64,000 nt of DNA from Allobosea sp. AAP35 (GTDB lineage: Bacteria; Pseudomonadota; Alphaproteobacteria; Rhizobiales; Beijerinckiaceae): positions 1 to 64,000 of the forward strand of contig NZ_LJHQ01000063.1 of NCBI RefSeq assembly GCF_001295925.1, given 5' to 3'. The notes below the pieces were generated by a model. That model saw only the letters and a program-made list of their open reading frames with translations, was not told where the DNA came from and did no database searches. Made by a program: the position numbers and the translations under genes. Below, in pieces: positions 1 through 64,000 of the stretch. The stretch's first letter is position 1; the number at the start of each line of letters is the position of its first letter.

Positions 1-1
1 C

Positions 2-313
2 GAGCGCGAGCCGCGACGCGACGAGCGGCCCCGTTCCGGCCCGCGTGGGCCCCGGCCCGAGGGGCAGGGCGCCGGTCAGCCTCAGGGTCAGGGCCGTACC
101 GACCAGGGTCGTGGCCCCCGGCCCGATGGCAAGCGCGACGGCCGCCCAGGCGGCGGCGGTGGCAGCGGCGGTCCGCGCCGCGACGATCGCGGCGGCGGCG
201 AACGCTTCCAGCAGCCACCAAGGCCACGCCCGGCCGATCGCGAGCCGGACCCGGATTCGCCCTTCGCCAAGCTCGCCGCGCTGAAAGCCCAGCTCGAAGG
301 CCGCAAGAGCTGA
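2..313 (+). CDS. C-terminal tail of a probable RNA helicase (5' partial)
   Basis: The frame is open from base 2 to a TGA at 311-313 and gives about 103 residues. The first 80 are low-complexity Arg/Gly/Pro/Asp-rich sequence with GGGGGSGG and RRDDRGGG stretches. The end (FAKLAALKAQLEGRKS) is helical. Disordered basic tails ending in FAKLAALK-type sequence close the large DEAD/DEAH (SUV3-like) helicases that precede an S4-domain gene, fdxA and carD in many Rhizobiales. The call rests on that context plus the tail, since no helicase motif lies inside the window. The next gene starts 16 nt downstream. Confidence 0.55.
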   Translation, partial: EREPRRDERPRSGPRGPRPEGQGAGQPQGQGRTDQGRGPRPDGKRDGRPGGGGGSGGPRRDDRGGGERFQQPPRPRPADREPDPDSPFAKLAALKAQLEGRKS

Positions 314-329
314 CGGCGGCTGGCGACAC

Positions 330-641
330 GTGCGGGACGATCGTCAGAGGCTCGACAAATGGCTCTGGTTCGCGCGCTTCGCCAAGACGCGCCCGGCGGC
401 CGTCCGCCTGATCGAGGATGGCCATGTCCGGCTGGAAGGCCGGCGGGTCAAGAATCCGGCGCATGGGCTCAAGCTTGGCGACGTGCTCACGCTCGCCTTG
501 CCGCATGCAACCCCGGTGGTGAAGCTGCTCGCCCTGGGTGAGCGGCGCGGCCCCTTCGAGGAGGCGCGGTTGCTCTACGAGCGGCTCGATGAGGCCGGAC
601 GCGGCGATCCGTCTCTTGCCGTTGCGGACGACGACAGCTAA
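330..641 (+). CDS. S4-domain RNA-binding protein (Hsp15/HslR-like)
   Basis: A 103-residue basic protein. Residues 6-55 form an S4 RNA-binding domain: RLDKWLWFARFAKTRPAAV, then a loop with IEDGHVRLEGRRVKNPAHGLKLGDVL. Proteins of this size and layout belong to the Hsp15 family; E. coli Hsp15 binds stalled 50S subunits carrying nascent chains. The C-terminal tail is acidic (ADDDS). The start is a GTG at 330, which puts the S4 motif near the N-terminus; an ATG at 359 is in another frame. It lies 16 nt after the helicase tail and is probably co-transcribed with it. An RNA-related role is inferred from the domain. Confidence 0.85.
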   Translation: MRDDRQRLDKWLWFARFAKTRPAAVRLIEDGHVRLEGRRVKNPAHGLKLGDVLTLALPHATPVVKLLALGERRGPFEEARLLYERLDEAGRGDPSLAVADDDS

Positions 642-815
642 AAAATGCTGCCGATCGTTTGTATGCAAATGAATCAAGGCCTCCCGGATGGGAGCATCAT
701 CAGGCGGCGATCGGTGCAAAGCGCGGGTCCTGCCCCCAAGCGAACCGGCAGGCCTTGAAACGCGAGGTTTTCAAGGCTTTATGGGCCGTACTGGTAGACG
801 GGAAGGACCGGCGAC

Positions 816-1154
816 ATGACCTATGTGGTCACCGAGAACTGCATCAAGTGCAAGTATATGGATTGCGTCGAGGTTTGCCCGGTCGACTGCTTCTATGAGG
901 GCGAAAACATGCTCGTCATCCATCCTGACGAGTGCATCGATTGCGGCGTCTGCGAGCCCGAATGCCCGGCCGAGGCGATCAAGCCAGATACCGAGCCCGG
1001 ACTGGAGAGCTGGCTGCAGCTCAATTCAAAGTACGCGTCCAGCTGGCCCAACATCACGCAGAAGAAGGACGCGCCCTCTGACGCGAAGGCCTTCGACGGC
1101 GTCGCCGGCAAGCTCGACGCGCATTTCTCCGCCAATCCCGGCGAAGGCGACTGA
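816..1154 (+). CDS. fdxA: Seven-iron ferredoxin FdxA
   Basis: A 112-residue soluble ferredoxin. The N-terminal half carries two cysteine clusters: [17 protein letters not shown] (residues 9-25) and [12 protein letters not shown] (about 40-51). This layout binds one 3Fe-4S and one 4Fe-4S cluster. The C-terminal 50 residues have the usual FdxA extension ([16 protein letters not shown]). It transfers electrons in the cytoplasm; its partner cannot be read from the sequence. The start at 816 follows GGAAGGACCGGCGAC. Placement before carD is the standard Rhizobiales order. Length matches the family. Confidence 0.95.
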
Positions 1155-1255
1155 AGCGCCGGTTCCAGCGACGAGAACGCGTCCGATTGGCGCAAGAAAA
1201 CCGTCCGGCAGCGTTAACCACGCAGGGGCGGCAGCCTGCCTGAATGCGTTTACCT

Positions 1256-1284
1256 TTGATTCGGCGTGTTTTTTATGCTATATC
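1256..1284 (+). promoter_or_regulatory. Candidate sigma70-type promoter for carD
   Basis: TTGATT (1256-1261), a 17-nt spacer and TATATC (1279-1284) resemble -35 and -10 boxes. They sit about 270 nt upstream of the chosen carD start, in an AT-richer patch of the 397-bp gap 1155-1551. The rest of the gap holds a short hairpin (CCGGCA/TGCCGG near 1367-1383) and no convincing gene. Promoter function is inferred from the motif only. Confidence 0.35.
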
Positions 1285-1551
1285 ATCAGCTCAGTCGCAT
1301 TCGTTCCGCATGCCCCTGCGAGGTTTTCCACAGACGGGGCGTCCCCTTCAAAAGAACACTGAGAGCCGCCGGCATCTTTTGCCGGAGCACCAGATGTCTT
1401 TGGCCGGTGGCGTAGAACAGACGATCGACTGAGGGAGCGTGAAGCGGCCGGCGCAAGTTGCGCTGCATCAGGCGGAGTGTCTCCGGTCATCCGGCCGGGG
1501 ATTGAGAATTTCGAGCCCGCGTCCAGCGGTCCGGTCAGGAGTCGTAACGGC

Positions 1552-2154
1552 ATGTCCATGGTGAAGAAAGCTGTTGTGCGCCAGGGTTTCAAGACGGGCG
1601 AGTTCGTCGTTTACCCGTCTCATGGCGTCGGTCAGATCACGGCGATCGAGGAGCAGGAAGTCGCTGGCTTCAAGCTCGAACTCTTCGTCGTCAGCTTCGC
1701 CAAGGACAAGATGACCCTGCGCGTTCCCACCGCCAAGGCGGCCAGCGTCGGTCTGCGCAAGCTCGCCGATGCCGAGAGCGTCACCAAGGCCCTGACCACG
1801 CTGACCGGCCGCGCCCGCGTCAAGCGCACCATGTGGTCGCGCCGCGCCCAGGAATATGAGGCGAAGATCAATTCGGGCGATCTCGTCGCCATCGCTGAGG
1901 TCGTTCGCGATCTCTATCGGTCCGAGGCCCAGCCCGAGCAGTCCTATTCCGAGCGTCAGCTCTACGAAGCGGCGGTTGATCGCATGACCCGCGAGATCGC
2001 GGTCGTCGACGACATCACCGAGACCGAAGCCCTCAAGAAGATCGAGGGGCAGCTCGCCAAGTCGCCGCGCCGCCCCGGCAAGGGCGAAGTCGTGGAAGCC
2101 GCCGAGGACGAGGCCGAAAGCGACAACGACGACATCAAGGAAGAGGCCGCCTGA
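1552..2154 (+). CDS. carD: CarD-family transcriptional regulator
   Basis: A 200-residue protein. Residues about 12-70 form the CarD/TRCF RNA-polymerase-interaction domain (FKTGEFVVYPSHGVGQI, then a beta-rich segment). A helical DNA-binding region follows (RRAQEYEAKINSGDLVAIAE) and the tail is acidic (EAAEDEAESDNDDIKEEAA). CarD proteins bind the RNA polymerase beta subunit and stabilise open complexes at rRNA and other promoters. The start ATG at 1552 is chosen because AGGAG lies 11 nt upstream and the domain begins at once; an upstream start at 1477 would add 25 unconserved residues. A strong terminator follows. Confidence 0.9.
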   Translation: MSMVKKAVVRQGFKTGEFVVYPSHGVGQITAIEEQEVAGFKLELFVVSFAKDKMTLRVPTAKAASVGLRKLADAESVTKALTTLTGRARVKRTMWSRRAQEYEAKINSGDLVAIAEVVRDLYRSEAQPEQSYSERQLYEAAVDRMTREIAVVDDITETEALKKIEGQLAKSPRRPGKGEVVEAAEDEAESDNDDIKEEAA

Positions 2155-2182
2155 TCCAGGCTTCTCCGGTCTGCGAAACGAA

Positions 2183-2210
2183 AACCCGGCGGGCGACCGC
2201 CGGGTTCTTT
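2183..2210. terminator. Rho-independent terminator between carD and a converging hydrolase gene
   Basis: A perfect 10-bp stem AACCCGGCGG (2183-2192) / CCGCCGGGTT (2197-2206) with a GCGA tetraloop is followed by TTCTTT. The flanks are A-rich on the left and T-rich on the right, so it can work in both directions for carD (+) and the dienelactone hydrolase gene (-). Confidence 0.9.
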
Positions 2211-2232
2211 CGTCTTGGCGGGTTCGACGCCG

Positions 2233-3102
2233 TCAGCTGGCGCCGGTCTCCGCCGCCAGGACGGCGACCGACCGCTCCCACGCCAGCTTTGCCGCCGCCG
2301 CATTGTAGCGCTCGGTGCTGGTGTCGTTCAGGAAGGCATGGTCGACATCCGGATAGACGACAACCTCGTGGCGGATGCCGGCTGTCTTCAGCGCCGCCTC
2401 ATACGCGGGCAGCGCCTGTACCAGCCGCGCATCGCGCGCGGCGTGCTGGATCAGCATCCGCGCCTTGATCTGCGGCACCTTCGCCAGATCCGGCGAGCGG
2501 CCATAGAAGACAACACCTGCGGCAAGTTCGGGAATGGCCACGGCAAGATCGTTGACCACCCCGCCACCCCAGCAAAAGCCAATCGCGCCGGTCTTGCCCG
2601 TTGCATCCGGCCGCGCGGCGAGAAGCGCCAGCGCCGCCCGGCCCTGACTCAGAACATCCGCCGCAGGCAGCCGCGAGAACATCGCGCGGGCCTCGTCGGG
2701 ATCCTTTGGCGTGCCGCCGAGCGGCGTTAGGAAATCGAGCCCCAGCGCGGTGAAGCCGGCAAGCGCCATGCGCCGCGTCACATCCTCGATATGCGGATTG
2801 AGCCCGCGATTTTCATGGATGACCAGAACGCCGCCGCGGCGACCCGCCGCCTTGGGCGTGGCGAGATGGCCCTTGAGAGCGACGCCGCCCGCGACAACGT
2901 CAAGCCGTTCGACGGCGATGCGGGCATCGTCGGGCGCGATCTGCTGAGCCTGCGCATAGTTCGGCTCGAGCACGGACAGCGCCGCCTCCGCAGCTGCCGC
3001 AGACCCCGCGAGCACCATCAGCCGGTTGAAGAAGACGCGACGGTCGAGCGGCTTGTGGGTGTATTCGTCGTAGAGTTCGACGATCCGGCGATCGAGCGCC
3101 AT
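2233..3102 (-). CDS. Dienelactone hydrolase family protein
   Basis: A 289-residue alpha/beta hydrolase of the dienelactone hydrolase family. The nucleophile motif is GFCWGGG (Cys), the acid lies in HAARDARL and the His in DVDHAFLND, giving the Cys-Asp-His triad of this family. The N-terminal 60 residues hold a hydrophobic stretch (MVLAGSAAAAEAALSVL) preceded by RR, compatible with a Tat-like or Sec export signal. The start at 3102 has a perfect AGGAGGT ribosome site; a longer frame to 3174 lacks one. The substrate is unknown. The gene stands alone and converges on carD. Confidence 0.85.
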   Translation of the reverse strand: MALDRRIVELYDEYTHKPLDRRVFFNRLMVLAGSAAAAEAALSVLEPNYAQAQQIAPDDARIAVERLDVVAGGVALKGHLATPKAAGRRGGVLVIHENRGLNPHIEDVTRRMALAGFTALGLDFLTPLGGTPKDPDEARAMFSRLPAADVLSQGRAALALLAARPDATGKTGAIGFCWGGGVVNDLAVAIPELAAGVVFYGRSPDLAKVPQIKARMLIQHAARDARLVQALPAYEAALKTAGIRHEVVVYPDVDHAFLNDTSTERYNAAAAKLAWERSVAVLAAETGAS

Positions 3103-3207
3103 GGTGACCTCCTGTACGAAATCGGACGGCCACAATGGTAGCGGCTTCAGGCCCCGAGAGGCGGCAAGATCCATCCCGTCGCGGCTTCGTGATCCGCGCT
3201 TCGCCGG

Positions 3208-4689
3208 CTATTCCGCGACGATCTTGTAGCGTTGACTTGGCGTGACCACGCCACCACGCTCGATGCCGTTGAGAACCAGGAACAGCTCCTGCGCCCGTTC
3301 CTGTTCGGGCATCCGCGCCGCCAGTGTCGCCGGGGTGTCGCCGGCGGCCGCTGCGACCACCCTGATGGTCATCGGCCTGACCGCCTGCGCTTCTTCGGCG
3401 CTCAAGAGCCGGAAGCTCTCCAGAAGCGCCCGCATGGGTCGCTCCGGATCGGCGTTGCCCTTCGCGGCCAGAATGAAGCGATAGACGCGGCCGCCCGCCT
3501 GCACGGCCGCGAGGCGGAAGCTCCAGTCCGTCCCCCGGCCCAGGGCGATCACGCCCGGCTGCCCGCCGACTTCGAGAGTCTCGATCGCGGTCGTCTCGAC
3601 CCCGTCGATCCAGCCCGCGGCGACATAGGATTGCAGCGTCTGGTCGGGCTTCAGCGTGACGGAATCGAAGCGCAGCGCCTGCGCGCCATTGGCGCTGACG
3701 CCGATCACCATGTCGCGCGCCGATTCGAGCCCAAAGCCGTCGGGCGCGGTGAAGCCGATGCGCAGCGCACTGTTGAGGTAACGCCGCCCGCGCACGACGC
3801 CGTCGCGCGGATCGTCGCCATAGGCGATGCCGTCGATCGCCGAGAGCCAGCGCCCGGCATCGCGCTCGCCAAGGCCTGGCGCCCCGATCTGGCGGGCGGC
3901 GGCGGTGACGGCGGCGATGCGCTCGGGCGTCTGCGGATGGCTCGACAGCATGTCCAGCCGCTTTTCGTCAGGAGACTGATTCTCGCTGCGGCTGCGGAAA
4001 GCCGTGTTGCGACCGAGCGCAACCAAAAAACGCCCGGCGCCATAGGGGTCGTAACCGGCGCGCGCGATGTTGCGGACGCTGATCTCGTCGGCGGTCAGCT
4101 CCTGCTGTCGCGAGAATTTGGCGAGCGAGAGCTTGGAACCTGCCTGGACCGCCGCACCCTGGGCCGGATCCTTGAGGACCTGCGAGACGACCTGGCTGAC
4201 GAGCGCCGATTCCAGTTCGCGCTCGGCCCGCTCGACCGCGTGCTGCGCCGTGACATGGGCGATCTCATGGGCAAGCACGGAGGCGATCTCGGCGGTGTCG
4301 TTGGCCAGCGCCAGCAGGCCGCGCGTGACGTAGAGCCGGCCATTGGGCAGCGCGAAGGCATTCACCGCCGGGGAATTCAGAATCGTGATCTCATAGGTGC
4401 CGATCTGGCCCTCGCCAGCCTTCGCCAATCGCGCCACCACCTCGTCCAGCGCGGCGCGGGCCCGGGAGGCGCGGTATTCGCCGCCAAAGGCCGCAAGCAG
4501 CCGCTGATGCTCGCTCGCGGAGGCGCGCTGCAGCGTGTTGACGCGCGGCGCGATCTCGCCATCGCCGGGCGGCTGTGGCGGCAGCAGCGCGCTCTGATCC
4601 CCGGCACAGCCCAGCAGCAGGACCGCGGGCAGCGCGAGCGCGGCCAGTCTGGGCCAGAGCGGCCTTCGATGTCGCCAGAACGCCAGCAT
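3208..4689 (-). CDS. M48-family zinc metalloprotease, lipoprotein
   Basis: A 493-residue protein. A basic N-terminus and hydrophobic core end in the lipobox LLLGC (Cys28), so it should be lipid-anchored in the periplasm. The zinc site HEIAH is at 141-145 inside VLAHEIAHVTAQHAVER, and the third ligand is expected near LTADEISV. The last 50 residues (GDTPATLAARM...LNGIERGG) resemble a LysM-type cell-wall binding fold. Related proteins (BepA/YfgC class) do quality control at the outer membrane, an inference here. It starts 4 nt after the stop of the upstream nuclease-like gene, so the two are probably one transcript. Confidence 0.88.
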   Translation of the reverse strand: MLAFWRHRRPLWPRLAALALPAVLLLGCAGDQSALLPPQPPGDGEIAPRVNTLQRASASEHQRLLAAFGGEYRASRARAALDEVVARLAKAGEGQIGTYEITILNSPAVNAFALPNGRLYVTRGLLALANDTAEIASVLAHEIAHVTAQHAVERAERELESALVSQVVSQVLKDPAQGAAVQAGSKLSLAKFSRQQELTADEISVRNIARAGYDPYGAGRFLVALGRNTAFRSRSENQSPDEKRLDMLSSHPQTPERIAAVTAAARQIGAPGLGERDAGRWLSAIDGIAYGDDPRDGVVRGRRYLNSALRIGFTAPDGFGLESARDMVIGVSANGAQALRFDSVTLKPDQTLQSYVAAGWIDGVETTAIETLEVGGQPGVIALGRGTDWSFRLAAVQAGGRVYRFILAAKGNADPERPMRALLESFRLLSAEEAQAVRPMTIRVVAAAAGDTPATLAARMPEQERAQELFLVLNGIERGGVVTPSQRYKIVAE

Positions 4690-4693
4690 GCTG

Positions 4694-5500
4694 TCAGTCG
4701 ATCAGTTCCAGGGCGAGCAACGTGGTGACGTCGAGCAGAAGCCCGTCCCGCCCGGAGAGCACGCCGCGCGCCCGCGAGCGTTTACCGCTGACACTCTTCG
4801 CGGTCCAGCCGGCATCCTGCATCTCTCGCCATAGCCTCTTCGTCACCACGATCGATGCGGCCTCTCCGCGCCGGCGTGAAAAATTCAGATAGGTTCTCTG
4901 CGCGCGCTCGCCGACCGAGGCGATCCGCCCCTCCAGCAGCACGAGCCGCCCTTCCTGTTCCTTGAGCGCGGCGAGATCATGACCGTCGATGGCAAGGCCG
5001 CCGGCGGACGCACCTGCAGACGCGACAGTGGCGGGCACCGGGTTGCGGCGCGTACGCACGGCAGGGAGACGCACCTCGCCGCACAGCGTCTGCCTGACCT
5101 CCGGCAGGGCAGAGGCTGCCCCTGCGCCAAGCAGGATGGACGCCACGTCGCGCGGCATTTGCCCCGCCGCCGCCGGCTCAAACAGCCGGGCCGGCAGCCG
5201 GCCCCAGCGGTCGGCCTCGCCGACCAGAACCAGCAGCAGATCCCGCTCGCGCCATGGCCCGATGCCGGCGGCAAACCGCGCGGCCTCCGCTTCGTCCTGC
5301 CGGGGCGCGAGCCCGACCAGGCGCAGCCGTCGCCCGTCCAGCAGAACCGGATCGCCGGCCTCGTCGAGCCCCGACAGACGCACCGCGGGGGTGTCGGGCA
5401 ATTGCAGACAGGCATCGCTCGCACCAGCGACACCGGCCAGTAGCGGCAGGGCCACAAGCGGCACGCCAAGGAAAGAGGCAAGAAGAGGCTTCACCGGCAT
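4694..5500 (-). CDS. Secreted thermonuclease-like (SNase-fold) protein
   Basis: A 268-residue protein with an N-terminal signal sequence (LLASFLGVPLVALPLLAGVAGASDA). The middle part has the beta-barrel pattern of SNase-like proteins (VLLDGRRLRLVGLAP..., EADRWGRLPARLF), and residues about 175-265 form a second OB-like segment (LEGRIASVGERAQRTYLNF). The catalytic Arg/Glu set of staphylococcal nuclease is not clear, so nuclease activity is uncertain. It lies just upstream of the M48 lipoprotein gene on the same strand. The family assignment is from fold pattern only. Confidence 0.6.
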   Translation of the reverse strand: MPVKPLLASFLGVPLVALPLLAGVAGASDACLQLPDTPAVRLSGLDEAGDPVLLDGRRLRLVGLAPRQDEAEAARFAAGIGPWRERDLLLVLVGEADRWGRLPARLFEPAAAGQMPRDVASILLGAGAASALPEVRQTLCGEVRLPAVRTRRNPVPATVASAGASAGGLAIDGHDLAALKEQEGRLVLLEGRIASVGERAQRTYLNFSRRRGEAASIVVTKRLWREMQDAGWTAKSVSGKRSRARGVLSGRDGLLLDVTTLLALELID

Positions 5501-5528
5501 GGTGATTATGCTACATGGTTTGGCGTGC

Positions 5529-5605
<77 letters not shown>

Positions 5606-5679
5606 TTCCCTCATCCGATGGTATACGCGCTGATGGCGGGTTCGATTGCCCTGCCCTTCTGGCTGGCTGGGCGCGTCGG

Positions 5680-6681
5680 TCAGATGGCGATCTCGAGCAT
5701 GATCTTGCCGAGATGGGCGCTCGTCTCCATCAGTTCATGCGCCTGCCGCGCCTCGTCCAGGGGAAAGGTCGCGTGGATGATCGGCTTGACCGTGCCCGCC
5801 TCAAGCAGCGGCCAGACATCGCGACGCAGATGCGCGGCGATCTCGGCCTTGAGCGCGACGGAACGTGGCCGAAGGGTCGAACCGGTGAGCGTCAGGCGCC
5901 GGATCATCAGCGGAGTCAGATCGAGCTCCGCCTTGCTGCCTTGCAAAAAAGCGATCTGCACCAGCCGGCCTTCGACGGCGAGCGCCGCGAGGTTGCGCTG
6001 GATATAGGGGCCTCCGACCATGTCGAGAATCACGTCGACGCCACGCCCCTCCGTCAGCCGCTTGACTTCGGCACCGAAATCCCGGGCGCGGTAGTCGATC
6101 GCCTCATCGGCGCCAAGGGAGCGGCAGAACTCGCATTTCTCGGGCGACCCGGCCGTCGCATAGACCGTGGCGCCCGCGTTTTTCGCAAGCTGGATCGCGG
6201 TCGAGCCGATGCCGCTGGAGCCGCCATGAATCAGGATGGTTTCGCCTGTCGTCAGCCGCCCGCGCGTGAAGACGTTGTCATGGACGGTGAAATAGGTCTC
6301 CGGCAGGCCGCCGGCCTCCAGCAGCGAAAGCGGCTTGGGCACGGGCATGCAGAGCGGCTCCTCGGCCACCGCATATTGTGCATAGCCGCCGCTGATCAAA
6401 AGCGCACAGACCGCCTCGCCGACGCGGCTTTCCGCGACGCCCGTCCCCACGGCGACGATGTGGCCCGAAACCTCGAGGCCGGGGATGGCCGTGGCGCCGG
6501 GAGGCGGCGGGTAGCCACCGGCGCGCTGCAGGCAGTCAGGCCGGTTGATACCGGCTGCCGCGACCGCGATCAACACCTGGCCAGGGCCAGGTTGCGGCAC
6601 CGGCGCGGTTTCGATCTCGATCACCTCGGGGCCACCCGGCCCCGAAAAGCGCACCTGCTTCATCGTCTGCGGCAATGCCAT
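5680..6681 (-). CDS. NAD(P)H:quinone oxidoreductase, zinc-less MDR family
   Basis: A 333-residue medium-chain reductase of the QOR/PIG3 type. The N-terminal GroES-like half contains GINRPDCLQRAGGYPPPPG and GLEVSGHIVAVG. The Rossmann half has the cofactor loop GGSSGIGSTAIQLAK and continues to LGKIMLEIAI. No zinc-binding cysteine set is seen. Such enzymes reduce quinones or enones with NADPH in the cytoplasm. The start ATG at 6681 has GGAG 11 nt upstream; a frame to 6801 adds 40 unconserved residues. It has no obvious operon partner. Confidence 0.88.
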   Translation of the reverse strand: MALPQTMKQVRFSGPGGPEVIEIETAPVPQPGPGQVLIAVAAAGINRPDCLQRAGGYPPPPGATAIPGLEVSGHIVAVGTGVAESRVGEAVCALLISGGYAQYAVAEEPLCMPVPKPLSLLEAGGLPETYFTVHDNVFTRGRLTTGETILIHGGSSGIGSTAIQLAKNAGATVYATAGSPEKCEFCRSLGADEAIDYRARDFGAEVKRLTEGRGVDVILDMVGGPYIQRNLAALAVEGRLVQIAFLQGSKAELDLTPLMIRRLTLTGSTLRPRSVALKAEIAAHLRRDVWPLLEAGTVKPIIHATFPLDEARQAHELMETSAHLGKIMLEIAI

Positions 6682-6828
6682 GATCTTCATCTCTCCCTGG
6701 TCGGGTCCTGCCGGGAGCATGCTCTGATCGCAAAAGCGAAGTCCACCGTCTTCGACGAGCCGGTGGAAGCGCTCGAAACGCTCCTCCTTCAACCCCGGCA
6801 ACCAGGCGAAGCTCAGTTTTCCAGTCCG

Positions 6829-8166
6829 TCACTTCGGCGGCACCGGGAACGACACGGTCGCGAGGAGCCCCGGGCCCGAAGGCGAAGGCGTCAGGCTGAC
6901 CGTCGCATCCAGGCGCCCCAGCGCCGCCTCGACGATGGCCAGGCCGAGCCCGCTGCCGGCCGATCGCGACGCACGCCCGCGATAAAACCGCTGAGTGACC
7001 AGCGCCAGCTCGTCAGGGGGGATGCCCGGTCCCGCATCCTCGACCGTGACCTCGCAGGCGCCGACGCGCCGCCAACTGACAAGCCCGCCGGGTGGGCTGT
7101 GTTCGCAGGCGTTCTCGTGGAGATTGCGCAGGGCAAACCTGAGGTGATCGGCATCCCCCACCAGAACGAGCGTGTCGAGCGCGGGGTCGATATCGACGCG
7201 AACATTTGCCCACTGCCTGTCCCGGTCGATCTCGGCGAGCAGCGGTCCGACGGCCATCGGCATCCGTTCGCGTTTGGCGACAGCGGCCTCCAGCCGGGCC
7301 AGCGCGAGCAGCTGGCTCACCAGCCGCGCCGTGCGGTCGACGCCGCGAATGATCTTCTCCAGCGCCGATGACCGCATCTCGGGGGTCTCGGCGGCCTGGG
7401 CGATCTGGGCCTGCGTCCGGATTCCCGCAAGCGGCGTGCGCAGCTCATGCGCCGCGAAGGCGGTGAAGGCCCGCTCCTGCGCCCGCGCGGTGTCGAGACG
7501 GGAAAACAACCCGTTGAGCGCATCCGTCACGGGCCGGATCTCGTCGACGACCTCGGGCTGGACGGGACCAAGATCATCGGCCGGGCGCGCCTGCAGATCG
7601 GCTGCCACCTGGCGCAGGGGCGCCAGCCCACGGCCCACGGCAAGCCAGATCAGCCCGGCAAACAGCGGCAGCATCAGCAGGGTCGGCGCGACGAGGCCGA
7701 GCACGAGATCCTGGACCAGCCGATCGCGCAGACCGAGCCTGTCACCGACCAGCACGCGCACGCCCTTCACGGCATCCTCGATCGCATAGACGCGCCAGAG
7801 TTCGCCTTCGATGGTGCTGTCGGAAAAGCCCGCGCCATGGCCGGAGAGCCGCGTACTTGGCGCCGCGCTGGAAGCAGCGACAAGACGCCCGCCCAGCGAC
7901 CAGATCTGGCAGGACAGCTGGCGTTCATAAGCCGCGCCTCCCGTCGAGGCAGCCGCTGGCGGGATCGCGCCGATGGCCGCCTGCGCCGTGCCTTCATCGT
8001 CGCGCACGAGCGAGGCCACCATGCGCGCGGCCTCCTGCAGCCTTGTATCGAGCACGCGTTCGAGCTCGGCCTTGGTGCCGAGATAGATCCATGTTGTCGC
8101 CGCCAGCCAGATCACGCTGGTGGTCGCAACGAGGATCATGAAGATCCGGGTTTTCAGAGAGGTCAT
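6829..8166 (-). CDS. Sensor histidine kinase, QseC/TctE-like
   Basis: A 445-residue inner-membrane kinase. TM1 is at about 8-30, a periplasmic sensor at 31-155, TM2 at about 156-178, a HAMP-like linker to 230, then the DHp H-box AAHELRTPLAG with His240. ATP-binding motifs follow: N box (HENACEHSP), G1 (EDAGPGIPP), F (FYRG) and G2 (GSGLGLAIVE). It autophosphorylates and passes phosphate to the regulator encoded just upstream, whose stop overlaps this start by 4 nt (ATGA). The signal is unknown; a role in envelope or disulfide stress is only suggested by the divergent dsbA-like gene. Confidence 0.93.
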   Translation of the reverse strand: MTSLKTRIFMILVATTSVIWLAATTWIYLGTKAELERVLDTRLQEAARMVASLVRDDEGTAQAAIGAIPPAAASTGGAAYERQLSCQIWSLGGRLVAASSAAPSTRLSGHGAGFSDSTIEGELWRVYAIEDAVKGVRVLVGDRLGLRDRLVQDLVLGLVAPTLLMLPLFAGLIWLAVGRGLAPLRQVAADLQARPADDLGPVQPEVVDEIRPVTDALNGLFSRLDTARAQERAFTAFAAHELRTPLAGIRTQAQIAQAAETPEMRSSALEKIIRGVDRTARLVSQLLALARLEAAVAKRERMPMAVGPLLAEIDRDRQWANVRVDIDPALDTLVLVGDADHLRFALRNLHENACEHSPPGGLVSWRRVGACEVTVEDAGPGIPPDELALVTQRFYRGRASRSAGSGLGLAIVEAALGRLDATVSLTPSPSGPGLLATVSFPVPPK

Positions 8167-8825
8167 GGCCCCCTCCTCAGACGATAGCCGAGACCGCGCA
8201 TCGTCTCGATCAGATCGCGGCCGAGCTTCTGGCGCAGATTGTGGATATGGACCTCGATGGCATTGCTCTCGATATCCTCCTGCCAGCCATAGAGCCGCTC
8301 TTCGAGATCAGGCCGTGAGAAGATCACGCCAGGACGTTCCGCGAGCGCGCGCAGGATCGCGAATTCGCGCCGCGTGACCTCGATCGCGAGGCCGTCGCGG
8401 GCGACGCTGTGACTGGCGGGGTCGAGCACCAGACCGGCGGCCGCGATCGTGGCCGCGGCCCGGCCCTGCCCGCGCCTGGCGATCGCCCGCAGCCTCGCGG
8501 CCAGTTCGCCGAGATCGAAGGGCTTGCCGAGGTAGTCGTCGGCGCCGCGATCGAGCCCCGCGATCCGGTCGCGGCTCTCGTCGAGTGCGGTCAGGACCAG
8601 GACCGGCCGCGTCTCGCCTGCTTCGCGAAGCCTCGCGAGCAGGTCGAGGCCCGATCCGTCCGGCAGCATCACGTCGAGCACGATCGCATCGAAAAGCCCC
8701 GCCACCAGCGCATGGCGACCATCGGCGCAGGAGCCAACCACCTCGGCATTGATGCCATGGAGCTTGAGCCCGACGGCAAGCCCGTCGGCCAGGATCGGGT
8801 CGTCTTCGACGATCAACACGCGCAT
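8163..8825 (-). CDS. OmpR-family response regulator
   Basis: A 220-residue regulator. The receiver domain (1-115) has acidic EDD at 7-9, phospho-acceptor Asp51 in VLDVMLPDGSG, and Thr/Lys in LVLTALDE and YLGKPFD. The C-terminal winged helix (about 130-218) contains EVTRREFAILRALAERPG and SNAIEVHIHNLRQKL. It controls transcription in response to the overlapping kinase. A direct repeat 34 bp upstream of its start (GCTTAAG twice, 11-bp period) could be its own operator. Confidence 0.95.
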   Translation of the reverse strand: MRVLIVEDDPILADGLAVGLKLHGINAEVVGSCADGRHALVAGLFDAIVLDVMLPDGSGLDLLARLREAGETRPVLVLTALDESRDRIAGLDRGADDYLGKPFDLGELAARLRAIARRGQGRAAATIAAAGLVLDPASHSVARDGLAIEVTRREFAILRALAERPGVIFSRPDLEERLYGWQEDIESNAIEVHIHNLRQKLGRDLIETMRGLGYRLRRGP

Positions 8826-8856
8826 GTGATCTCCTCGGCGCCAGCAACCCGGCCCA

Positions 8857-8874
8857 GCTTAAGGCTGGCTTAAG
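8857..8874. promoter_or_regulatory. Direct repeat GCTTAAG-N4-GCTTAAG between regulator and dsbA-like gene
   Basis: GCTTAAG occurs at 8857-8863 and 8868-8874, an 11-bp period as for dimers of OmpR-type regulators. The same bases form TTAA-N7-TTAA (8859-8873), the consensus of the alphaproteobacterial cell-cycle regulator CtrA. It lies in the 122-bp divergent gap and could serve both genes. Which protein binds cannot be told. Confidence 0.5.
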
Positions 8875-8947
8875 CTGAGGGGCGCCGATGGCGGCATCCG
8901 AGGCCAGAGCGGCCGCCACCCAAAAACAGCTGACAAGGACCAAACCG

Positions 8948-9568
8948 ATGCAGCAGGACCGCCGAAGGATCATCGCCGGCCTCGCCGTTCTCCTCGCCGC
9001 GGCGCCAGGATTGGCGCTGGGACAGGGCAGCGAGATCGATGTCGAGGCGATCCTCAACGATCCCGAGGCGCCGGCTTCCGGCAATCCGAAAGGCGATGTC
9101 ACGATCGTCGCCTTTCTCGACTACAACTGCCCCTTCTGCAAGAAGGCCGCGCCCGATCTCGCCCGTCTGGTCAAGGAGGATGGCCGGATCCGGCTGGTCT
9201 ACAAGGACTGGCCGGTGATTGCCGAGACCTCGGTCTATGCGGCGCAGCTCGCCCTCGCGGCCGCTTATCAGGGCGCCTATGCCAAGGCCCATGACGCCCT
9301 GATGGCGACAAGGGGGCGGCTTGGCCGCGAGCAGATCGGTGCCGCCGTCAAGGCGGCCGGCATCGACATGGCCCGGCTCGAAACCGATCTGAACGCCCGG
9401 TCCGCCAGCATCACGGCCCTGCTCCGGCGCAACATGGCGCAGGCGGAATCGCTCGGGCTGCAGGGCACGCCGACCTATCTGATCGGGCCGTTCCGCACCT
9501 CCACCCAGGATTATGCCGGTTTCAAGCAGGTCGTCGCCGACGCCCGCAAGAAGCAGACTTCCCCGTAA
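8948..9568 (+). CDS. DsbA-family thiol:disulfide oxidoreductase, exported
   Basis: A 206-residue protein with signal peptide (RRRIIAGLAVLLAAAPGLALG). The thioredoxin-fold active site is CPFC at 61-64 (FLDYNCPFCKKAAP), with an inserted helical domain and the cis-Pro loop GTPTYLIG near 175. It should oxidise or isomerise disulfides in the periplasm, like the Com1/BdbD-type DsbA proteins. The start ATG at 8948 has AAGGA 8 nt upstream; an ATG at 8888 would place a basic stretch before the signal peptide. It is followed after 21 nt by an L,D-transpeptidase gene and diverges from the two-component genes. Confidence 0.9.
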   Translation: MQQDRRRIIAGLAVLLAAAPGLALGQGSEIDVEAILNDPEAPASGNPKGDVTIVAFLDYNCPFCKKAAPDLARLVKEDGRIRLVYKDWPVIAETSVYAAQLALAAAYQGAYAKAHDALMATRGRLGREQIGAAVKAAGIDMARLETDLNARSASITALLRRNMAQAESLGLQGTPTYLIGPFRTSTQDYAGFKQVVADARKKQTSP

Positions 9569-9589
9569 GCGACAGGCCAGATTGCCCGC

Positions 9590-10261
9590 ATGACCGACAC
9601 CCCACACCCGACCCGCCGCCTGGCGGGCCTCATGATCGCCCTGGCCGCGGCGGGCTGCACGACCATCGCGCAACAGCCCATCGCCACGACGCCCCCGGCG
9701 CCGCAGTTCAGCGCGCTCGATCTGCGGCGCTATGGCGAGGTCGGCGGCGAGCCGTTCCACGTGCCTGCCGTCTCGCTTCAGGATCTGCAACCGCGCAATC
9801 TGCGCCAGCTCGTCGATTATCCGACCCCGCATCAACCCGGCACGCTGATCGTCGATCCGGCTAACCGGTTCCTGTATCTCGTCCAGGAAGGCGGCAAGGC
9901 GCTGCGCTATGGCGTCGGCGTCGGCCGCGAAGGGCTGGAGTTCACGGGCTCGGCGACGGTGCAGCGCAAGGCGCAATGGCCGCGCTGGACACCGACGCAG
10001 GACATGATCAAGCGCGAGCCCGACCGCTACGCCAAATGGGCCGGCGGCATGAAGGGCGGCGACACCAATCCGCTGGGTGCCCGTGCGCTCTACCTGTTCA
10101 AGGATGGTCGCGACACGCTCTACCGCATCCATGGCACGAACGAACCCGACACCATCGGCGAGGCGGTGTCGTCGGGCTGCATCCGGATGATGAACCAGGA
10201 TGTGATCGATCTGCACGACCGCATCCCCAAGGGCACCAAGGTCGTCGTGCTCCCGGCCTGA
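9590..10261 (+). CDS. L,D-transpeptidase (YkuD domain), probable lipoprotein
   Basis: A 223-residue protein. The signal sequence ends at AAGC (Cys23), a likely lipobox. The YkuD domain spans about 85-223 and has the catalytic motif HGTNEPDTIGEAVSSGCIRM, with nucleophile Cys197 and its His upstream. Family members form 3-3 cross-links in peptidoglycan or attach proteins to it, in the periplasm. Its place 21 nt after a dsbA-like gene is notable because L,D-transpeptidases depend on a reduced cysteine. Convergent with the bd oxidase operon. Confidence 0.92.
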   Translation: MTDTPHPTRRLAGLMIALAAAGCTTIAQQPIATTPPAPQFSALDLRRYGEVGGEPFHVPAVSLQDLQPRNLRQLVDYPTPHQPGTLIVDPANRFLYLVQEGGKALRYGVGVGREGLEFTGSATVQRKAQWPRWTPTQDMIKREPDRYAKWAGGMKGGDTNPLGARALYLFKDGRDTLYRIHGTNEPDTIGEAVSSGCIRMMNQDVIDLHDRIPKGTKVVVLPA

Positions 10262-10311
10262 CCTGACAGGCTGCAAGCCGGAGGGTTTTGCTGAGCCTCG
10301 CTTGCCGAAGA

Positions 10312-10467
10312 TCAGATCTTCAGCGCCCAGCGGATGACGAGGCCGACGGCGGTGAGGCAAAGTACGCCCGCAGCCCAATAGGCCACGAACCAGCCGATCC
10401 GCGCGAGCGCCCGGGGCTTCGCAGCCATATCGGGCTTGGCGGCCAAGTCGCGGTTGTCAGCGGCCAT
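10312..10467 (-). CDS. DUF2474 small subunit-like protein of the bd-type oxidase
   Basis: A 51-residue single-span membrane protein: polar N-terminus, then RIGWFVAYWAAGVLCLTAVG as the helix. Small DUF2474/CydX-type proteins are encoded after cydB and stabilise the oxidase. Its ATG overlaps the cydB stop by one base (TGATG), showing translational coupling. It ends the cydA-cydB-orf operon. Identity is by size, motif and place. Confidence 0.85.
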   Translation of the reverse strand: MAADNRDLAAKPDMAAKPRALARIGWFVAYWAAGVLCLTAVGLVIRWALKI

Positions 10468-11474
10468 CAGTGATAGCCTCCTCCTGCCGCGTTCACCTTG
10501 CCGCGGAACACCCAGTAGGAATAGGCGGTGTAGGCGAGGATCAGCGGGATCAGGACGACGGCGCCGACCAGCAGGAACAACAAGGAGTTGTCCGGCGCGG
10601 CCGCCTCCCAGATGGTCACGCTGTTGGGCACAATATGCGGATAGAAGCTGATGCCCAGCCCGATGAAACAGAGCACGAACAGGCCCTGCGACGCCAGGAA
10701 GGGGCTGAGTTCGTGCCGCTGGGTCAAACCCCGCCAGAGCACGAAGCCCAGCGCCGCCACAGCCAGCGGCACCGGGCCGACCAGCAGGATCTGCGGCCAG
10801 ACCAGCCAGCGTTCGAGATAGTTCGCGCTCAAGGTCGGCGTCCAGGCGCTGACGAGACCGATCAGCAGCAGCGTCGCGGGCGCGGCCCACATCGCGATGG
10901 CATAGGCCCGGCGCTGGACATGGTGTTCGGTCTTGAGGATCAGCCAGGTCGCGCCGAGCAATGCGTAGCCGATCACCAGCGCGACGCCCGTGACGACGCT
11001 GAACGGCGTCAGCCAGTCCCACCAGCCGCCGGCATAAGCCCGTCCGGCGATCGGGATGCCCTGCACCAGCGCCCCCAGCGCCACGCCCTGGCTGAAGGCG
11101 GCGATGGTCGAGCCGAATGCGAAGGACCAGTCCCAGAGAAACTGGCCGCGCTTGGTTTTCCAGCGGAACTCGAAGGCGACGCCCCTGAAGATCAGGCCGA
11201 GCAGCATCACGGTCAGCGGCACATAGAGCGCCGGCAGGATGATCGCATAGGCCAGCGGGAAGACCGCGAGCAGACCCCCGCCACCCAGCACGAGCCAGGT
11301 CTCGTTGCCGTCCCAGACCGGCGCCACCGAGTTCATCATCTCGTCGCGATGGGCCTCGCCGGGGATCAGCGGGAACAGGATGCCGACGCCGAGGTCGAAG
11401 CCGTCGAGCACGATATAGGCCAGCACGGCAAACGCGATCAGCGCCGCCCAGATGAAGGGGAGATCGAGCATCAT
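10467..11474 (-). CDS. cydB: Cytochrome bd-type quinol oxidase subunit II
   Basis: A 335-residue integral membrane protein with about nine helices. It begins MMLDLPFIWAALIAFAVLAY followed by DGFDLGVGIL, the signature of subunit II, and contains WDGNETWLVLGGGGLLAVFP. It supports the haem-bearing subunit I in reducing oxygen with quinol. It lies 13 nt after cydA and is coupled to the DUF2474 gene. Length matches the cyanide-insensitive (Cio-type) branch, which is inferred. Confidence 0.95.
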   Translation of the reverse strand: MMLDLPFIWAALIAFAVLAYIVLDGFDLGVGILFPLIPGEAHRDEMMNSVAPVWDGNETWLVLGGGGLLAVFPLAYAIILPALYVPLTVMLLGLIFRGVAFEFRWKTKRGQFLWDWSFAFGSTIAAFSQGVALGALVQGIPIAGRAYAGGWWDWLTPFSVVTGVALVIGYALLGATWLILKTEHHVQRRAYAIAMWAAPATLLLIGLVSAWTPTLSANYLERWLVWPQILLVGPVPLAVAALGFVLWRGLTQRHELSPFLASQGLFVLCFIGLGISFYPHIVPNSVTIWEAAAPDNSLLFLLVGAVVLIPLILAYTAYSYWVFRGKVNAAGGGYH

Positions 11475-11487
11475 GGCTTCGGCTCCT

Positions 11488-12903
11488 TTACGAGGCGACT
11501 GGAAGGGCGCCTTTGGCGTCCATCACGGGGCCGGGCATGATGCCGCCGGCGCGAACCGGCTCGTCAGGCGCGAGCCCACTCTCGGCGACATGCGGCGGGT
11601 GGTTCATCAGGCGCAGGATGTAGAAGGTGCCGGCGCCGAACAGCGCGAAATAGACGACGATGAAGGCGATGAGCGAGGCGCCGACCGCCGCCGCGTCGAT
11701 TGGTGACACGGACTGCGCCGTCGTCAGCAGGCCATAGACCGTATAGGGCTGCCGGCCGACCTCGGTGGTGATCCAGCCCGCCAGCACCGCCACGAATCCC
11801 GTGGGGCCCATCAGCACGGCCGCCCGCAGGAACGGCCTCGCATCGTAGAGGGTGCGGCGCCAGCGCAGATACAGGCTGACCGCGCCCAGGCCCAGTATCG
11901 CGAAGCCGATGCCGATCATCACCCGGAAGCTCCAGAAGACCACGCCGACCGGCGGCTGCAGATGTTCGGGGATCGTGTCGAGCCCCGCCAACGGCGCGTT
12001 GAGGTCGTGCTTGAGGATCAGCGACGAGAGCTTGGGAATCTGGATGGCGTAATCGATGCGCTTCTCGGCGCTGTTGGGGATGCCGAACAGGATCAGCGGC
12101 GCGCCTTCGGGATGGCTCTGGAAATGGCCCTCCATCGCCATGACCTTGGCGGGCTGATGCTCGAGCGTGTTCAGCCCATGCATGTCGCCGGCGACGATCT
12201 GGATCGGTGCCACGATCGCCGCCATCCACATCGCCATCGAGAACATGATGCGCGCGCCCTCATTGCCGCGATCGCGCAGCAGATGCAGCGCCCCGACCGC
12301 GCCGACAACGAGAGCCGTCGTCAGATAGGCGGCCAGCACCATATGGACGAGCCGGTAGGGGAAGGAGGGATTGAAGACCACAGCCCACCAGTCCGTGGCG
12401 ACGAACTGGCCGACATCGTTGATGGCGTAGCCGGCCGGCGTCTGCATCCAGCTGTTCACCGACAGGATCCAGAAGGCCGACATGAAGGTGCCGAGCGCGA
12501 CCATCAGCGTCGCCGCGAAATGCAGGCGCGGACCGACGCGCGACAGGCCAAATAGCATCACGCCGAGAAAGCCCGCCTCGAGGAAGAAGGCCGATAGCAC
12601 CTCATAGCCCATCAGCGGCCCGATCACCGGGCCGACCTTGTCGGAGAAGACACTCCAGTTTGTGCCGAACTGGTAGCTCATGACGATGCCGGAAACGACG
12701 CCCATGCCGAAGGCGACGGCGAAGATCTTCTTCCAGTAGTTGAACAGGTCCAGGAACACCGGGCGCCCGGTTGCGAGCCAGAGTCCGTTGAGCACCGCGA
12801 GATAGCTCGCGAGGCCGATCGAAAACGCCGGGAAAATGATGTGAAAACTGATCGTGAACGCAAACTGGATGCGCGCCAGCATCAGGGCTTCGAGACCGAA
12901 CAT
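11488..12903 (-). CDS. cydA: Cytochrome bd-type quinol oxidase subunit I
   Basis: A 471-residue membrane subunit. The N-terminal region ARIQFAFTISFHIIFPAFSIG holds the first haem-ligand His. Also seen are KVMAMEGHFQ, the GRQPYTVYGLLTTAQ segment and a short Q-loop as in CioA. It oxidises quinol and reduces oxygen to water. The start at 12903 has GAGG upstream and fits the family N-terminus; a frame to 13041 would run through the divergent promoter. Divergent from an Rrf2 regulator, which probably controls it. Bd oxidases tolerate nitric oxide, in line with an NsrR-like sensor. Confidence 0.95.
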   Translation of the reverse strand: MFGLEALMLARIQFAFTISFHIIFPAFSIGLASYLAVLNGLWLATGRPVFLDLFNYWKKIFAVAFGMGVVSGIVMSYQFGTNWSVFSDKVGPVIGPLMGYEVLSAFFLEAGFLGVMLFGLSRVGPRLHFAATLMVALGTFMSAFWILSVNSWMQTPAGYAINDVGQFVATDWWAVVFNPSFPYRLVHMVLAAYLTTALVVGAVGALHLLRDRGNEGARIMFSMAMWMAAIVAPIQIVAGDMHGLNTLEHQPAKVMAMEGHFQSHPEGAPLILFGIPNSAEKRIDYAIQIPKLSSLILKHDLNAPLAGLDTIPEHLQPPVGVVFWSFRVMIGIGFAILGLGAVSLYLRWRRTLYDARPFLRAAVLMGPTGFVAVLAGWITTEVGRQPYTVYGLLTTAQSVSPIDAAAVGASLIAFIVVYFALFGAGTFYILRLMNHPPHVAESGLAPDEPVRAGGIMPGPVMDAKGALPVAS

Positions 12904-12918
12904 GTTCGCCTCTTTCAA

Positions 12919-12972
12919 ATTCGAATAATGCCGATGATCAATATTGCGGTGCAGTGATAAAAGCAATATTTC
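12919..12972. promoter_or_regulatory. Candidate operator region between cydA and the Rrf2 gene
   Basis: The 100-bp divergent gap holds an 8-bp palindrome ATTCGAAT (12919-12926) and two AT-rich repeats, CAATATT (12939-12945) and CAATATT within GCAATATTTC (12963-12972), 25 bp apart. ATTCGAAT occurs again at 13020-13027 inside the regulator gene. These are candidates for Rrf2 binding; the consensus is not proven. Confidence 0.35.
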
Positions 12973-13003
12973 GGATACAGCATTGTTGTCGCAGGAGGCC
13001 GAG

Positions 13004-13468
13004 TTGCGCCTGACCCAGTATTCGAATTTCGCCCTGCGCACGCTGCAGCTGCTGGCACTGCGCGCGCCCGCAATCGTGTCTGTCGAGGACGTGGCGCGGG
13101 CGCACCGGATCTCGCGCTCGCATCTGGTGAAGATCGCCCATGAGCTAGGGCGTCGCGGTTATGTCACGACGGTGCGCGGGCGCAATGGTGGCATGCAGCT
13201 GGCGCGCCCGGCCGACCAGATCACGGTCGGCGAGATCATTCGCTGGACCGAAGCGCCGTTGGCCTTGGTCGAATGTTTCGACCCCGAGACCAACACATGC
13301 CCGCTGCTCGGCGTCTGTCATCTCTCTCGCGGGCTCCAGCGAGCGCTGCGGGCCTTCCTCTCCGTGCTCGATGATTTGACGATCGCCGACATCGCGATCA
13401 ACCGGAGCGCCCTGCTCGAGCGTTTGGCCACGGTGAACGAGGACGCTCCAGCCACGCGCTGCGCCTGA
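13004..13468 (+). CDS. Rrf2-family regulator, NsrR-like iron-sulfur sensor
   Basis: A 154-residue winged-helix regulator. It begins LRLTQYSNFALRTLQLLAL, has the recognition region HRISRSHLVKIAHELGRRGYV and the wing RGRNGGMQLARP. Three cysteines spaced C-X7-C-X5-C (ECFDPETNTCPLLGVC, about 87-102) match the cluster ligands of NsrR proteins, which sense nitric oxide. The start is TTG at 13004 with AGGAGG 6 nt upstream; an ATG at 12944 would add 20 unconserved residues. It diverges from cydAB and is followed by sulfur- and membrane-related genes, either of which could be targets. Confidence 0.88.
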   Translation: MRLTQYSNFALRTLQLLALRAPAIVSVEDVARAHRISRSHLVKIAHELGRRGYVTTVRGRNGGMQLARPADQITVGEIIRWTEAPLALVECFDPETNTCPLLGVCHLSRGLQRALRAFLSVLDDLTIADIAINRSALLERLATVNEDAPATRCA

Positions 13469-13584
13469 GCGAGGCGCCCCTGCAAAGGCCTCGATAAAAT
13501 ATAGACGTGGGATACATATTATATTGACAGAAGCGCGAATATGCTGGCCAATGATGAGGTCATCGTCGTTCACAGGAGAGTGCC

Positions 13585-13809
13585 ATGGCCAATGTCGGTA
13601 CAGTCGATCGTGTCCTCCGGTTTGCGCTGGGCGCGCTGCTCGTCGTCGCGGTCTTCATTCCCCCTTTCGCTGAAATGGTCGCGCCCTGGGGCGCCTGGAA
13701 ATACGCTCTGACGGCGTGGGGCGTCGTGATGATCGGCACGGCGGCCTTCCGCTTCTGCCCCGCCTATACGCTGCTGGGCGTACGGACCTGCCCGCTCGCC
13801 AAGTCATGA
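13585..13809 (+). CDS. DUF2892 (YgaP-type) inner-membrane protein
   Basis: A 74-residue protein starting MANVGTVDRVLRFALGALLV, with two membrane helices (about 11-30 and 39-55) and the conserved end RFCPAYTLLGVRTCP. DUF2892 proteins are found alone or fused to rhodanese domains, as in E. coli YgaP. Here a rhodanese gene lies 320 bp downstream. A good ribosome site AGGAGAG precedes the ATG. The upstream gap is AT-rich near 13495-13530 and probably holds the promoter. Confidence 0.85.
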   Translation: MANVGTVDRVLRFALGALLVVAVFIPPFAEMVAPWGAWKYALTAWGVVMIGTAAFRFCPAYTLLGVRTCPLAKS

Positions 13810-14128
13810 TCAACCGCGGCTGCAGGCGGGCGCACCGCCAGCAGCCGCAGGTGATACCCAGGCCGCCAGCCCCGTCCCTGCAGGTGACCCTCCTGCGGGC
13901 GCCACTCGGGCAGGACGGCTGCGCCACGGCCTTCATCATCGAGCCGGCAAACGCCCCGTGACGATCGAGCGGATGACGGGCGCATCCTGACGCGCCTTCG
14001 TAAATCGGCCCGGACCGTCTTGATCGCGATCACCCTGCGCTCCGACACGTCATCAGGCCTCGCAGCCTCGGCCTGTCGCAGGTCCGCGCGGATGCTCAAC
14101 ACCTACCTGACACGCGAAGGGAGCGGTC
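13810..14128. other. Intergenic region without a recognised gene
   Basis: This 319-bp stretch between the DUF2892 and rhodanese genes is open in several frames, but none shows a ribosome site with a recognisable product. An inverted pair of GC-rich words (CTGCAGGCGGGC..., CCTGCAGG) lies near 13822-13885. A ribosome site GAAGGGAG precedes the rhodanese start. No clear terminator or RNA gene was seen. Confidence 0.4.
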
Positions 14129-14716
14129 ATGTCCAAACGCATCAACTGGCTTGTTGTGCTGAGCCTTCTGGGTGTGGCCCCGGCCCTAGCGGCGCCGGAG
14201 CCAGCCGATCCCGCGCGGCAGACACCTTGGAAGCTCTATGTCGATTCGACCGAGGCCTTCGCCATGAAACAGGCTCAGGGCAACAAGGTGCTGCTGGTCG
14301 ATGTGCGTGATCCCATCGAGATCATGTTCACCGGCTTTGCGCCGGCGGTCGATGTGGTCGTGCCCTACATGTCGGCCAACCGGTCGAAGTGGAACGACAC
14401 GCGATCCGTCTATCAGGTCGAACGCGAGCCCGCTTTTGCCGACAGGATCGCCAAGGCCCTTGCCGATCGCGGTCTCGGCAAGGACACACCCATTCTCCTG
14501 ATGTGCCGCTCGGGCGGTGAGCGGGGCGCGCCATCGGCCAGGGAACTGTGGGGCAAGGGTTTCGCCAGCGTCTATGTCGTCGTCGACGGCTTTGAAGGCG
14601 ACACGGTGAAGGACGGCCCGCAGAAGAACTGGCGGCGCGTCAATGGCTGGAAGAACTCAGACCTGCCATGGGGCTACACGCTCGATCGCTCGAAATTCCC
14701 CATCGGCGAGAAATGA
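14129..14716 (+). CDS. Exported rhodanese-domain protein
   Basis: A 195-residue protein with a signal peptide (NWLVVLSLLGVAPALAAP). The rhodanese domain (about 40-165) has VLLVDVRDPIEIMFTG and the active-site loop MCRSGGERG with the sulfur-accepting Cys. Rhodaneses move sulfane sulfur between carriers; this one would act in the periplasm. It is followed by a DsrE-type and a TauE/SafE-type gene on the same strand, which suggests a sulfur oxidation or export role. The substrate is unknown. Confidence 0.88.
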   Translation: MSKRINWLVVLSLLGVAPALAAPEPADPARQTPWKLYVDSTEAFAMKQAQGNKVLLVDVRDPIEIMFTGFAPAVDVVVPYMSANRSKWNDTRSVYQVEREPAFADRIAKALADRGLGKDTPILLMCRSGGERGAPSARELWGKGFASVYVVVDGFEGDTVKDGPQKNWRRVNGWKNSDLPWGYTLDRSKFPIGEK

Positions 14717-14794
14717 TTTCCGCTGCCGTCATGACGGGCTTTCATGAACGGTGCTGTTGACGCCTGACACCCCATGACCTTTGAGGACACGCAA

Positions 14795-15232
14795 ATGACA
14801 ACAGTATTCAAAGCGCTTTCGAGCGCGATGCTGGCCTTGGCGGCGATGGCGTCGCCCGCCGTCGCAGGCCAGAAGATGCTGATGTTGCTGAGCGCGCCGG
14901 CGGCGGAGGCGCAGGCCTTCAATCTGGTTTTGGCCAACCAGGTGCAGGCGAGCGGACATGGCATCCACATGCTGCTCTGCGGCGAGGCTGGCGACATGGC
15001 TTTGAAGACCGCGCCGGAAGCGGCGACCAAAACCGTCACGCCGCAGGGCATGACGGTCCGCACGCTTCTGGAGGGTCTCTTGAATAAGGGTGGCACCGTC
15101 CAAGTTTGCGCCATCTACCTGCCCAACCGCAAGCTCCAGGCCGATGCTCTGATGGAGGGCGTCAGCGCCGCTCGCCCGCAGGACATCGCCACCATGATGG
15201 TCGATCCCGCGATCAAGGTCATCGGTCAATAA
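14795..15232 (+). CDS. Exported DsrE-family protein
   Basis: A 145-residue protein. A signal sequence (KALSSAMLALAAMASPAVAG) is followed by a DsrE-like fold: QKMLMLLSAPAAEAQAFNLV, HGIHMLLCGEAGDMAL with a Cys, and VQVCAIYLPN with a second Cys. DsrE/TusD-type proteins carry persulfides on a cysteine. The start ATG at 14795 has GAGG 8 nt upstream; an earlier ATG at 14774 is less well placed. It lies 78 nt after the rhodanese gene and may take sulfur from it, an inference from context. Confidence 0.8.
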   Translation: MTTVFKALSSAMLALAAMASPAVAGQKMLMLLSAPAAEAQAFNLVLANQVQASGHGIHMLLCGEAGDMALKTAPEAATKTVTPQGMTVRTLLEGLLNKGGTVQVCAIYLPNRKLQADALMEGVSAARPQDIATMMVDPAIKVIGQ

Positions 15233-15411
15233 CGCCGCGCAAACCCGTCAGACACTGGAAACCGCCTGTTGGGTAAAGCTGAAGCCGCGGATGCAAAAAC
15301 GATGACCAAACACTCCATGATTTCGCACGGACCGGCGGGCCAAAAAATTTGCCGGCAGAATGGCTCGCTGAGCACGGCAGATGCATGTTTCATCGCGGCG
15401 GCAACCGCGGC

Positions 15412-16206
15412 ATGATCGGCGGTCCCGATATCGCGTCGGTGGGCTCGGGGACGCTGGTGGGCTTCGTGCTGGGGCTGATCGGCGGCGGCGGCTCGATCCT
15501 GGCCGTGCCGCTCCTGGTCTATGTCGTCGGCGTGGCCTCGCCCCATGTCGCCATCGGCACCAGCGCGGTGGCGGTGGCGCTGAGCGCCTTTGCCAATCTG
15601 CTGGGCCATGCGCGGGCCGGGAACGTCCGCTGGCCCTGCGCGCTGATCTTCTCGGCCGCCGGCATCGCAGGCGCCGCGGCCGGCTCGACCCTCGGCAAGA
15701 GCTTCGACGGGCAGAAGCTGATGCTCCTGTTCGGCGTGCTGATGATCGTGATCGCAGTGATGATGCTGGTCCGCAAGGCGGGCGACGGCACCGCATTCCG
15801 GCCGCTGGCGCGCGAGACGGCGCCTTCGCTTCTGCCGCGGCTGCTCGGCATGGGCGGGCTCGTCGGCGCCATGTCCGGGTTTTTCGGCATCGGCGGCGGC
15901 TTCCTGATCGTGCCCGGGCTGATGGGCGCGGCGCGCATGCCGATGATCCTGGCCATCGGCTCCTCGCTGGTCGCGGTCACGGCCTTCGGGATCACCACCG
16001 CCATCTCCTATGCGCTGTCGGGTCTGGTCGACTGGCGCATCGCCATCCTGTTCGTCGCGGGCGGCGTTGCGGGCGGCCTTGGCGGCACGCTACTGGCGAA
16101 GCGGCTCGCCAGCCATAAATCCCTGCTGACGCGCGTGTTTGCGGCCATCGTCGCGATCGTGGGCGCCTATGTCGTCGCGCGCGGCTCTGCGGCTGTCTTC
16201 GGCTGA
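15412..16206 (+). CDS. TauE/SafE-family membrane transporter (sulfite/sulfonate exporter type)
   Basis: A protein of about 264 residues with seven to eight helices and two glycine-rich repeats, FVLGLIGGGGSILAVPLLVY and GFFGIGGGFLIVPGLM, the hallmark of TauE/SafE (DUF81). The pair of repeats indicates an internally duplicated fold. It likely exports sulfite or an organosulfur anion, in keeping with the rhodanese and DsrE genes before it. The start is uncertain: ATG at 15412 gives the usual length, while ATG 15385 or TTG 15349 would extend it without clear conservation. Confidence 0.88.
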   Translation: MIGGPDIASVGSGTLVGFVLGLIGGGGSILAVPLLVYVVGVASPHVAIGTSAVAVALSAFANLLGHARAGNVRWPCALIFSAAGIAGAAAGSTLGKSFDGQKLMLLFGVLMIVIAVMMLVRKAGDGTAFRPLARETAPSLLPRLLGMGGLVGAMSGFFGIGGGFLIVPGLMGAARMPMILAIGSSLVAVTAFGITTAISYALSGLVDWRIAILFVAGGVAGGLGGTLLAKRLASHKSLLTRVFAAIVAIVGAYVVARGSAAVFG

Positions 16207-16302
16207 TCCTTCGCAAACGGCTCGGACGGTCCGCAAGTCGAGCGCGCTCCCATCCGCCACGGGATGTGCTAGCCTGCCCGTAGGGGTCGCACCGACCCGA
16301 CG

Positions 16303-16812
16303 ATGGGCCTGGATTTCATGACGTGGACGGATGGCTTGGGATTGGCGGGGTTTGTCGTCGCCTGCATGGTGGCGGCGAGTTCGGGGGCGATCTTCAAGCC
16401 CGGCGCCTGGTATGAAGGCCTCGCCAAGCCCTGGTGGCGGCCGCCGAACTGGCTGTTTCCGCCGGCCTGGACGCTGCTCTACTGCATGATCGCGGCATCG
16501 GGCTGGCTGGTCTGGCGCAAGGCCGGCTTTGCCGGAGCGGGGCTGGCGCTCTCGGTCTACGGGCTCCAGCTCGTCCTGAACGCGATGTGGTCGGGGATGT
16601 TCTTCGGCCTGCGCCGGATGGACCTCGCCTTCGTTAATGTTTGCGCGCTGTGGCTCTCGATCCTGGCGCTGATCGTGCTGTTTGCGCCGATCGATGCGCT
16701 CGCGGCCTGGCTGCTCGTCCCCTATCTCGTCTGGGTGAGCTTTGCGGCGTGCCTGAACTTCACCGTCTGGCGGATGAATCCCGACGCATCGCCCCGGAAC
16801 CGTACAGCCTAA
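16303..16812 (+). CDS. tspO: TspO/MBR-family tryptophan-rich sensory protein
   Basis: A 169-residue protein with five helices and many Trp residues: GLAKPWWRPPNWLFPPAWTLLY, WLVWRKAG, NAMWSGMFFGLRRMDLA. TspO binds porphyrins and in Rhodobacter acts in oxygen-dependent control of photosynthesis genes. There it lies near crtB; here it sits at the left end of the cluster, converging on hemC, with which it shares 4 bp. An in-frame ATG at 16318 is an alternative start. Confidence 0.9.
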   Translation: MGLDFMTWTDGLGLAGFVVACMVAASSGAIFKPGAWYEGLAKPWWRPPNWLFPPAWTLLYCMIAASGWLVWRKAGFAGAGLALSVYGLQLVLNAMWSGMFFGLRRMDLAFVNVCALWLSILALIVLFAPIDALAAWLLVPYLVWVSFAACLNFTVWRMNPDASPRNRTA

Positions 16813-17753
16813 GCACCGACATATTTGAAATGGGCGCCGACGCTGCGGTACGACGCCTCGAGCACATCGACGCCGCCGGCGAGCCGCAGCGCCTCCGCCG
16901 TGGCGAGACCGAGTTCGACCGCCTCGCGGCCCGGGCGCTCGTCGCTGGCGGTGATGCGTTTGTCGCCGTCGAAGGAGGTGATCTGCGCGTGCAGATGGAG
17001 CCTGTCGCCCCGCCAGGTCGCGCTCGCGCCGACCGGCAGGCTGCAGCCGGCGCCCAGCGCATGCAGCATCGCCCGCTCGCAATCGACCTCGGCGCGCGCC
17101 TTGGGGTCCTCGATGTCCTTGAGCATGGCCAGGATCATCGGGTTGTCGTCGCGCGCCTGCACGCCGAGCGCACCCTGCCCGATCGCATAGGGAAACAGAA
17201 CCGGATCGAGCAATTCGGAGGTCGCGCCTTCGAGGCCCAGCCGCTGCAGCCCGGCCTGCGCCAGGATCACCGCATCAAGCCCGTCATCGCCGTTGATCTT
17301 GGCCAGCCGCGGCCCGACATTGCCGCGGATCGGCACCACCTCGACATCGGGCCGCAGGCTCAGCATCTGCGAGCGCCGCCGCAGCGAGCCGGTGCCGACG
17401 CGTGCGCCCTGGCGCAGATCGGCCAGCGTCGCGCCGCAGAGCACGTCGCGCGGATCGACCCGCTCGGGCACCGCCGCCAGCACCAGTCCCTCGCGCAGCG
17501 TGGTCGGCAGGTCCTTCAGCGAATGCACGACGATATCGACCTCGCCCGAGGTCAGTTGGTCCTCGTGCTCGGTCGAGAACACGCCGATGATGCCGAACTG
17601 GTGGAATTCGGAGACCCGGTCCTTGTCGGCGATCGTCGCGATCGGATGCAGCGAGAACTCGGTGTCGGGATGCTTCGCCTTGATCAGCGAGGCGATGTAG
17701 TTCGTCTGCGCGATGGCGAGTGGGCTGCGCCGCGTACCGATTTTCAGAAGCAT
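16809..17753 (-). CDS. hemC: Hydroxymethylbilane synthase (porphobilinogen deaminase)
   Basis: A 314-residue enzyme that joins four porphobilinogens into hydroxymethylbilane. It begins LKIGTRRSPLAIAQTNYI. Catalytic and substrate residues are in VHSLKDLPT (Asp) and GTGSLRRRSQ. The dipyrromethane cofactor Cys is in LGAGCSLPVGASATW. All key positions are present, so it looks functional. The start ATG at 17753 places the conserved LKIGTRRSPLA at the N-terminus. hemC usually sits in a hem operon elsewhere; here it is at the edge of the photosynthesis cluster, so it may be a second copy for bacteriochlorophyll supply. Confidence 0.93.
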   Translation of the reverse strand: MLLKIGTRRSPLAIAQTNYIASLIKAKHPDTEFSLHPIATIADKDRVSEFHQFGIIGVFSTEHEDQLTSGEVDIVVHSLKDLPTTLREGLVLAAVPERVDPRDVLCGATLADLRQGARVGTGSLRRRSQMLSLRPDVEVVPIRGNVGPRLAKINGDDGLDAVILAQAGLQRLGLEGATSELLDPVLFPYAIGQGALGVQARDDNPMILAMLKDIEDPKARAEVDCERAMLHALGAGCSLPVGASATWRGDRLHLHAQITSFDGDKRITASDERPGREAVELGLATAEALRLAGGVDVLEASYRSVGAHFKYVGA

Positions 17754-17868
17754 GGACGAATGACCTAGCCTTGGGCCCTTTGGGCGCACTCATGGACGAA
17801 CGAAATCTCTATCAGCCGAGCAAGTCGCCGAGGCAACGTCAACTGCTTTCCATCTCCGGGACGCGCCA

Positions 17869-19422
17869 TCATCGCGCCACCAGCGGAAAGGTGGCGGCGA
17901 TCGCCCAGGCGAAGGCAAAGGCGTTGGCGGTGCCGGCCATGAAGGGATGCCCGGAACGCCGGAATGCCCAGGCGCTGAACAGCCCATAGACGAGGAAGAA
18001 CAACACGATCACCGGGACGATGATCAAGAGGAAGAACAGCCGCTGGAAATCGAGCGCCACCGCCAGCCCAAGCGAAACCAGGAAGGCGAGTTTCGAGGTG
18101 AGATAGGCCCCGCGCGCCGCCCCCGGCCCGCGCGTCAGCCATTCATCGGCGAGGAAATAGATCAGCGTGCCGGCCAGTGTCGCGGCAAACAGCGGCAGGC
18201 GATGGCCCGCAGGCACGAACGCCGTCACGAAACTGTGGACCGGCCAGACCAGGGCGACGAGCCCGAACAGCATCAGCGCCAGGGTGCCAGTGGCCAGCGC
18301 GCCGCGCGACACGGTCGCACGCGGGACGGTATACCCGCGCTGGACGAACGCGAGGCAGAGCGCCGTGAGCACGCCATAGGCGGCGAAATGCACGGCGAGA
18401 TAATCGCCGACGATGACGGGCAGGAAGTTGGTCGGCACGAAGCGCAGCAGAACCGGCGTGAGCAGCGCCGGCAGAACCAGAGGCAACGCGATGCGCCGCC
18501 AGCCCAGCGCCGCCCCCACCGGCGGCGAGGCCGCACGCGGCAGCAGGGCCGAGAGCGGAGAGGCCAGCACGACGACGCCCAAAAGCAGGAGCAGAATCCA
18601 GACGCCCCGGCCATCGAGATCGGGGCTCGCCACAGCCGGCCGGCCAAAGCTCGCATCGAGCCAGGCCAGCGCCTCGCGCAGGCTGACCTCGTTGTAGAGC
18701 ACGCCGACATGCTCGGCCCTGGGGCTGACGGCGGCGCGCCTGGCGGTCCCCGCCGCGACATCGCCATAGGTGACGCCGGCCTCGGGCGGGGCCGGCGCCG
18801 AGACCAGCCCGACGGCGCGCAGCGCCTCGCGGCGCAGGCCGCCCTCCCATTCCCCGGCGATGACCAGGAGGTTGCGCGGGGTTGTGGCCGTCACGGCCGG
18901 CGAGAACATCGAGACCGCGACCGTGGCAGCGACATCGGCGCGGCTCTGGGCGACGCGCACGATGATGTCGGTCGCCATCGAATGGCCGAGCAAGGCGAGC
19001 CGCCCATCGCCCAGGCCGATCGCCCTTTCGGCGACGCGCGCGGTCTCGTCGACCAGCCGGCGCGTCGCGCCGTCCTCCCGAGAGATGCTGCCGGTAAGCG
19101 GCATCGGATTGGCGCCATGGCCAGCGAAATCGAAGGTCACCGCGACATAGCCGGCCCTCGCCAGCGTGACGGCGAAGGGCTGCATCAATTGCTGCGAGCC
19201 GGCGAAACCATGGGCGATCACCACGACCGGGGCGGCGCCACTGCCCTGAACCGGTCGAAACACCGTCATCGGCGTGCCATCCACCGACATCGACTCGGTG
19301 ATGACGCCGCGCCTGGCATCCTGCAACTGCACCAGTGCGACACCGATCGCGACGACGGCGAGGCCTCCGAGCAAAAGCCGGATCCATCCCAAGGCAGGCC
19401 GGCCCGGGCCGCTTATAGTCAT
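17869..19422 (-). CDS. Alpha/beta hydrolase fused to a multispanning membrane domain
   Basis: A 517-residue protein. TM1 is at about 12-32. A hydrolase domain (about 45-255) follows, with the oxyanion segment AHGFAGSQ (70-77), nucleophile Ser148 in LLGHSMAT, and candidate acid and His in VIAGEWEGG and RAEHVGVLYN. From about 270 to the end are roughly eight hydrophobic helices. It lies between hemC and bchG, 20 nt after bchG, and is probably in the bchH-bchG transcript. The substrate is unknown; a lipid or tetrapyrrole ester is possible from context (for example removal of an esterifying alcohol), but nothing in the sequence proves it. Confidence 0.75.
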   Translation of the reverse strand: MTISGPGRPALGWIRLLLGGLAVVAIGVALVQLQDARRGVITESMSVDGTPMTVFRPVQGSGAAPVVVIAHGFAGSQQLMQPFAVTLARAGYVAVTFDFAGHGANPMPLTGSISREDGATRRLVDETARVAERAIGLGDGRLALLGHSMATDIIVRVAQSRADVAATVAVSMFSPAVTATTPRNLLVIAGEWEGGLRREALRAVGLVSAPAPPEAGVTYGDVAAGTARRAAVSPRAEHVGVLYNEVSLREALAWLDASFGRPAVASPDLDGRGVWILLLLLGVVVLASPLSALLPRAASPPVGAALGWRRIALPLVLPALLTPVLLRFVPTNFLPVIVGDYLAVHFAAYGVLTALCLAFVQRGYTVPRATVSRGALATGTLALMLFGLVALVWPVHSFVTAFVPAGHRLPLFAATLAGTLIYFLADEWLTRGPGAARGAYLTSKLAFLVSLGLAVALDFQRLFFLLIIVPVIVLFFLVYGLFSAWAFRRSGHPFMAGTANAFAFAWAIAATFPLVAR

Positions 19423-19442
19423 GCCGCGCGCAAACCCACGGC

Positions 19443-20369
19443 CTAGAATCCCGCGGGCAGGCTGCGCACCGCGATCGCGCTCGCCATCATGCCGAAGACG
19501 AAGAGCGGCACGCCAAACCCGCTGTAGAACAGGGCCTTGCCGACGGGATCGCGCAGGAAGCGGCCCATCAGCACGAGTTGACCCGCCAGGAAGACAGCCA
19601 CCACGACTGCCTCGACCGGCCGCTGCCAGTGCAGCAGCAGCGCGATCACCACGAATTGCGGCGCGGCCATGATCGCGCAGGCGGCGCGCGCCGCACCTTG
19701 CGCCCCGAGCTGGACCGGCAGCGAGGCGATGCCCATCTGCCGGTCGCCCTCCATCGCCTTGAAGTCGTTGAGGGTCATGATGCCATGCGCGCCGAAGCTG
19801 TAAAGCAGCGCCAGCGTCAGCACCGGCCAGGCTGGCAACGCACCGCCGAGCATCACCGCAGCGCCCGTCACCCAGGCCAGCCCCTCATAGGAAAACCCGC
19901 AGGCCGCATTGCCGAGCCAGCCATTGCGCTTCAGCCGCAAGGGCGGCGCGCTGTAGGCCCAGGCGAGGAACAGCCCGAGACAGGTCGCGATCAGAACCCA
20001 GGAGCCGAGCATCGAGGCGACCGCGAGCGACAGCCCGGTCCAGATCATCGCGATATACAGCCCCCAGCGTCCGGGAATCCGGCCCGAGGGAATCGGCCGG
20101 TGCGGCTCGTTGATCGCATCGACCTCGCGGTCGTACCAATCGTTGATCGCCTGGCTCATCGCGCAGACCAGCGGCCCGGCCAGCACGATGCCCAAAGCCG
20201 CAACGAGGGCATTGTCGACGATCGACACACCCGACGACACCACCCCGCAGGCAAAGGCCCACATCGGCGGAAACCAGGTGATCGGCTTGAGCAGTTCGAG
20301 CACGGCCGATGGCGCGGGATAGGTCCCGGTGGCAGCACGTGGGCCCAGCGTGGCGCCGGTCTCGCTCAT
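19443..20369 (-). CDS. bchG: Bacteriochlorophyll synthase (geranylgeranyl transferase)
   Basis: A 308-residue UbiA-type prenyltransferase with about nine helices. The first Asp-rich motif is NDWYDREVDAINEPHRPIPS (76-95) and the second is in LNDFKAMEGDRQMG. It esterifies bacteriochlorophyllide a with geranylgeranyl or phytyl diphosphate in the membrane. The start at 20369 overlaps the bchH stop by 4 nt (ATGA). In most purple bacteria bchG precedes the PucC-family gene and bchP; here it follows bchH instead. Confidence 0.96.
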   Translation of the reverse strand: MSETGATLGPRAATGTYPAPSAVLELLKPITWFPPMWAFACGVVSSGVSIVDNALVAALGIVLAGPLVCAMSQAINDWYDREVDAINEPHRPIPSGRIPGRWGLYIAMIWTGLSLAVASMLGSWVLIATCLGLFLAWAYSAPPLRLKRNGWLGNAACGFSYEGLAWVTGAAVMLGGALPAWPVLTLALLYSFGAHGIMTLNDFKAMEGDRQMGIASLPVQLGAQGAARAACAIMAAPQFVVIALLLHWQRPVEAVVVAVFLAGQLVLMGRFLRDPVGKALFYSGFGVPLFVFGMMASAIAVRSLPAGF

Positions 20370-23300
20370 GCCGCCGCATCCATACCGATACCCTCGAGCC
20401 GGTCCTCGAGCTCGTCGCCGGCCTGTTGAAGTGCAGCCAGCGTCGCCGCATCGGGCTTCCAGTATTGCCGCTGCTGCGCTTCGATCAGGCGGTTGGCGAG
20501 TTTGGCGGAGGCCGTGGGGTTCAGGGCCGCCAGCCGCTCGCGCATGGCCGGGTCGAGCAGATAGGTCTCGGTCAGCTTCTGGTAGACCCAGGGCTCGACC
20601 TGGCCTGTCGTCGCCGACCAGCCCATCGTGTTGGTGACATGGGTTTCGATCTGCCGCACGCCCTCATAGCCATGCTTGAGCATGCCCTCATACCATTTCG
20701 GGTTGAGCATGCGGGTGCGCGTCTCCAGCGAGACCTGCTCGGAGAGCGTGCGCACCGTGCCTTCGCCCCGCGTCTGGTCGCCGATATAGACCGGCGTCGA
20801 GACACCGCCCCGGGCCCGCCGCACCGCGCGGCTGATGCCGCCCAGCGTGTCGAAATAATTGTCGACCGTGGTGACGCCGAGCTCGACCGAATCGAGATTC
20901 TGATAGGCGAGTTCGACGCCGCCGAGCACGCTCTTCAAGAGGTCCGGCTGCTGCACTGCCCGGCCGCCTACGCCATAGGCGAAGCCCTTGCGGCGCGTAT
21001 AGGTCTCGGCCAGCTCGTCCTCGTCCTGCCAGCGCCCGCTCTCGATCAGGTTGTTGACGTTCGAGCCATAGGCGCCCTCGGCATTGCCGAAGACGCGCAG
21101 CGACGCCGTTTCCAGATCGCAGCCATGCTGCGCCTGATAGGCGAGCGCATGCTTGCGCACGAAGTTCTGCTCCGGCGGCTCGTCGGCTGATGCCGCCATG
21201 AAGGCGGCTTCCGCCAGAAGCCTGATCTGCAGCGGCAGCAGATCGCGGAAGATGCCCGAAAGCGACATCACCACATCGATGCGCGGGCGCTGGAGCTGGT
21301 CCTGCGGGATGAGCTGCGCACCCGCAAGCCGGCCATAGCTGTCGAAGCGCGGCGCGGCCCCCATCAGCGCCAGCGCCTGGGCGATCGGCGCCCCTTCTGT
21401 CTTGAGGTTGTCGGTGCCCCACAGCACCAGCGCGACGGTTTCGGGCAGCGGGTTGCCGTCCGCGAGATGGCGCTCGAGCAGCCGCGCAGCCTGTTTCGCG
21501 CCGTCCTGCACCGCATAGGCGCTGGGAATGCGGAACGGGTCGAAGCCATGCAGGTTGCGCCCGGTCGGCAGCACGGCCGGCGTCCGCAGCAGGTCGCCGC
21601 CCGGCGCCGGGCGGATGAAGCGCCCGTCGAGCCCGCGCATCAGGCCCTGAATCTCGTGGTCCTGCGCCAAATGCGCATCGGCGGCCGCCAGTTCGGTCAG
21701 CATCGCCAGCATGGCGCCCTGCGGGTCGAGACCCTGAGCCTTCAGCGCCCGCTCCGGGCTTCCCCCTGCGACGAGATCTTCGATCAGCGCACGGTCGGGC
21801 CGCAGGCCATGGCTCGATTCCGCCATCGCCAGCAGCATGTCGACGCGCTCTTCGGTCGAAAGCGGCTCGCCCACGACATGCAGGCCATGCGGGATCAGCG
21901 TGTATTCCAGCTCCAGCACCGTCTCGGTCAACCGGGCGACGTGCGGTTCCAGCTCCAGGCGGTTCCAGGCCGGTTCGGCCGGCGCGAGATCGAGCGCGGC
22001 CGCCTGGGCCTGGACCAGCACCGCCAGTTCGTCCTGCTCGCGCGTCTCTTCCGGGGACAATCCGCGCCAGCGGTCGAGCGAGCCCTTGAGCTCGATCAGC
22101 CCTCGATAGAGCCCGGCGGATGCCACCGGCGGCGTCAGATAGCTGATCAGCGTCGCCGCCCCGCGCCGTTTGGCGATCGCGCCCTCGGAGGGGTTGTTGG
22201 AGGCGTAAAGATAGATGTTGGGCAGATCGCCGATCAGCCGGTCGGGCCAGCACTGGGCCGAAAGCCCACTCTGCTTGCCCGGCATGAATTCGAGCGCGCC
22301 ATGGGTGCCGAAATGCAGCACGGCATGGGCGCCGAAATCCTCGCGCATCCAGCGGTAGAAGGCCGAGAAGGCATGCGTCGGCGCAAAGCCCTTCTCGAAG
22401 AGCAGGCGCATCGGGTCGCCCTCATAGCCGAAGCTCGGCTGGATGCCGACGAAGACGTTGCCGAAGCGCTCGCCCAGCACGAAGATCGAGGAGCCATCGC
22501 TCTGCTGGCGGCCGGGCGCGGGGCCCCATTGCGCCTCGATCTCGGAAAGCCAGCGCTCGCGCCGGACATGCTCGCCCGCGCCGATCTTGACGTGGACATT
22601 GGCCATGGCGCCAAAACGCGAGGCATTGCCCTCGATGATCGACTGCCGCAGCGCATCGACGCTGTCGGGAACCTCGACGCTGTAGCCCTCGGCCCGCATC
22701 GCCAGCAGCGTCCGGTGCAGCGATTCAAACACCGAGAGATACGCCGCCGTGCCGGTGTTGCCGGCATTGGGCGGGAAGTTGAACAGCACGATGCCGATCT
22801 TGCGCGCGGCCCGGGCGGAGCGCCGCAGCGCCACCAGCTTGTCCGTGCGCGCGGCCAGCACTTCGGCGCGCTCGGCGCAGACATGCATGTCGCGCTGGCC
22901 TTCGCTCGCCGGGAAGCTGCAGGAGCGGGCGCAGCCGGTGCAATGCCCGGCGTTTTCGGTACGGCCGCCGAAGATGATCGGACCGGTCGCGCCGTCGAGC
23001 TCGGGGATCGCGACCATGATCGTGGCTTCGACCGGCAGCAGGCCCCGATCCGACGGGCCCCACTGGTCGAGCGTCTGGAACTCGGCCGGATGCGCCGCGA
23101 TATAGGGCACGTCGAGCCGCGCCAGGACTTCCTGCGCGGCGTGTGAATCATTATAGGCCGGCCCGCCGACCAGCGAGAACCCGGTCAGCGAGACCAGCGC
23201 GTCGATGACAGGGCGGCCGTTCCTGAAGAAGAAGGCGTCGATCGCCTCGCGCGCATCGAGCCCCGTGGCGAAGACCGGCAGGACATTGAGGCCGCGTGCC

Positions 23301-24157
23301 TCGAACGAGCGGATCACGCCATCGTAATGGGCGGAATTCCCGGCCAGCACATAGGAGCGCAGCACCAGCAGCCCGACCGTGCCCTTGGCACCGGCCCGCA
23401 CCGGCAGCTTGTCCGCCTCGGCGCTGACACGGCCCGGCATGGCCGGGTGATAGACGCCCGTTTCGGGATATGCGGCCGGCTTGCCGACCTTCAGCGTGCC
23501 GCGCAGGACGCGCCTTTCGCCATCGGCATAGCGATCGACGAGGAAGCGCACGAGATTGGCGATGTTCTCTTCCGAGCCCGCGAGCCAATATTGCAGCGTC
23601 AGGAAATAGGCGCGCACATCCTGGGCCGTGCCCGGGATGAAGCGCAGGATCTGCGGCAGCCGGCGCAGCATCTTCATCTGGCTGGCACCGCCGCCGGCCG
23701 GCTTGCCCTTGTTGCCGCGCAGCCGCTTGAGCAGGGCCATCGGGCCGCTCGACGGGCCGTCCATCCTGAAACGACCCAGCCGGGTCATCTTGGTGACCTC
23801 GCCGGCCGACATGATGCAGACCATCGCATCGCAGGCGTCGCGCCGTGCCTGCAGCGCCGGCATCAGCGGCAGGAAATGATCCTCCATGAACAGCATCGTG
23901 TTGATGATGATGTCGGCCGACGCGATCGCCTCGAGGCAACGCGCGAGCGTGCGCGGATCGGCGGACCATTCGGATGCGGCGTGAACGCTGAGCTCAAGGC
24001 CCGGCAGATCGCGCTTCAGCGCCAGATGCGCCCGCACTGTGGCGCTGGCGACATGGGTATCCATGGTGACGATGACGACGCGGACCGGCGTGGCGGCGAT
24101 GTCGGCCTTCCGGGGGCGGGCTCTGGCCATCGTGCCCATATCGTCGATTATGCCCAT
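20366..24157 (-). CDS. bchH: Magnesium chelatase subunit H
   Basis: A 1263-residue porphyrin-binding subunit that inserts Mg into protoporphyrin IX with BchI and BchD. It has the N-terminal TPVRVVIVTMDTHVASATVR, the central CobN-like core (FGTHGALEFMPGKQSGLS), LYASNNPSEGAIAKRRG and the end LQQAGDELEDRLEG. The start ATG at 24157 has GAGG 9 nt upstream. The usual place for bchH is between bchB and bchL; here it has moved to a divergent unit opposite ppsR1 and is coupled to bchG. It is full length with no visible defect. Confidence 0.97.
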   Translation of the reverse strand: MGIIDDMGTMARARPRKADIAATPVRVVIVTMDTHVASATVRAHLALKRDLPGLELSVHAASEWSADPRTLARCLEAIASADIIINTMLFMEDHFLPLMPALQARRDACDAMVCIMSAGEVTKMTRLGRFRMDGPSSGPMALLKRLRGNKGKPAGGGASQMKMLRRLPQILRFIPGTAQDVRAYFLTLQYWLAGSEENIANLVRFLVDRYADGERRVLRGTLKVGKPAAYPETGVYHPAMPGRVSAEADKLPVRAGAKGTVGLLVLRSYVLAGNSAHYDGVIRSFEARGLNVLPVFATGLDAREAIDAFFFRNGRPVIDALVSLTGFSLVGGPAYNDSHAAQEVLARLDVPYIAAHPAEFQTLDQWGPSDRGLLPVEATIMVAIPELDGATGPIIFGGRTENAGHCTGCARSCSFPASEGQRDMHVCAERAEVLAARTDKLVALRRSARAARKIGIVLFNFPPNAGNTGTAAYLSVFESLHRTLLAMRAEGYSVEVPDSVDALRQSIIEGNASRFGAMANVHVKIGAGEHVRRERWLSEIEAQWGPAPGRQQSDGSSIFVLGERFGNVFVGIQPSFGYEGDPMRLLFEKGFAPTHAFSAFYRWMREDFGAHAVLHFGTHGALEFMPGKQSGLSAQCWPDRLIGDLPNIYLYASNNPSEGAIAKRRGAATLISYLTPPVASAGLYRGLIELKGSLDRWRGLSPEETREQDELAVLVQAQAAALDLAPAEPAWNRLELEPHVARLTETVLELEYTLIPHGLHVVGEPLSTEERVDMLLAMAESSHGLRPDRALIEDLVAGGSPERALKAQGLDPQGAMLAMLTELAAADAHLAQDHEIQGLMRGLDGRFIRPAPGGDLLRTPAVLPTGRNLHGFDPFRIPSAYAVQDGAKQAARLLERHLADGNPLPETVALVLWGTDNLKTEGAPIAQALALMGAAPRFDSYGRLAGAQLIPQDQLQRPRIDVVMSLSGIFRDLLPLQIRLLAEAAFMAASADEPPEQNFVRKHALAYQAQHGCDLETASLRVFGNAEGAYGSNVNNLIESGRWQDEDELAETYTRRKGFAYGVGGRAVQQPDLLKSVLGGVELAYQNLDSVELGVTTVDNYFDTLGGISRAVRRARGGVSTPVYIGDQTRGEGTVRTLSEQVSLETRTRMLNPKWYEGMLKHGYEGVRQIETHVTNTMGWSATTGQVEPWVYQKLTETYLLDPAMRERLAALNPTASAKLANRLIEAQQRQYWKPDAATLAALQQAGDELEDRLEGIGMDAAA

Positions 24158-24758
24158 GTCACGGCACCTCGGGCGTAGCGGACGCCGTCGCAGGAGCGCC
24201 GGCGGGTCGGCCTTGGGACCGTGATGCCAGCGAAGCGAGGAGCCGCCTCGTCGGACAGCCGATCATCGATCCGGACCGGAGCTCGGTCCTGGCAACAGCT
24301 GCGGCGCCCTGACCAGGGCGACAGGCGGAGGTGGGTATCGGGGTGCCGGCGCTGTCTGCGATCGGCCGGGTAAGCTCTGCACGAAACGTCATGGGACGCC
24401 CCCTGCCGACGACGTCAACCGGACTGCGGTTGCGCTCGCGGCTCTTGGAAGCTGAAGCCAAGCGATGTGAGTGTCAAGTTAGATTGACTATTTAAGACCC
24501 AAAAAATGTAATGTTGACTTTACAAATCCGGAGCTTTCGGTAGGGTCGATATCATAAGGTCCTTCCGGACCAGACGCCTTGCGCTGTAGCCAACACCGGC
24601 CCAGTCGATCGGGATCGTGCCGGGACAACCTGACTGAGCAAAGAATCGCATTGGAGATCGAGGCGGAAGATGATGTTTTTGCCGGTCCCGTCAGATCGGT
24701 GATCCAGCGCGACCGCGTGAATGCAGGCCTTCTCAACAAGGAATGGGCCTTCGTCGCC
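24158..24758. other. Divergent intergenic region between bchH and ppsR1
   Basis: About 600 bp without a convincing gene. The bchH-proximal 300 bp is GC-rich; an AT-rich window at 24466-24530 holds two PpsR-type palindromes. The frame of ppsR1 stays open back to a TTG at 24579, so part of this gap could be coding if an upstream start is used. Confidence 0.5.
24472..24524. promoter_or_regulatory. Paired PpsR/CrtJ-type operators upstream of bchH and ppsR1
   Basis: Site 1, 24472-24489: TGTCA-N8-TGACT (one mismatch to TGT-N12-ACA). Site 2, 24507-24524: TGTAA-N8-TTACA, a full TGT-N12-ACA with matched arms. Centres are 35 bp apart. PpsR/CrtJ tetramers bind paired sites of this form in purple bacteria, so repression (or activation) of bchH-bchG, and self-control of ppsR1, are likely. 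Confidence 0.8.
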
Positions 24759-26192
24759 ATGTCCTCCGGATCGTCACACAACCCTTCGACCGAACAGCCG
24801 GCTGGCGAACTCCGATCGGACGCGCTTTCGCCCTTTGCACGCCAGATCATCACGGCCGCATCAGACATCGCAGTCCTGCTCGACTCCGGCGGAAGGATCG
24901 CATCGGTTGTCAGCCTGCACAGCACAGGCGCCCGCGCCGACTGGATCGGCAGGCATTTCAGCGATGTCGTCTCGCCGGACAGCCAGGCCAAGGCGCTCGA
25001 TCTGATTGAAGGCGCGGCGTCCGAGCCCGGCCGGGTCAGCGAGATCAATCATCCCGCAGAGGACGGCGTGCACCAGGCTTTTCGGTACAAGATCGTGCGG
25101 GACGGCCATAGCGGGGCGCGGTGTCTGGTGGGGCAAGACCTCCTGCCCATCGCGGCGCTTCAGCAGCGCCTCATCGATGCCCAGCAGCTCATGGAACGGG
25201 AATATGCGCGGCTGCGCCTGGCCGAAACGCGCTATCGGATGATCTTCCACTCGTCGTCGGAGCCGATCCTGATCGCCGACTCCGTCACGTTCAAACTCCT
25301 CGAAGCCAACCCCGCAGCCTTGAGCGAGTTCGCGGTTGCCGCCGATCGCATCGGCAAGATCACGCTGCCATCGCTGTTTGCCCCGACGAGCGCAGACGCG
25401 CTGGAAACCATGCTGGCCACGGCGCGGGTCTCCGGCGAGGGGCAGGAGACCGACGTGTCGCGTCCCGGCACCAAGCGCAAGACCTGGGTTCGCGCCACGG
25501 CCTTTCGTCAGGACGGCGCCATCAATCTGCTGGTTCGGCTTCGCTTCGATGCGCAGGAGCCCGACATTCCCGCTGGCGACACGCCGTTGCGCCATTTGCA
25601 CGGGATGGTCGAACAGACGCCCGATGGCTGCGTCATCATCAGCCCGGAGCGCATCATCGTCCACGCCAACAAGGCCTTTCTCGAACTGGCACAACTCGCC
25701 TCGCGGCATCAGGCCATCGGCGAGCCGCTCGATCGCTGGCTCGGGCGGCCGGGAATCGACCTGCCGATGATCCAGGAGACGCTGGCCGATCACGGCGTCA
25801 TCCGGAACTTCCCGACGATCATCCGTGGCGCCTTCGGCAGCGTCGAGACCGTGGAACTGTCGGCGGTCACGGCCTGGGCCGGCGATGCAGGCTCGACCGG
25901 GCTGATCATCCGCAGCAAGGGAGCTCAAACCGCGCTGCAGGCCCCACGCGGCCAGGCCTTGCCACGATCCGTGGAACAGCTCTCGCAACTGGTCGGCCGC
26001 ACGCCGCTGAAGGATATCGTGCGCGAGACGAGCGATGTGATCGAGAAGCTGTGTATCGAATCAGCGCTGGACCTGAGTAAGGACAACCGCGCCGCCGCCG
26101 CACAGATGCTCGGCCTCAGCCGCCAGAGCTTCTACGCCAAGCTCCGCCGCCATGGTCTCGGAGACCTCGACGACGAAAACGATCCGCTCTGA
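24759..26192 (+). CDS. ppsR1: PpsR/CrtJ-type photosynthesis regulator, copy 1
   Basis: A 477-residue regulator. The N-terminal region and PAS domains span about 25-125, 155-265 and 280-390, with a Q-linker helix (QQRLIDAQQLMEREYARLRL, 135-154) between the first two. The C-terminal Fis-type helix-turn-helix is at about 425-465 (LSKDNRAAAAQMLGLSRQ). Cysteines are at 122, 291 and 432; Cys432 lies just before the helix-turn-helix, where redox-active Cys424 sits in Rhodobacter CrtJ. The start is uncertain: ATG 24759 gives usual length, but the frame is open to a TTG at 24579. In Bradyrhizobium ORS278 two PpsR proteins have opposite roles. Confidence 0.92.
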   Translation: MSSGSSHNPSTEQPAGELRSDALSPFARQIITAASDIAVLLDSGGRIASVVSLHSTGARADWIGRHFSDVVSPDSQAKALDLIEGAASEPGRVSEINHPAEDGVHQAFRYKIVRDGHSGARCLVGQDLLPIAALQQRLIDAQQLMEREYARLRLAETRYRMIFHSSSEPILIADSVTFKLLEANPAALSEFAVAADRIGKITLPSLFAPTSADALETMLATARVSGEGQETDVSRPGTKRKTWVRATAFRQDGAINLLVRLRFDAQEPDIPAGDTPLRHLHGMVEQTPDGCVIISPERIIVHANKAFLELAQLASRHQAIGEPLDRWLGRPGIDLPMIQETLADHGVIRNFPTIIRGAFGSVETVELSAVTAWAGDAGSTGLIIRSKGAQTALQAPRGQALPRSVEQLSQLVGRTPLKDIVRETSDVIEKLCIESALDLSKDNRAAAAQMLGLSRQSFYAKLRRHGLGDLDDENDPL

Positions 26193-26219
26193 GCCGGGCG
26201 GAGGAGCGACAGCCGCGCG

Positions 26220-26516
26220 TCAGGGCTGCCGGGTCAGGGCCGCAGCGGGTGACCCGCCCCGGCGCAGGCGCATCGTGATGTCGGCTGCATGGGCGAGACC
26301 GCCCAGTGTCAGCGCGGCCAGGGTCAGGCGCGGATCAGCCCCGACCGCCACCGTCCGCAGCGCCAGCAACAGCCCCAGGCCCGACAGGACCGTCAGCAAC
26401 AGGGCGCGACGCGGCGACGAGGAGCCACGCCACGAGGCCACCCCGATCAGCACGAGTTCGAGGGCGATGACCGCGAGCGCCAGGTCGATCGTCGTGACGA
26501 GCGGCGGCAGCGGCAT
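26220..26516 (-). CDS. Small membrane protein encoded after bchP, function unknown
   Basis: A 98-residue protein with three predicted helices (about 10-28, 38-60, 64-82) and a basic tail. I do not recognise the family. Its ATG overlaps the bchP stop by one base (TGATG), so it is translated with bchP and belongs to the operon aerR/ppsR2 side - PucC-family gene - bchP. The tight coupling suggests a role with geranylgeranyl reductase or pigment handling in the membrane. It converges on ppsR1 with a 27-bp gap. Confidence 0.75.
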   Translation of the reverse strand: MPLPPLVTTIDLALAVIALELVLIGVASWRGSSSPRRALLLTVLSGLGLLLALRTVAVGADPRLTLAALTLGGLAHAADITMRLRRGGSPAAALTRQP

Positions 26517-27736
26517 CAGCGCGCCATGCCCAGCAGATGGCTGAGATCGTTGAAGAACACCCGGACATGCGCCAAGAACTTGCCGCGCACGAGCTCCTTG
26601 TTCATGTAGGAATCCCAGGTCAGCTTCTGGACGTCGGGGTTGCGGCAGAGCTTGACGAATTGTTCCCGGCGCTTGTCGTTGCGGTACCAGATCCACTGCA
26701 GCAGGCCGAGGATGAAGAACACCCGGCCGTGATCGGCCATGAAGCGCTTGCGCGCGGTGGCGAGTGCGCGTGCATCGCCGGTGCGCAGCGCGAGTTGCAC
26801 CGCCTCGCCCGCCAGCCGCCCGCACAGCATCGCGTAATAGATGCCTTCGCCCGAGGCCGGCGCGACCACGCCGGCGGCATCGCCGGCGAGCAGCACGTCG
26901 CGGCCATTGTCCCATTTCTTCATCGGCTTCATCGGAATCGGCGCGCCCTCGCGCCGGATCGTCTCGGCGCCGTCGAGCCCGGCATCGCGCCGCAGCAGCG
27001 TGACTGCGTCCTTGAGCGAAAAGCCCTTATGGGCGCTGCCGGTGCCGATGCTTGCCGTCTCGCCATGTGGAAAGACCCAGCCGTAGAAATCCGGCGAAAT
27101 GCGCCCCTGATAGATCACGTCGCAGCGCTTGGCGTCGTAGCGCGGGTTCGCCTGGGCCGGCACGCGGACGATCTCATGATAGGCGAAAACGAAGGGCGGC
27201 CGCTTGCTGCCGGGCATCGCGGCGCGGGCAAGATTCGAATTGGCCCCGTCGGCACCGATCACCATGCGCGCTCGGATACTGGTCGAAGCGCCGCCATCCT
27301 TGAGGCGGATCTGCAGCCGCGCCGTGCCGTCGGCGTCGCGCTCGAACCGTTCGAACGTCCCCGTCATCCGGTGCGCGCCGGATTGGGCAGCTCTGACGCG
27401 CAGCCATTCGTCGAAATGCTCGCGGTCGACCATCCCGACATACCCATCCCCGATTGGCATATCGACGCCCGTCTCGGACGGCGCGACCATGCGGGCGCAG
27501 GCGATGCGCGCGACGATCTGCGACGGTGGAATCGCGAAATCGCGGATGGCACGCGGCGGGATCGCACCGCCGCAGGGCTTGATGCGGCCCGCGCGGTCGA
27601 GCAGCAGGACCTTGTGGCCGGCCCGTGCAAGATCGTCCGCAGCTGTCGCACCGGACGGTCCGCCGCCGACGATCGCGACGTCATAGGTGAGGTCTGCTTC
27701 GTGCGGCATCGGCGGCGTCTTCGTCATGACGGTCAT
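26516..27736 (-). CDS. bchP: Geranylgeranyl diphosphate / geranylgeranyl-bacteriochlorophyll reductase
   Basis: A 406-residue FAD-dependent reductase. The dinucleotide fold is VAIVGGGPSGATAADDLA (20-37), and the second FAD motif is LLAGDAAGVVAPASGEGIYY. It reduces three double bonds of the geranylgeranyl tail to phytyl. The C-terminal part (QWIWYRNDKRREQFVKLC) is typical. The start overlaps the PucC-family stop by 4 nt (ATGA). Complete in length. Confidence 0.97.
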   Translation of the reverse strand: MTVMTKTPPMPHEADLTYDVAIVGGGPSGATAADDLARAGHKVLLLDRAGRIKPCGGAIPPRAIRDFAIPPSQIVARIACARMVAPSETGVDMPIGDGYVGMVDREHFDEWLRVRAAQSGAHRMTGTFERFERDADGTARLQIRLKDGGASTSIRARMVIGADGANSNLARAAMPGSKRPPFVFAYHEIVRVPAQANPRYDAKRCDVIYQGRISPDFYGWVFPHGETASIGTGSAHKGFSLKDAVTLLRRDAGLDGAETIRREGAPIPMKPMKKWDNGRDVLLAGDAAGVVAPASGEGIYYAMLCGRLAGEAVQLALRTGDARALATARKRFMADHGRVFFILGLLQWIWYRNDKRREQFVKLCRNPDVQKLTWDSYMNKELVRGKFLAHVRVFFNDLSHLLGMAR

Positions 27737-29070
27737 CCTGGGTTGGGGACGAGCAGAGTGTCAGGGTGGCGCGGGCGGCGGCGCTCGCTGTCCGTCGCCT
27801 GCCGCGCGACCGCGAGGGCGAGCCCGGCGGACACCACGAACAGCAGCGCCTCGAGGGTGAAGACGGTGGCATAGGCGGGAGCCGGCGAGCCCCAGACATG
27901 CCGTGCGAGATCGGTGGCGGATGCTCCCAGCAGGCCGCCGAGGCCGAAGGCGACGCCCTGCGCCGCACCCCACAGGCCCATACGAACGCCCTGCCGCTCC
28001 GGCTTGCCCTGGCCGACGAGCCGCATCATCGAGCCGATCGCCGCGACCGCATAGGCGCCGTTGGAGACACCGAGCGCGAAGACGATCGGCTTCAGCGGAA
28101 ATCCTGAACCGGCGAAAGCGCCGACCGACAGACAGGCCAGTGCGATGGCGGATGCCAGGCAACCGCCGACCGCCCAGATCCGCAGCGACCCGGCGCGGGC
28201 GCCGGCCAGCGTCGTGACCAGTGCAACCAGAACCATGCCGGCGAGCACCCCGCCGCTCTGGACACCCGCCAGCTTGGTGCTTTCGCCGGGTGTGTAGCCG
28301 AAAACCGTCCCGGCGAATGGCTCGAGGATCAGGTCCTGAGCGCTGTAGGCGATCATCGAAACGAAGACGAAAATGGCAAAGAGCCGCGCCTGCGGCTCGT
28401 CCCAGACCTCGCGCATCGCCACGCTGAACGAAACGGCAGGCACGGGCTCGGCCTCACGCTCCGGCGACCGCGCCGTGTCCTCAACGCCGCGAACCGCCAG
28501 CACCGTCACGCCCATGGCCAGTGCGCTGACGACGCCCGAGACGGCCACGAGGCGCCCTGTGGAGAACGGGTCGAGCGCCTGGCCGGCGAGACCCGCCGTC
28601 ACGATGAAGCCGGCGATCATCATGACCCAGACCACGGTCGCGGCGGCGGGGCGGCGCGCATCTGCGACACGGCGCGACAGCAAGATCAGCAGGCAGGTGC
28701 CGCTCGCCCCCACGCCCATGCCGATCAACGTGAAGGATAGCGCAGCCAGCGCCACGCCCGGCCAGAACAGCGTCTCCATCAGCGCGGTCGCCACCGCCGC
28801 GCCGAAACCGCCAAGCGCCAGAACCGCCATTCCGCCGATGATCCAGGGCGTCAGCCGCCCGCCGATGTCAGAGCCATGGCCCCAGCGCGGCCGCAGCACC
28901 TGCACGGCATAATGCAAGGCGATCAGCAAGCCGGGTAGGGTGGCGGGCAACGCCAGTTCGACGACCATGACGCGGTTGAGCGTGGAGGTGGTCAGGACGA
29001 CGACCGCGCCGATGGCGGTCTGGACAAGCCCCAGGCGTGCGATGCCGAGCCAGCCCAGCGGCGCCATCAT
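27733..29070 (-). CDS. PucC-family (BCD) membrane transporter-like protein
   Basis: A 445-residue protein with twelve predicted helices of the major-facilitator fold, containing GLVQTAIGAVVVLTTSTLNR and GVRMGLWGAAQGVAFGLGG, motifs shared by PucC, LhaA and the Orf428 protein upstream of bchP. These proteins help light-harvesting complex assembly or pigment delivery. In Rhodobacter the matching gene lies between bchG and bchP; here bchG is absent from this position. It is preceded by two PpsR-type sites and coupled to bchP. Two adjacent ATGs (29070, 29067) are possible starts. Confidence 0.9.
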   Translation of the reverse strand: MMAPLGWLGIARLGLVQTAIGAVVVLTTSTLNRVMVVELALPATLPGLLIALHYAVQVLRPRWGHGSDIGGRLTPWIIGGMAVLALGGFGAAVATALMETLFWPGVALAALSFTLIGMGVGASGTCLLILLSRRVADARRPAAATVVWVMMIAGFIVTAGLAGQALDPFSTGRLVAVSGVVSALAMGVTVLAVRGVEDTARSPEREAEPVPAVSFSVAMREVWDEPQARLFAIFVFVSMIAYSAQDLILEPFAGTVFGYTPGESTKLAGVQSGGVLAGMVLVALVTTLAGARAGSLRIWAVGGCLASAIALACLSVGAFAGSGFPLKPIVFALGVSNGAYAVAAIGSMMRLVGQGKPERQGVRMGLWGAAQGVAFGLGGLLGASATDLARHVWGSPAPAYATVFTLEALLFVVSAGLALAVARQATDSERRRPRHPDTLLVPNPG

Positions 29071-29185
29071 CGCGCCGCACCGGATGAAGTCGGCACGGCA
29101 TGATCAGCCGGCAGAACATGCCATTCGGCCCGGGAGGTGATGCACCAGCGCGTCATGCCCGAAGGCTAGGCGGACCGCTGCCGAC

Positions 29186-29238
29186 TGTCAATTATGTTTG
29201 ACGTTTTGGGCAGCAAAAACCGTCAACTAAAACTGACA
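29186..29238. promoter_or_regulatory. Paired PpsR/CrtJ-type operators upstream of the PucC-family gene
   Basis: Site 1, 29186-29203: TGTCA-N8-TGACG. Site 2, 29221-29238: CGTCA-N8-TGACA. Each has one mismatch in the outer triplet of TGT-N12-ACA, and centres are 35 bp apart. They lie in the short gap after ppsR2 (stop at 29250) and before the start at 29070, so they should control the PucC-family-bchP operon. Confidence 0.72.
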
Positions 29239-29249
29239 GATCAGGTCCG

Positions 29250-30698
29250 TCAGTTGAGCTCTCCACCTTCGGTGTCGTCGAGATCGCCGAGCCCATGACG
29301 GCGCAGCTTGGCGTAGAAGCTCTGGCGGCTGAGGCCAAGCATGTTGGCGGCCGAAGCGCGGTTGTCCTTGCTCAGTTCGAGCGCCGCCTCGATGCAGAGC
29401 TTTTCAATCACGTCGGTTGTTTCACGGACGAGATCGCGCAGCGAAACCCGTCCGACCAGCTCCGTCAGATGTTCGACCGAGCGCGGCAGCGAGCGACCGC
29501 GATGACCGGCCAAAGCGGTGCGTGCGCCCAGACTGCGGATGACGAAGCCATAGGACGGAGAGCTGCCGCTCAGCGCGGGAACGGCGGAGATCTCGACCTC
29601 CTCGACCGTGCCGAATTGACCGCGGATGATCGTCGAGAAATTGCGCACGACGCCATGCTCGGTCAGCGTCACCATCAGCAGCGGCAGGTCGATCCCGGGC
29701 CGGCCGAGCCAGCGCTCGAGCGGCTCGCCGAGCGCCTGCTGTTTGGTGGTGAGCTGGGTGAAATCGAGGAAGGCACGATTGGCCTCGAGCACGGTCAATT
29801 CGGAACCGATCACCACGAAACCGTCGGGAAATTTCTCCAGCACGCTGAGAACACGGCTTTCGGCAACACTGTCCGACCGACCAGCCCCGGTCAGCGGCGT
29901 CAGCCGAATCAAAAGATAGCCCGCATTGTCCTGCCGGAAGGCAGAGCCGAGCACCCGAAAGCGCCTTGCGCCGGAAGCCAGCTCCACCTCGGTTTCCTCG
30001 GCGCGTCCATTCGCCTGGACGGCTCGCAGCATCGCCTGCAGCGCATCGCCGCTCTCGGGCGAGAGCCCGGCCAGGATCGAGGTGTTCGTCAGCCGGTCGC
30101 TTGGCAGCTCGAGTTGCTGCTGCGCGGCGGGATTGGCCTCGACGACGCGAAAGTTCGCCGCCTCGACGATCACCACCGGCTCGGAGGTGAGATGAAACAG
30201 CATGCGATAGCGGGTTTCCGCCATGCGCAGCCGCGCATATTCCCGCTCCATCGCCTGCTGCGCTTCGACAAGCTGCTGCTGCAGATGGGCGAGATTGCGC
30301 AGGTCGCGACCCAACGCCACAATCGTTCCATCCTCACCGACCTGCATGGCCGAATAGCGGATAGGAACATCGGCTTCCCCCTCGACAGGGTGGTTGAGCT
30401 CGCGAAACTGGATCGAGGTCTCGTTGCCGGAGCTCTCGATCAGGTCGAGCACCTTGGGCCGGCTCTCGACCGATACGACATCGGTCCAGTTCCGCCCGAT
30501 CCAGGCGCCATGGCCCTCGCGCCGCAATTGCTCCGTGCCGAGCGAAACATCGAGAATGATGCCGTCGCGATCAAGCACGAGCGCGATGTCGCTGGCGGCC
30601 GTGATTAGACTTCCGGCGACTTCGGGCGCAAGCCGCCCCAGCCAGCCGGACTGCCCCTTGAAACCGAGCGTAGGAGCCTGGGGTGCGAAGACGTTCAT
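29250..30698 (-). CDS. ppsR2: PpsR/CrtJ-type photosynthesis regulator, copy 2
   Basis: A 482-residue regulator with the same layout as copy 1: N-terminal region plus PAS domains (about 35-135, 165-270, 290-395), a Q-linker helix (LQQQLVEAQQAMEREYARL) and a Fis-type helix-turn-helix (LSKDNRASAANMLGLSRQSF). It has a single cysteine, Cys435 in EKLCIEAALE, so an intramolecular disulfide as proposed for CrtJ cannot form; only intermolecular bonding or modification is possible. ATG 30698 is chosen as it sits near the conserved region; ATG 30740 is an alternative. It lies 74 nt after aerR/ppaA. Confidence 0.93.
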   Translation of the reverse strand: MNVFAPQAPTLGFKGQSGWLGRLAPEVAGSLITAASDIALVLDRDGIILDVSLGTEQLRREGHGAWIGRNWTDVVSVESRPKVLDLIESSGNETSIQFRELNHPVEGEADVPIRYSAMQVGEDGTIVALGRDLRNLAHLQQQLVEAQQAMEREYARLRMAETRYRMLFHLTSEPVVIVEAANFRVVEANPAAQQQLELPSDRLTNTSILAGLSPESGDALQAMLRAVQANGRAEETEVELASGARRFRVLGSAFRQDNAGYLLIRLTPLTGAGRSDSVAESRVLSVLEKFPDGFVVIGSELTVLEANRAFLDFTQLTTKQQALGEPLERWLGRPGIDLPLLMVTLTEHGVVRNFSTIIRGQFGTVEEVEISAVPALSGSSPSYGFVIRSLGARTALAGHRGRSLPRSVEHLTELVGRVSLRDLVRETTDVIEKLCIEAALELSKDNRASAANMLGLSRQSFYAKLRRHGLGDLDDTEGGELN

Positions 30699-30772
30699 AG
30701 CAACGAGTACCCGGTTCCTGCCTGTGACGGGGTGTTCCAAAGGCCTTTAGCAGATAATGGCGTGCCCAATCT

Positions 30773-31675
30773 TCAACAAGGCATCTTTTTTGTCTCGAGC
30801 ATCCAATCGACGCGGTTCACCGCTTCCGCAGCGTCGCGTGCGCCGAAATCGGCTCCCAACGACACGGCCAGGGCGGGATCGGCAACGAACAGGTTGCCCC
30901 CGAGCATGATGTGAAGCTTTTTGTTGAGCGCGCAGGCCCGCACCGCCTTGACCACGGCGGCGACATTGGCCGCGGCGACCTCGCCACTGGCCGAAAGGCC
31001 GACGAGGTCGAACCATTCCGTGCGGACATGCTCGAGCAGGATCGGCTTCGATGGCAGGAATTCCGACTGGACATGCCAGCCGGCGCGCCGAAAGAACTCC
31101 TCGACCACCGCCAGCCCGAAGGTGTGCTGCTCGCCCGGCACCACGGCCAGGAGCACCCGGCCACGCTCGACTTCGGGAGCGGGCGAAATCTCAAAGGCCG
31201 GTCCATAGACCCGCAGCAATTGCTGCAGCCGGGACAGCCCGACGGTGACGTCAACGAAGGTGCATCGATCCTGCTCCCACAGCACGCCGAGATGGCGCGC
31301 GGTCGCCGACAACATGCTGGTGATCAGGGCCTCCGCCGTCAGCCCCCTGTCACGCAGCCCGTCAAGATGAGCGCGGGCCGCGCTGAGCGGCTTTCGCACG
31401 ATCATCTCGGCGAAATCCGCTACATCTCCATCGGTGATCACCATCGGCACGGCCACCGGCAGCGGTTCGCGGACCGCACCGGGCCCGCGATGCGCAAGCA
31501 TCAGGCGTGGAATGATCTCGGTTTCGATGGTCCGGGCGAGATCCATGCGCAACGATGGCGCCGGACCGGTCGGTTCCAGCGGGCACCAACCCGCATCCGG
31601 AAGCTCCGGCAGACCGTTCTGATCGTCGAAGAATGGCGCGCGAACCGCCGATAACCCGCGTCCCGAGTCTGGCAT
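30773..31675 (-). CDS. aerR: AerR/PpaA-type cobalamin-binding antirepressor
   Basis: A 300-residue protein. A helical region at about 85-165 includes GVLWEQDRCTFVDVTVGLSR, and a B12-binding Rossmann-like domain (173-295) has VVPGEQHTFGLAVVEEFFRR with His184 at the axial-ligand position and GLSASGE and LGGN loops. In R. capsulatus AerR binds cobalamin in a light-dependent way and modulates CrtJ. Placement directly upstream of ppsR2 matches aerR-crtJ. The start ATG at 31675 has GGAGG 8 nt upstream; a frame to 31816 is open but has no such site. Confidence 0.9.
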   Translation of the reverse strand: MPDSGRGLSAVRAPFFDDQNGLPELPDAGWCPLEPTGPAPSLRMDLARTIETEIIPRLMLAHRGPGAVREPLPVAVPMVITDGDVADFAEMIVRKPLSAARAHLDGLRDRGLTAEALITSMLSATARHLGVLWEQDRCTFVDVTVGLSRLQQLLRVYGPAFEISPAPEVERGRVLLAVVPGEQHTFGLAVVEEFFRRAGWHVQSEFLPSKPILLEHVRTEWFDLVGLSASGEVAAANVAAVVKAVRACALNKKLHIMLGGNLFVADPALAVSLGADFGARDAAEAVNRVDWMLETKKMPC

Positions 31676-31728
31676 CAGGCCACCTCCCTGAGGCAACCGA
31701 ACGATCCAGCCAGGAACTCTATTGGTCC

Positions 31729-31746
31729 TGTTACGTGGTGGCCACA
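31729..31746. promoter_or_regulatory. Possible single PpsR-type site upstream of aerR
   Basis: TGT-TACGTGGTGGCC-ACA is an exact TGT-N12-ACA 54 bp upstream of the aerR start. The inner arms (TGTTA / CCACA) are less symmetric than at other sites. A match of only six fixed bases occurs by chance about once per 4 kb, so this is weak. Confidence 0.35.
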
Positions 31747-32001
31747 TGGCAGCCAACGGTCTGGAAGGCGGTTCCTCTTGACCTATTACATTGGAGTGAA
31801 GCATGCCGCCGAACACTCCGCAATCACGAAATGACTATGTTTCGAGACAATATTCGCAGGGCTGACGCTGCGAAAAACGAAAAAAAGATCAGCAAAACCA
31901 AGCCGATCGACCGATATTCTGACGCTGCCCCAGGATGGCACGCGGCTGCGGCGCGCCACTCACGACGCCGTGACACCGAAGCTAGCTAAGTGCCCCGCAT
32001 A

Positions 32002-32053
32002 TGTCCATATAAAATGACAAGGCGGCAACAAATAGTGTCATGCACGGTTGACA
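32002..32053. promoter_or_regulatory. Paired PpsR/CrtJ operators upstream of bchF
   Basis: Site 1, 32002-32019: TGTCC-N8-TGACA. Site 2, 32036-32053: TGTCA-N8-TGACA, a perfect palindrome of the consensus. Both are exact TGT-N12-ACA, with centres 34 bp apart. They lie 80-130 bp upstream of the bchF start and should control the long bchF-hemA operon. Confidence 0.88.
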
Positions 32054-32131
32054 CTCGAAAAGCGGCGCGCCAATCTTCAGGCATCGGCGCCGCGGTTTTC
32101 TTCCAGCGGCGCGACGGACCGGAGACGTCCG

Positions 32132-33936
<1,805 letters not shown>

Positions 33937-33938
33937 CG

Positions 33939-35586
33939 ATGCACCTCACCGTCTGGACCTATGAGGGCCCTCCCCATATCGGCGCGATGCGCATCGCCAC
34001 CGCGATGACCGATGTGCATTACGTGCTACATGCCCCCCAGGGCGACACCTATGCCGATCTGCTCTTCACCATGATCGAACGGCGCGGCAAGCGCCCGCCG
34101 GTCACCTACACCACCTTCCAGGCGCGCGATCTCGGCGGCGACACCGCCGATCTGTTCCAGCGCGCCGCCCTCGACGCCTATGAGCGCTTCAAGCCGGCCG
34201 CCATGCTGGTCGGCGCCTCCTGCACCGGCGAGCTGATCCAGGACGATCCGGCCGGGCTCGCCCGCGCGCTCGGCCTGCCGATCCCGGTGATCCCGCTCGA
34301 ACTGCCCTCCTATCAGCGCAAGGAGAACTGGGGCGCGGCCGAGACCTTCTACCAGCTGGTGCGCACCCTGGCGGGGCCCCATATGCCCGCGCCGGGCACC
34401 GACCGCCCCGCCCGCAAGCCCGGCGAGCCGGCCCGCTGCAACATCCTCGGCGCCACCGCGCTCGGCTTCCGCCACCGCGATGATGTCCGCGCGGTGAAGG
34501 AGCTGCTGGCGCGGCTTGGCGTCGAAGTGAATGTCGTCGCGCCCTGGCAGGCCGGCGCCGCCGACATCGCGCGGCTCGGCCAGGCTGATTTCAACGTCGT
34601 GCTCTATCCCGAGATTGCCGGGCTCGCGGCCCAATGGCTCAAGCGCGCCTTCGGCCAGCCGACCATCGCCACCGTGCCGATCGGCGTCGGCGCCACCCGC
34701 GACTTCATCACCGAGGTCGCCCGCCTCGCCGGTGTCGATGCCACGGCCGTGCTGGCCGACGAGACCTCGCGCCTGCCCTGGTATTCGCGCTCGGTCGATT
34801 CGACCTATCTCACGGCCAAGCGCGTCTTCATCTTCGGCGACGCGACGCATGCCATCGCGGCGGCCCGGATCGCCAGCGAGGAGCTCGGCTTCAAGGTCGT
34901 GGGCCTGGGCACCTATTCCCGCGAGCGCGCCCGCGACGTCCGCGAGGCGGCCGGCCGGCTCGGGCTCGAGGCCCTGATCACCGACGATTATCTCGAGGTC
35001 GAGGCGGCGTGTGCAGAGCTTCAGCCGGAGCTGGTGCTCGGCACCCAGATGGAGCGCCATATCGCCAAGCGCCTTGGCATCCCCTGCGCGGTGATCTCGG
35101 CCCCGGTCCATGTCCAGGACTTCCCGGCGCGCTACTCGCCGCAGATGGGGTTCGAGGGCGCCAACGTCATTTTCGACACCTGGGTCCATCCGCTGATGAT
35201 GGGGCTGGAAGAGCATCTGCTCGGCATGTTCCGCGACGATTTCGAGTTCAACGACGGCGCGGGCTCCTCGCATCTCGGGCATGGCGCCAAGCCTGTCATT
35301 CCGGGGCGAAGCGAAGCGCCGAACCCGGAACCCACGACCGGGCTCAACGCGGATGACCGGCCGGACGACAGGGCTCACCCCGTCGTGGGTTCCGGGCTCG
35401 GCCCTGACGGGCCGCCCCGGAATGACGGCGAACTCGCAGACAAGCCGATCGTCCTCAGCTGGGCCGCCGAGGCCGAGCTGGAACTCAAGAAGATCCCGTT
35501 CTTCGTGCGCGGCAAGGCTCGCCGCAACACCGAGAAATTCGCAGGCGAACGCGGGATCAGCCCGATCACGGTGGAGACACTCTACG

Positions 35587-35612
<26 letters not shown>
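33939..35612 (+). CDS. bchB: Dark-operative protochlorophyllide reductase subunit B with an inserted repeat
   Basis: A 557-residue NifK-like subunit, longer than the usual 510-530. Asp36 (HAPQGD) and Cys95 (VGASCTGEL), the cluster ligands supplied by BchB, are present. The C-terminal PCP-red domain is intact ([19 protein letters not shown]). Between [10 protein letters not shown] and ELADKPIVL lie 44 residues rich in Pro, Gly, Arg and Asp encoded by a palindromic repeat (35295-35426). It sits in a linker that varies among BchB proteins, so the enzyme is probably active. It overlaps the following small ORF by 26 nt. Confidence 0.97.
35295..35426. repeat. Palindromic dispersed repeat inserted in frame within bchB
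   Basis: 132 bp (44 codons). The left arm starts GTCATTCCGGGGCGAAGCGA and ends GGAACCCACGA (near 35337). The right arm is its inverted copy, TCGTGGGTTCC...CCGGAATGAC (35383-35426). The outer 14 and inner 13 bases match exactly and the centre of each arm differs. Intergenic palindromes of this kind are common in Rhizobiales genomes. Here it lies inside a gene and its length keeps the frame, as with Rickettsia palindromic elements. Confidence 0.85.
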
Positions 35613-37419
<1,807 letters not shown>

Positions 37420-37423
<4 letters not shown>

Positions 37424-38853
37424 ATCCGGTTTCGGCAGCCTTCGTGAAGGGTCTGACGCGGATTGGTCCGCGCTGGCTGCCCTTTGCCGATGCCGCCTCG
37501 CCGGAACTCCCGCTCGGCCGGATCCTGCGGCTCTCGCTGTTCCAGATTGCGGTCGGCATGGCCTCCGTCCTGCTGGTGGGCACGCTGAACCGGGTCATGA
37601 TCGTCGAGCTCAACGTGCCGGCGGCTTTGGTCGCGGCGATGGTCTGCCTGCCCTTCCTGTTTGCGCCCTTGCGCGCGCTGATCGGCTACAAATCCGACAC
37701 GCATCGCTCGGTGCTGGGCTGGCGGCGCGTGCCTTACATCTGGTTCGGCTCGCTGCTGCAGTTCGGCGGGCTGGCGATCATGCCCTTCGCGCTTCTGGTC
37801 CTGTCGGGCGACGGCGTCGGCCCGGTCCTCTACGGCCAGATCGGGGCGGCGCTGGCCTTCCTGCTCGTCGGCGCGGGCCTTCACACCACCCAAACCGCGG
37901 GGCTGGCGCTCGCCACCGACCTCGCCACGCCCGCGACCCGGGCCCGGGTCGTCGCGCTGCTCTATGTCACCTTGCTGGTCGGCATGGTCGCAAGCGGGCT
38001 GGTTTTCGCCTGGCTGCTGGCCGATTTTACGCCCTTGCGGCTGATCCAGGTCGTCCAGGGCGCCGCCGTCGTCACCATGGCGCTCAATGTCGTGGCCTTG
38101 TGGAAGCAGGAGGTGCGCAACCCGGCCCGCACCGCGGCCCATATCGAGCGCCCGGCCTTCCGCGCGATGTTTCGCCAGTTCATCGCCAGGCCGCGCGCCG
38201 CCCGGTTCCTGGTTGCGGTCGCACTCGGCACGGCCGCCTTCAATATGCAGGACATCATCCTGGAGCCCTATGGCGCGCAGGTTCTCAATCTCAGCGTCAG
38301 CGGCACCACCATCCTAACCGCGCTGCTCGCAGCCGGCGCCCTGGCGGCGTTTGCGCTCGCAGCCCGCTTGCTGGCGGGCGGGATCGACCCCTATCGCCTG
38401 GCCGGACTCGGGCTCGTCTCGGGGCTGATCGCCTTCCCTTGCGTGATCTTTGCCGGCGCCATCGACGCGCCCGGCCTGTTCCGCCTCGGCACGGTGCTGA
38501 TCGGCTTCGGTGGCGGATTGTTCGCGGTCAGCACGCTGACCATCGCGATGGAACTCGAAGGTGGCTCGAACAATGGCCTTGCGGTCGGCATCTGGGGTGC
38601 GGTCCAGGCCAGTGCGGCCGGCCTCGCCATCGCGCTCGGCGGAGCCATCAAGGACGGCTTCGCCGCGCTGGCAGCCACCGGCGCGCTGGGCCCCGGCTTC
38701 GCCGATCCGTCGGCCGCCTACAACGCCGTCTACCACATCGAGCTCGCGCTGCTTTTCGCCACGCTTATCGCCATCGGTCCGCTGGTGCGCAGCACGCCAG
38801 CAGCGCGACCGAGTCCATCAACCCGTTTCGGCCTCGCGGAATTTCCAGGCTGA
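37420..38853 (+). CDS. lhaA: LH1 assembly protein LhaA (PucC family)
   Basis: A 477-residue protein with twelve helices: GTLNRVMIVELNVPAALVAA, GWRRVPYIWFGSLLQFGG, AAFNMQDIILEPYGAQVLNL, GLAVGIWGAVQASAAGLAIA. LhaA assists assembly of the LH1 antenna in the membrane. The size equals that of the Rhodobacter protein. Placement between bchM and puhA is canonical. It is the second PucC-family protein of the window. Confidence 0.94.
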
Positions 38854-38889
38854 CACCGTTTCAAGCCGACAGCCAAGGAGGGCTCTCTG

Positions 38890-39666
38890 ATGGGTGAGAT
38901 CATGGGATATATCGACGTCGCCCAGGTCGCGATCTGGCTGTTCTGGCTCTTCTTCGCCGGGCTCGTCGTCTATCTGCGCCGGGAGGACCGGCGCGAGGGC
39001 TACCCGCTCGAATCCGACACCCACCCCGGCAAGCTGCTTCCGCCGAGCCTGGTCTTCTATCCCGCGCCGAAGACCTTCCGGCTTTCGACGGGTGCGACGA
39101 CCTCGGTTCCGAACGGGCGGCCCGATTTTCGGCCTCTCGCGGCGCAGCCCACGGCCAAATTCCCGGGAGCCCCGCTCGCGCCGACCGGTGCCAATCCGAT
39201 GCTCGATTCGATCGGTCCCGGCTCCTGGGTCGAGCGCGCCGATGTGCCTGAGATGACCTACGACAACCTGATCAAGATCCTCCCCGTCCGCATCGCCACG
39301 GGTTACCATTGTTCGGTCAAGGAGGATCCGCGTGGCTACGACGTCATCGGCGCCGACATGAAGGTCGCGGGCAAGGTCGTCGATATGTGGGTCGATCGCT
39401 CCGAGGGCCTGCTGCGCTATTTCGAGGTCGCCCTGCCCAGCGGCCGCAACGTGCTGCTGCCGGTCACCTTCTCCGACATCACGCGCGGCGCGAAGCCCGG
39501 TATCGGGCGCATCAAGGTCGAGGCGCTGCTGGCGAGCCAGTTTGCCGACGTGCCTGCCACCCGCAAGCCCGACTCCGTCACGCGGCTCGAAGAGGAAAAG
39601 ATCTGCGCCTATTTCGGCGCCGGCACCCTCTATGCGACACCCCTTCGCGCGGAGCCGCTGCTATGA
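38890..39666 (+). CDS. puhA: Photosynthetic reaction centre H subunit
   Basis: A 258-residue protein with one N-terminal helix (VAQVAIWLFWLFFAGLVVYL, 11-30) and a cytoplasmic beta-rich PRC domain (DMKVAGKVVDMWVDRSE, LRYFEVAL). It caps the L-M heterodimer and guides proton transfer to QB. A strong AGGAGGG ribosome site precedes the ATG. The stop overlaps puhB by 4 nt. Confidence 0.97.
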   Translation: MGEIMGYIDVAQVAIWLFWLFFAGLVVYLRREDRREGYPLESDTHPGKLLPPSLVFYPAPKTFRLSTGATTSVPNGRPDFRPLAAQPTAKFPGAPLAPTGANPMLDSIGPGSWVERADVPEMTYDNLIKILPVRIATGYHCSVKEDPRGYDVIGADMKVAGKVVDMWVDRSEGLLRYFEVALPSGRNVLLPVTFSDITRGAKPGIGRIKVEALLASQFADVPATRKPDSVTRLEEEKICAYFGAGTLYATPLRAEPLL

Positions 39667-40328
39667 GCCACGACGATTTCGCATTCGAGCCCCTTCCCGG
39701 GCTCCCGGCTCTGCCGCCCGAGGGCGAGACCATTCTCTGGCAGGGCAGCCCGGATTGGCGCGGGCTGGCCTGGCGCGCCTTCCATCTGCGCGAGGTCACC
39801 TTCTACTTCGCGGCGCTGGTCGCAGCCCAGCCGGTTCTGGCGCTGATGCAGGGCACGGCGGTGAGCGCCACGCTGCTGCCGATGACCTTCATTGCGCTGG
39901 CTGGCAGCGTTGCGCTTGGCGTGCTGGGGATGCTGGCCTGGCTGTCGGCGCGCGGCACCGTCTACACCATCACGAGCCGGCGCCTGGTGATGCGCTTCGG
40001 CATCGCCCTGCCGATGACGATCAACCTGCCCTTTACCGTCATCGCCGAAGCGGGGCTGCGTCTACGCCGCGGCGGCCGGGGCGATCTCCCGATCGGCCTC
40101 GTACCGGGCGAGCGCGTCTCCTACATCGTGCTGTGGCCGCATGCCCGGCCCTGGCGCATGGGGCGCCCGGAGCCGATGCTGCGCGATCTGCCCGAGGCGG
40201 AGCGCGTCGCCGACATCCTGGCGCGGGCGCTGGCGGCTCAAGCCGGCGCTGCGGTTGCCAAGCGCCAGCCCGCTTCGCCTGCAAGCCATGACCAGCGCGT
40301 GCCGCAAGGCATGGCTGCAGCCGGTTGA
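39663..40328 (+). CDS. puhB: Reaction centre assembly protein PuhB
   Basis: A 221-residue membrane protein with about three helices (45-65, 70-95) and a PH-like segment (TVYTITSRRLVMRFGIALPM). It carries GETILWQGSPDWRGLAWRAFH near the N-terminus. PuhB is needed for efficient reaction-centre assembly in R. capsulatus. It is coupled to puhA by ATGA. A 13-nt gap separates it from puhC. Confidence 0.92.
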   Translation: MSHDDFAFEPLPGLPALPPEGETILWQGSPDWRGLAWRAFHLREVTFYFAALVAAQPVLALMQGTAVSATLLPMTFIALAGSVALGVLGMLAWLSARGTVYTITSRRLVMRFGIALPMTINLPFTVIAEAGLRLRRGGRGDLPIGLVPGERVSYIVLWPHARPWRMGRPEPMLRDLPEAERVADILARALAAQAGAAVAKRQPASPASHDQRVPQGMAAAG

Positions 40329-40341
40329 GAAGGGGAAGACG

Positions 40342-40815
40342 ATGAGCGACTCAACCCTGACAGGCAGCGCCTCGGCAGCCCAGTCGCCGCCCCGCTGGAC
40401 CCTGATCGGCATGGCCCTGCTGGCGCTGTCGACCATCGCGATCGCGGGCTTCGCGCGCCAGACCGGTATCGGCGTCACCGGCGTGCCTGACAGTCCCGCC
40501 GTCGCCCAGGTCGATTTGCGCTTCGAAGACCTCAGCGATGGCGCTGTCGTGGTTCGCGATGGCAGGGGGCAGGTGCTCGAAACCATTCCCGTCAGCGCCG
40601 ACGGCTTCATCCGCGGCACGATGCGCAGCCTGGCGCGGCAGCGCAAGCAGGCCGGCCTGTCGCCCGAACTGCCTTTTCTCCTGGAACGACGCGAGAATGG
40701 CCGCTTGAGCTTGAGCGATCCCTCGACTGGAGGCAGGATTGAGCTGGACGCCTTCGGGCCCGGCAACGCGGCCAGCTTTGGGCGTTTCCTGCCGCCTCGG
40801 GAGACCCGCTCATGA
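40342..40815 (+). CDS. puhC: Photosynthetic complex assembly protein PuhC
   Basis: A 157-residue protein with one helix (WTLIGMALLALSTIAIAGFA, about 20-39) and a soluble domain with VDLRFEDLSDGAVVVRDGRG and FIRGTMRSLARQRK, conserved in PuhC. It supports reaction-centre and LH1 assembly or reorganisation. A GAGAAGGGGAAG ribosome region precedes the ATG at 40342. It overlaps the next gene by 4 nt. Confidence 0.92.
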   Translation: MSDSTLTGSASAAQSPPRWTLIGMALLALSTIAIAGFARQTGIGVTGVPDSPAVAQVDLRFEDLSDGAVVVRDGRGQVLETIPVSADGFIRGTMRSLARQRKQAGLSPELPFLLERRENGRLSLSDPSTGGRIELDAFGPGNAASFGRFLPPRETRS

Positions 40816-41132
40816 CCGATTACACGATGACGGATACACGCATGGCCGAACCCAAGCAGTTCGATGTCGGCTGCACCATCGAGGTCTCGCACACCTTCGA
40901 GAGCCTGCACGCCCATGTCACGCTCGACGGCGACATCAAGATCCGCCCCGGCGACGAGGTCGTGGTGCATGGCGAGCCGATCAAGGTCCCCTATGGTGAG
41001 GTCCAGACGTTCCGCCGCGTCGCCACCGTCAAGCGCGCCGGCTGGCTGGAGCAGATCTGGACCAAGATCTCGGGCCGCGCCGAATTCATGGAGCTGCTCG
41101 AATTCAGCTTCTCGGAAAGGATGAAGCTATGA
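40812..41132 (+). CDS. Conserved small protein between puhC and acsF, function unknown
   Basis: A 106-residue soluble protein: [20 protein letters not shown], then [14 protein letters not shown] and [21 protein letters not shown] and an amphipathic end ([13 protein letters not shown]). A beta-rich fold is likely. It overlaps puhC and acsF by 4 nt on each side, the tightest possible coupling. Genes of similar size are found at this position in other phototrophic alphaproteobacteria, to my knowledge without an assigned role. A link to AcsF (cofactor, scaffold or stability) is suggested by context only. Confidence 0.85.
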
Positions 41133-42208
41133 CAGCCGCAACCATGTCCGTCGGCAAGACTGCCAAGCTCCCCAACGAAGCCACCCGCATGGCCCAGCAA
41201 GACACCTTGCTGACGCCGCGCTTCTACACCACCGATTTCGAGGAGCTCGACAAGATCGACGTCACGCCCGTGCGATCGGAATGGGACGTGCTGATCGCTG
41301 AGATGAAGAGCGACCCCAACAAGGGCCACTTCACCCGCAACGCCGATTGGAAGCTCGAGCTGGAGCGGATCCCCGAGCCGCTGCGCAAGGAGTTCATCGA
41401 CTTCCTGGTGTCGTCGCTGACGGCCGAGTTCTCCGGCTGCGTGCTCTATGCCGAGATGCGCAAGCGCGGCACCAATCCCGACATCTGCGAGCTGTTCAAG
41501 TATATGAGCCGCGACGAGGCCCGCCATGCAGGCTTCATCAACGACGCCCTGAAGGAATTCAGCATCGGCGTCGATCTCGGCTTCCTGACCAAGGCCAAGA
41601 AATACACCTTCTTCAAGCCGAAATTCATCTTCTACGCGACCTATCTGTCCGAGAAGATCGGCTATGCGCGCTACATCACGATCTACCGGCACCTCGAGCG
41701 CAACCCCGACAAATGCTTCCATCCGATCTTCAAATGGTTCCGCGAATGGTGCAATGACGAGTTCCGCCATGGCGAGGCGTTCTCCCTGCTGATGCGGGCC
41801 AACCCCCATCTTCTCACCGGCGGCAACAAGCTCTGGGTGCGGTTCTTCCTGCTCGCCGTCTACGCCACGATGTATGTGCGCGACCATGTCCGGCCGGAGT
41901 TCCACAAGGCGCTCGACATCGACCCGACCGAGTATGATTTCGAGGTCTACCGGATCACCTCCGAGATCTCGCGGCAGTGCTTCCCCGTGGTGCTCGACAC
42001 CGACAATCCGAAATTCCGCGCCGGCCTGGAGCGGGTCCGCATCCTGGCGGGCAAGATCGCCGAGGCGTCCGAGGAGGGCGGCTTTGCCGCCAAACTGCGG
42101 ATGCGCGCCTATCAGGCCCAGGTCGGGGCCGTGCTGCTGCGGCTTTATCTGCTGCCGACGATCAAGAACGAGATCCCGCAGACCAGCCGGCTTCAGCCGG
42201 CTTATTGA
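41129..42208 (+). CDS. acsF: Aerobic Mg-protoporphyrin IX monomethyl ester cyclase
   Basis: A 359-residue diiron oxygenase that builds the isocyclic ring E using molecular oxygen. Diiron ligands lie in the carboxylate-rich helices: [21 protein letters not shown] and [11 protein letters not shown] (ExxH repeats). It acts at the membrane face. The window shows no bchE (the anaerobic radical-SAM cyclase), so pigment synthesis as seen here needs oxygen. Coupled to the preceding small gene by ATGA. Confidence 0.97.
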
Positions 42209-42220
42209 GGGAGAGGCGTC

Positions 42221-43090
42221 TTGGTCACCTACGGCCTGCCGATCGTCGCGACATTGCTGGCCTGGTGGTTTTCCACCGGTGCGATCTTGTATCTCGACGG
42301 TCTGCCGCGGGCGACCTTCCGCTGGAGCTTCAGCGCCGCGACCGCGATCGGGCTGGCGGCTCTTTGGGGCCTCGCCGAGACGGCCGGCGACACCAGCGTC
42401 GGCGGCGCCTATCTCGCCGTGCTCTGTGCCGTTCTGGTCTGGGGCTGGAACGAGATGGCGTTCCTGTTCGGCTACATCGCCGGCTCCAGCCGCGAGCCCT
42501 GCGACCCCGCGCTGCGCGGCTGGGCGCGCTTCGTCCAGGCAACGCGGGCGATCCTGCACCACGAGCTGGCGCTGCTCGCTTCGCTGGCTGCGATCGCGGC
42601 GCTGACTGTCGACGGCACCAATTCGTTTGGGCTCGCGACCTTCGCGCTGCTGTTTGCGATGCGACTCTCGACCAAACTCAACATCTTCCTCGGCGTGCCC
42701 AATACGACGGTGGAGTTCCTCCCCGAGCATCTGGCCTATCTGAAATCCTATTTCCGCCAGAAGCCGATGAATCTGCTGTTCCCGCTCTCGGTCACCGCCG
42801 CCACGCTGCTCAGCGCTTGGCTCGTTCACAAGGTCGCGCTGTCGGCCGACCCCTTCATCGCGACAGGCTTCGTCCTTTTGGCGACATTGGCCGTGCTCGG
42901 CCTGATCGAACACTGGTTCCTGGTCGTCCCGCTGCCCTTCGCCGATCTCTGGGCCTGGGGCCTGCGCTCCCGCGCTCAGCCGCAGACCGAGTCCGCGGCC
43001 GTTCCACTCAGACCGGCATCCCAGCCGGCACCCGCAACCGCCGGCCTCGCGACCCCGCGCGCCGTCAACCCGTCAACCCTGGTCGCTTAG
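42221..43090 (+). CDS. puhE: Photosynthetic complex assembly protein 2 (PuhE)
   Basis: A 289-residue protein with about seven helices, including GLPIVATLLAWWFSTGAILY, WGWNEMAFLFGYIAG and HELALLASLAAIAAL, and a conserved NTTVEFLPEHLAYLKSYF. PuhE modulates bacteriochlorophyll production and reaction-centre assembly in R. capsulatus. The start is TTG at 42221 behind GAGGGAGAG. The C-terminal 45 residues are Ala/Pro-rich and variable. Follows acsF by 12 nt. Confidence 0.9.
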   Translation: MVTYGLPIVATLLAWWFSTGAILYLDGLPRATFRWSFSAATAIGLAALWGLAETAGDTSVGGAYLAVLCAVLVWGWNEMAFLFGYIAGSSREPCDPALRGWARFVQATRAILHHELALLASLAAIAALTVDGTNSFGLATFALLFAMRLSTKLNIFLGVPNTTVEFLPEHLAYLKSYFRQKPMNLLFPLSVTAATLLSAWLVHKVALSADPFIATGFVLLATLAVLGLIEHWFLVVPLPFADLWAWGLRSRAQPQTESAAVPLRPASQPAPATAGLATPRAVNPSTLVA

Positions 43091-43117
43091 GTCGACAGCC
43101 GTGAGGAGGGCCGCCCC

Positions 43118-44341
43118 GTGAAAACGCCCCTGGACTACGAAATGTTCTTCCGCAAGGAACTGGACGGGCTTCACAAGGAAGGCCGTTATCGCGTCTTCGC
43201 CGATCTGGAGCGGCAGGCGGGACAGTTCCCGCGCGCGACCTATCATGGCGACACCGGGCCCCGCGATGTCACCGTCTGGTGCTCGAACGACTATCTCGGC
43301 ATGGGCCAGCACCGCGACGTGCTCGCCGCCATGCATGGCGCACTCGATGGCTGCGGCGCCGGCGCCGGCGGCACGCGCAATATCGGCGGCACCAACCACT
43401 ATCACGTACTGCTCGAGCGCGAGCTCGCCGATCTGCATGGCAAGGAAGCCGCGCTCCTGTTCAACTCCGGCTATATGTCGAACTGGGCCTCGCTCTCGAC
43501 CTTCGCCTCGCGCATCCCCGACTGCGTCGTCGTGACCGACGCGCTCAATCACGCCTCGATGATCGAGGGCATCCGCCATTCGCGGGCCGACAAGGTTGTC
43601 TTCGCCCATAACGACGCTGCGGATCTGCGCCGCAAGCTGCAGGCGATCGACCCGCGCCGGCCCAAGCTGCTGGCCTTCGAATCGGTGTATTCGATGGATG
43701 GCGACATCGCCCCGATCGCCGAGTTCTGCGATCTCGCCGACGAGTTCGGCGCCATGACCTATATCGACGAGGTCCATGCGGTCGGCCTTTACGGCCCGCG
43801 CGGCGGCGGCGTCAGCGAGCGCGAGGGGCTGAGCCACCGCCTCGACGTGATCGAGGGCACGCTGGCCAAGGGCTTCGGCATCATGGGCGGCTATATCGCC
43901 GCCAGTGCCGCGACCTGCGACTTCATCCGCAGCTTCGCCTCGGGCTTCATCTTCTCGACGTCGCTGCCGCCGGCGCTGGCGGCGGGTGCGCTCGCCTCGG
44001 TGCGCCATCTGAAGGCCAGCCACGCCGAGCGCGCCGGCCATGGCGACCGCGTCGCGGCGGTCCGGGCGGGGCTCGACGCCGCCGGAATCCCGCATCTGCC
44101 CAACCCCAGCCACATCGTGCCGGTGATGGTCGGGGATCCTGTCCTGTGCAAGCGCATCAGCGACGAGCTGCTCGAGCGCTTCGACATCTATGTCCAGCCG
44201 ATCAACTACCCGACCGTGCCGCGCGGCACGGAGCGGCTGCGCATCACGCCCTCGCCGCTGCATTCGGACGCCGACATCGCCGATCTGGTCGGCGCGCTGA
44301 CCGCGATCTGGGGGCAGGTCGGGCTCAAGCTCGCAGCCTGA
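43118..44341 (+). CDS. hemA: 5-aminolevulinate synthase
   Basis: A 407-residue PLP enzyme that condenses glycine and succinyl-CoA to 5-aminolevulinate. Motifs: [43 protein letters not shown], and the PLP lysine at about 251 in [13 protein letters not shown]. The start is GTG at 43118 with GGAGG 8-9 nt upstream. It is the last gene of the bchF operon and ends at a strong terminator, so it is controlled with the photosynthesis genes. Confidence 0.97.
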
Positions 44342-44370
44342 AGCACCTTCACCAATTCCCTCCATCACCA

Positions 44371-44397
44371 CGGCCAGGCACCCGCCTGGCCGTTTTT
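44371..44397 (+). terminator. Rho-independent terminator after hemA
   Basis: A 9-bp stem CGGCCAGGC / GCCTGGCCG (44371-44379, 44384-44392) with an ACCC loop, followed by TTTTT. It closes the bchF-to-hemA operon 30 bp past the hemA stop. Confidence 0.93.
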
Positions 44398-44717
44398 CTG
44401 TGGCCGGCCCCGATACCCATCAAGGTTCGTGCAGCGAGAGCCGGCCAAAGCTGGCGAAACGCCATCGCAACCTGCTCGCGTGGCTGCAAGGCGGCGAAGC
44501 GCGGCCATGCGCCCGGTCTGCGAAGCGTCGCTTTCCCCCGGCCGACACCATTTCGGCTGGCGCGTGCTGCTTTCCCTATGGAAGCGCGGATGCCTTCCTG
44601 AACCCACGATCGCGCGAGCTCAGGAATAGGCCCCGGGTCCAGCCCGGCACGACGCCATGGTTTCTCGTGAAATCCGCAGGCTCTGAGCTTCTAGCGAACT
44701 GCGCCCGCCATGCGAAA
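44398..44717. other. Intergenic region between converging hemA and puf operons
   Basis: About 320 bp without a convincing gene. It holds a fragment of a dispersed repeat (44622-44660), seen as CCCCGGGTCCAGCCCGGCAC and the following GACGCCATGG, also present beside crtC. No RNA gene is recognised. Confidence 0.5.
44622..44660. repeat. Half of a palindromic dispersed repeat
   Basis: GGAATAGGCCCCGGGTCCAG, then CCCGGCACGACGCCATGG, matches with few changes the right arm of the repeat at 57331-57368. Only one arm is evident here, so it is probably a decayed copy. Confidence 0.55.
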
Positions 44718-44739
44718 GGGAGGCCGTTTCCGGCCTCCC
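44718..44739 (-). terminator. Probable terminator of the puf operon
   Basis: A perfect 9-bp stem GGGAGGCCG / CGGCCTCCC with a TTTC loop lies 38 bp past the pufM stop. Read on the minus strand it is followed by only a short T run (TTTCG), so it may also act as a 3' mRNA stabiliser. Confidence 0.75.
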
Positions 44740-44776
44740 TGATAAAGCTTGCGCGCCTGGAGCTTGCGGGTTGCGA

Positions 44777-45745
44777 TCAGGTCCGCGGGGGCGGGACCGC
44801 GATCTCCTGCCACATGGTCGGATCGGCGGGAGCGAATTTGTGCTTGATCGCCCATTCATACCAGTTGTCGACGGCCGTTCCGGTCAGGAGGATGCCGATG
44901 CCGCCGGTCAGCGTCGTCAGCACTGCAAACCACCAGGCCCAGCGATGGATCGATTCCATCGTCGCGTTGAAGCCCATGGTCCAGCGCCAGAACAGGGCGG
45001 CGCGTTCGGAGGCCGTTCCACGATCGATGATCTGCTCGACCTCGCGATCGCCGCCATAGCGCGACACGGCCAGGATGGTCGCGCCATGCATCGCAAACAG
45101 CAGGGCCGAACCGTAGAGAAACGCGATCGAGAGCGCGTGGAACGGGTTGTAGAACAGGTTGCCGTAGCGCAGCGAGAAGTTCTGCGTCCAGTCCAGATGC
45201 GGGAAGATGCCGAAGGGCACCGCCTCGCTCCAGCTGCCCATCAGCAGCGGGCGGATGAAGCCCAGCACGAGATAAAGCCAGATCGCGGAGGCAAACGCCC
45301 AGGCGACATGCGTTCCCATGCCGAGTGCCCGGGCGCGGTTGTAGGTCCGCACCCACCACAGCAGGATCGATGTCGTCAGGAAGAAGCCGGCGAGAAGCCA
45401 CCAGCCGCCCTCCTGCAGGGGCGGGAGAATCGTGATGCCGTGCTGCGGCAGCGGCGGCGCGAGCTGGAGCCAGAACAATTCGCGCACGAACCGGATCGGG
45501 TCCCAGTTCACCGAGGCGAGCATGTTGAGCCCGATGATCTCGAAGGCGATGATGCCGCAGACGATCGAGGTGACGCCGGTCCAGCCGAGATAGATCGGCC
45601 CAATCTGGGCGTCGCCGATCATGCCGAAGAGGTTGTTGACCCGCGTCGCCGTGCCGCGACGCGTGCCCCGGCCGGGAATCGGGACGCCGAGATCGGGCGC
45701 GCCGTGGATCTGAACCCGGGTGAAAATATTCTGGTACGTTGCCAT
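44777..45745 (-). CDS. pufM: Photosynthetic reaction centre M subunit
   Basis: A 322-residue protein with five membrane helices. Bacteriochlorophyll and iron ligands are seen in [20 protein letters not shown] followed by HGATIL, and in [11 protein letters not shown]. It pairs with PufL to carry the special pair and quinone QA. It is the last gene of the puf operon; no pufC (tetrahaem cytochrome) follows, only a hairpin, so a soluble donor must re-reduce the special pair. 60 nt separate it from pufL. Confidence 0.98.
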
Positions 45746-45805
45746 CGCCTGAATCCTTGGACAGCCGGATGCTTCGTGGGTGGCTAGGGCCTGAGGCTCG
45801 TCGCC

Positions 45806-46630
45806 TCAGCGCCAGATCGAAAAGTGGCGCGACAGATCCCACCACTCGGCCCAGCCTTCGCTCCAGTACGGGCCGCTGATGATGATGCAGACCGCGCTCC
45901 AGAAGGAGGCCGATACGGCCAGGAACAGGCCGAGCCGGTGGATGCCGAGCGTGCCGATCGAGTAGCCGATCGTGTCGCGGAAGAAGGTGTTCTCGTGTTC
46001 GGGGGTCTTCACCGGTTCGCCGCGCTTGGGATTGGTCGCCGACAGGATCAGTCCGCCATGCAGCGACAGGGCCAGCGCGCTGGTGAAGAAGAACGTCACC
46101 GCGATCATATGCGCCGGATTGTAGTGGAACTGCAGGTACTGGTAGCCGACGTTGGAGACCCATTCGAGATGGCTGAAGATGCCGTAGGGAAAGCCATACG
46201 CCCAGGCACCGAGCAGGAACGGCCGGAAGATCACCAGGGTCACATAGGACAGGATCGCGAAGCCATAGGCCACGGGCACGTGGTAGCCCATGCCGAGCTT
46301 GCGGCAGATCTCGACCTGGCGCAGCGCCCAGGAGACGAACGCCGCCGTCGCGCAGATCGTGATGATCTGCCACAGGCCGCCCTCCTTGAGTGGCGCGAAG
46401 CCCAGGCCGTGTTCGGGCCGCGGCGGGGCGATCGAGATCAACCAGGGGTTCCAGGTCGGGCCGATCGCGGCGCCGTAGAAGATCAAAGCCGTGCCGAGCG
46501 CGGCGAAGAAGGCCGTCGCGACGCCGAAGAAGCCGACATAGAAGGGGCCGACCCAGAAGTCGAAGAGATCGCCTCCGATCAGCGTACCGCCCCTGACGCG
46601 ATATTTGCGTTCGAAATTGAGCAAGGCCAT
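45806..46630 (-). CDS. pufL: Photosynthetic reaction centre L subunit
   Basis: A 274-residue protein with five helices, starting [20 protein letters not shown]. Ligand histidines lie in [20 protein letters not shown] followed by HGGLIL, and in [11 protein letters not shown]. It binds the special pair, the active pheophytin and QB with PufM. It is separated from pufA by 127 nt containing a large hairpin. Confidence 0.98.
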
Positions 46631-46711
46631 GGTCGCATCCCTCCGCGGGCCGTGGCCGTTGCGGCCGCGCCTCGTCTGAACGGTTTCGTGTGCGCGTCTT
46701 TGGGTTCGATC

Positions 46712-46750
46712 GGCGGACGGGAGCGGCGCGAAGGTCGCGCCCCGTCCGCC
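46712..46750 (-). promoter_or_regulatory. Intercistronic hairpin between pufA and pufL
   Basis: A 10-bp perfect stem GGCGGACGGG (46712-46721) / CCCGTCCGCC (46741-46750), plus an inner 5-bp stem GCGCG/CGCGC with loop AAGGT and a 4-nt bulge. It lies 8 nt past the pufA stop. In R. capsulatus a hairpin at this place protects pufBA mRNA, giving an excess of LH1 over reaction-centre transcripts. It lacks a T run, so it is not a terminator. Confidence 0.85.
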
Positions 46751-46757
46751 AGTGTCG

Positions 46758-46961
46758 TCAGCCGATCCGGGTGATCGTCACATCCGAGGCCGGGACCTCG
46801 ATCTGCAGCGTCGCCGCGGCAGGCCGCCTCGGGCCTTCGATCCAGTTGAACCTGTTCGTCGAGAGCAGGATGAAATGGATCAGGATGGCGAGTCCGAACA
46901 GGAAGGTGAAAAGCGCGATCAGCGTGCGACGCGGATCGAACAGCAGCCAGATTTTCCACAT
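46758..46961 (-). CDS. pufA: LH1 antenna alpha subunit
   Basis: A 67-residue single-span protein. [20 protein letters not shown], then [20 protein letters not shown], with the bacteriochlorophyll-ligand His in ILIHF. The C-terminal 22 residues ([20 protein letters not shown]) extend into the periplasm. It forms the LH1 ring with PufB. 15 nt after pufB, followed by a stabilising hairpin. Confidence 0.96.
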
Positions 46962-46976
46962 GGGTTTCGCTCCAGG

Positions 46977-47195
46977 TTACGAGATCAGCGAAACGGCTGT
47001 GGTCAGGGCCGTCTTCACGCCTTCGTCGAGTGACGCATATCCGTTGGGTCCGGGCAGCCAGGGCCGCCACGACCAAACCAGGAAATGCGCAATCACGGCG
47101 ATGACCGTGAATCCGATGAAGCTCGTGATGAAGAAGCCGTGGAATTCCTTGGCTTCCGCTTCGGTCAACCCTGACAGTGAGTCTCTCTCTGTCAT
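46977..47195 (-). CDS. pufB: LH1 antenna beta subunit
   Basis: A 72-residue protein. [20 protein letters not shown], then [20 protein letters not shown], with the bacteriochlorophyll-ligand His in VIAHFLVW. It extends about 20 residues beyond the usual WRPWLP end ([20 protein letters not shown]), longer than most LH1 beta chains. A strong AAAGGAG ribosome site precedes the ATG. Confidence 0.96.
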
Positions 47196-47320
47196 GATTA
47201 CTCTCCTTTGGCCTTGCGGCCGTTACCGCACGAAGCCGTGCGGCTGGCTGCCGGGCTTTGACCCCCGGCAGTTCCTCCCGCCCAAAACGGGCGAAAGCAC
47301 GTGACCCTCGCGTTCCGGCG

Positions 47321-47557
47321 TCAGCCCATGAACATGAAGGGAATGGTGGCATTGGCGCTGGCGCGGGCCTGCGCGAAAACGGAAAGTCGGTGGCCGCCGG
47401 CAACAGGGCGGACTGCCCGCTGTACCAGGGTGGACACCAGGAAGAAGGGCATCGACAGCGCCGTCAGGCGCCGGCACATCCGCCCGTCGGACGCCAGGGA
47501 CTTCATCCGGCGAACATGGTCCTGCTGCGAATGACGCGCCGTGAACTGCATGGTCAT
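47321..47557 (-). CDS. Small protein at the pufQ position, function not assigned
   Basis: A 78-residue protein: FTARHSQQDHVRRMKSLASD, RMCRRLTALSMPFFLVSTLV (weak helix), RLSVFAQARASANATIPFMF. A central hydrophobic stretch with basic flanks fits a membrane-bound peptide like PufQ, which lies here in Rhodobacter, but the sequence does not clearly match PufQ as I know it. The start at 47557 has GGGGAG 9 nt upstream; a longer version from ATG 47644 (107 residues) overlaps the bchZ stop by ATGA. A role in pigment delivery to LH1/RC is inferred from place. Confidence 0.7.
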   Translation of the reverse strand: MTMQFTARHSQQDHVRRMKSLASDGRMCRRLTALSMPFFLVSTLVQRAVRPVAGGHRLSVFAQARASANATIPFMFMG

Positions 47558-47640
47558 GGTGGTGGTCTCCCCTGGGACGGTTTCTGTGCCAGGCAGCAGG
47601 GCCTGGGCCCTCCCGCCGGCGAAAGGCATGGACAAGCCCG

Positions 47641-49092
47641 TCATGCGAGGGCTCCTTCGCGGCTGGCGACCGCGTCGAGATGGTCGGGCTGGACGCGCTC
47701 GGCGCCATCCCGGCGGGCGCGCGCCTCGGCGGCGTCACGCAGGCGCTTTGCGGCGGAAATCCGCACCAGCACCGGCTGTTTGTCGAGCACGCCATCAAGC
47801 AGGGCCTTGGCCTCTTCGGACCAGGGCAGCTCCCGGTGCAGCCGCGACGGCGTCGCCTCGACGGCGTCCATCTGCGTGCCCAGCGGCAGGATGTGGAAGA
47901 GCGCGTCGAAGAGCGCGTTGCAGACCTCCTGGACGAGATAGGTCGCCCCGGAATAGCCCATGAACGGCGTGCCGGTGTGCCGGCGGATTACGGCGCCTGG
48001 GAAGGAGGCGGGGATGTAGATTCCGCGCCCGCCGGCCTCGGCCATGTACATGCGCTCATTGAACGAGCCGAACAGCACCAGCGGCGGCTTGTCCTTGAGC
48101 GAAGCGCGCACCGCGTCGTTGTCGGATTTCTTGCCCGCGCAGCGCGAGGCGGAGAAGGTGCAGGGCAGGCCCATCTCGGTTTCGAGGAAATGGCGCACGC
48201 CGCGCGCATAGGTCTCGTTGGCGACGATGGCGAAGGAAGCCGTGCCGAAGAAATCCTGCGTCACCGAGCGCCAGAGATCCCAGAGCGGCTTGATCGTGGT
48301 GTGCTTCTCGCGCTCGATGAAGGGCTCGGGGTCGAGCCCGAGCAGTTCGCCCAGCGAGCGCAGGAAGGCGGTCGTCGAATGCAGCCCGATCGGCGCCTGC
48401 AGATAGGGACGGTCGAGCGCCTCGCAGAGCAGCCGGCCATATTCGCGATAGAGGCAGACATTGACCTCGGCATCGGCCAGCCGCTGCACCTGAGAGAGAT
48501 GCGAGCCGAGCGGGAAGGTCATGTGGACCTCCGCGCCGATGCCCTCGATCAACCGACGGATCTCGGCGAGATCGGAGGGCATGTTAAACATGCCATAGGC
48601 CGGGCCGATGATGTTGACCTTCGGCCTGGCGCCCTCCTTGCGGGGCTTGGCCTTGGGCACGATGCCGCGCTTGGCGCCAAATTCGCCCCAAAGCCAGAAC
48701 AGCGCCCGATCAGCGCATTGCCACTGATCCTCGTCGATGGTGCGCGGCAGGAAGCGCTGGATATTGGTGCCTTCGGGCGTCACGCCGCCGCCGATCATCT
48801 CGGCGATCGAACCGGTGACGACGACGCTGGGCAGATGCGGATCGAGCGCCGCATTGGCGCGCTTCATCGCGCCTTCCGTGCCGTGCTGGCCGAGTTCCTC
48901 CTCGCCCAGACCGGTCACGACGATCGGCAATTCATGAGGCGGCAACGCGTCGGTGTAGTGCAGCACCGAGGTGACCGGCAGGTTCTCGCAGCCGACAGGG
49001 CCGTCGATGACGACCTGGAGGCCCTTGATGGCGCAGAAGACGTAGACCGCCCCCCAATAGCCGCCGGCGCGATCGTGATCCTGGATCAGCAT
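47641..49092 (-). CDS. bchZ: Chlorophyllide a reductase subunit Z
   Basis: A 483-residue NifK-like subunit. It begins [20 protein letters not shown] and has [36 protein letters not shown] and the C-terminal [20 protein letters not shown]. With BchY it forms the catalytic component that reduces ring B of chlorophyllide a to the bacteriochlorin. The start at 49092 overlaps the bchY stop by one base. Confidence 0.97.
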
Positions 49093-50630
49093 CACGGAAT
49101 CTCCTCGGCCGCCGCCTTCGCCTTGGCGGCGCGGCGGGCGAACTTCTCGCGGAAATTCGGATAGTGTTGGGGCGTATCCTGCCAGGTGCCGGCGGTGTCG
49201 CCCTCGCCGACCCCTGTGAAGAAGGCCTTCATCGCGTCCATGCGGTCCTTGTTGCCGATGGCGGCATTGACCACCTGGGCGAGCGAACCGGCACCGGCGG
49301 GCCCAAACAGCGGCCGCGCCGAGATCAGATTGGTGAAGTAGAGCGCGGGAATGCCGAGCTGCTTGGCCTTCTGCACCACCGGCGTGGTGCCGATGGCGAG
49401 ATCGGGCTGGAACTCGGCCATCGCGGCCAGATCCTGCTCCAGCGTCGCGCGGAAATGGACCATCACGCCGCGTGCCGCGAGCCACTCCCGGTCGGTTTCC
49501 GACCAGGGCGTGCGCGGGCAGGCGGTGCCGACATAGCGCAGATCGGCGCCGCTCTCGACCAGCAGCCGCGCAACCAGAAGCTCCGAGCCCTCATAGCCCG
49601 AAAGCGTGATCCGGCCCGTGATCGGCATCGCCGAAAGCGCGCCCCGGATCGCCGGGAGGAGCCGGTTCTGAGCAGCCTCGACCACCGGCCTGGCCACGCC
49701 GCAGGCCTCGCCGATCGCCGAGAGCCAGCCCGCCGTGCCCTCGACGCCGACCGGGCCGGAGCCGACGATGCTGCGACCCGCCGCTTCGAATTCGCGAATG
49801 GAGGCGGTGTAGAACGGATGGATCGCCGCGACGACCGCGCAATCGAGCGCGGCATAGAGTTCGCGCCATTCGCGCGTCGGCACGACCGGACCGGCCGCCA
49901 GACCCAGCGGCTCGAGCATCATGCCGATGCCGACGGGATCGGCTGGGAACATCTCGCCAAGCAGGGTGACCGTGGGACGCTGCGCCTTCCCGGCGCGCGG
50001 CGCCTGGACCGGGCCGGCCTCGGCCTCCTTGCGGGCATAAGCCAGCATCGCGCCCGCCAGCACGTCCTTGGCCTCGGCATGGGTCGGCACACCGAACCCT
50101 GGCACGTCGATGCCGATGATACGGACGCCGTTGATCTCCTTGGGCAGGAGACGCAAAGGCACGCCCGACGCCGAAGGCACGCAGAGATTGGTGACGACGA
50201 TGGTATCGTAAAGCGCGGGATCCGCGAGCTTGAACACCGCCTCGCGGATGTCCTCGAACAGCTTGCCGGTGACCAGGGTCTCGGAGTTGAACGGCACATA
50301 GCCGACCGAGCGCCGCGCGCCGTAGAAATGCGAGGTGAAGGTCAACCCGTAGACGCAGCAGGCCGAGCCCGAGAGCACGGTCGCGGTGCGGCGCATGCGC
50401 AGGCCGACACGCAACGAGCCGAAGGCCGGGCACATGCTTTGCGGCTTGTCATGGGGGCCGACAGGATAATCCTTGGCGAACCGCTCCAGCATCTCGCTGT
50501 TGCCGGCAGCGGTCGCGGCCTGCCGCAGCGCATCCTTGCCGGAATGGCAGCCGAGCCCATCGCCTTGCGTCGCGGCCGCGTTGATCGCGGGGGCGGAGGC
50601 TGCGTCGGGAAGGGGCTGATGCACGGTCAT
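49092..50630 (-). CDS. bchY: Chlorophyllide a reductase subunit Y
   Basis: A 512-residue NifD-like subunit. Cysteines that may hold the cluster: [21 protein letters not shown] and [11 protein letters not shown]. The end ([20 protein letters not shown]) is helical and charged. It forms the reductase core with BchZ. The start ATG at 50630 has GAGG 6 nt upstream and lies 8 nt after bchX; a frame to 50696 runs into bchX. Confidence 0.97.
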
Positions 50631-50638
50631 GATGCGCC

Positions 50639-51655
50639 TCAGACCTGGTCGTAGACGACTTCGAGAGTCGTCTTCGTGAGGGCGGAGGGGCCGCACATGT
50701 CTTCGAGCGTGGCGGGAACCAGCACGACGTTGCGGCCGGTGCTTTCGCTGGAGAACAGGCCCAGCAGCTGATCCTGCGTCAGCGGCGCCGGCCGCACCGG
50801 CGGCGCTTCCGAGACGTTGAGCCCGAGTTCCTCGAACAGCGGCGCCCAGACATCGCCCGGCCGCCCGATGATCTCGTAATTGGCGCTCTTCTTGCGGATG
50901 TCGTCATTGGCGGGGATGGCGGCGAGAACCGGAATGCCGACCTTCTCGCAGAAGGCCTGCGCCTCGCCGGTGCCGTCATCCTTGTTGATGACCATGCCGG
51001 CGACACCGACATTGCCGCCGAGACGGCGGAAATACTCCACCGCCGAGCAGACATTGTTAGCCACATAAAGAGACTGGAGATCGTTGGAGCCGACGACGAT
51101 GACCTTCTGGCACATGTCGCGGGCGATCGGCAGGCCGAAGCCGCCGCAGACGACGTCGCCGAGGAAATCGAGCAGGACGAAGTCGAAGCCCCAATCATGG
51201 AAGCCGAGCTTCTCCAGCAGCTCGAAGCCGTGGATGATGCCGCGCCCGCCGCAGCCGCGGCCGACCTCGGGGCCACCGAGCTCCATCGCGTAGACGCCGT
51301 CGCGCTTGAAGCAGACATCGCCGATCTTGACGTCTTCGCCGGCTGCCTTCTTGCGCGAGGAGGTCTCGATGATCGTCGGGCAGGCCCGGCCGCCGAACAG
51401 AAGCGATGTCGTGTCGGATTTCGGGTCGCAGCCGATCAGCAGCACCTTCTTGCCCTGCTGGGCCATCATGTAGCTGAGATTGGCGAGCGTGAAGGATTTG
51501 CCGATGCCGCCCTTGCCGTAGATCGCGATGATCTGCGTCTCCTTGGTCGGAGCGGCGGTGACGATCTCGGCGTCGGGCTGGGCCGCCTCCTCGCGCAGAC
51601 GCGCGGCCATGGCGGCGGCGGGCGAGGGAACAGGATTTCGGATTTGGATGTTCAC
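50639..51655 (-). CDS. bchX: Chlorophyllide a reductase iron protein X
   Basis: A 338-residue NifH-like ATPase. The P-loop is [10 protein letters not shown] (46-55). Cluster cysteines are in GPEVGRGCGGRG and [10 protein letters not shown]. It feeds electrons to BchYZ. The start is GTG at 51655, overlapping the bchC stop (GTGA) with GGAG 9 nt upstream; a TTG at 51670 is less likely. Confidence 0.97.
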   Translation of the reverse strand: MNIQIRNPVPSPAAAMAARLREEAAQPDAEIVTAAPTKETQIIAIYGKGGIGKSFTLANLSYMMAQQGKKVLLIGCDPKSDTTSLLFGGRACPTIIETSSRKKAAGEDVKIGDVCFKRDGVYAMELGGPEVGRGCGGRGIIHGFELLEKLGFHDWGFDFVLLDFLGDVVCGGFGLPIARDMCQKVIVVGSNDLQSLYVANNVCSAVEYFRRLGGNVGVAGMVINKDDGTGEAQAFCEKVGIPVLAAIPANDDIRKKSANYEIIGRPGDVWAPLFEELGLNVSEAPPVRPAPLTQDQLLGLFSSESTGRNVVLVPATLEDMCGPSALTKTTLEVVYDQV

Positions 51656-52584
51656 GAGCAGGCACTCCAATCCAGGATCATCTTGAGACAGGACGGGTCG
51701 CTGAAAGCGGTGCGATAGGCGGCCGGCGCGTCATTGGCCGGCGCGCTGTGGGTGATGAGCCCGTCCAGTGAAAGTCTTCCGTCGGCGATGAGGGTCATCA
51801 CGACGTCGAGGTCGGCCTGGCGCCATTCCGCGGCGACGCGCAACCGCGCCTCCCGCATGAAGGCGGGCGGGAAGGAGAAGGCGACCGGCTGGTCGTAGAA
51901 GCCCGCGAGAACGATCTCGCCGCCCGGCGCCAGCCTTGCGATCAGCGTGTCGAGGAGCGAGGCGTCGCCGCTGACATCGCAGATGACGCGGTAATCCTTG
52001 CGAGCATCGGCTTCGGCGGAGACGACCGCATAGCCCTGCGCCTGCGTCGCCCGCAGCGGGTTGCTCTCCCACACCGTGGGCTGACCGCCATGGGCGAGGA
52101 CGAGCCGGGCGAGCAGGCGTCCAAGCACGCCATGACCGATGATCAGCTCCGGAAGGACGCCATTCGCCAGGGCATGCTGGGCCGTGGCCGCGAGTGCCAG
52201 AAGCACGCCGGACGGGCCGAGGCTCTCGGGGATCGGGACGGCCTTGGCGCCGGGGACGACGAGATGGGACGAGGCGCCGCCGAACAGGCCGCGCGCCTCC
52301 TTGAAGCCGCGCGAACCCGGCACGAAGACGAGCTCTCCGACATTTCGCCCCGAGGCGTCGCCGGCCTGGATAACCCGACCGACCGATTCGTACCCCGGCA
52401 CCAGCGGATAGCCCATGCCCGGAAAGGGCGGCATCCGGCCCGACCAGAGCAGACGCTCGGTGCCGGTCGAAATCCCGCTCCATTGGGTGGCGACGACGAC
52501 GTCCTCATGCCCGGCCGCGACGAGTTCCAGTTGGCTGAGAACCAGATGCTCGGGCCTTTCGACGAGGACTGCCAGCGCTTGCAT
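51652..52584 (-). CDS. bchC: Bacteriochlorophyllide a dehydrogenase
   Basis: A 310-residue MDR-type dehydrogenase: WSGISTGTERLLWSGRMPPF, GMGYPLVPGYESVGRV, and the cofactor fold IIGHGVLGRLLARLV. It oxidises the 3-hydroxyethyl group to acetyl, the last ring change before phytylation. It heads the bchCXYZ part of the superoperon and is preceded by a cluster of PpsR-type sites. Confidence 0.97.
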   Translation of the reverse strand: MQALAVLVERPEHLVLSQLELVAAGHEDVVVATQWSGISTGTERLLWSGRMPPFPGMGYPLVPGYESVGRVIQAGDASGRNVGELVFVPGSRGFKEARGLFGGASSHLVVPGAKAVPIPESLGPSGVLLALAATAQHALANGVLPELIIGHGVLGRLLARLVLAHGGQPTVWESNPLRATQAQGYAVVSAEADARKDYRVICDVSGDASLLDTLIARLAPGGEIVLAGFYDQPVAFSFPPAFMREARLRVAAEWRQADLDVVMTLIADGRLSLDGLITHSAPANDAPAAYRTAFSDPSCLKMILDWSACS

Positions 52585-52636
52585 CGGAGAACCTTCGGGG
52601 TCGGGGCGGGCCGCACTGGCTCGCCGATCGCCTGAC

Positions 52637-52699
52637 TGTCAGGTTATCGGAACAATCCAAGGTGTCAAATTGAATTTACACTTTTTGTGTCAACTGACA
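52637..52699. promoter_or_regulatory. Cluster of PpsR/CrtJ-type sites upstream of bchC
   Basis: 52637-52654: TGT-CAGGTTATCGGA-ACA. 52663-52680: TGT-CAAATTGAATTT-ACA. A third close-spaced pair TGTCA-AC-TGACA (52688-52699) overlaps the crtF stop. The first two are exact TGT-N12-ACA with centres 26 bp apart, unlike the 34-35 bp spacing elsewhere. They should control bchCXYZ-puf from an internal promoter after crtF. Confidence 0.78.
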
Positions 52700-53859
52700 C
52701 GCGCAGTCAGTCCGCCGGTCAGCATTGGCCTCCGCGTCTTCAGCCGGCGGACATCGGAAAATCCGGCCTCGTGCAGGAACTGCGTCAGCTCCGCGGGGCT
52801 GCGCGCCCGGCCGCTGCCCATGGCGAGCAGATAGAAGGCGAAATAGGCTTCGGCCATCCGCGCGGTCTCGGGCGAGCCCGCCATCGGCTCGGCGATCAGC
52901 AATGTGCCGCCAGCCGGCAGGCAGGCACGTATCCGCGCCAGCAGGGCTCGCACCGCTTCGTCATCATGGTCGTGCAGCACCCTCACAAGCGTCACCAGAT
53001 CGGCGCCCTCGGGCAAGGGATCGCGGTGCATGTCGCCGCCGACGGTGTCGGCGCGCGCGCTAATTCCCGCCGTCTCGAAACGCTCTCTCGCCCGCGCCGC
53101 CACGGCCGGCAGGTCGAACAACGTCAAAGCCGGAGCCTTCGCTTGGGCCCCCACGCGGATCAGAAAGGCCCCCTCCCCACCGCCGACATCGAGAATGCGG
53201 CGATGACCCGAGAAATCGTAGGCCGCGAGAATGTCGTCGGCGACCAGATGCTGGGACTGCGCCATCAGGGCGCTGTAGGCGGCGACATCGACGGCGGGTG
53301 CGTCTGCTGGCTTCTCCGCCGTCGCGTAGGACCAGTAGCGCGACAGCGCGGTCGGCCCCGCCTCGCCGCGCAGCAGCGCCACGGGATCGGCGAGATCGCC
53401 ATAGAGCAGATCGTGATGGGCGATCATCGCTCCGACGCCGGGATTGCCGAGCAGCGCCGCGCCCAGCATGGCAAGCCCATAGCGCCCGCCGGGGCGATGC
53501 TCGACCAGCTTGAGCGCAGCCGCAGCCCCGAGCAGGCGCGTAGTCGCGGCCTCGGTCATCGCCAGGCGCGGCGCGAGTTCGGCGGCGCTGCGCGGTCCCG
53601 GCTCGAGAATGCGGAACAGATCGAGACGGACGCAGGCCTGCAGCACCTGCGCGTAGACGAAGCCGGCGCAGAGATCGAACAACGCCTGCGACTGCCGCCG
53701 CGCGATCGGCCTGGTCAGGGGAAAGGAGGCGGCAAAGCGCTGGAAGCCCGGGCTCGCCACCAGCCGGTTGCGCCATCCCGCCAGCCGGTCGGTCAGCGAG
53801 ACGGCGGGTGCCGGTTCCACCGCAGGCCCAGCAACCAAGGCCGGCGCCTCGGGCACCAT
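52690..53859 (-). CDS. crtF: Demethylspheroidene/spirilloxanthin O-methyltransferase
   Basis: A 389-residue SAM-dependent O-methyltransferase. It has an N-terminal dimerisation helix bundle with RQSQALFDLCAGFVYAQVLQ, SAM motif RILDVGGGEGAFLIRV (about 229-244), and catalytic-region LVRVLHDHDDEAV. It methylates the 1-hydroxyl group of acyclic carotenoids. The start overlaps the crtE stop by one base (TGATG). The first 25 residues are Ala/Pro-rich. Confidence 0.94.
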   Translation of the reverse strand: MVPEAPALVAGPAVEPAPAVSLTDRLAGWRNRLVASPGFQRFAASFPLTRPIARRQSQALFDLCAGFVYAQVLQACVRLDLFRILEPGPRSAAELAPRLAMTEAATTRLLGAAAALKLVEHRPGGRYGLAMLGAALLGNPGVGAMIAHHDLLYGDLADPVALLRGEAGPTALSRYWSYATAEKPADAPAVDVAAYSALMAQSQHLVADDILAAYDFSGHRRILDVGGGEGAFLIRVGAQAKAPALTLFDLPAVAARARERFETAGISARADTVGGDMHRDPLPEGADLVTLVRVLHDHDDEAVRALLARIRACLPAGGTLLIAEPMAGSPETARMAEAYFAFYLLAMGSGRARSPAELTQFLHEAGFSDVRRLKTRRPMLTGGLTARVS

Positions 53860-54728
53860 CAGGCCGCGCGACGCTGCAGGCTCTCCGGCAGGAAGCTCTT
53901 GGCCGTGAGGCCGATCAGCATCCCGAGTTCCTGGCGGCCGGGGCAGGCGGGAATCGCGGCGATCGCCTCCAGCACCAGGGCGTCGAGATGGGCGATCGCA
54001 GGGCCAAGCCCATGGGCCGACGCGTAGTTCGGCCGCAGATGCGCCGCGTCCTGGCCGCAGGGCTTGCCCAGTTCTTGCGGTGTCGCGGCGACGTCGCGGA
54101 TGTCGTCGGCGACCTGGAAGGCCTCGCCGAGCTTCTCCCCAAGCCCCCGCCAATCCCGATGCGCGGCGCCGGCGGCCGCAGCACCGGCCATCGTTGCGCC
54201 GGCAAACAGCGCCCCGGTCTTGGCCTGATGATACAGCGCGCAATCGATCGTCGCTTCCGATTCCCAGGCCTGGCCGGCGACGATGCCGCCCCGGCTGCCG
54301 ACGGCGGCGCTGACAACGCGCACCAGCGTCGCAAGATTCTGCGGCTGGCGGATGGCGGCCTCGGCCAGTGTCTCGAAGGCGAGCACGATCAGCGCATCGC
54401 CCGCCAGCACCGCCAGCGGCTCGCCATAGGCCTTGTGGACCGAGGCCTTGCCGCGCCGCATCGCGGCATCGTCGAAACAGGGCAGGTCGTCATGGACGAG
54501 CGAGGCGCAATGCAGGAACTCGATCGCGGCGGCCGCAGCGTTCGCCATCGCCGGCTCGGGATCGCCGCAGGCCCGGGCGACGGCGAGCGTCAGGCGCGGC
54601 CTGATCCGCGCGCCGCCGGGAAACACCGCATGGCGCATCGCCTGGGCCAGCAGCGGCGGGCAGTTCTGCAGATGGGCGGCCGCGATGGCGGCGTCGAGGG
54701 TCTGTTCGATCCGTGTTCCGGTATCCAT
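53859..54728 (-). CDS. crtE: Geranylgeranyl diphosphate synthase
   Basis: A 289-residue polyprenyl synthase. First Asp-rich motif HDDLPCFDD, second DDIRD (usually DDxxD), and AVFPGGARIRPRL near the N-terminus. It makes C20 diphosphate for carotenoids and for the bacteriochlorophyll tail. The start ATG at 54728 has AGGGGG 7 nt upstream; a frame to 54761 is open. First gene of the crtEF-bchCXYZ-puf unit, divergent from crtD. Confidence 0.95.
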   Translation of the reverse strand: MDTGTRIEQTLDAAIAAAHLQNCPPLLAQAMRHAVFPGGARIRPRLTLAVARACGDPEPAMANAAAAAIEFLHCASLVHDDLPCFDDAAMRRGKASVHKAYGEPLAVLAGDALIVLAFETLAEAAIRQPQNLATLVRVVSAAVGSRGGIVAGQAWESEATIDCALYHQAKTGALFAGATMAGAAAAGAAHRDWRGLGEKLGEAFQVADDIRDVAATPQELGKPCGQDAAHLRPNYASAHGLGPAIAHLDALVLEAIAAIPACPGRQELGMLIGLTAKSFLPESLQRRAA

Positions 54729-54775
54729 CACGATCCCCCTTGCGAATGAACGTTCTTCCAAGCTGACAACTTATG

Positions 54776-54793
54776 TGTCAACAAGACTGGACA
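54776..54793. promoter_or_regulatory. PpsR/CrtJ-type site between crtE and crtD
   Basis: TGT-CAACAAGACTGG-ACA is an exact TGT-N12-ACA (TGTCA-N8-GGACA). A TGACA at 54764-54768 adds a half site. The site lies in the 68-bp divergent gap and could serve both units. Confidence 0.65.
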
Positions 54794-54796
54794 GTT

Positions 54797-56368
54797 GTGA
54801 GTGTGAAGTCAACCCGCACGAGGCGCCGCTTGGGCACTCCCCGCATCCTGATCATCGGCGCCGGCATCGGCGGGCTGGTTTCGGCTTTGCTCCTGGCCAC
54901 GCGCGGTTGCGACGTCACGGTGATCGAGAAGGCGGAAGCGCCCGGCGGCAAGATGCGCGAGGTCGTGGTTGGAGGTCGCAGGCTCGATGCCGGCCCCACC
55001 GTGATGACCATGCGCTGGGTCTTCGACAAGATCTTCGAAGAAGCCGGCGAGACGCTCGACGCCCATGTCGCGCTGACGACCGCCACGGTGCTCGCCCGCC
55101 ATGCCTGGAGCGAGTCGGAGCGGTTCGATCTCTTCGCCGATCGGAACGCCTCGGCGGACGCGATCGCCGCCTTCGCCGGCCCCAATGAGGGGCGCAACTA
55201 CCTTGCCTTCTGCGATCAGGCACGCGGCCTGCATGATGCGCTGAAGGACAGCTTCATGACACGCGAGCGGCCGAGCCTGCTCGGGCTGGTGCAGCATGCG
55301 GGGCTCGGCGGCCTGCGCCAGCTCTGGGGCGCGAGCCCGTTCGGAACGCTGTGGGACGCGCTGGGCCAGTCCTTCCAGGACCCGCGCCTGCGCCAGCTCT
55401 TTGGCCGCTACGCCACCTATTGCGGCTCCTCCCCCTTTGCCGCACCCGCGACGCTGATGCTCGTCGCCCATGTCGAGCAGGAGGGCGTCTGGCTGGTCGA
55501 GGGCGGGATGCACCAGCTGGCGCTTGCGCTGGCCGGGCTCGCCAAGGCCAAGGGTGCGCGGCTGCGCTACGGCGAGGCCGTCGATGAGATCCTGATTGAG
55601 GGCGGCCGCGCCGCGGGTGTGCGCCTGGCCGACGGTGAGACCTTGCGCGCCGATGCCGTCATCAGCAATGCCGACGTCAACGCCATCGCCACCGGCCGCT
55701 TTGGCCGGGCTGCCGCCCCCTTCGCGACACCGACCAAGCCCGCCGAGCGCTCGCTCTCGGCGCTGACCTTCGCCGCCTTTGCGCAGACCGGCGGCTTTCC
55801 GCTGCACCGGCACAACGTTTTTTTCTCGCGCGACTACGCGGCCGAGTTCGAGGCGATCTTTCGTCGGGGCCGGCTTCCGGACGAACCCACGATCTATGTC
55901 TGCGCGCAGGACCGCGACGAGGCGGGCGCGGCGCCGCCCGGCCCCGAACGCCTGCTCGTCCTGGTCAACGCCCCGCCCTGCGGCGACCGCCCCGCCTTTC
56001 CGCCCGAGGAGATGGAGACATGCCTGCGCAGGAGCCTCGCCCGGATGGCGCAATGCGGCCTGGAGATCACCCTGCAGCGCGACACGATGCTGACGACGCA
56101 AGCCAGCGACTGGGAGGCACTGTTTCCGGCGACGGGCGGGGGGCTCTACGGCCGCTCGACCCATGGCGCGATGGCGAGCTTCAACCGACCGGGCTCGCGC
56201 AGCCGCCTGCCGGGGCTTTACCTGACCGGGGGCAGCGTCCATCCGGGACCGGGCGTGCCGATGGTGGCGCTATCGGGGTGGCTGGCGACGCAGAGCGTGG
56301 TCGCGGACCTCGCTTCGACGTCGCGGTCGCGCCAGGCGGCTATGTCTGGTGGTATGTCGACGCGCTGA
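54797..56368 (+). CDS. crtD: Hydroxyneurosporene desaturase (methoxyneurosporene dehydrogenase)
   Basis: A CrtI-type FAD enzyme of about 523 residues. The dinucleotide fold is ILIIGAGIGGLVSALLLA, then VTVIEKAEAPGGKMRE and GPTVMTMRWVFDKIFEE. The C-terminal FAD motif is GLYLTGGSVHPGPGVPMVAL. It desaturates C3-C4 of 1-hydroxy carotenoids. The start is uncertain: ATG 54773 would put the PpsR site inside the gene, so GTG 54797 (or 54803) is preferred. The 3' end overlaps crtC by 91 bp. Confidence 0.92.
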   Translation: MSVKSTRTRRRLGTPRILIIGAGIGGLVSALLLATRGCDVTVIEKAEAPGGKMREVVVGGRRLDAGPTVMTMRWVFDKIFEEAGETLDAHVALTTATVLARHAWSESERFDLFADRNASADAIAAFAGPNEGRNYLAFCDQARGLHDALKDSFMTRERPSLLGLVQHAGLGGLRQLWGASPFGTLWDALGQSFQDPRLRQLFGRYATYCGSSPFAAPATLMLVAHVEQEGVWLVEGGMHQLALALAGLAKAKGARLRYGEAVDEILIEGGRAAGVRLADGETLRADAVISNADVNAIATGRFGRAAAPFATPTKPAERSLSALTFAAFAQTGGFPLHRHNVFFSRDYAAEFEAIFRRGRLPDEPTIYVCAQDRDEAGAAPPGPERLLVLVNAPPCGDRPAFPPEEMETCLRRSLARMAQCGLEITLQRDTMLTTQASDWEALFPATGGGLYGRSTHGAMASFNRPGSRSRLPGLYLTGGSVHPGPGVPMVALSGWLATQSVVADLASTSRSRQAAMSGGMSTR

Positions 56369-57237
56369 GCGACGATGGCCGCTACGGTCTCAGCATCATC
56401 GCCTTCATCGGCAGCGTCTTCTCACCCTATTACGCCTGGGCGCGGCGGCGTAGGCCTGCCGACCCGCGCGACCATTGCGCGCTGAACGTCGGGCTGTATG
56501 GCCCCGGCGCGCGGCGCTGGACGATGACCGAGCGCGGGCGGCGGCACGTCGATGTTGGGCCGGATCATTTCGCGGTCGGCCCCAGCGCGCTTCACTGGGA
56601 CGGGCGGACACTGACCATCACGATCGACGAGATCGGCATGCCGCTGCCCGTGCCGCGCCGGGTGCGCGGGACGGTCCGTGTCACACCGCAAGCGATCACC
56701 GACCATGTCGTGACGCTGAACCCGGATGGCGACCATCGCTGGTGGCCGATCGCGCCGCTGTCGCGGGTCGAGGTCGCGTTGAGCGAGCCCGATCTGTCGT
56801 GGAGCGGCCCGGGCTATCTGGACATGAACCAGGGCGACGCACCGCTCGCCGAGGGCTTCCGTTCCTGGCACTGGTCGCGCGCGCCGACGCCCGACGGCGC
56901 GGCCGTGCTCTATGGCGGCACGCGCCGCGACGGCTCGATCTTCGATCTCGGCTGGCGCTTCGGCCAGGACGGCCAGGCGACCGCGCTTGCACCGGGACCG
57001 ACCGTCGCCCTGCCCAGCAGCGGCTGGCGCATCGCGCGCGAGACCCGCAGCGACCCCGGCAGGCCGGCCGTGCTGGTCGAAACGCTGGAAGACACGCCTT
57101 TCTATGCGCGCTCGCTGGTGCGCACCTCGCTTGGCGGCGAGAGCGTCACGGCGATGCATGAGAGCCTGTCGCTGGACCGCTTCGCCAACCCGGTCGTCCA
57201 GGCGATGCTGCCGTTCAAGATGCCGCGGCGGAGGTAG
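56278..57237 (+). CDS. crtC: Acyclic carotenoid 1,2-hydratase (hydroxyneurosporene synthase)
   Basis: A protein of about 319 residues. The family start RFDVAVAPGGYVWWYVDALS is near residue 12, followed by FIGSVFSPYYAWARRR, DHCALNVGLYG and the C-terminal ESLSLDRFANPVVQAMLPFK. It adds water to the end double bond of lycopene or neurosporene. The only fitting start seen is GTG 56278, which lies 91 bp inside crtD. This long overlap is unusual. The spirilloxanthin series (crtCDF, no crtA) is implied. Confidence 0.9.
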   Translation: MAGDAERGRGPRFDVAVAPGGYVWWYVDALSDDGRYGLSIIAFIGSVFSPYYAWARRRRPADPRDHCALNVGLYGPGARRWTMTERGRRHVDVGPDHFAVGPSALHWDGRTLTITIDEIGMPLPVPRRVRGTVRVTPQAITDHVVTLNPDGDHRWWPIAPLSRVEVALSEPDLSWSGPGYLDMNQGDAPLAEGFRSWHWSRAPTPDGAAVLYGGTRRDGSIFDLGWRFGQDGQATALAPGPTVALPSSGWRIARETRSDPGRPAVLVETLEDTPFYARSLVRTSLGGESVTAMHESLSLDRFANPVVQAMLPFKMPRRR

Positions 57238-57263
57238 CGCGTGCTGCGTTTGATACAAAGCCG

Positions 57264-57360
57264 GTCATCCCGGACGCAGCGAAGCGGAGATCCGGGATCC
57301 ATTCCTGAATCTTGATCGGACGCGTTCTGGAATGGGTCCCGGGTCAAGCCCGGGACGACG
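57264..57360. repeat. Palindromic dispersed repeat in the crtC/crtB convergent gap
   Basis: The left arm starts GTCATCCCGGACGCAGCGAA and includes GATCCGGGATCCATTCCTGAA. The right arm TTCTGGAATGGGTCCCGGGT, then CAAGCCCGGGACGACGAC, is its imperfect inverse. It resembles the widespread Rhizobiales intergenic palindrome and the element in bchB (shared GTCAT-CCGG ends). It may also end transcription from both sides. Confidence 0.8.
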
Positions 57361-57381
57361 ACGCCATGGGTCGTTGTGAGA

Positions 57382-57552
57382 TCAGGACGCGCCAGCGCGC
57401 TCGGAATCTGCGTCTGCCGCGGCCTTTTCAGCCGCCTTGGCCGCATCCTTGGCCTTCTCGCGGCGCAGGTCCCAGAGCTGGTAGAAGCCGAAGCCGAGGC
57501 ACAATCCCAGCGTCAACAGCATCTCGGCGATGATCAGCGTGCTGGACGCCAT
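57382..57552 (-). CDS. 56-residue single-span membrane protein after crtB
   Basis: One helix (LIIAEMLLTLGLCLGFGFYQ) is followed by a charged Ala/Lys/Glu helix (LRREKAKDAAKAAEKAAADA). AGGAGG lies about 9 nt upstream and the gene starts 15 nt after crtB, ending the bchIDO-crtIB operon. I do not recognise the family. The context suggests a small helper of carotenoid or pigment-protein assembly, as in other photosynthetic operons. Confidence 0.8.
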   Translation of the reverse strand: MASSTLIIAEMLLTLGLCLGFGFYQLWDLRREKAKDAAKAAEKAAADADSERAGAS

Positions 57553-57567
57553 CGCGGCAAATCCTCC

Positions 57568-58623
57568 TCATCGCCCCCCGGCGGCGGAACGCTCGACCCG
57601 GCCAAGGCGCTCGAACATCTCGATCACCGCCGTCGTGCGCCCCACCAGATCCCACCATGGGACGACAGCCACATGCAACGGCATCCGGGCCCCCTGCGAC
57701 ATCACGGCCACGGCCGTGACAAGATAGGCCGTCGCCGGCATTGCCGGCAGCCCCAGTTGCACGGCATCGCGAGAGCCGCCCGCCAGCGCGCGGGCGAGAA
57801 GCACCAGCTTGCGCCAAGCCGGCACGACGGCCCGGCGAGATACGCCGTCATGCCCGCGTCGCGCGACCTCGCGGCCGATTTCGGCATAGATCGACCGCGC
57901 CGCGCGAATCCCCGACCGGCAGGAGGCGGGCAGCGCCGCGATGCCGGCATCGGCCCGGGCGTAGAGCCTGTCGGCCTCGGCCAGAAGCCGCGCCACCACC
58001 TGACCCAAGGCCGGAGAGAAGCGTGGGTCGGCCAGGAAGGCGTCGGGGTCGATGCCGGCCTCGCGCAGCCAGGACAGCGGCAGATAGATACGCCCCATCG
58101 CCGCATCCGCCCCGACATCGCGCGCGATATTGCTGAGCTGCATCGCCACGCCGAGATCGGCCGCCCGCGCCAGCACCTCGGGCGCGCGCCGGTCCATCAG
58201 CGTCGCCATCATTACCCCGACGGAACCCGCCACGCGCGCGGCATAGTCGCAGAGGTCGTCGAAACTCTCGTAGCGCCTCCCTTGCGCATCCCAGGCCAGC
58301 CCCTCGATCAGCGCCAGCGTCACGGCCGGGGGCAGGCCAAAGCCGCGCACTGTCTCAGAAAAGGCGCGGTCGACCGGGTGATCATGCGGGCGGCCGGCAT
58401 GGGCGGCGGCGACACGGCGCTCGAGCAGCGCGATCGTCGTGGCATCGCCCGGCCCCTCGTCGATCGCATCGTCCGCAAGCCGGCAGAAGGCATAGAGCGC
58501 AGTCGCAGGCTGGCGGATGTCGCGCGGCAAGAGCAGCGCCGCGGCCCGGAAGGATTTGGAGCCCACGCGCAGGATCGCGTCGCAGGCGGCCAGATCCGTC
58601 CCTGAGGGCCCCGAGAAACGCAT
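57568..58623 (-). CDS. crtB: Phytoene synthase
   Basis: A 351-residue squalene/phytoene synthase. Asp-rich motifs are FCRLADDAIDE (near 50) and QLSNIARDVGADAAMGRIYL. It joins two geranylgeranyl diphosphates to phytoene. The start ATG at 58623 lies 1 nt after the crtI stop (TGATATG); ATGs at 58644 and 58755 overlap crtI and add unconserved sequence. Confidence 0.95.
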   Translation of the reverse strand: MRFSGPSGTDLAACDAILRVGSKSFRAAALLLPRDIRQPATALYAFCRLADDAIDEGPGDATTIALLERRVAAAHAGRPHDHPVDRAFSETVRGFGLPPAVTLALIEGLAWDAQGRRYESFDDLCDYAARVAGSVGVMMATLMDRRAPEVLARAADLGVAMQLSNIARDVGADAAMGRIYLPLSWLREAGIDPDAFLADPRFSPALGQVVARLLAEADRLYARADAGIAALPASCRSGIRAARSIYAEIGREVARRGHDGVSRRAVVPAWRKLVLLARALAGGSRDAVQLGLPAMPATAYLVTAVAVMSQGARMPLHVAVVPWWDLVGRTTAVIEMFERLGRVERSAAGGR

Positions 58624-58624
58624 A

Positions 58625-60169
58625 TCAGACCCGTTCTGTCGCATGAGGCACCACTGAATCGAGGATCTTGGCCGAGGACAGGACGCCGGGCAGCCCGGCG
58701 CCGGGATGGGTTCCCGCACCGACGAGATAAAGCCCGGCGACCTCCTCGCTGACATTGTGAGGCCGAAACCAGGCGCTCTGCATCAGCCGCGGCTCGAGCC
58801 CGAAGGCGGCGCCATGGACGGAGAGCAGATCGTCGCGGAACGCGGGCGGCGTCATCAGCCGGGAGGTGGCGAGGCAGTCGCCCAGGCCCGGCAGCAGCGT
58901 TGCCTCCAGCCGCTGCTGAATACGACGGCGGAACGGCTCGGCCTCGTTCGCCCAGTCGACATCGCCCTGCAGATTGGGAACCGGCACCAGCGCATAGAAG
59001 GCGTCGCAGCCCTCCGGAGCCAGGGTCGGGTCGGTCGCGGTCGGGCGGTGCAGATAGAGGCTGAAATCCTGAGACAGCACCTTCCGCTCGAAGATGTCGT
59101 CGACCAGCCCGCGATAGCGCGGCCCGAACAGGATGGTGTGATGCGGCAGATCCTCGTAGCGGCGGCGCGTGCCGAAATACCAGACCACGACCGACATGGA
59201 ATAACGCGCCCGATCGAGCTTCGCGTCGCTCCAGCGTTTGCGCGGCTGCGCCTTCAGCAAGGTGCCATAGGTGTAGGCGGCATCGGCATTGGAGACGACG
59301 ACATCGGCGGCGATGGCCTCGCCATCCGCAAGCCTGACGCCGGTGGCGGCGCCGTTCGCCACGGTGATCTCCGAGACCTTGGCGCCATAGCGCAGGGTCG
59401 CGCCCTGCCCTTCGAGAAGGCGCACGAGGCCCTGCACCAGCGCGCCCGTGCCGCCCTGGGCGAAATGCACCCCGAATTTCCGCTCCAGATGAAGCACCAG
59501 CGCATAGATCGCCGTCGCCGAGAACGGGCTGCCGCCGATGAAGAGCGGGTGGAAACTCAGCGCCGTGCGCAGCCGCTCGTCGCGGACATGATGCGCCGCG
59601 AGACCGTAGACGCTACGATCGGCCCGCAGCCGCGCCATCGCCGGCAGCGCCTTGAGCATGTCGACGAGCGTGCTGAACGGCACATCCGCAAGTTGCTCGA
59701 AACCGACCTTGTAGATCGCCTCGGCGTCCCGGAGGAAGCCGCCATAACCGGCGACATCGCCCGGCGCGAAGGCCGCGATCCGCGCGCGCATGGCCTCGAC
59801 ATCGCCGCAGCAATCGAGGCTGGAGCCATCGTCGAACATCAGGCGGTAGAACGGGTCGAGCGCGGTCAGCCTGACATCGTCAGCCATCCGCCGCCCGCAC
59901 AGCGCCCAGAGCTCCTCGAACAGGAACGGGGCGGTGACGATCGTCGGCCCGGCATCGAAGGTGAAGCCGTCCTGCCGGAAGACGCGGGCCCGCCCGCCGG
60001 GCTGGTCGAGAGTCTCCAGCACGGTGACGCGGTAGCCGCGCGCCCCTAACCGGATCGCGGCGGCAAGCCCGCCGAAGCCCGAGCCGATCACCACCGCATG
60101 CGGGCGGCGGTCGGGCTCCGGCGCGCGCGTGCCCGAACCCAGGCTCGGCGGGTGCAGTTCGGTCAGCAT
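58625..60169 (-). CDS. crtI: Phytoene desaturase
   Basis: A 514-residue FAD enzyme: HAVVIGSGFGGLAAAIRLGA (24-43), GPTIVTAPFLFEELW, HPLFIGGSPFSATAIYALVL, and the C-terminal GLYLVGAGTHPGAGLPGVLS. It introduces three or four double bonds into phytoene to give neurosporene or lycopene. It overlaps bchO by 7 nt upstream. The N-terminal 22 residues are unconserved. Confidence 0.97.
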   Translation of the reverse strand: MLTELHPPSLGSGTRAPEPDRRPHAVVIGSGFGGLAAAIRLGARGYRVTVLETLDQPGGRARVFRQDGFTFDAGPTIVTAPFLFEELWALCGRRMADDVRLTALDPFYRLMFDDGSSLDCCGDVEAMRARIAAFAPGDVAGYGGFLRDAEAIYKVGFEQLADVPFSTLVDMLKALPAMARLRADRSVYGLAAHHVRDERLRTALSFHPLFIGGSPFSATAIYALVLHLERKFGVHFAQGGTGALVQGLVRLLEGQGATLRYGAKVSEITVANGAATGVRLADGEAIAADVVVSNADAAYTYGTLLKAQPRKRWSDAKLDRARYSMSVVVWYFGTRRRYEDLPHHTILFGPRYRGLVDDIFERKVLSQDFSLYLHRPTATDPTLAPEGCDAFYALVPVPNLQGDVDWANEAEPFRRRIQQRLEATLLPGLGDCLATSRLMTPPAFRDDLLSVHGAAFGLEPRLMQSAWFRPHNVSEEVAGLYLVGAGTHPGAGLPGVLSSAKILDSVVPHATERV

Positions 60170-61053
60170 GCGATCAGCTCCCTGTGGCGCAGCATCTCGA
60201 TCCCGATCAGCCGCGCGACCGCCTCGGGCTGCTCCTCATGAGCGAGATGGCCCACCCCTGGCAGCGTCTCGGTCCGGGCGTCGGGCAGGCGTCGTGCGAC
60301 CTCGCGCGCCTCGGCGGGGGAGACGGCCTTGTCACCGGCGCCGACGACGAGCAGCACCGGCACGTCGATCTTGCCGAAGCTGCGGCCCAGCCCCTCCAGA
60401 TCCCAGTTTGCCATCATCCCGAGCGTCGAGGCGACATGGACGCGGTTGGAAAACAGCCGCCGGTATAGTTCCTGCCCGCGCGCATCGAGCCGCGAGCCGG
60501 TGCCTTCCAACAATTGCGTCACCGCGTCCGCACTGCCCGCCCGCCAGGCGAAGAAGCGCGGCACCAGCGGGTTGAGCACCAGAAGCCGGGCGACCGAGGG
60601 AAACAACTGCGACGCCACGCCCTTGAACGGTAGCAGCGCCCCGTTCAGGCTGATCAGGCAATCGGGGGCGATCGTCTTGGTCAGGACCATGCGCAGCGCG
60701 ATCGCCGCGCCGGCAGAATGGCCGACGACGCCATCGGGCGACACGCCGAGCATGCGCAGCAGCGCTGCGAGCCCCCGCGCCATCGCCGGCAGCGAGAGCA
60801 GGTCGCGGTCCGGCGCCTGGGTGAAGCCGTGGCCCGGCAGATCGACGGCGACGACGTGGAAATCCCGCGCCAGCAGCGGCATCAGATCGCGCCAGGAATG
60901 GGTCGAGGCGCCGGTGCCGTGCAGCAGCAGCAGGGTCGGGCCCTGCCCCATCGACTGGACATGCCAGGACAGCCCGGCCGCCGTGACGAAGCGGCTCGCG
61001 GCGCGATGCGGCCAGTCGCGGCCCTCGATCGCCCAGGACAAGGCGGCGCTCAT
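60163..61053 (-). CDS. bchO: Alpha/beta hydrolase BchO (Mg-chelatase-associated)
   Basis: A 296-residue alpha/beta hydrolase: LLLLHGTGASTHSWRDLMPL, nucleophile Ser in VVGHSAGAAIAL, and late His in LPGVGHLAHEEQ. BchO is found with bchI and bchD in purple bacteria; its exact role is unknown, with a part in Mg chelation proposed. The start overlaps the bchD stop by 4 nt. Confidence 0.93.
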   Translation of the reverse strand: MSAALSWAIEGRDWPHRAASRFVTAAGLSWHVQSMGQGPTLLLLHGTGASTHSWRDLMPLLARDFHVVAVDLPGHGFTQAPDRDLLSLPAMARGLAALLRMLGVSPDGVVGHSAGAAIALRMVLTKTIAPDCLISLNGALLPFKGVASQLFPSVARLLVLNPLVPRFFAWRAGSADAVTQLLEGTGSRLDARGQELYRRLFSNRVHVASTLGMMANWDLEGLGRSFGKIDVPVLLVVGAGDKAVSPAEAREVARRLPDARTETLPGVGHLAHEEQPEAVARLIGIEMLRHRELIAC

Positions 61054-62840
61054 CGCGCCACCGACAGGGCGGCGCCGACCGCCCGGCTGACGCCGGCTGC
61101 ATCGGCCTGGGGCAGCGGCAGATAGCGCCCGCCCATCGCCGCCGCCAGTTCGGCCGCCTGCGGTTGCGGCTGGGGCGAGGTGTCGATCAGAATCGCGGTC
61201 AGCCCCGCGCCGCGCAGGCCCCGCGCCGCCATCAGCGCATCGGCCTGCGCCTTGCCGCGACCCGGCTTGCCGTCCGCATCGATATTCGCCCGCCCGTCTG
61301 TCATGAATACGAGCGCGGGCGTGCGGCCCTTGCGGCGCACCGCATCCGCCAGCCCCATGGCAGCCTGGATCGCGATGGCAAGCGGCGTCGCGCCCCCGCC
61401 CGGCAGGGCCGCCAGCGCGCGCTCGGCCGCCACCAGAGACCGCGTCGGCGGCAGCAGGAGATCGGCCTGCGCCTTGCGAAAGGCGATCAGCGCGACCTCG
61501 TCGCGGCGGACATAGCACTCCGCCAGCAAAAGCCGCACCGCGCCCTTGGCCTCGGCCAGGCGCTCCAGCGCCGAGGAGCCGGAAGCGTCAACGACAAACA
61601 AAGTCGCGGTTTCGCTGCGCTGCCTGTAGCGCGCGATCCGGAAATCCTCGCGGCGCACGATCAACCCGGGGCGGCCCGCCATCGCGGCCTCGCCGCGCCG
61701 CAGAAGCTGCCAGGGCGCCGCCGCGCGCAGGGTCTCGACCACATCGAGCCGCTCCCCGCCGCGCAGATCGCCGGCCTTCGAGCCGATGATGCGGCCGCGC
61801 CGCGCCGCCTTCTGGAACTGTCCCGCGCGACCGGCGGCGCGCGCCTGGGTCCGGCCCCCCGCCGTCAGCAATTGCGCCAGCAGACCGGCGGGGATCGCGG
61901 CCTTGGCGGCCTCCAGCACCATGTCGTCGAGATCGCGTGGCTCGACCGGCTGATCCTCGCTTTCGGAGGGCGGTATATCCGGTTGCGCCTGCTGCTCCGG
62001 CTCGGGCTCCTGGTCCTGGTCGTCTGCCTCATCGCTTTGGGCCGGGAGCTGCGTCGCGCGCGGCGCCAGCACGAGCGCGGCGGCCAGTGCCGCATCCTCG
62101 GGCGAGACCGCGTCGCGTCCCGAAAGCGCTGCCGCCAGCCGCGCCACCTTGACCGCCTGCAGCGCGGTGCGCGTCGAGCCGATGCCGAGCGCCAGCGCCG
62201 CCGTGCACAGGCAGGCGATCGTCTCGTCGCTGATCGTCGCGGCGACGCGTTCGCGCGCGGCGGCGATGATCTGTGCGTCGAAGGCGGGCGCCTCAACCTC
62301 GCGATGCGACAGCGCCGTGAGATCGAGCCGCAGCGCCAGGCGGTCGGACAGCGCCGCCGCGGGCCGCTCGTCGGCGGCGATGCCTTCATCCAGCGCGACG
62401 ATGGCGAACCGACTGGGAGTCGTCAGGGCGACGCCGTCGCGCTCGACCGTCACCGCGCCAGCATCGAGCACGGCGCAAAGCTTCGCCGCCGTCGCGGCAT
62501 CGACGCGTTCGGCCATGGCGACGAGCAGAACCCCACCATCCGCCTCGGCGAGCAGGCCGCGCTCGGCGACCGGGCGCCCCATCGCCAGCGTCGCGGTGAG
62601 ATCGAGCCCGCCGAGCAGGCGCGCATCGCCGATGCCGGCCGGCATGCGCAGGGAGCGCGCCCCGCCGCGCAAGGTCGCAAGCCGGGCGAGCCAGGCCTCC
62701 CGGACCGGGCCGGCCGGAGCGCGCAGGGACACACCCCCGATCGAGGCGCCGTCCAGCGCAAGCAGCGCGGCCGCGATCTCGGCCAGCCGCCAGGGCGTCA
62801 GCAAGGGGGTCTCTGTCGCGCTGGCGACGGCCGCGCTCAT
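61050..62840 (-). CDS. bchD: Magnesium chelatase subunit D
   Basis: A 596-residue protein. The N-terminal AAA+ module is degenerate, without a clear Walker A. An acidic Pro-rich linker follows ([20 protein letters not shown]). The C-terminal von Willebrand A domain has the MIDAS motif [13 protein letters not shown] and a later [10 protein letters not shown]. It links BchI rings to BchH. Coupled at both ends by ATGA overlaps. Confidence 0.96.
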
Positions 62841-63856
62841 GGGCCGAACACCTCGGCCAGCGCCCGCTCGACCCGCACGGTCGAGCCGGCCTCGTCCAGT
62901 GGGTTGCGGCGCAGGCGGTGGCGCAGCGCCATCGGCGCGACCGCCCGGATATGACTGTCGAGGATTTCCTGGGCGCCCTCGAGCGCAGCCAGCGCGCGCG
63001 CCGCCCGCATCAGGGTGAGCTCGCCGCGCAGGCCGTCGGTGCCCAGATGCAGGCAAAGCTCCGCCACGCGCGTCAGCGCCGCGTCCGAAGTCTCGATCTG
63101 CGCCAGCCGCTTGCGTCCGGCGATCAGCTTGCGGCCGATCGCCTCGTCGGCCGCCCGCCATTGTCCGCAAAAGCCGTGCGGGTCGCGGTCGAAGGCGTCG
63201 CGACGCTTCACCACCTCGATGCGCGTCGGCAGATCGGTCGGCGTGGTGACGTCAACCGAAAGGCCGAACCGGTCGAGCAGCTGCGGGCGCAGTTCGCCCT
63301 CTTCCGGGTTGCCGCTGCCGACCAGCACGAAGCGGGCGGGGTGGCGGATGCTCAGCCCCTCGCGCTCGACCACATTCTCGCCGGAGGCCGCGACGTCGAG
63401 CAGCACGTCGACGAGATGGTCCTCCAGCAGATTGGCCTCGTCGATATAGAGGAACCCGCGATTGGCCCGCGCGAGCAGGCCGGGCTGGAACGCCTTCTCG
63501 CCGCTCGCCAGCGCCTTCTCCAGATCGAGCGCGCCGACGACGCGGTCCTCGGTTGCCCCCAGCGGCAGATCGACCACGGGGACGGGCACGAGATGCGTCT
63601 TCTGCCCGCGCTGGCCGGGATCAGGCGCGGCGTTATAGGGGTCGCCGATCACGGCTTGCATCGGCGGCAGCAGCGCCGCGAGCGCGCGGATCGCGGTCGA
63701 TTTGCCGGTGCCGCGATCACCGAAAATCAGCACACCGCCGATCGTCGGGTCGATCGCTGCCAGCAGCAGGGCCCGCTTCATCTCCTCCTGCGCGACGATC
63801 GCCGAGAAGGGGAAGGGCGGCGCCCGTCCGGTGGAGGCATCCCGCGAAACCCGCAT
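62837..63856 (-). CDS. bchI: Magnesium chelatase ATPase subunit I
   Basis: A 339-residue AAA+ ATPase that forms hexamers driving Mg insertion. [20 protein letters not shown] is followed by Walker [10 protein letters not shown] (46-54) and Walker [12 protein letters not shown]; sensor segment [23 protein letters not shown] 63856 gives the usual start. The same frame stays open upstream to the end of the window (48 codons, no ATG or GTG), so a longer N-terminus or an in-frame end of another gene cannot be excluded. Confidence 0.95.
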
Positions 63857-64000
63857 CGGCGTTGTGGCGCGGGCCCGCCGCGCAGCCTTTGCCGGTGCGG
63901 GTAAAGCCTTTGCGGTATCGCGCGTTGCGGCGCCCGCTGGCCCACCGACGATCCCCGGATCGGCAGCATTCTGCCGCCCGTCGGAGAGGAGGTCGGAAGA

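Follow-up and report, generated by a model that had tools for sequence, protein, structure and literature searches.

The hydrolase gene and its neighbors

The window analyzed here is the whole 64,000-nt stretch of DNA from Allobosea sp. AAP35. At positions 17869-19422 of its minus strand lies an open reading frame that begins with ATG and encodes a 517-amino acid protein, an alpha/beta serine hydrolase fused to a membrane part. As an earlier note on this DNA had read it, the frame sits 20 nt after bchG, the gene for (bacterio)chlorophyll synthase (19443-20369, minus strand), which matches NCBIfam PRK07566 with 419 bits against a cut-off of 313 and TIGR01476 with 349 bits. Upstream of bchG, and overlapping it by 4 nt, is bchH for the magnesium chelatase H subunit (20366-24157, minus strand; PRK13405, 2255 bits). 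On the other side, and absent from the earlier note, hemC for porphobilinogen deaminase (16809-17789, minus strand; PF01379, 224 bits) follows 79 nt downstream of the hydrolase frame on the same strand. A single copy of the hydrolase gene was found in the window genome. The closest relatives, 3 loci filed as Bosea (L139-L141), are 88-92% identical and keep the order bchH-bchG-hydrolase-hemC, and 32 further relatives at 35-70% identity align over both the hydrolase and the membrane part. The frame is therefore no product of chance.

A PpsR-like palindrome, TGT-N12-ACA, which we take as the PpsR consensus, lies upstream of bchH (24507-24524, plus strand), and the window holds 10 such sites against 2.84 expected, a number that 0 of 100 shuffles reached. 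Also encoded near the bchH-bchG-hydrolase unit are two copies of PpsR/CrtJ (354 and 446 bits) and a B12-binding-domain protein that resembles the regulator AerR/PpaA; these 3 genes occupy 24579-26192 (plus strand), 29250-30740 (minus strand), and 30773-31816 (minus strand).

A predicted serine esterase without a lid

The earlier note had proposed a serine hydrolase joined to membrane helices, and both Pfam matches and an AlphaFold2 model agree with this. Hydrolase_4 (41.6 bits, cut-off 27) and Abhydrolase_1 (33.8 bits, cut-off 25.8) both match within residues 65-203, and the model of the 517-residue protein, computed from a 33-sequence alignment of the window protein and the 32 relatives at 35-70% identity, has a mean pLDDT of 94.0 and a pTM of 0.92. 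In this predicted architecture, an N-terminal membrane helix (residues 9-35, with a hydropathy peak at 13-31; 19318-19398, minus strand) is followed by the alpha/beta hydrolase domain (residues 40-258; 18649-19305, minus strand), which is delimited by Pfam, the model, and structure matches, and then by a domain of eight helices (residues 272-511; 17890-18609, minus strand). The predicted membrane helices total nine, against the count of about eight in the earlier note.

The sequence passes the curated cut-offs of the alpha/beta hydrolase superfamily and has the nucleophile, acid, and histidine in order and conserved. The presumed nucleophile S148 (codon 18979-18981), the presumed catalytic acid E193 (18844-18846), and the presumed catalytic histidine H238 (18709-18711), all encoded on the minus strand, are each invariant in 33 of 33 sequences, with roles assigned from the motif for S148 and from position for the other two. 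H71-G72, at the usual position of the oxyanion hole, is likewise invariant in all 33, its role being read from motif and order. The nucleophile elbow reads G-H-S-M-A/S, unlike the canonical GxSxG of alpha/beta hydrolases. From these features, the protein is predicted to be a catalytically intact serine esterase.

Among solved structures, the hydrolase domain is best matched by a thermophilic lipase and by feruloyl esterases (Z 23-24 in VIA over 191-199 residues, rmsd 2.1-2.4; for 7q4j, Z 24.2 over 199 residues at rmsd 2.4), and when Foldseek matches are included, the closest folds are lipases, monoacylglycerol lipases, feruloyl esterases, and polyester hydrolases. Between the two core strands where lid-bearing relatives insert their cap, the model holds only residues 171-184, so we regard the domain as lidless; in place of a protein lid, it is probably the membrane domain that covers the active site.

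Orientation and conserved face of the membrane domain

In each of the 33 sequences, the loops and helix ends that face away from the hydrolase contain more lysine and arginine than those on its side, and by the positive-inside rule, we infer that the hydrolase lies on the periplasmic face of the membrane. The N-terminal helix would then anchor and export the hydrolase, which would sit at the periplasmic face of the inner membrane, atop the eight-helix domain. The side of this domain that faces the hydrolase carries D340, Y341, H345, D396 in the consensus (the window protein has H at this position), and R408. Conservation of the helices by thirds falls from 0.66 on the hydrolase-facing side through 0.58 in the middle to 0.53 on the far side (permutation p 0.0002 for 0.66 versus 0.53, with columns treated as independent). 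Among residues of the types D, E, H, K, R, N, and Q that are conserved at 85% or more, 4 of 5 fall in the hydrolase-facing thirds (D340, H345, D396, and R408), and the far side has only D426. We infer from this distribution a composite site, in which the helix domain would close the active site from the membrane side.

A membrane-embedded, periplasmic site of this kind, together with the fold neighbors listed above, is also what would be expected if the protein were a membrane lipid hydrolase. In that case, it would deacylate or remodel lipids of the periplasmic leaflet as the photosynthetic membrane forms or around reaction centers, and its linkage to pigment genes, described below, would reflect nothing but co-regulation. 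We consider this explanation serious, if on balance unlikely, and return to it where the genomic evidence bears on it.

Modeled alone, the membrane domain has a pLDDT of 92.4. Its profile finds no match among PDB sequences at E 5, Foldseek gives none at E 0.001 (best E 0.47), and Pfam matches to this part are weak, the best being DUF6962 (E 0.0011, in 3 of 33 members). Re-alignment of the Foldseek candidates with VIA places it on 6u0o, SpdC, which we take to be a CPBP (CAAX-protease-like) protein, with Z 11.2 over 191 aligned residues at rmsd 3.8 and the next row at 4.2; VIA does no more than re-align such candidates, and helical bundles may reach Z 13 from arrangement alone. CPBP and Rce1-like proteases carry an EExxxR(G) motif, and a D-E-W-L-T-R-G stretch of the membrane domain sits at the EExxxRG position, a register that hhalign chose as well. 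This motif is not conserved across the 33 members (D426 in 32 of 33, E427 in 20 of 33, and R431 in 20 of 33), and PF02517 is absent among the 8 Pfam families matched by any of them at E 1. Membership in CPBP by sequence was rejected, since hhalign of the two profiles (the CPBP one built from 33 of 35 PF02517 loci, selected by a filter that required the motif) gave a probability of 1.4 and P 0.037, no better than the BchG control against CPBP (1.1, P 0.047). The membrane domain against BchG gave 0.5 and P 0.11, and five column-shuffled controls gave P 0.38-0.85. A fold shared with SpdC is possible, and a CAAX-protease-like fold of the membrane part is, on this model comparison, a tentative lead.

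If the membrane part were the working part, the protein could serve pigment synthesis as a scaffold or regulator and not as an enzyme, much like the plant BCM proteins. These are annotated as CAAX-type endopeptidases, showed no such activity in yeast, interact with GUN4 and CHLM, and balance chlorophyll synthesis against breakdown, according to PMC7083845. The structural match to SpdC would fit such a role. Sequence profiles give no support for the CPBP relation, and S148, E193, H238, and H71-G72, invariant in 33 of 33 members, are residues that a pure scaffold would not need, so the invariant triad makes a scaffold alone unlikely and we think the whole proposal quite improbable. BCM may serve as a parallel for the membrane part that is suggestive, no more.

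The hydrolase gene accompanies bchG

The earlier note had suggested seeing whether homologs track with bchG, and they do. In a draw of 199 genomes of the family, the hydrolase gene occurs in 28 and bchG in 59, and all 28 carriers have bchG (Fisher p 5e-18, uncorrected for kinship). Among 297 genomes of the order, there are 24 carriers and 60 bchG genomes, with an overlap of 23 (Fisher p 4e-17, again uncorrected for kinship); the exception, G372, has a relative at 31% identity and E 1e-11. A draw of 299 genomes of the phylum held 6 carriers including the window genome, and 4 of the 5 others have bchG, the exception being a 30% match in G704. Counted by genus in the family draw, the hydrolase is present in 13 of 43 and bchG in 19 of 43. 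In the window's own genus, bchG was found in 3 of the 10 genomes drawn; the hydrolase gene is present in 2 of these 3 and in 0 of the 7 others. As a rule, 5 or 7 first-look candidates, the best few, were scored per genome in these draws, so distant relatives can be missed.

A scan of named sequences returned at least 537 relatives at E 1e-3, of which the best 80 were kept; the others may include non-phototrophs. Genomes were chosen for 50 of these best 80 loci; the search covered 49 of them, and bchG is present in 47. The 2 named genomes without bchG are represented by contigs assigned to Kuenenia (L154) and to Thermomicrobiales (L161). The L161 contig is 5.4 kb long and has a probable bciA next to the hydrolase gene, and both contigs are probably misbinned phototroph DNA. 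Named strains of Rhodopseudomonas palustris, Bradyrhizobium, Methylobacterium, and Blastochloris are among the carriers in the best 80 of at least 537, as are bchG-bearing genomes from beyond the Alphaproteobacteria that are titled Gammaproteobacteria, Gemmatimonadetes, and Longimicrobiales. Homologs widespread in non-phototrophs, a pattern that the earlier note had set against its own proposal, were not found in the draws searched. The link between the hydrolase and phototrophy, as computed from these genomes, is strongly supported, and comparative genomics makes it far firmer than the earlier note could.

Physical linkage does not explain this association, since many carriers hold the two genes far apart or on different contigs. 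Among the 28 family carriers, bchG and the hydrolase gene lie within 7 kb of each other in 10, at 21 kb in one, and on different contigs in 15, and they are 701 kb apart in G084 and 2.9 Mb apart, in the coordinates of one contig, in G020 (distances were computed a second time for 14 of the 28). These cases also bear on the idea that the gene is a passenger that travels with photosynthesis clusters and has no role in phototrophy. Its patchy distribution, in 28 of 59 bchG-bearing family genomes, and its presence in Gammaproteobacteria and Gemmatimonadota MAGs among the best 80 of at least 537 relatives, as if it had moved or been inherited widely, would both suit a passenger. A passenger would not be expected to co-occur with bchG at distances of 0.7 or 2.9 Mb and in different neighborhoods, nor to keep its triad invariant at 35-70% identity, and we regard this explanation as very improbable indeed. 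The same co-occurrence weighs against a lipid substrate, since the gene is found almost only with bchG although lipids occur in all bacteria.

The 31 of 59 bchG-bearing family genomes that have no hydrolase gene indicate that it is not essential for phototrophy. In one bchG-bearing genome (G057, C52:36388-37759; L027 and L030), the copy is split in two overlapping frames, which may reflect decay of the gene or an error in sequencing.

Neighborhoods across lineages

The neighbors vary by lineage, among bchG, bciB (8-vinyl reductase), and bchI, bchD, and bchO. We tested the flanks of the 80 named loci (the best 80 of at least 537, not independent, since several genera recur) for 12 bch, bci, or puf genes. 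One of these pigment or reaction-center genes is present in the flanks of 43 of the 80, and none is nearby in the remaining 37, some of whose flanks are short. Counts among the same best 80 of at least 537 are highest for bciB (22), bchI and bchD (14 each), bchO (12), and bchG (10), with fewer for the others. The gene immediately upstream on the same strand is bciB in 15 loci and bchG in 6; the one immediately downstream is bchG in 3 and a probable bciA in one (L161). The name of this last, NmrA-like neighbor, which matches Pfam PF13460/NmrA, is partly our assumption.

This variety bears on the lipid explanation in both directions. The 37 of the best 80 named loci (of at least 537) that lack the tested pigment genes nearby would be unremarkable for a lipid hydrolase; where the gene is linked, by contrast, separate arrangements place it directly beside bchG, bciB, or a probable bciA, which counts against a lipid substrate.

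The tie to bchG that the earlier note drew from adjacency in the window stands as one of several arrangements, as 9 of the 80 named loci (best 80 of at least 537) have the hydrolase gene and bchG as direct neighbors on one strand. This matters for the possibility that the enzyme is a salvage dephytylase that cuts the ester and returns bacteriochlorophyllide to BchG. If BchG has its active site at the cytoplasmic face, then a simple salvage loop between it and a hydrolase predicted to be periplasmic in 33 of 33 sequences is less straightforward than the earlier note implied. Salvage would suit the position right behind bchG that the gene has in the window and in the Bosea and Phreatobacter loci, and a plant precedent exists in the CLD1/CHLG cycle, in which CLD1 acts opposite the chlorophyll synthase CHLG in turnover (PMC8621299); chlorophyll recycling in plants is described in PMC9066304 as well. 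With the predicted topology, the 9 of 80 adjacent loci, and the 31 of 59 bchG genomes without a hydrolase all pointing the other way, we find salvage improbable.

The gene called bciB in these loci has a relative in plant 7-hydroxymethyl chlorophyll a reductase (5dqr, E 7e-72). At E 1e-60, bciB is present in 16 of the 59 bchG-bearing family genomes, namely in 12 of 28 hydrolase carriers and 4 of 31 non-carriers, so the hydrolase does not go with one vinyl reductase alone. A restriction of the hydrolase to the BciB route was rejected on the same count of 12 in 28 family carriers, and the window genome itself has no bciB.

PpsR-like control of the copies that stand apart from pigment genes was likewise rejected. 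None of 33 stand-alone loci has such a site upstream, whereas control starts have one in 14 of 310 cases (33 of the 37 loci were used, with L168, L185, L196, and L205 excluded for short records or flanks). Of all 79 loci with enough flank among the best 80 of at least 537, 4 have one.

Two further features of the neighborhoods recur. In 8 loci of Bradyrhizobium, Rhodopseudomonas, and relatives (L182, L191, L192, L195, L198, L204, L207, and L212), the gene immediately upstream belongs to one and the same cluster and, taking longest open reading frames, shares 1-52 nt with the hydrolase frame; the member scanned, from L191, is DUF3422. In the lineage of L093, L095, L096, and L097, a blue-light sensor gene comes after the bciB-hydrolase pair, about 0.2-1.7 kb downstream of the hydrolase, and the member scanned, from L097, is BLUF.

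A possible esterase of bacteriochlorophyll

Since the gene is found almost only in genomes that can make bacteriochlorophyll, its product probably cleaves an ester in the pigments or the photosynthetic membranes of these bacteria. Our preferred, though tentative, reading is that the protein is a phototrophy-linked membrane esterase whose substrate is an ester of bacteriochlorophyll or bacteriopheophytin. The co-occurrence with bchG, the pigment-gene neighbors, the invariant triad, the lidless fold like that of esterases and lipases, and the conserved hydrolase-facing side all speak for a pigment ester. Against it stand a Chlorophyllase match below the cut-off, the 31 of 59 bchG genomes without the gene, the 37 of 80 named loci (best 80 of at least 537) without a tested pigment gene nearby, the stand-alone loci without a PpsR-like site, and a periplasmic active site that is hard to reconcile with a short salvage loop if BchG works from the cytoplasm.

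If the substrate is a pigment, then D340, Y341, H345, D396, and R408 may hold the head group of a molecule dissolved in the membrane such that S148 reaches the ester bond. The candidate substrates would be bacteriochlorophyll a or bacteriopheophytin a. Of the two ester bonds in these pigments, our first guess would be the one at C17 (phytyl or geranylgeranyl) and our second the C13-2 methyl ester. Such pigment would be released during assembly or turnover of the photosystem, and the enzyme would act in pigment quality control or disposal. A more specific version, in which a (bacterio)chlorophyll esterase faces the periplasm and has its site completed by a CAAX-protease-like domain that holds the isoprenoid tail or the macrocycle, strikes us as rather unlikely.

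CLD1, pheophytinase PPH, and chlorophyllase of plants are, like the window protein, alpha/beta hydrolases of phototrophs; we know of no eight-helix membrane domain in any of them, in which they differ from it. On the window protein, the Pfam Chlorophyllase family (PF07224) scores 13.3 bits, below its cut-off of 26. PPH acts in chlorophyll breakdown, as PMC8621299 describes.

Among bacterial proteins, BchO (TIGR03056) is an alpha/beta hydrolase linked to bchI and bchD, as is the window-type gene. TIGR03056, with a cut-off of 172.55 bits, is absent among the 8 NCBIfam matches of the window protein at E 0.1, and BLASTP of a 294-residue BchO against the 517-residue hydrolase gives 24.6 bits over 51 residues. 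BchO is encoded in the flanks of the hydrolase gene in 12 of the 80 named loci (best 80 of at least 537), and these shared loci show that neither is a simple substitute for the other.

How bacteriochlorophyll is removed or recycled in purple bacteria is, to our knowledge, unsolved, and this putative esterase, whose triad is conserved and whose gene goes along with bacteriochlorophyll synthesis, would be a direct candidate for this task. The gene itself is apparently undescribed: among the titles and abstract starts listed from the open-licence literature, none describes such a gene, and word look-ups in main texts yielded no mention of it. The word "hydrolase" is absent from the main text of a Rhodobacter sphaeroides Tn-seq paper (PMC5513736). 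If our preferred reading of a pigment esterase is right, the gene would mark a route of pigment quality control or disposal in anoxygenic phototrophs for which we found no prior description; if it acts on lipids instead, it would mark an unstudied part of photosynthetic membrane biology.

Relatives in bchG-negative genomes and on plasmids

The bchG-negative relatives in the genome draws are few and have 25-31% identity. By hydropathy, those of G372 (L138) and G704 (L089) have an N-terminal helix and a hydrolase followed by another seven or eight hydrophobic segments, and this similar layout makes the architecture wider than the phototroph branch. With L138 as the query, 3 of 240 genomes of the class, the window genome included, match at E 1e-10, and membrane-fused hydrolases seem rare in this class.

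Relatives are also found on plasmids. Three Nostocales plasmids carry one at 34-36% identity over residues 35-275; that of Aulosira laxa (L219, 3929-5026) encodes 365 amino acids with four hydrophobic segments after the hydrolase, and the Calothrix and Nostoc plasmids match over the same part. A Deinococcus ficus plasmid has a relative at 29.7% over residues 56-259, and a Palleronia plasmid has one that aligns over the full length at 37%.
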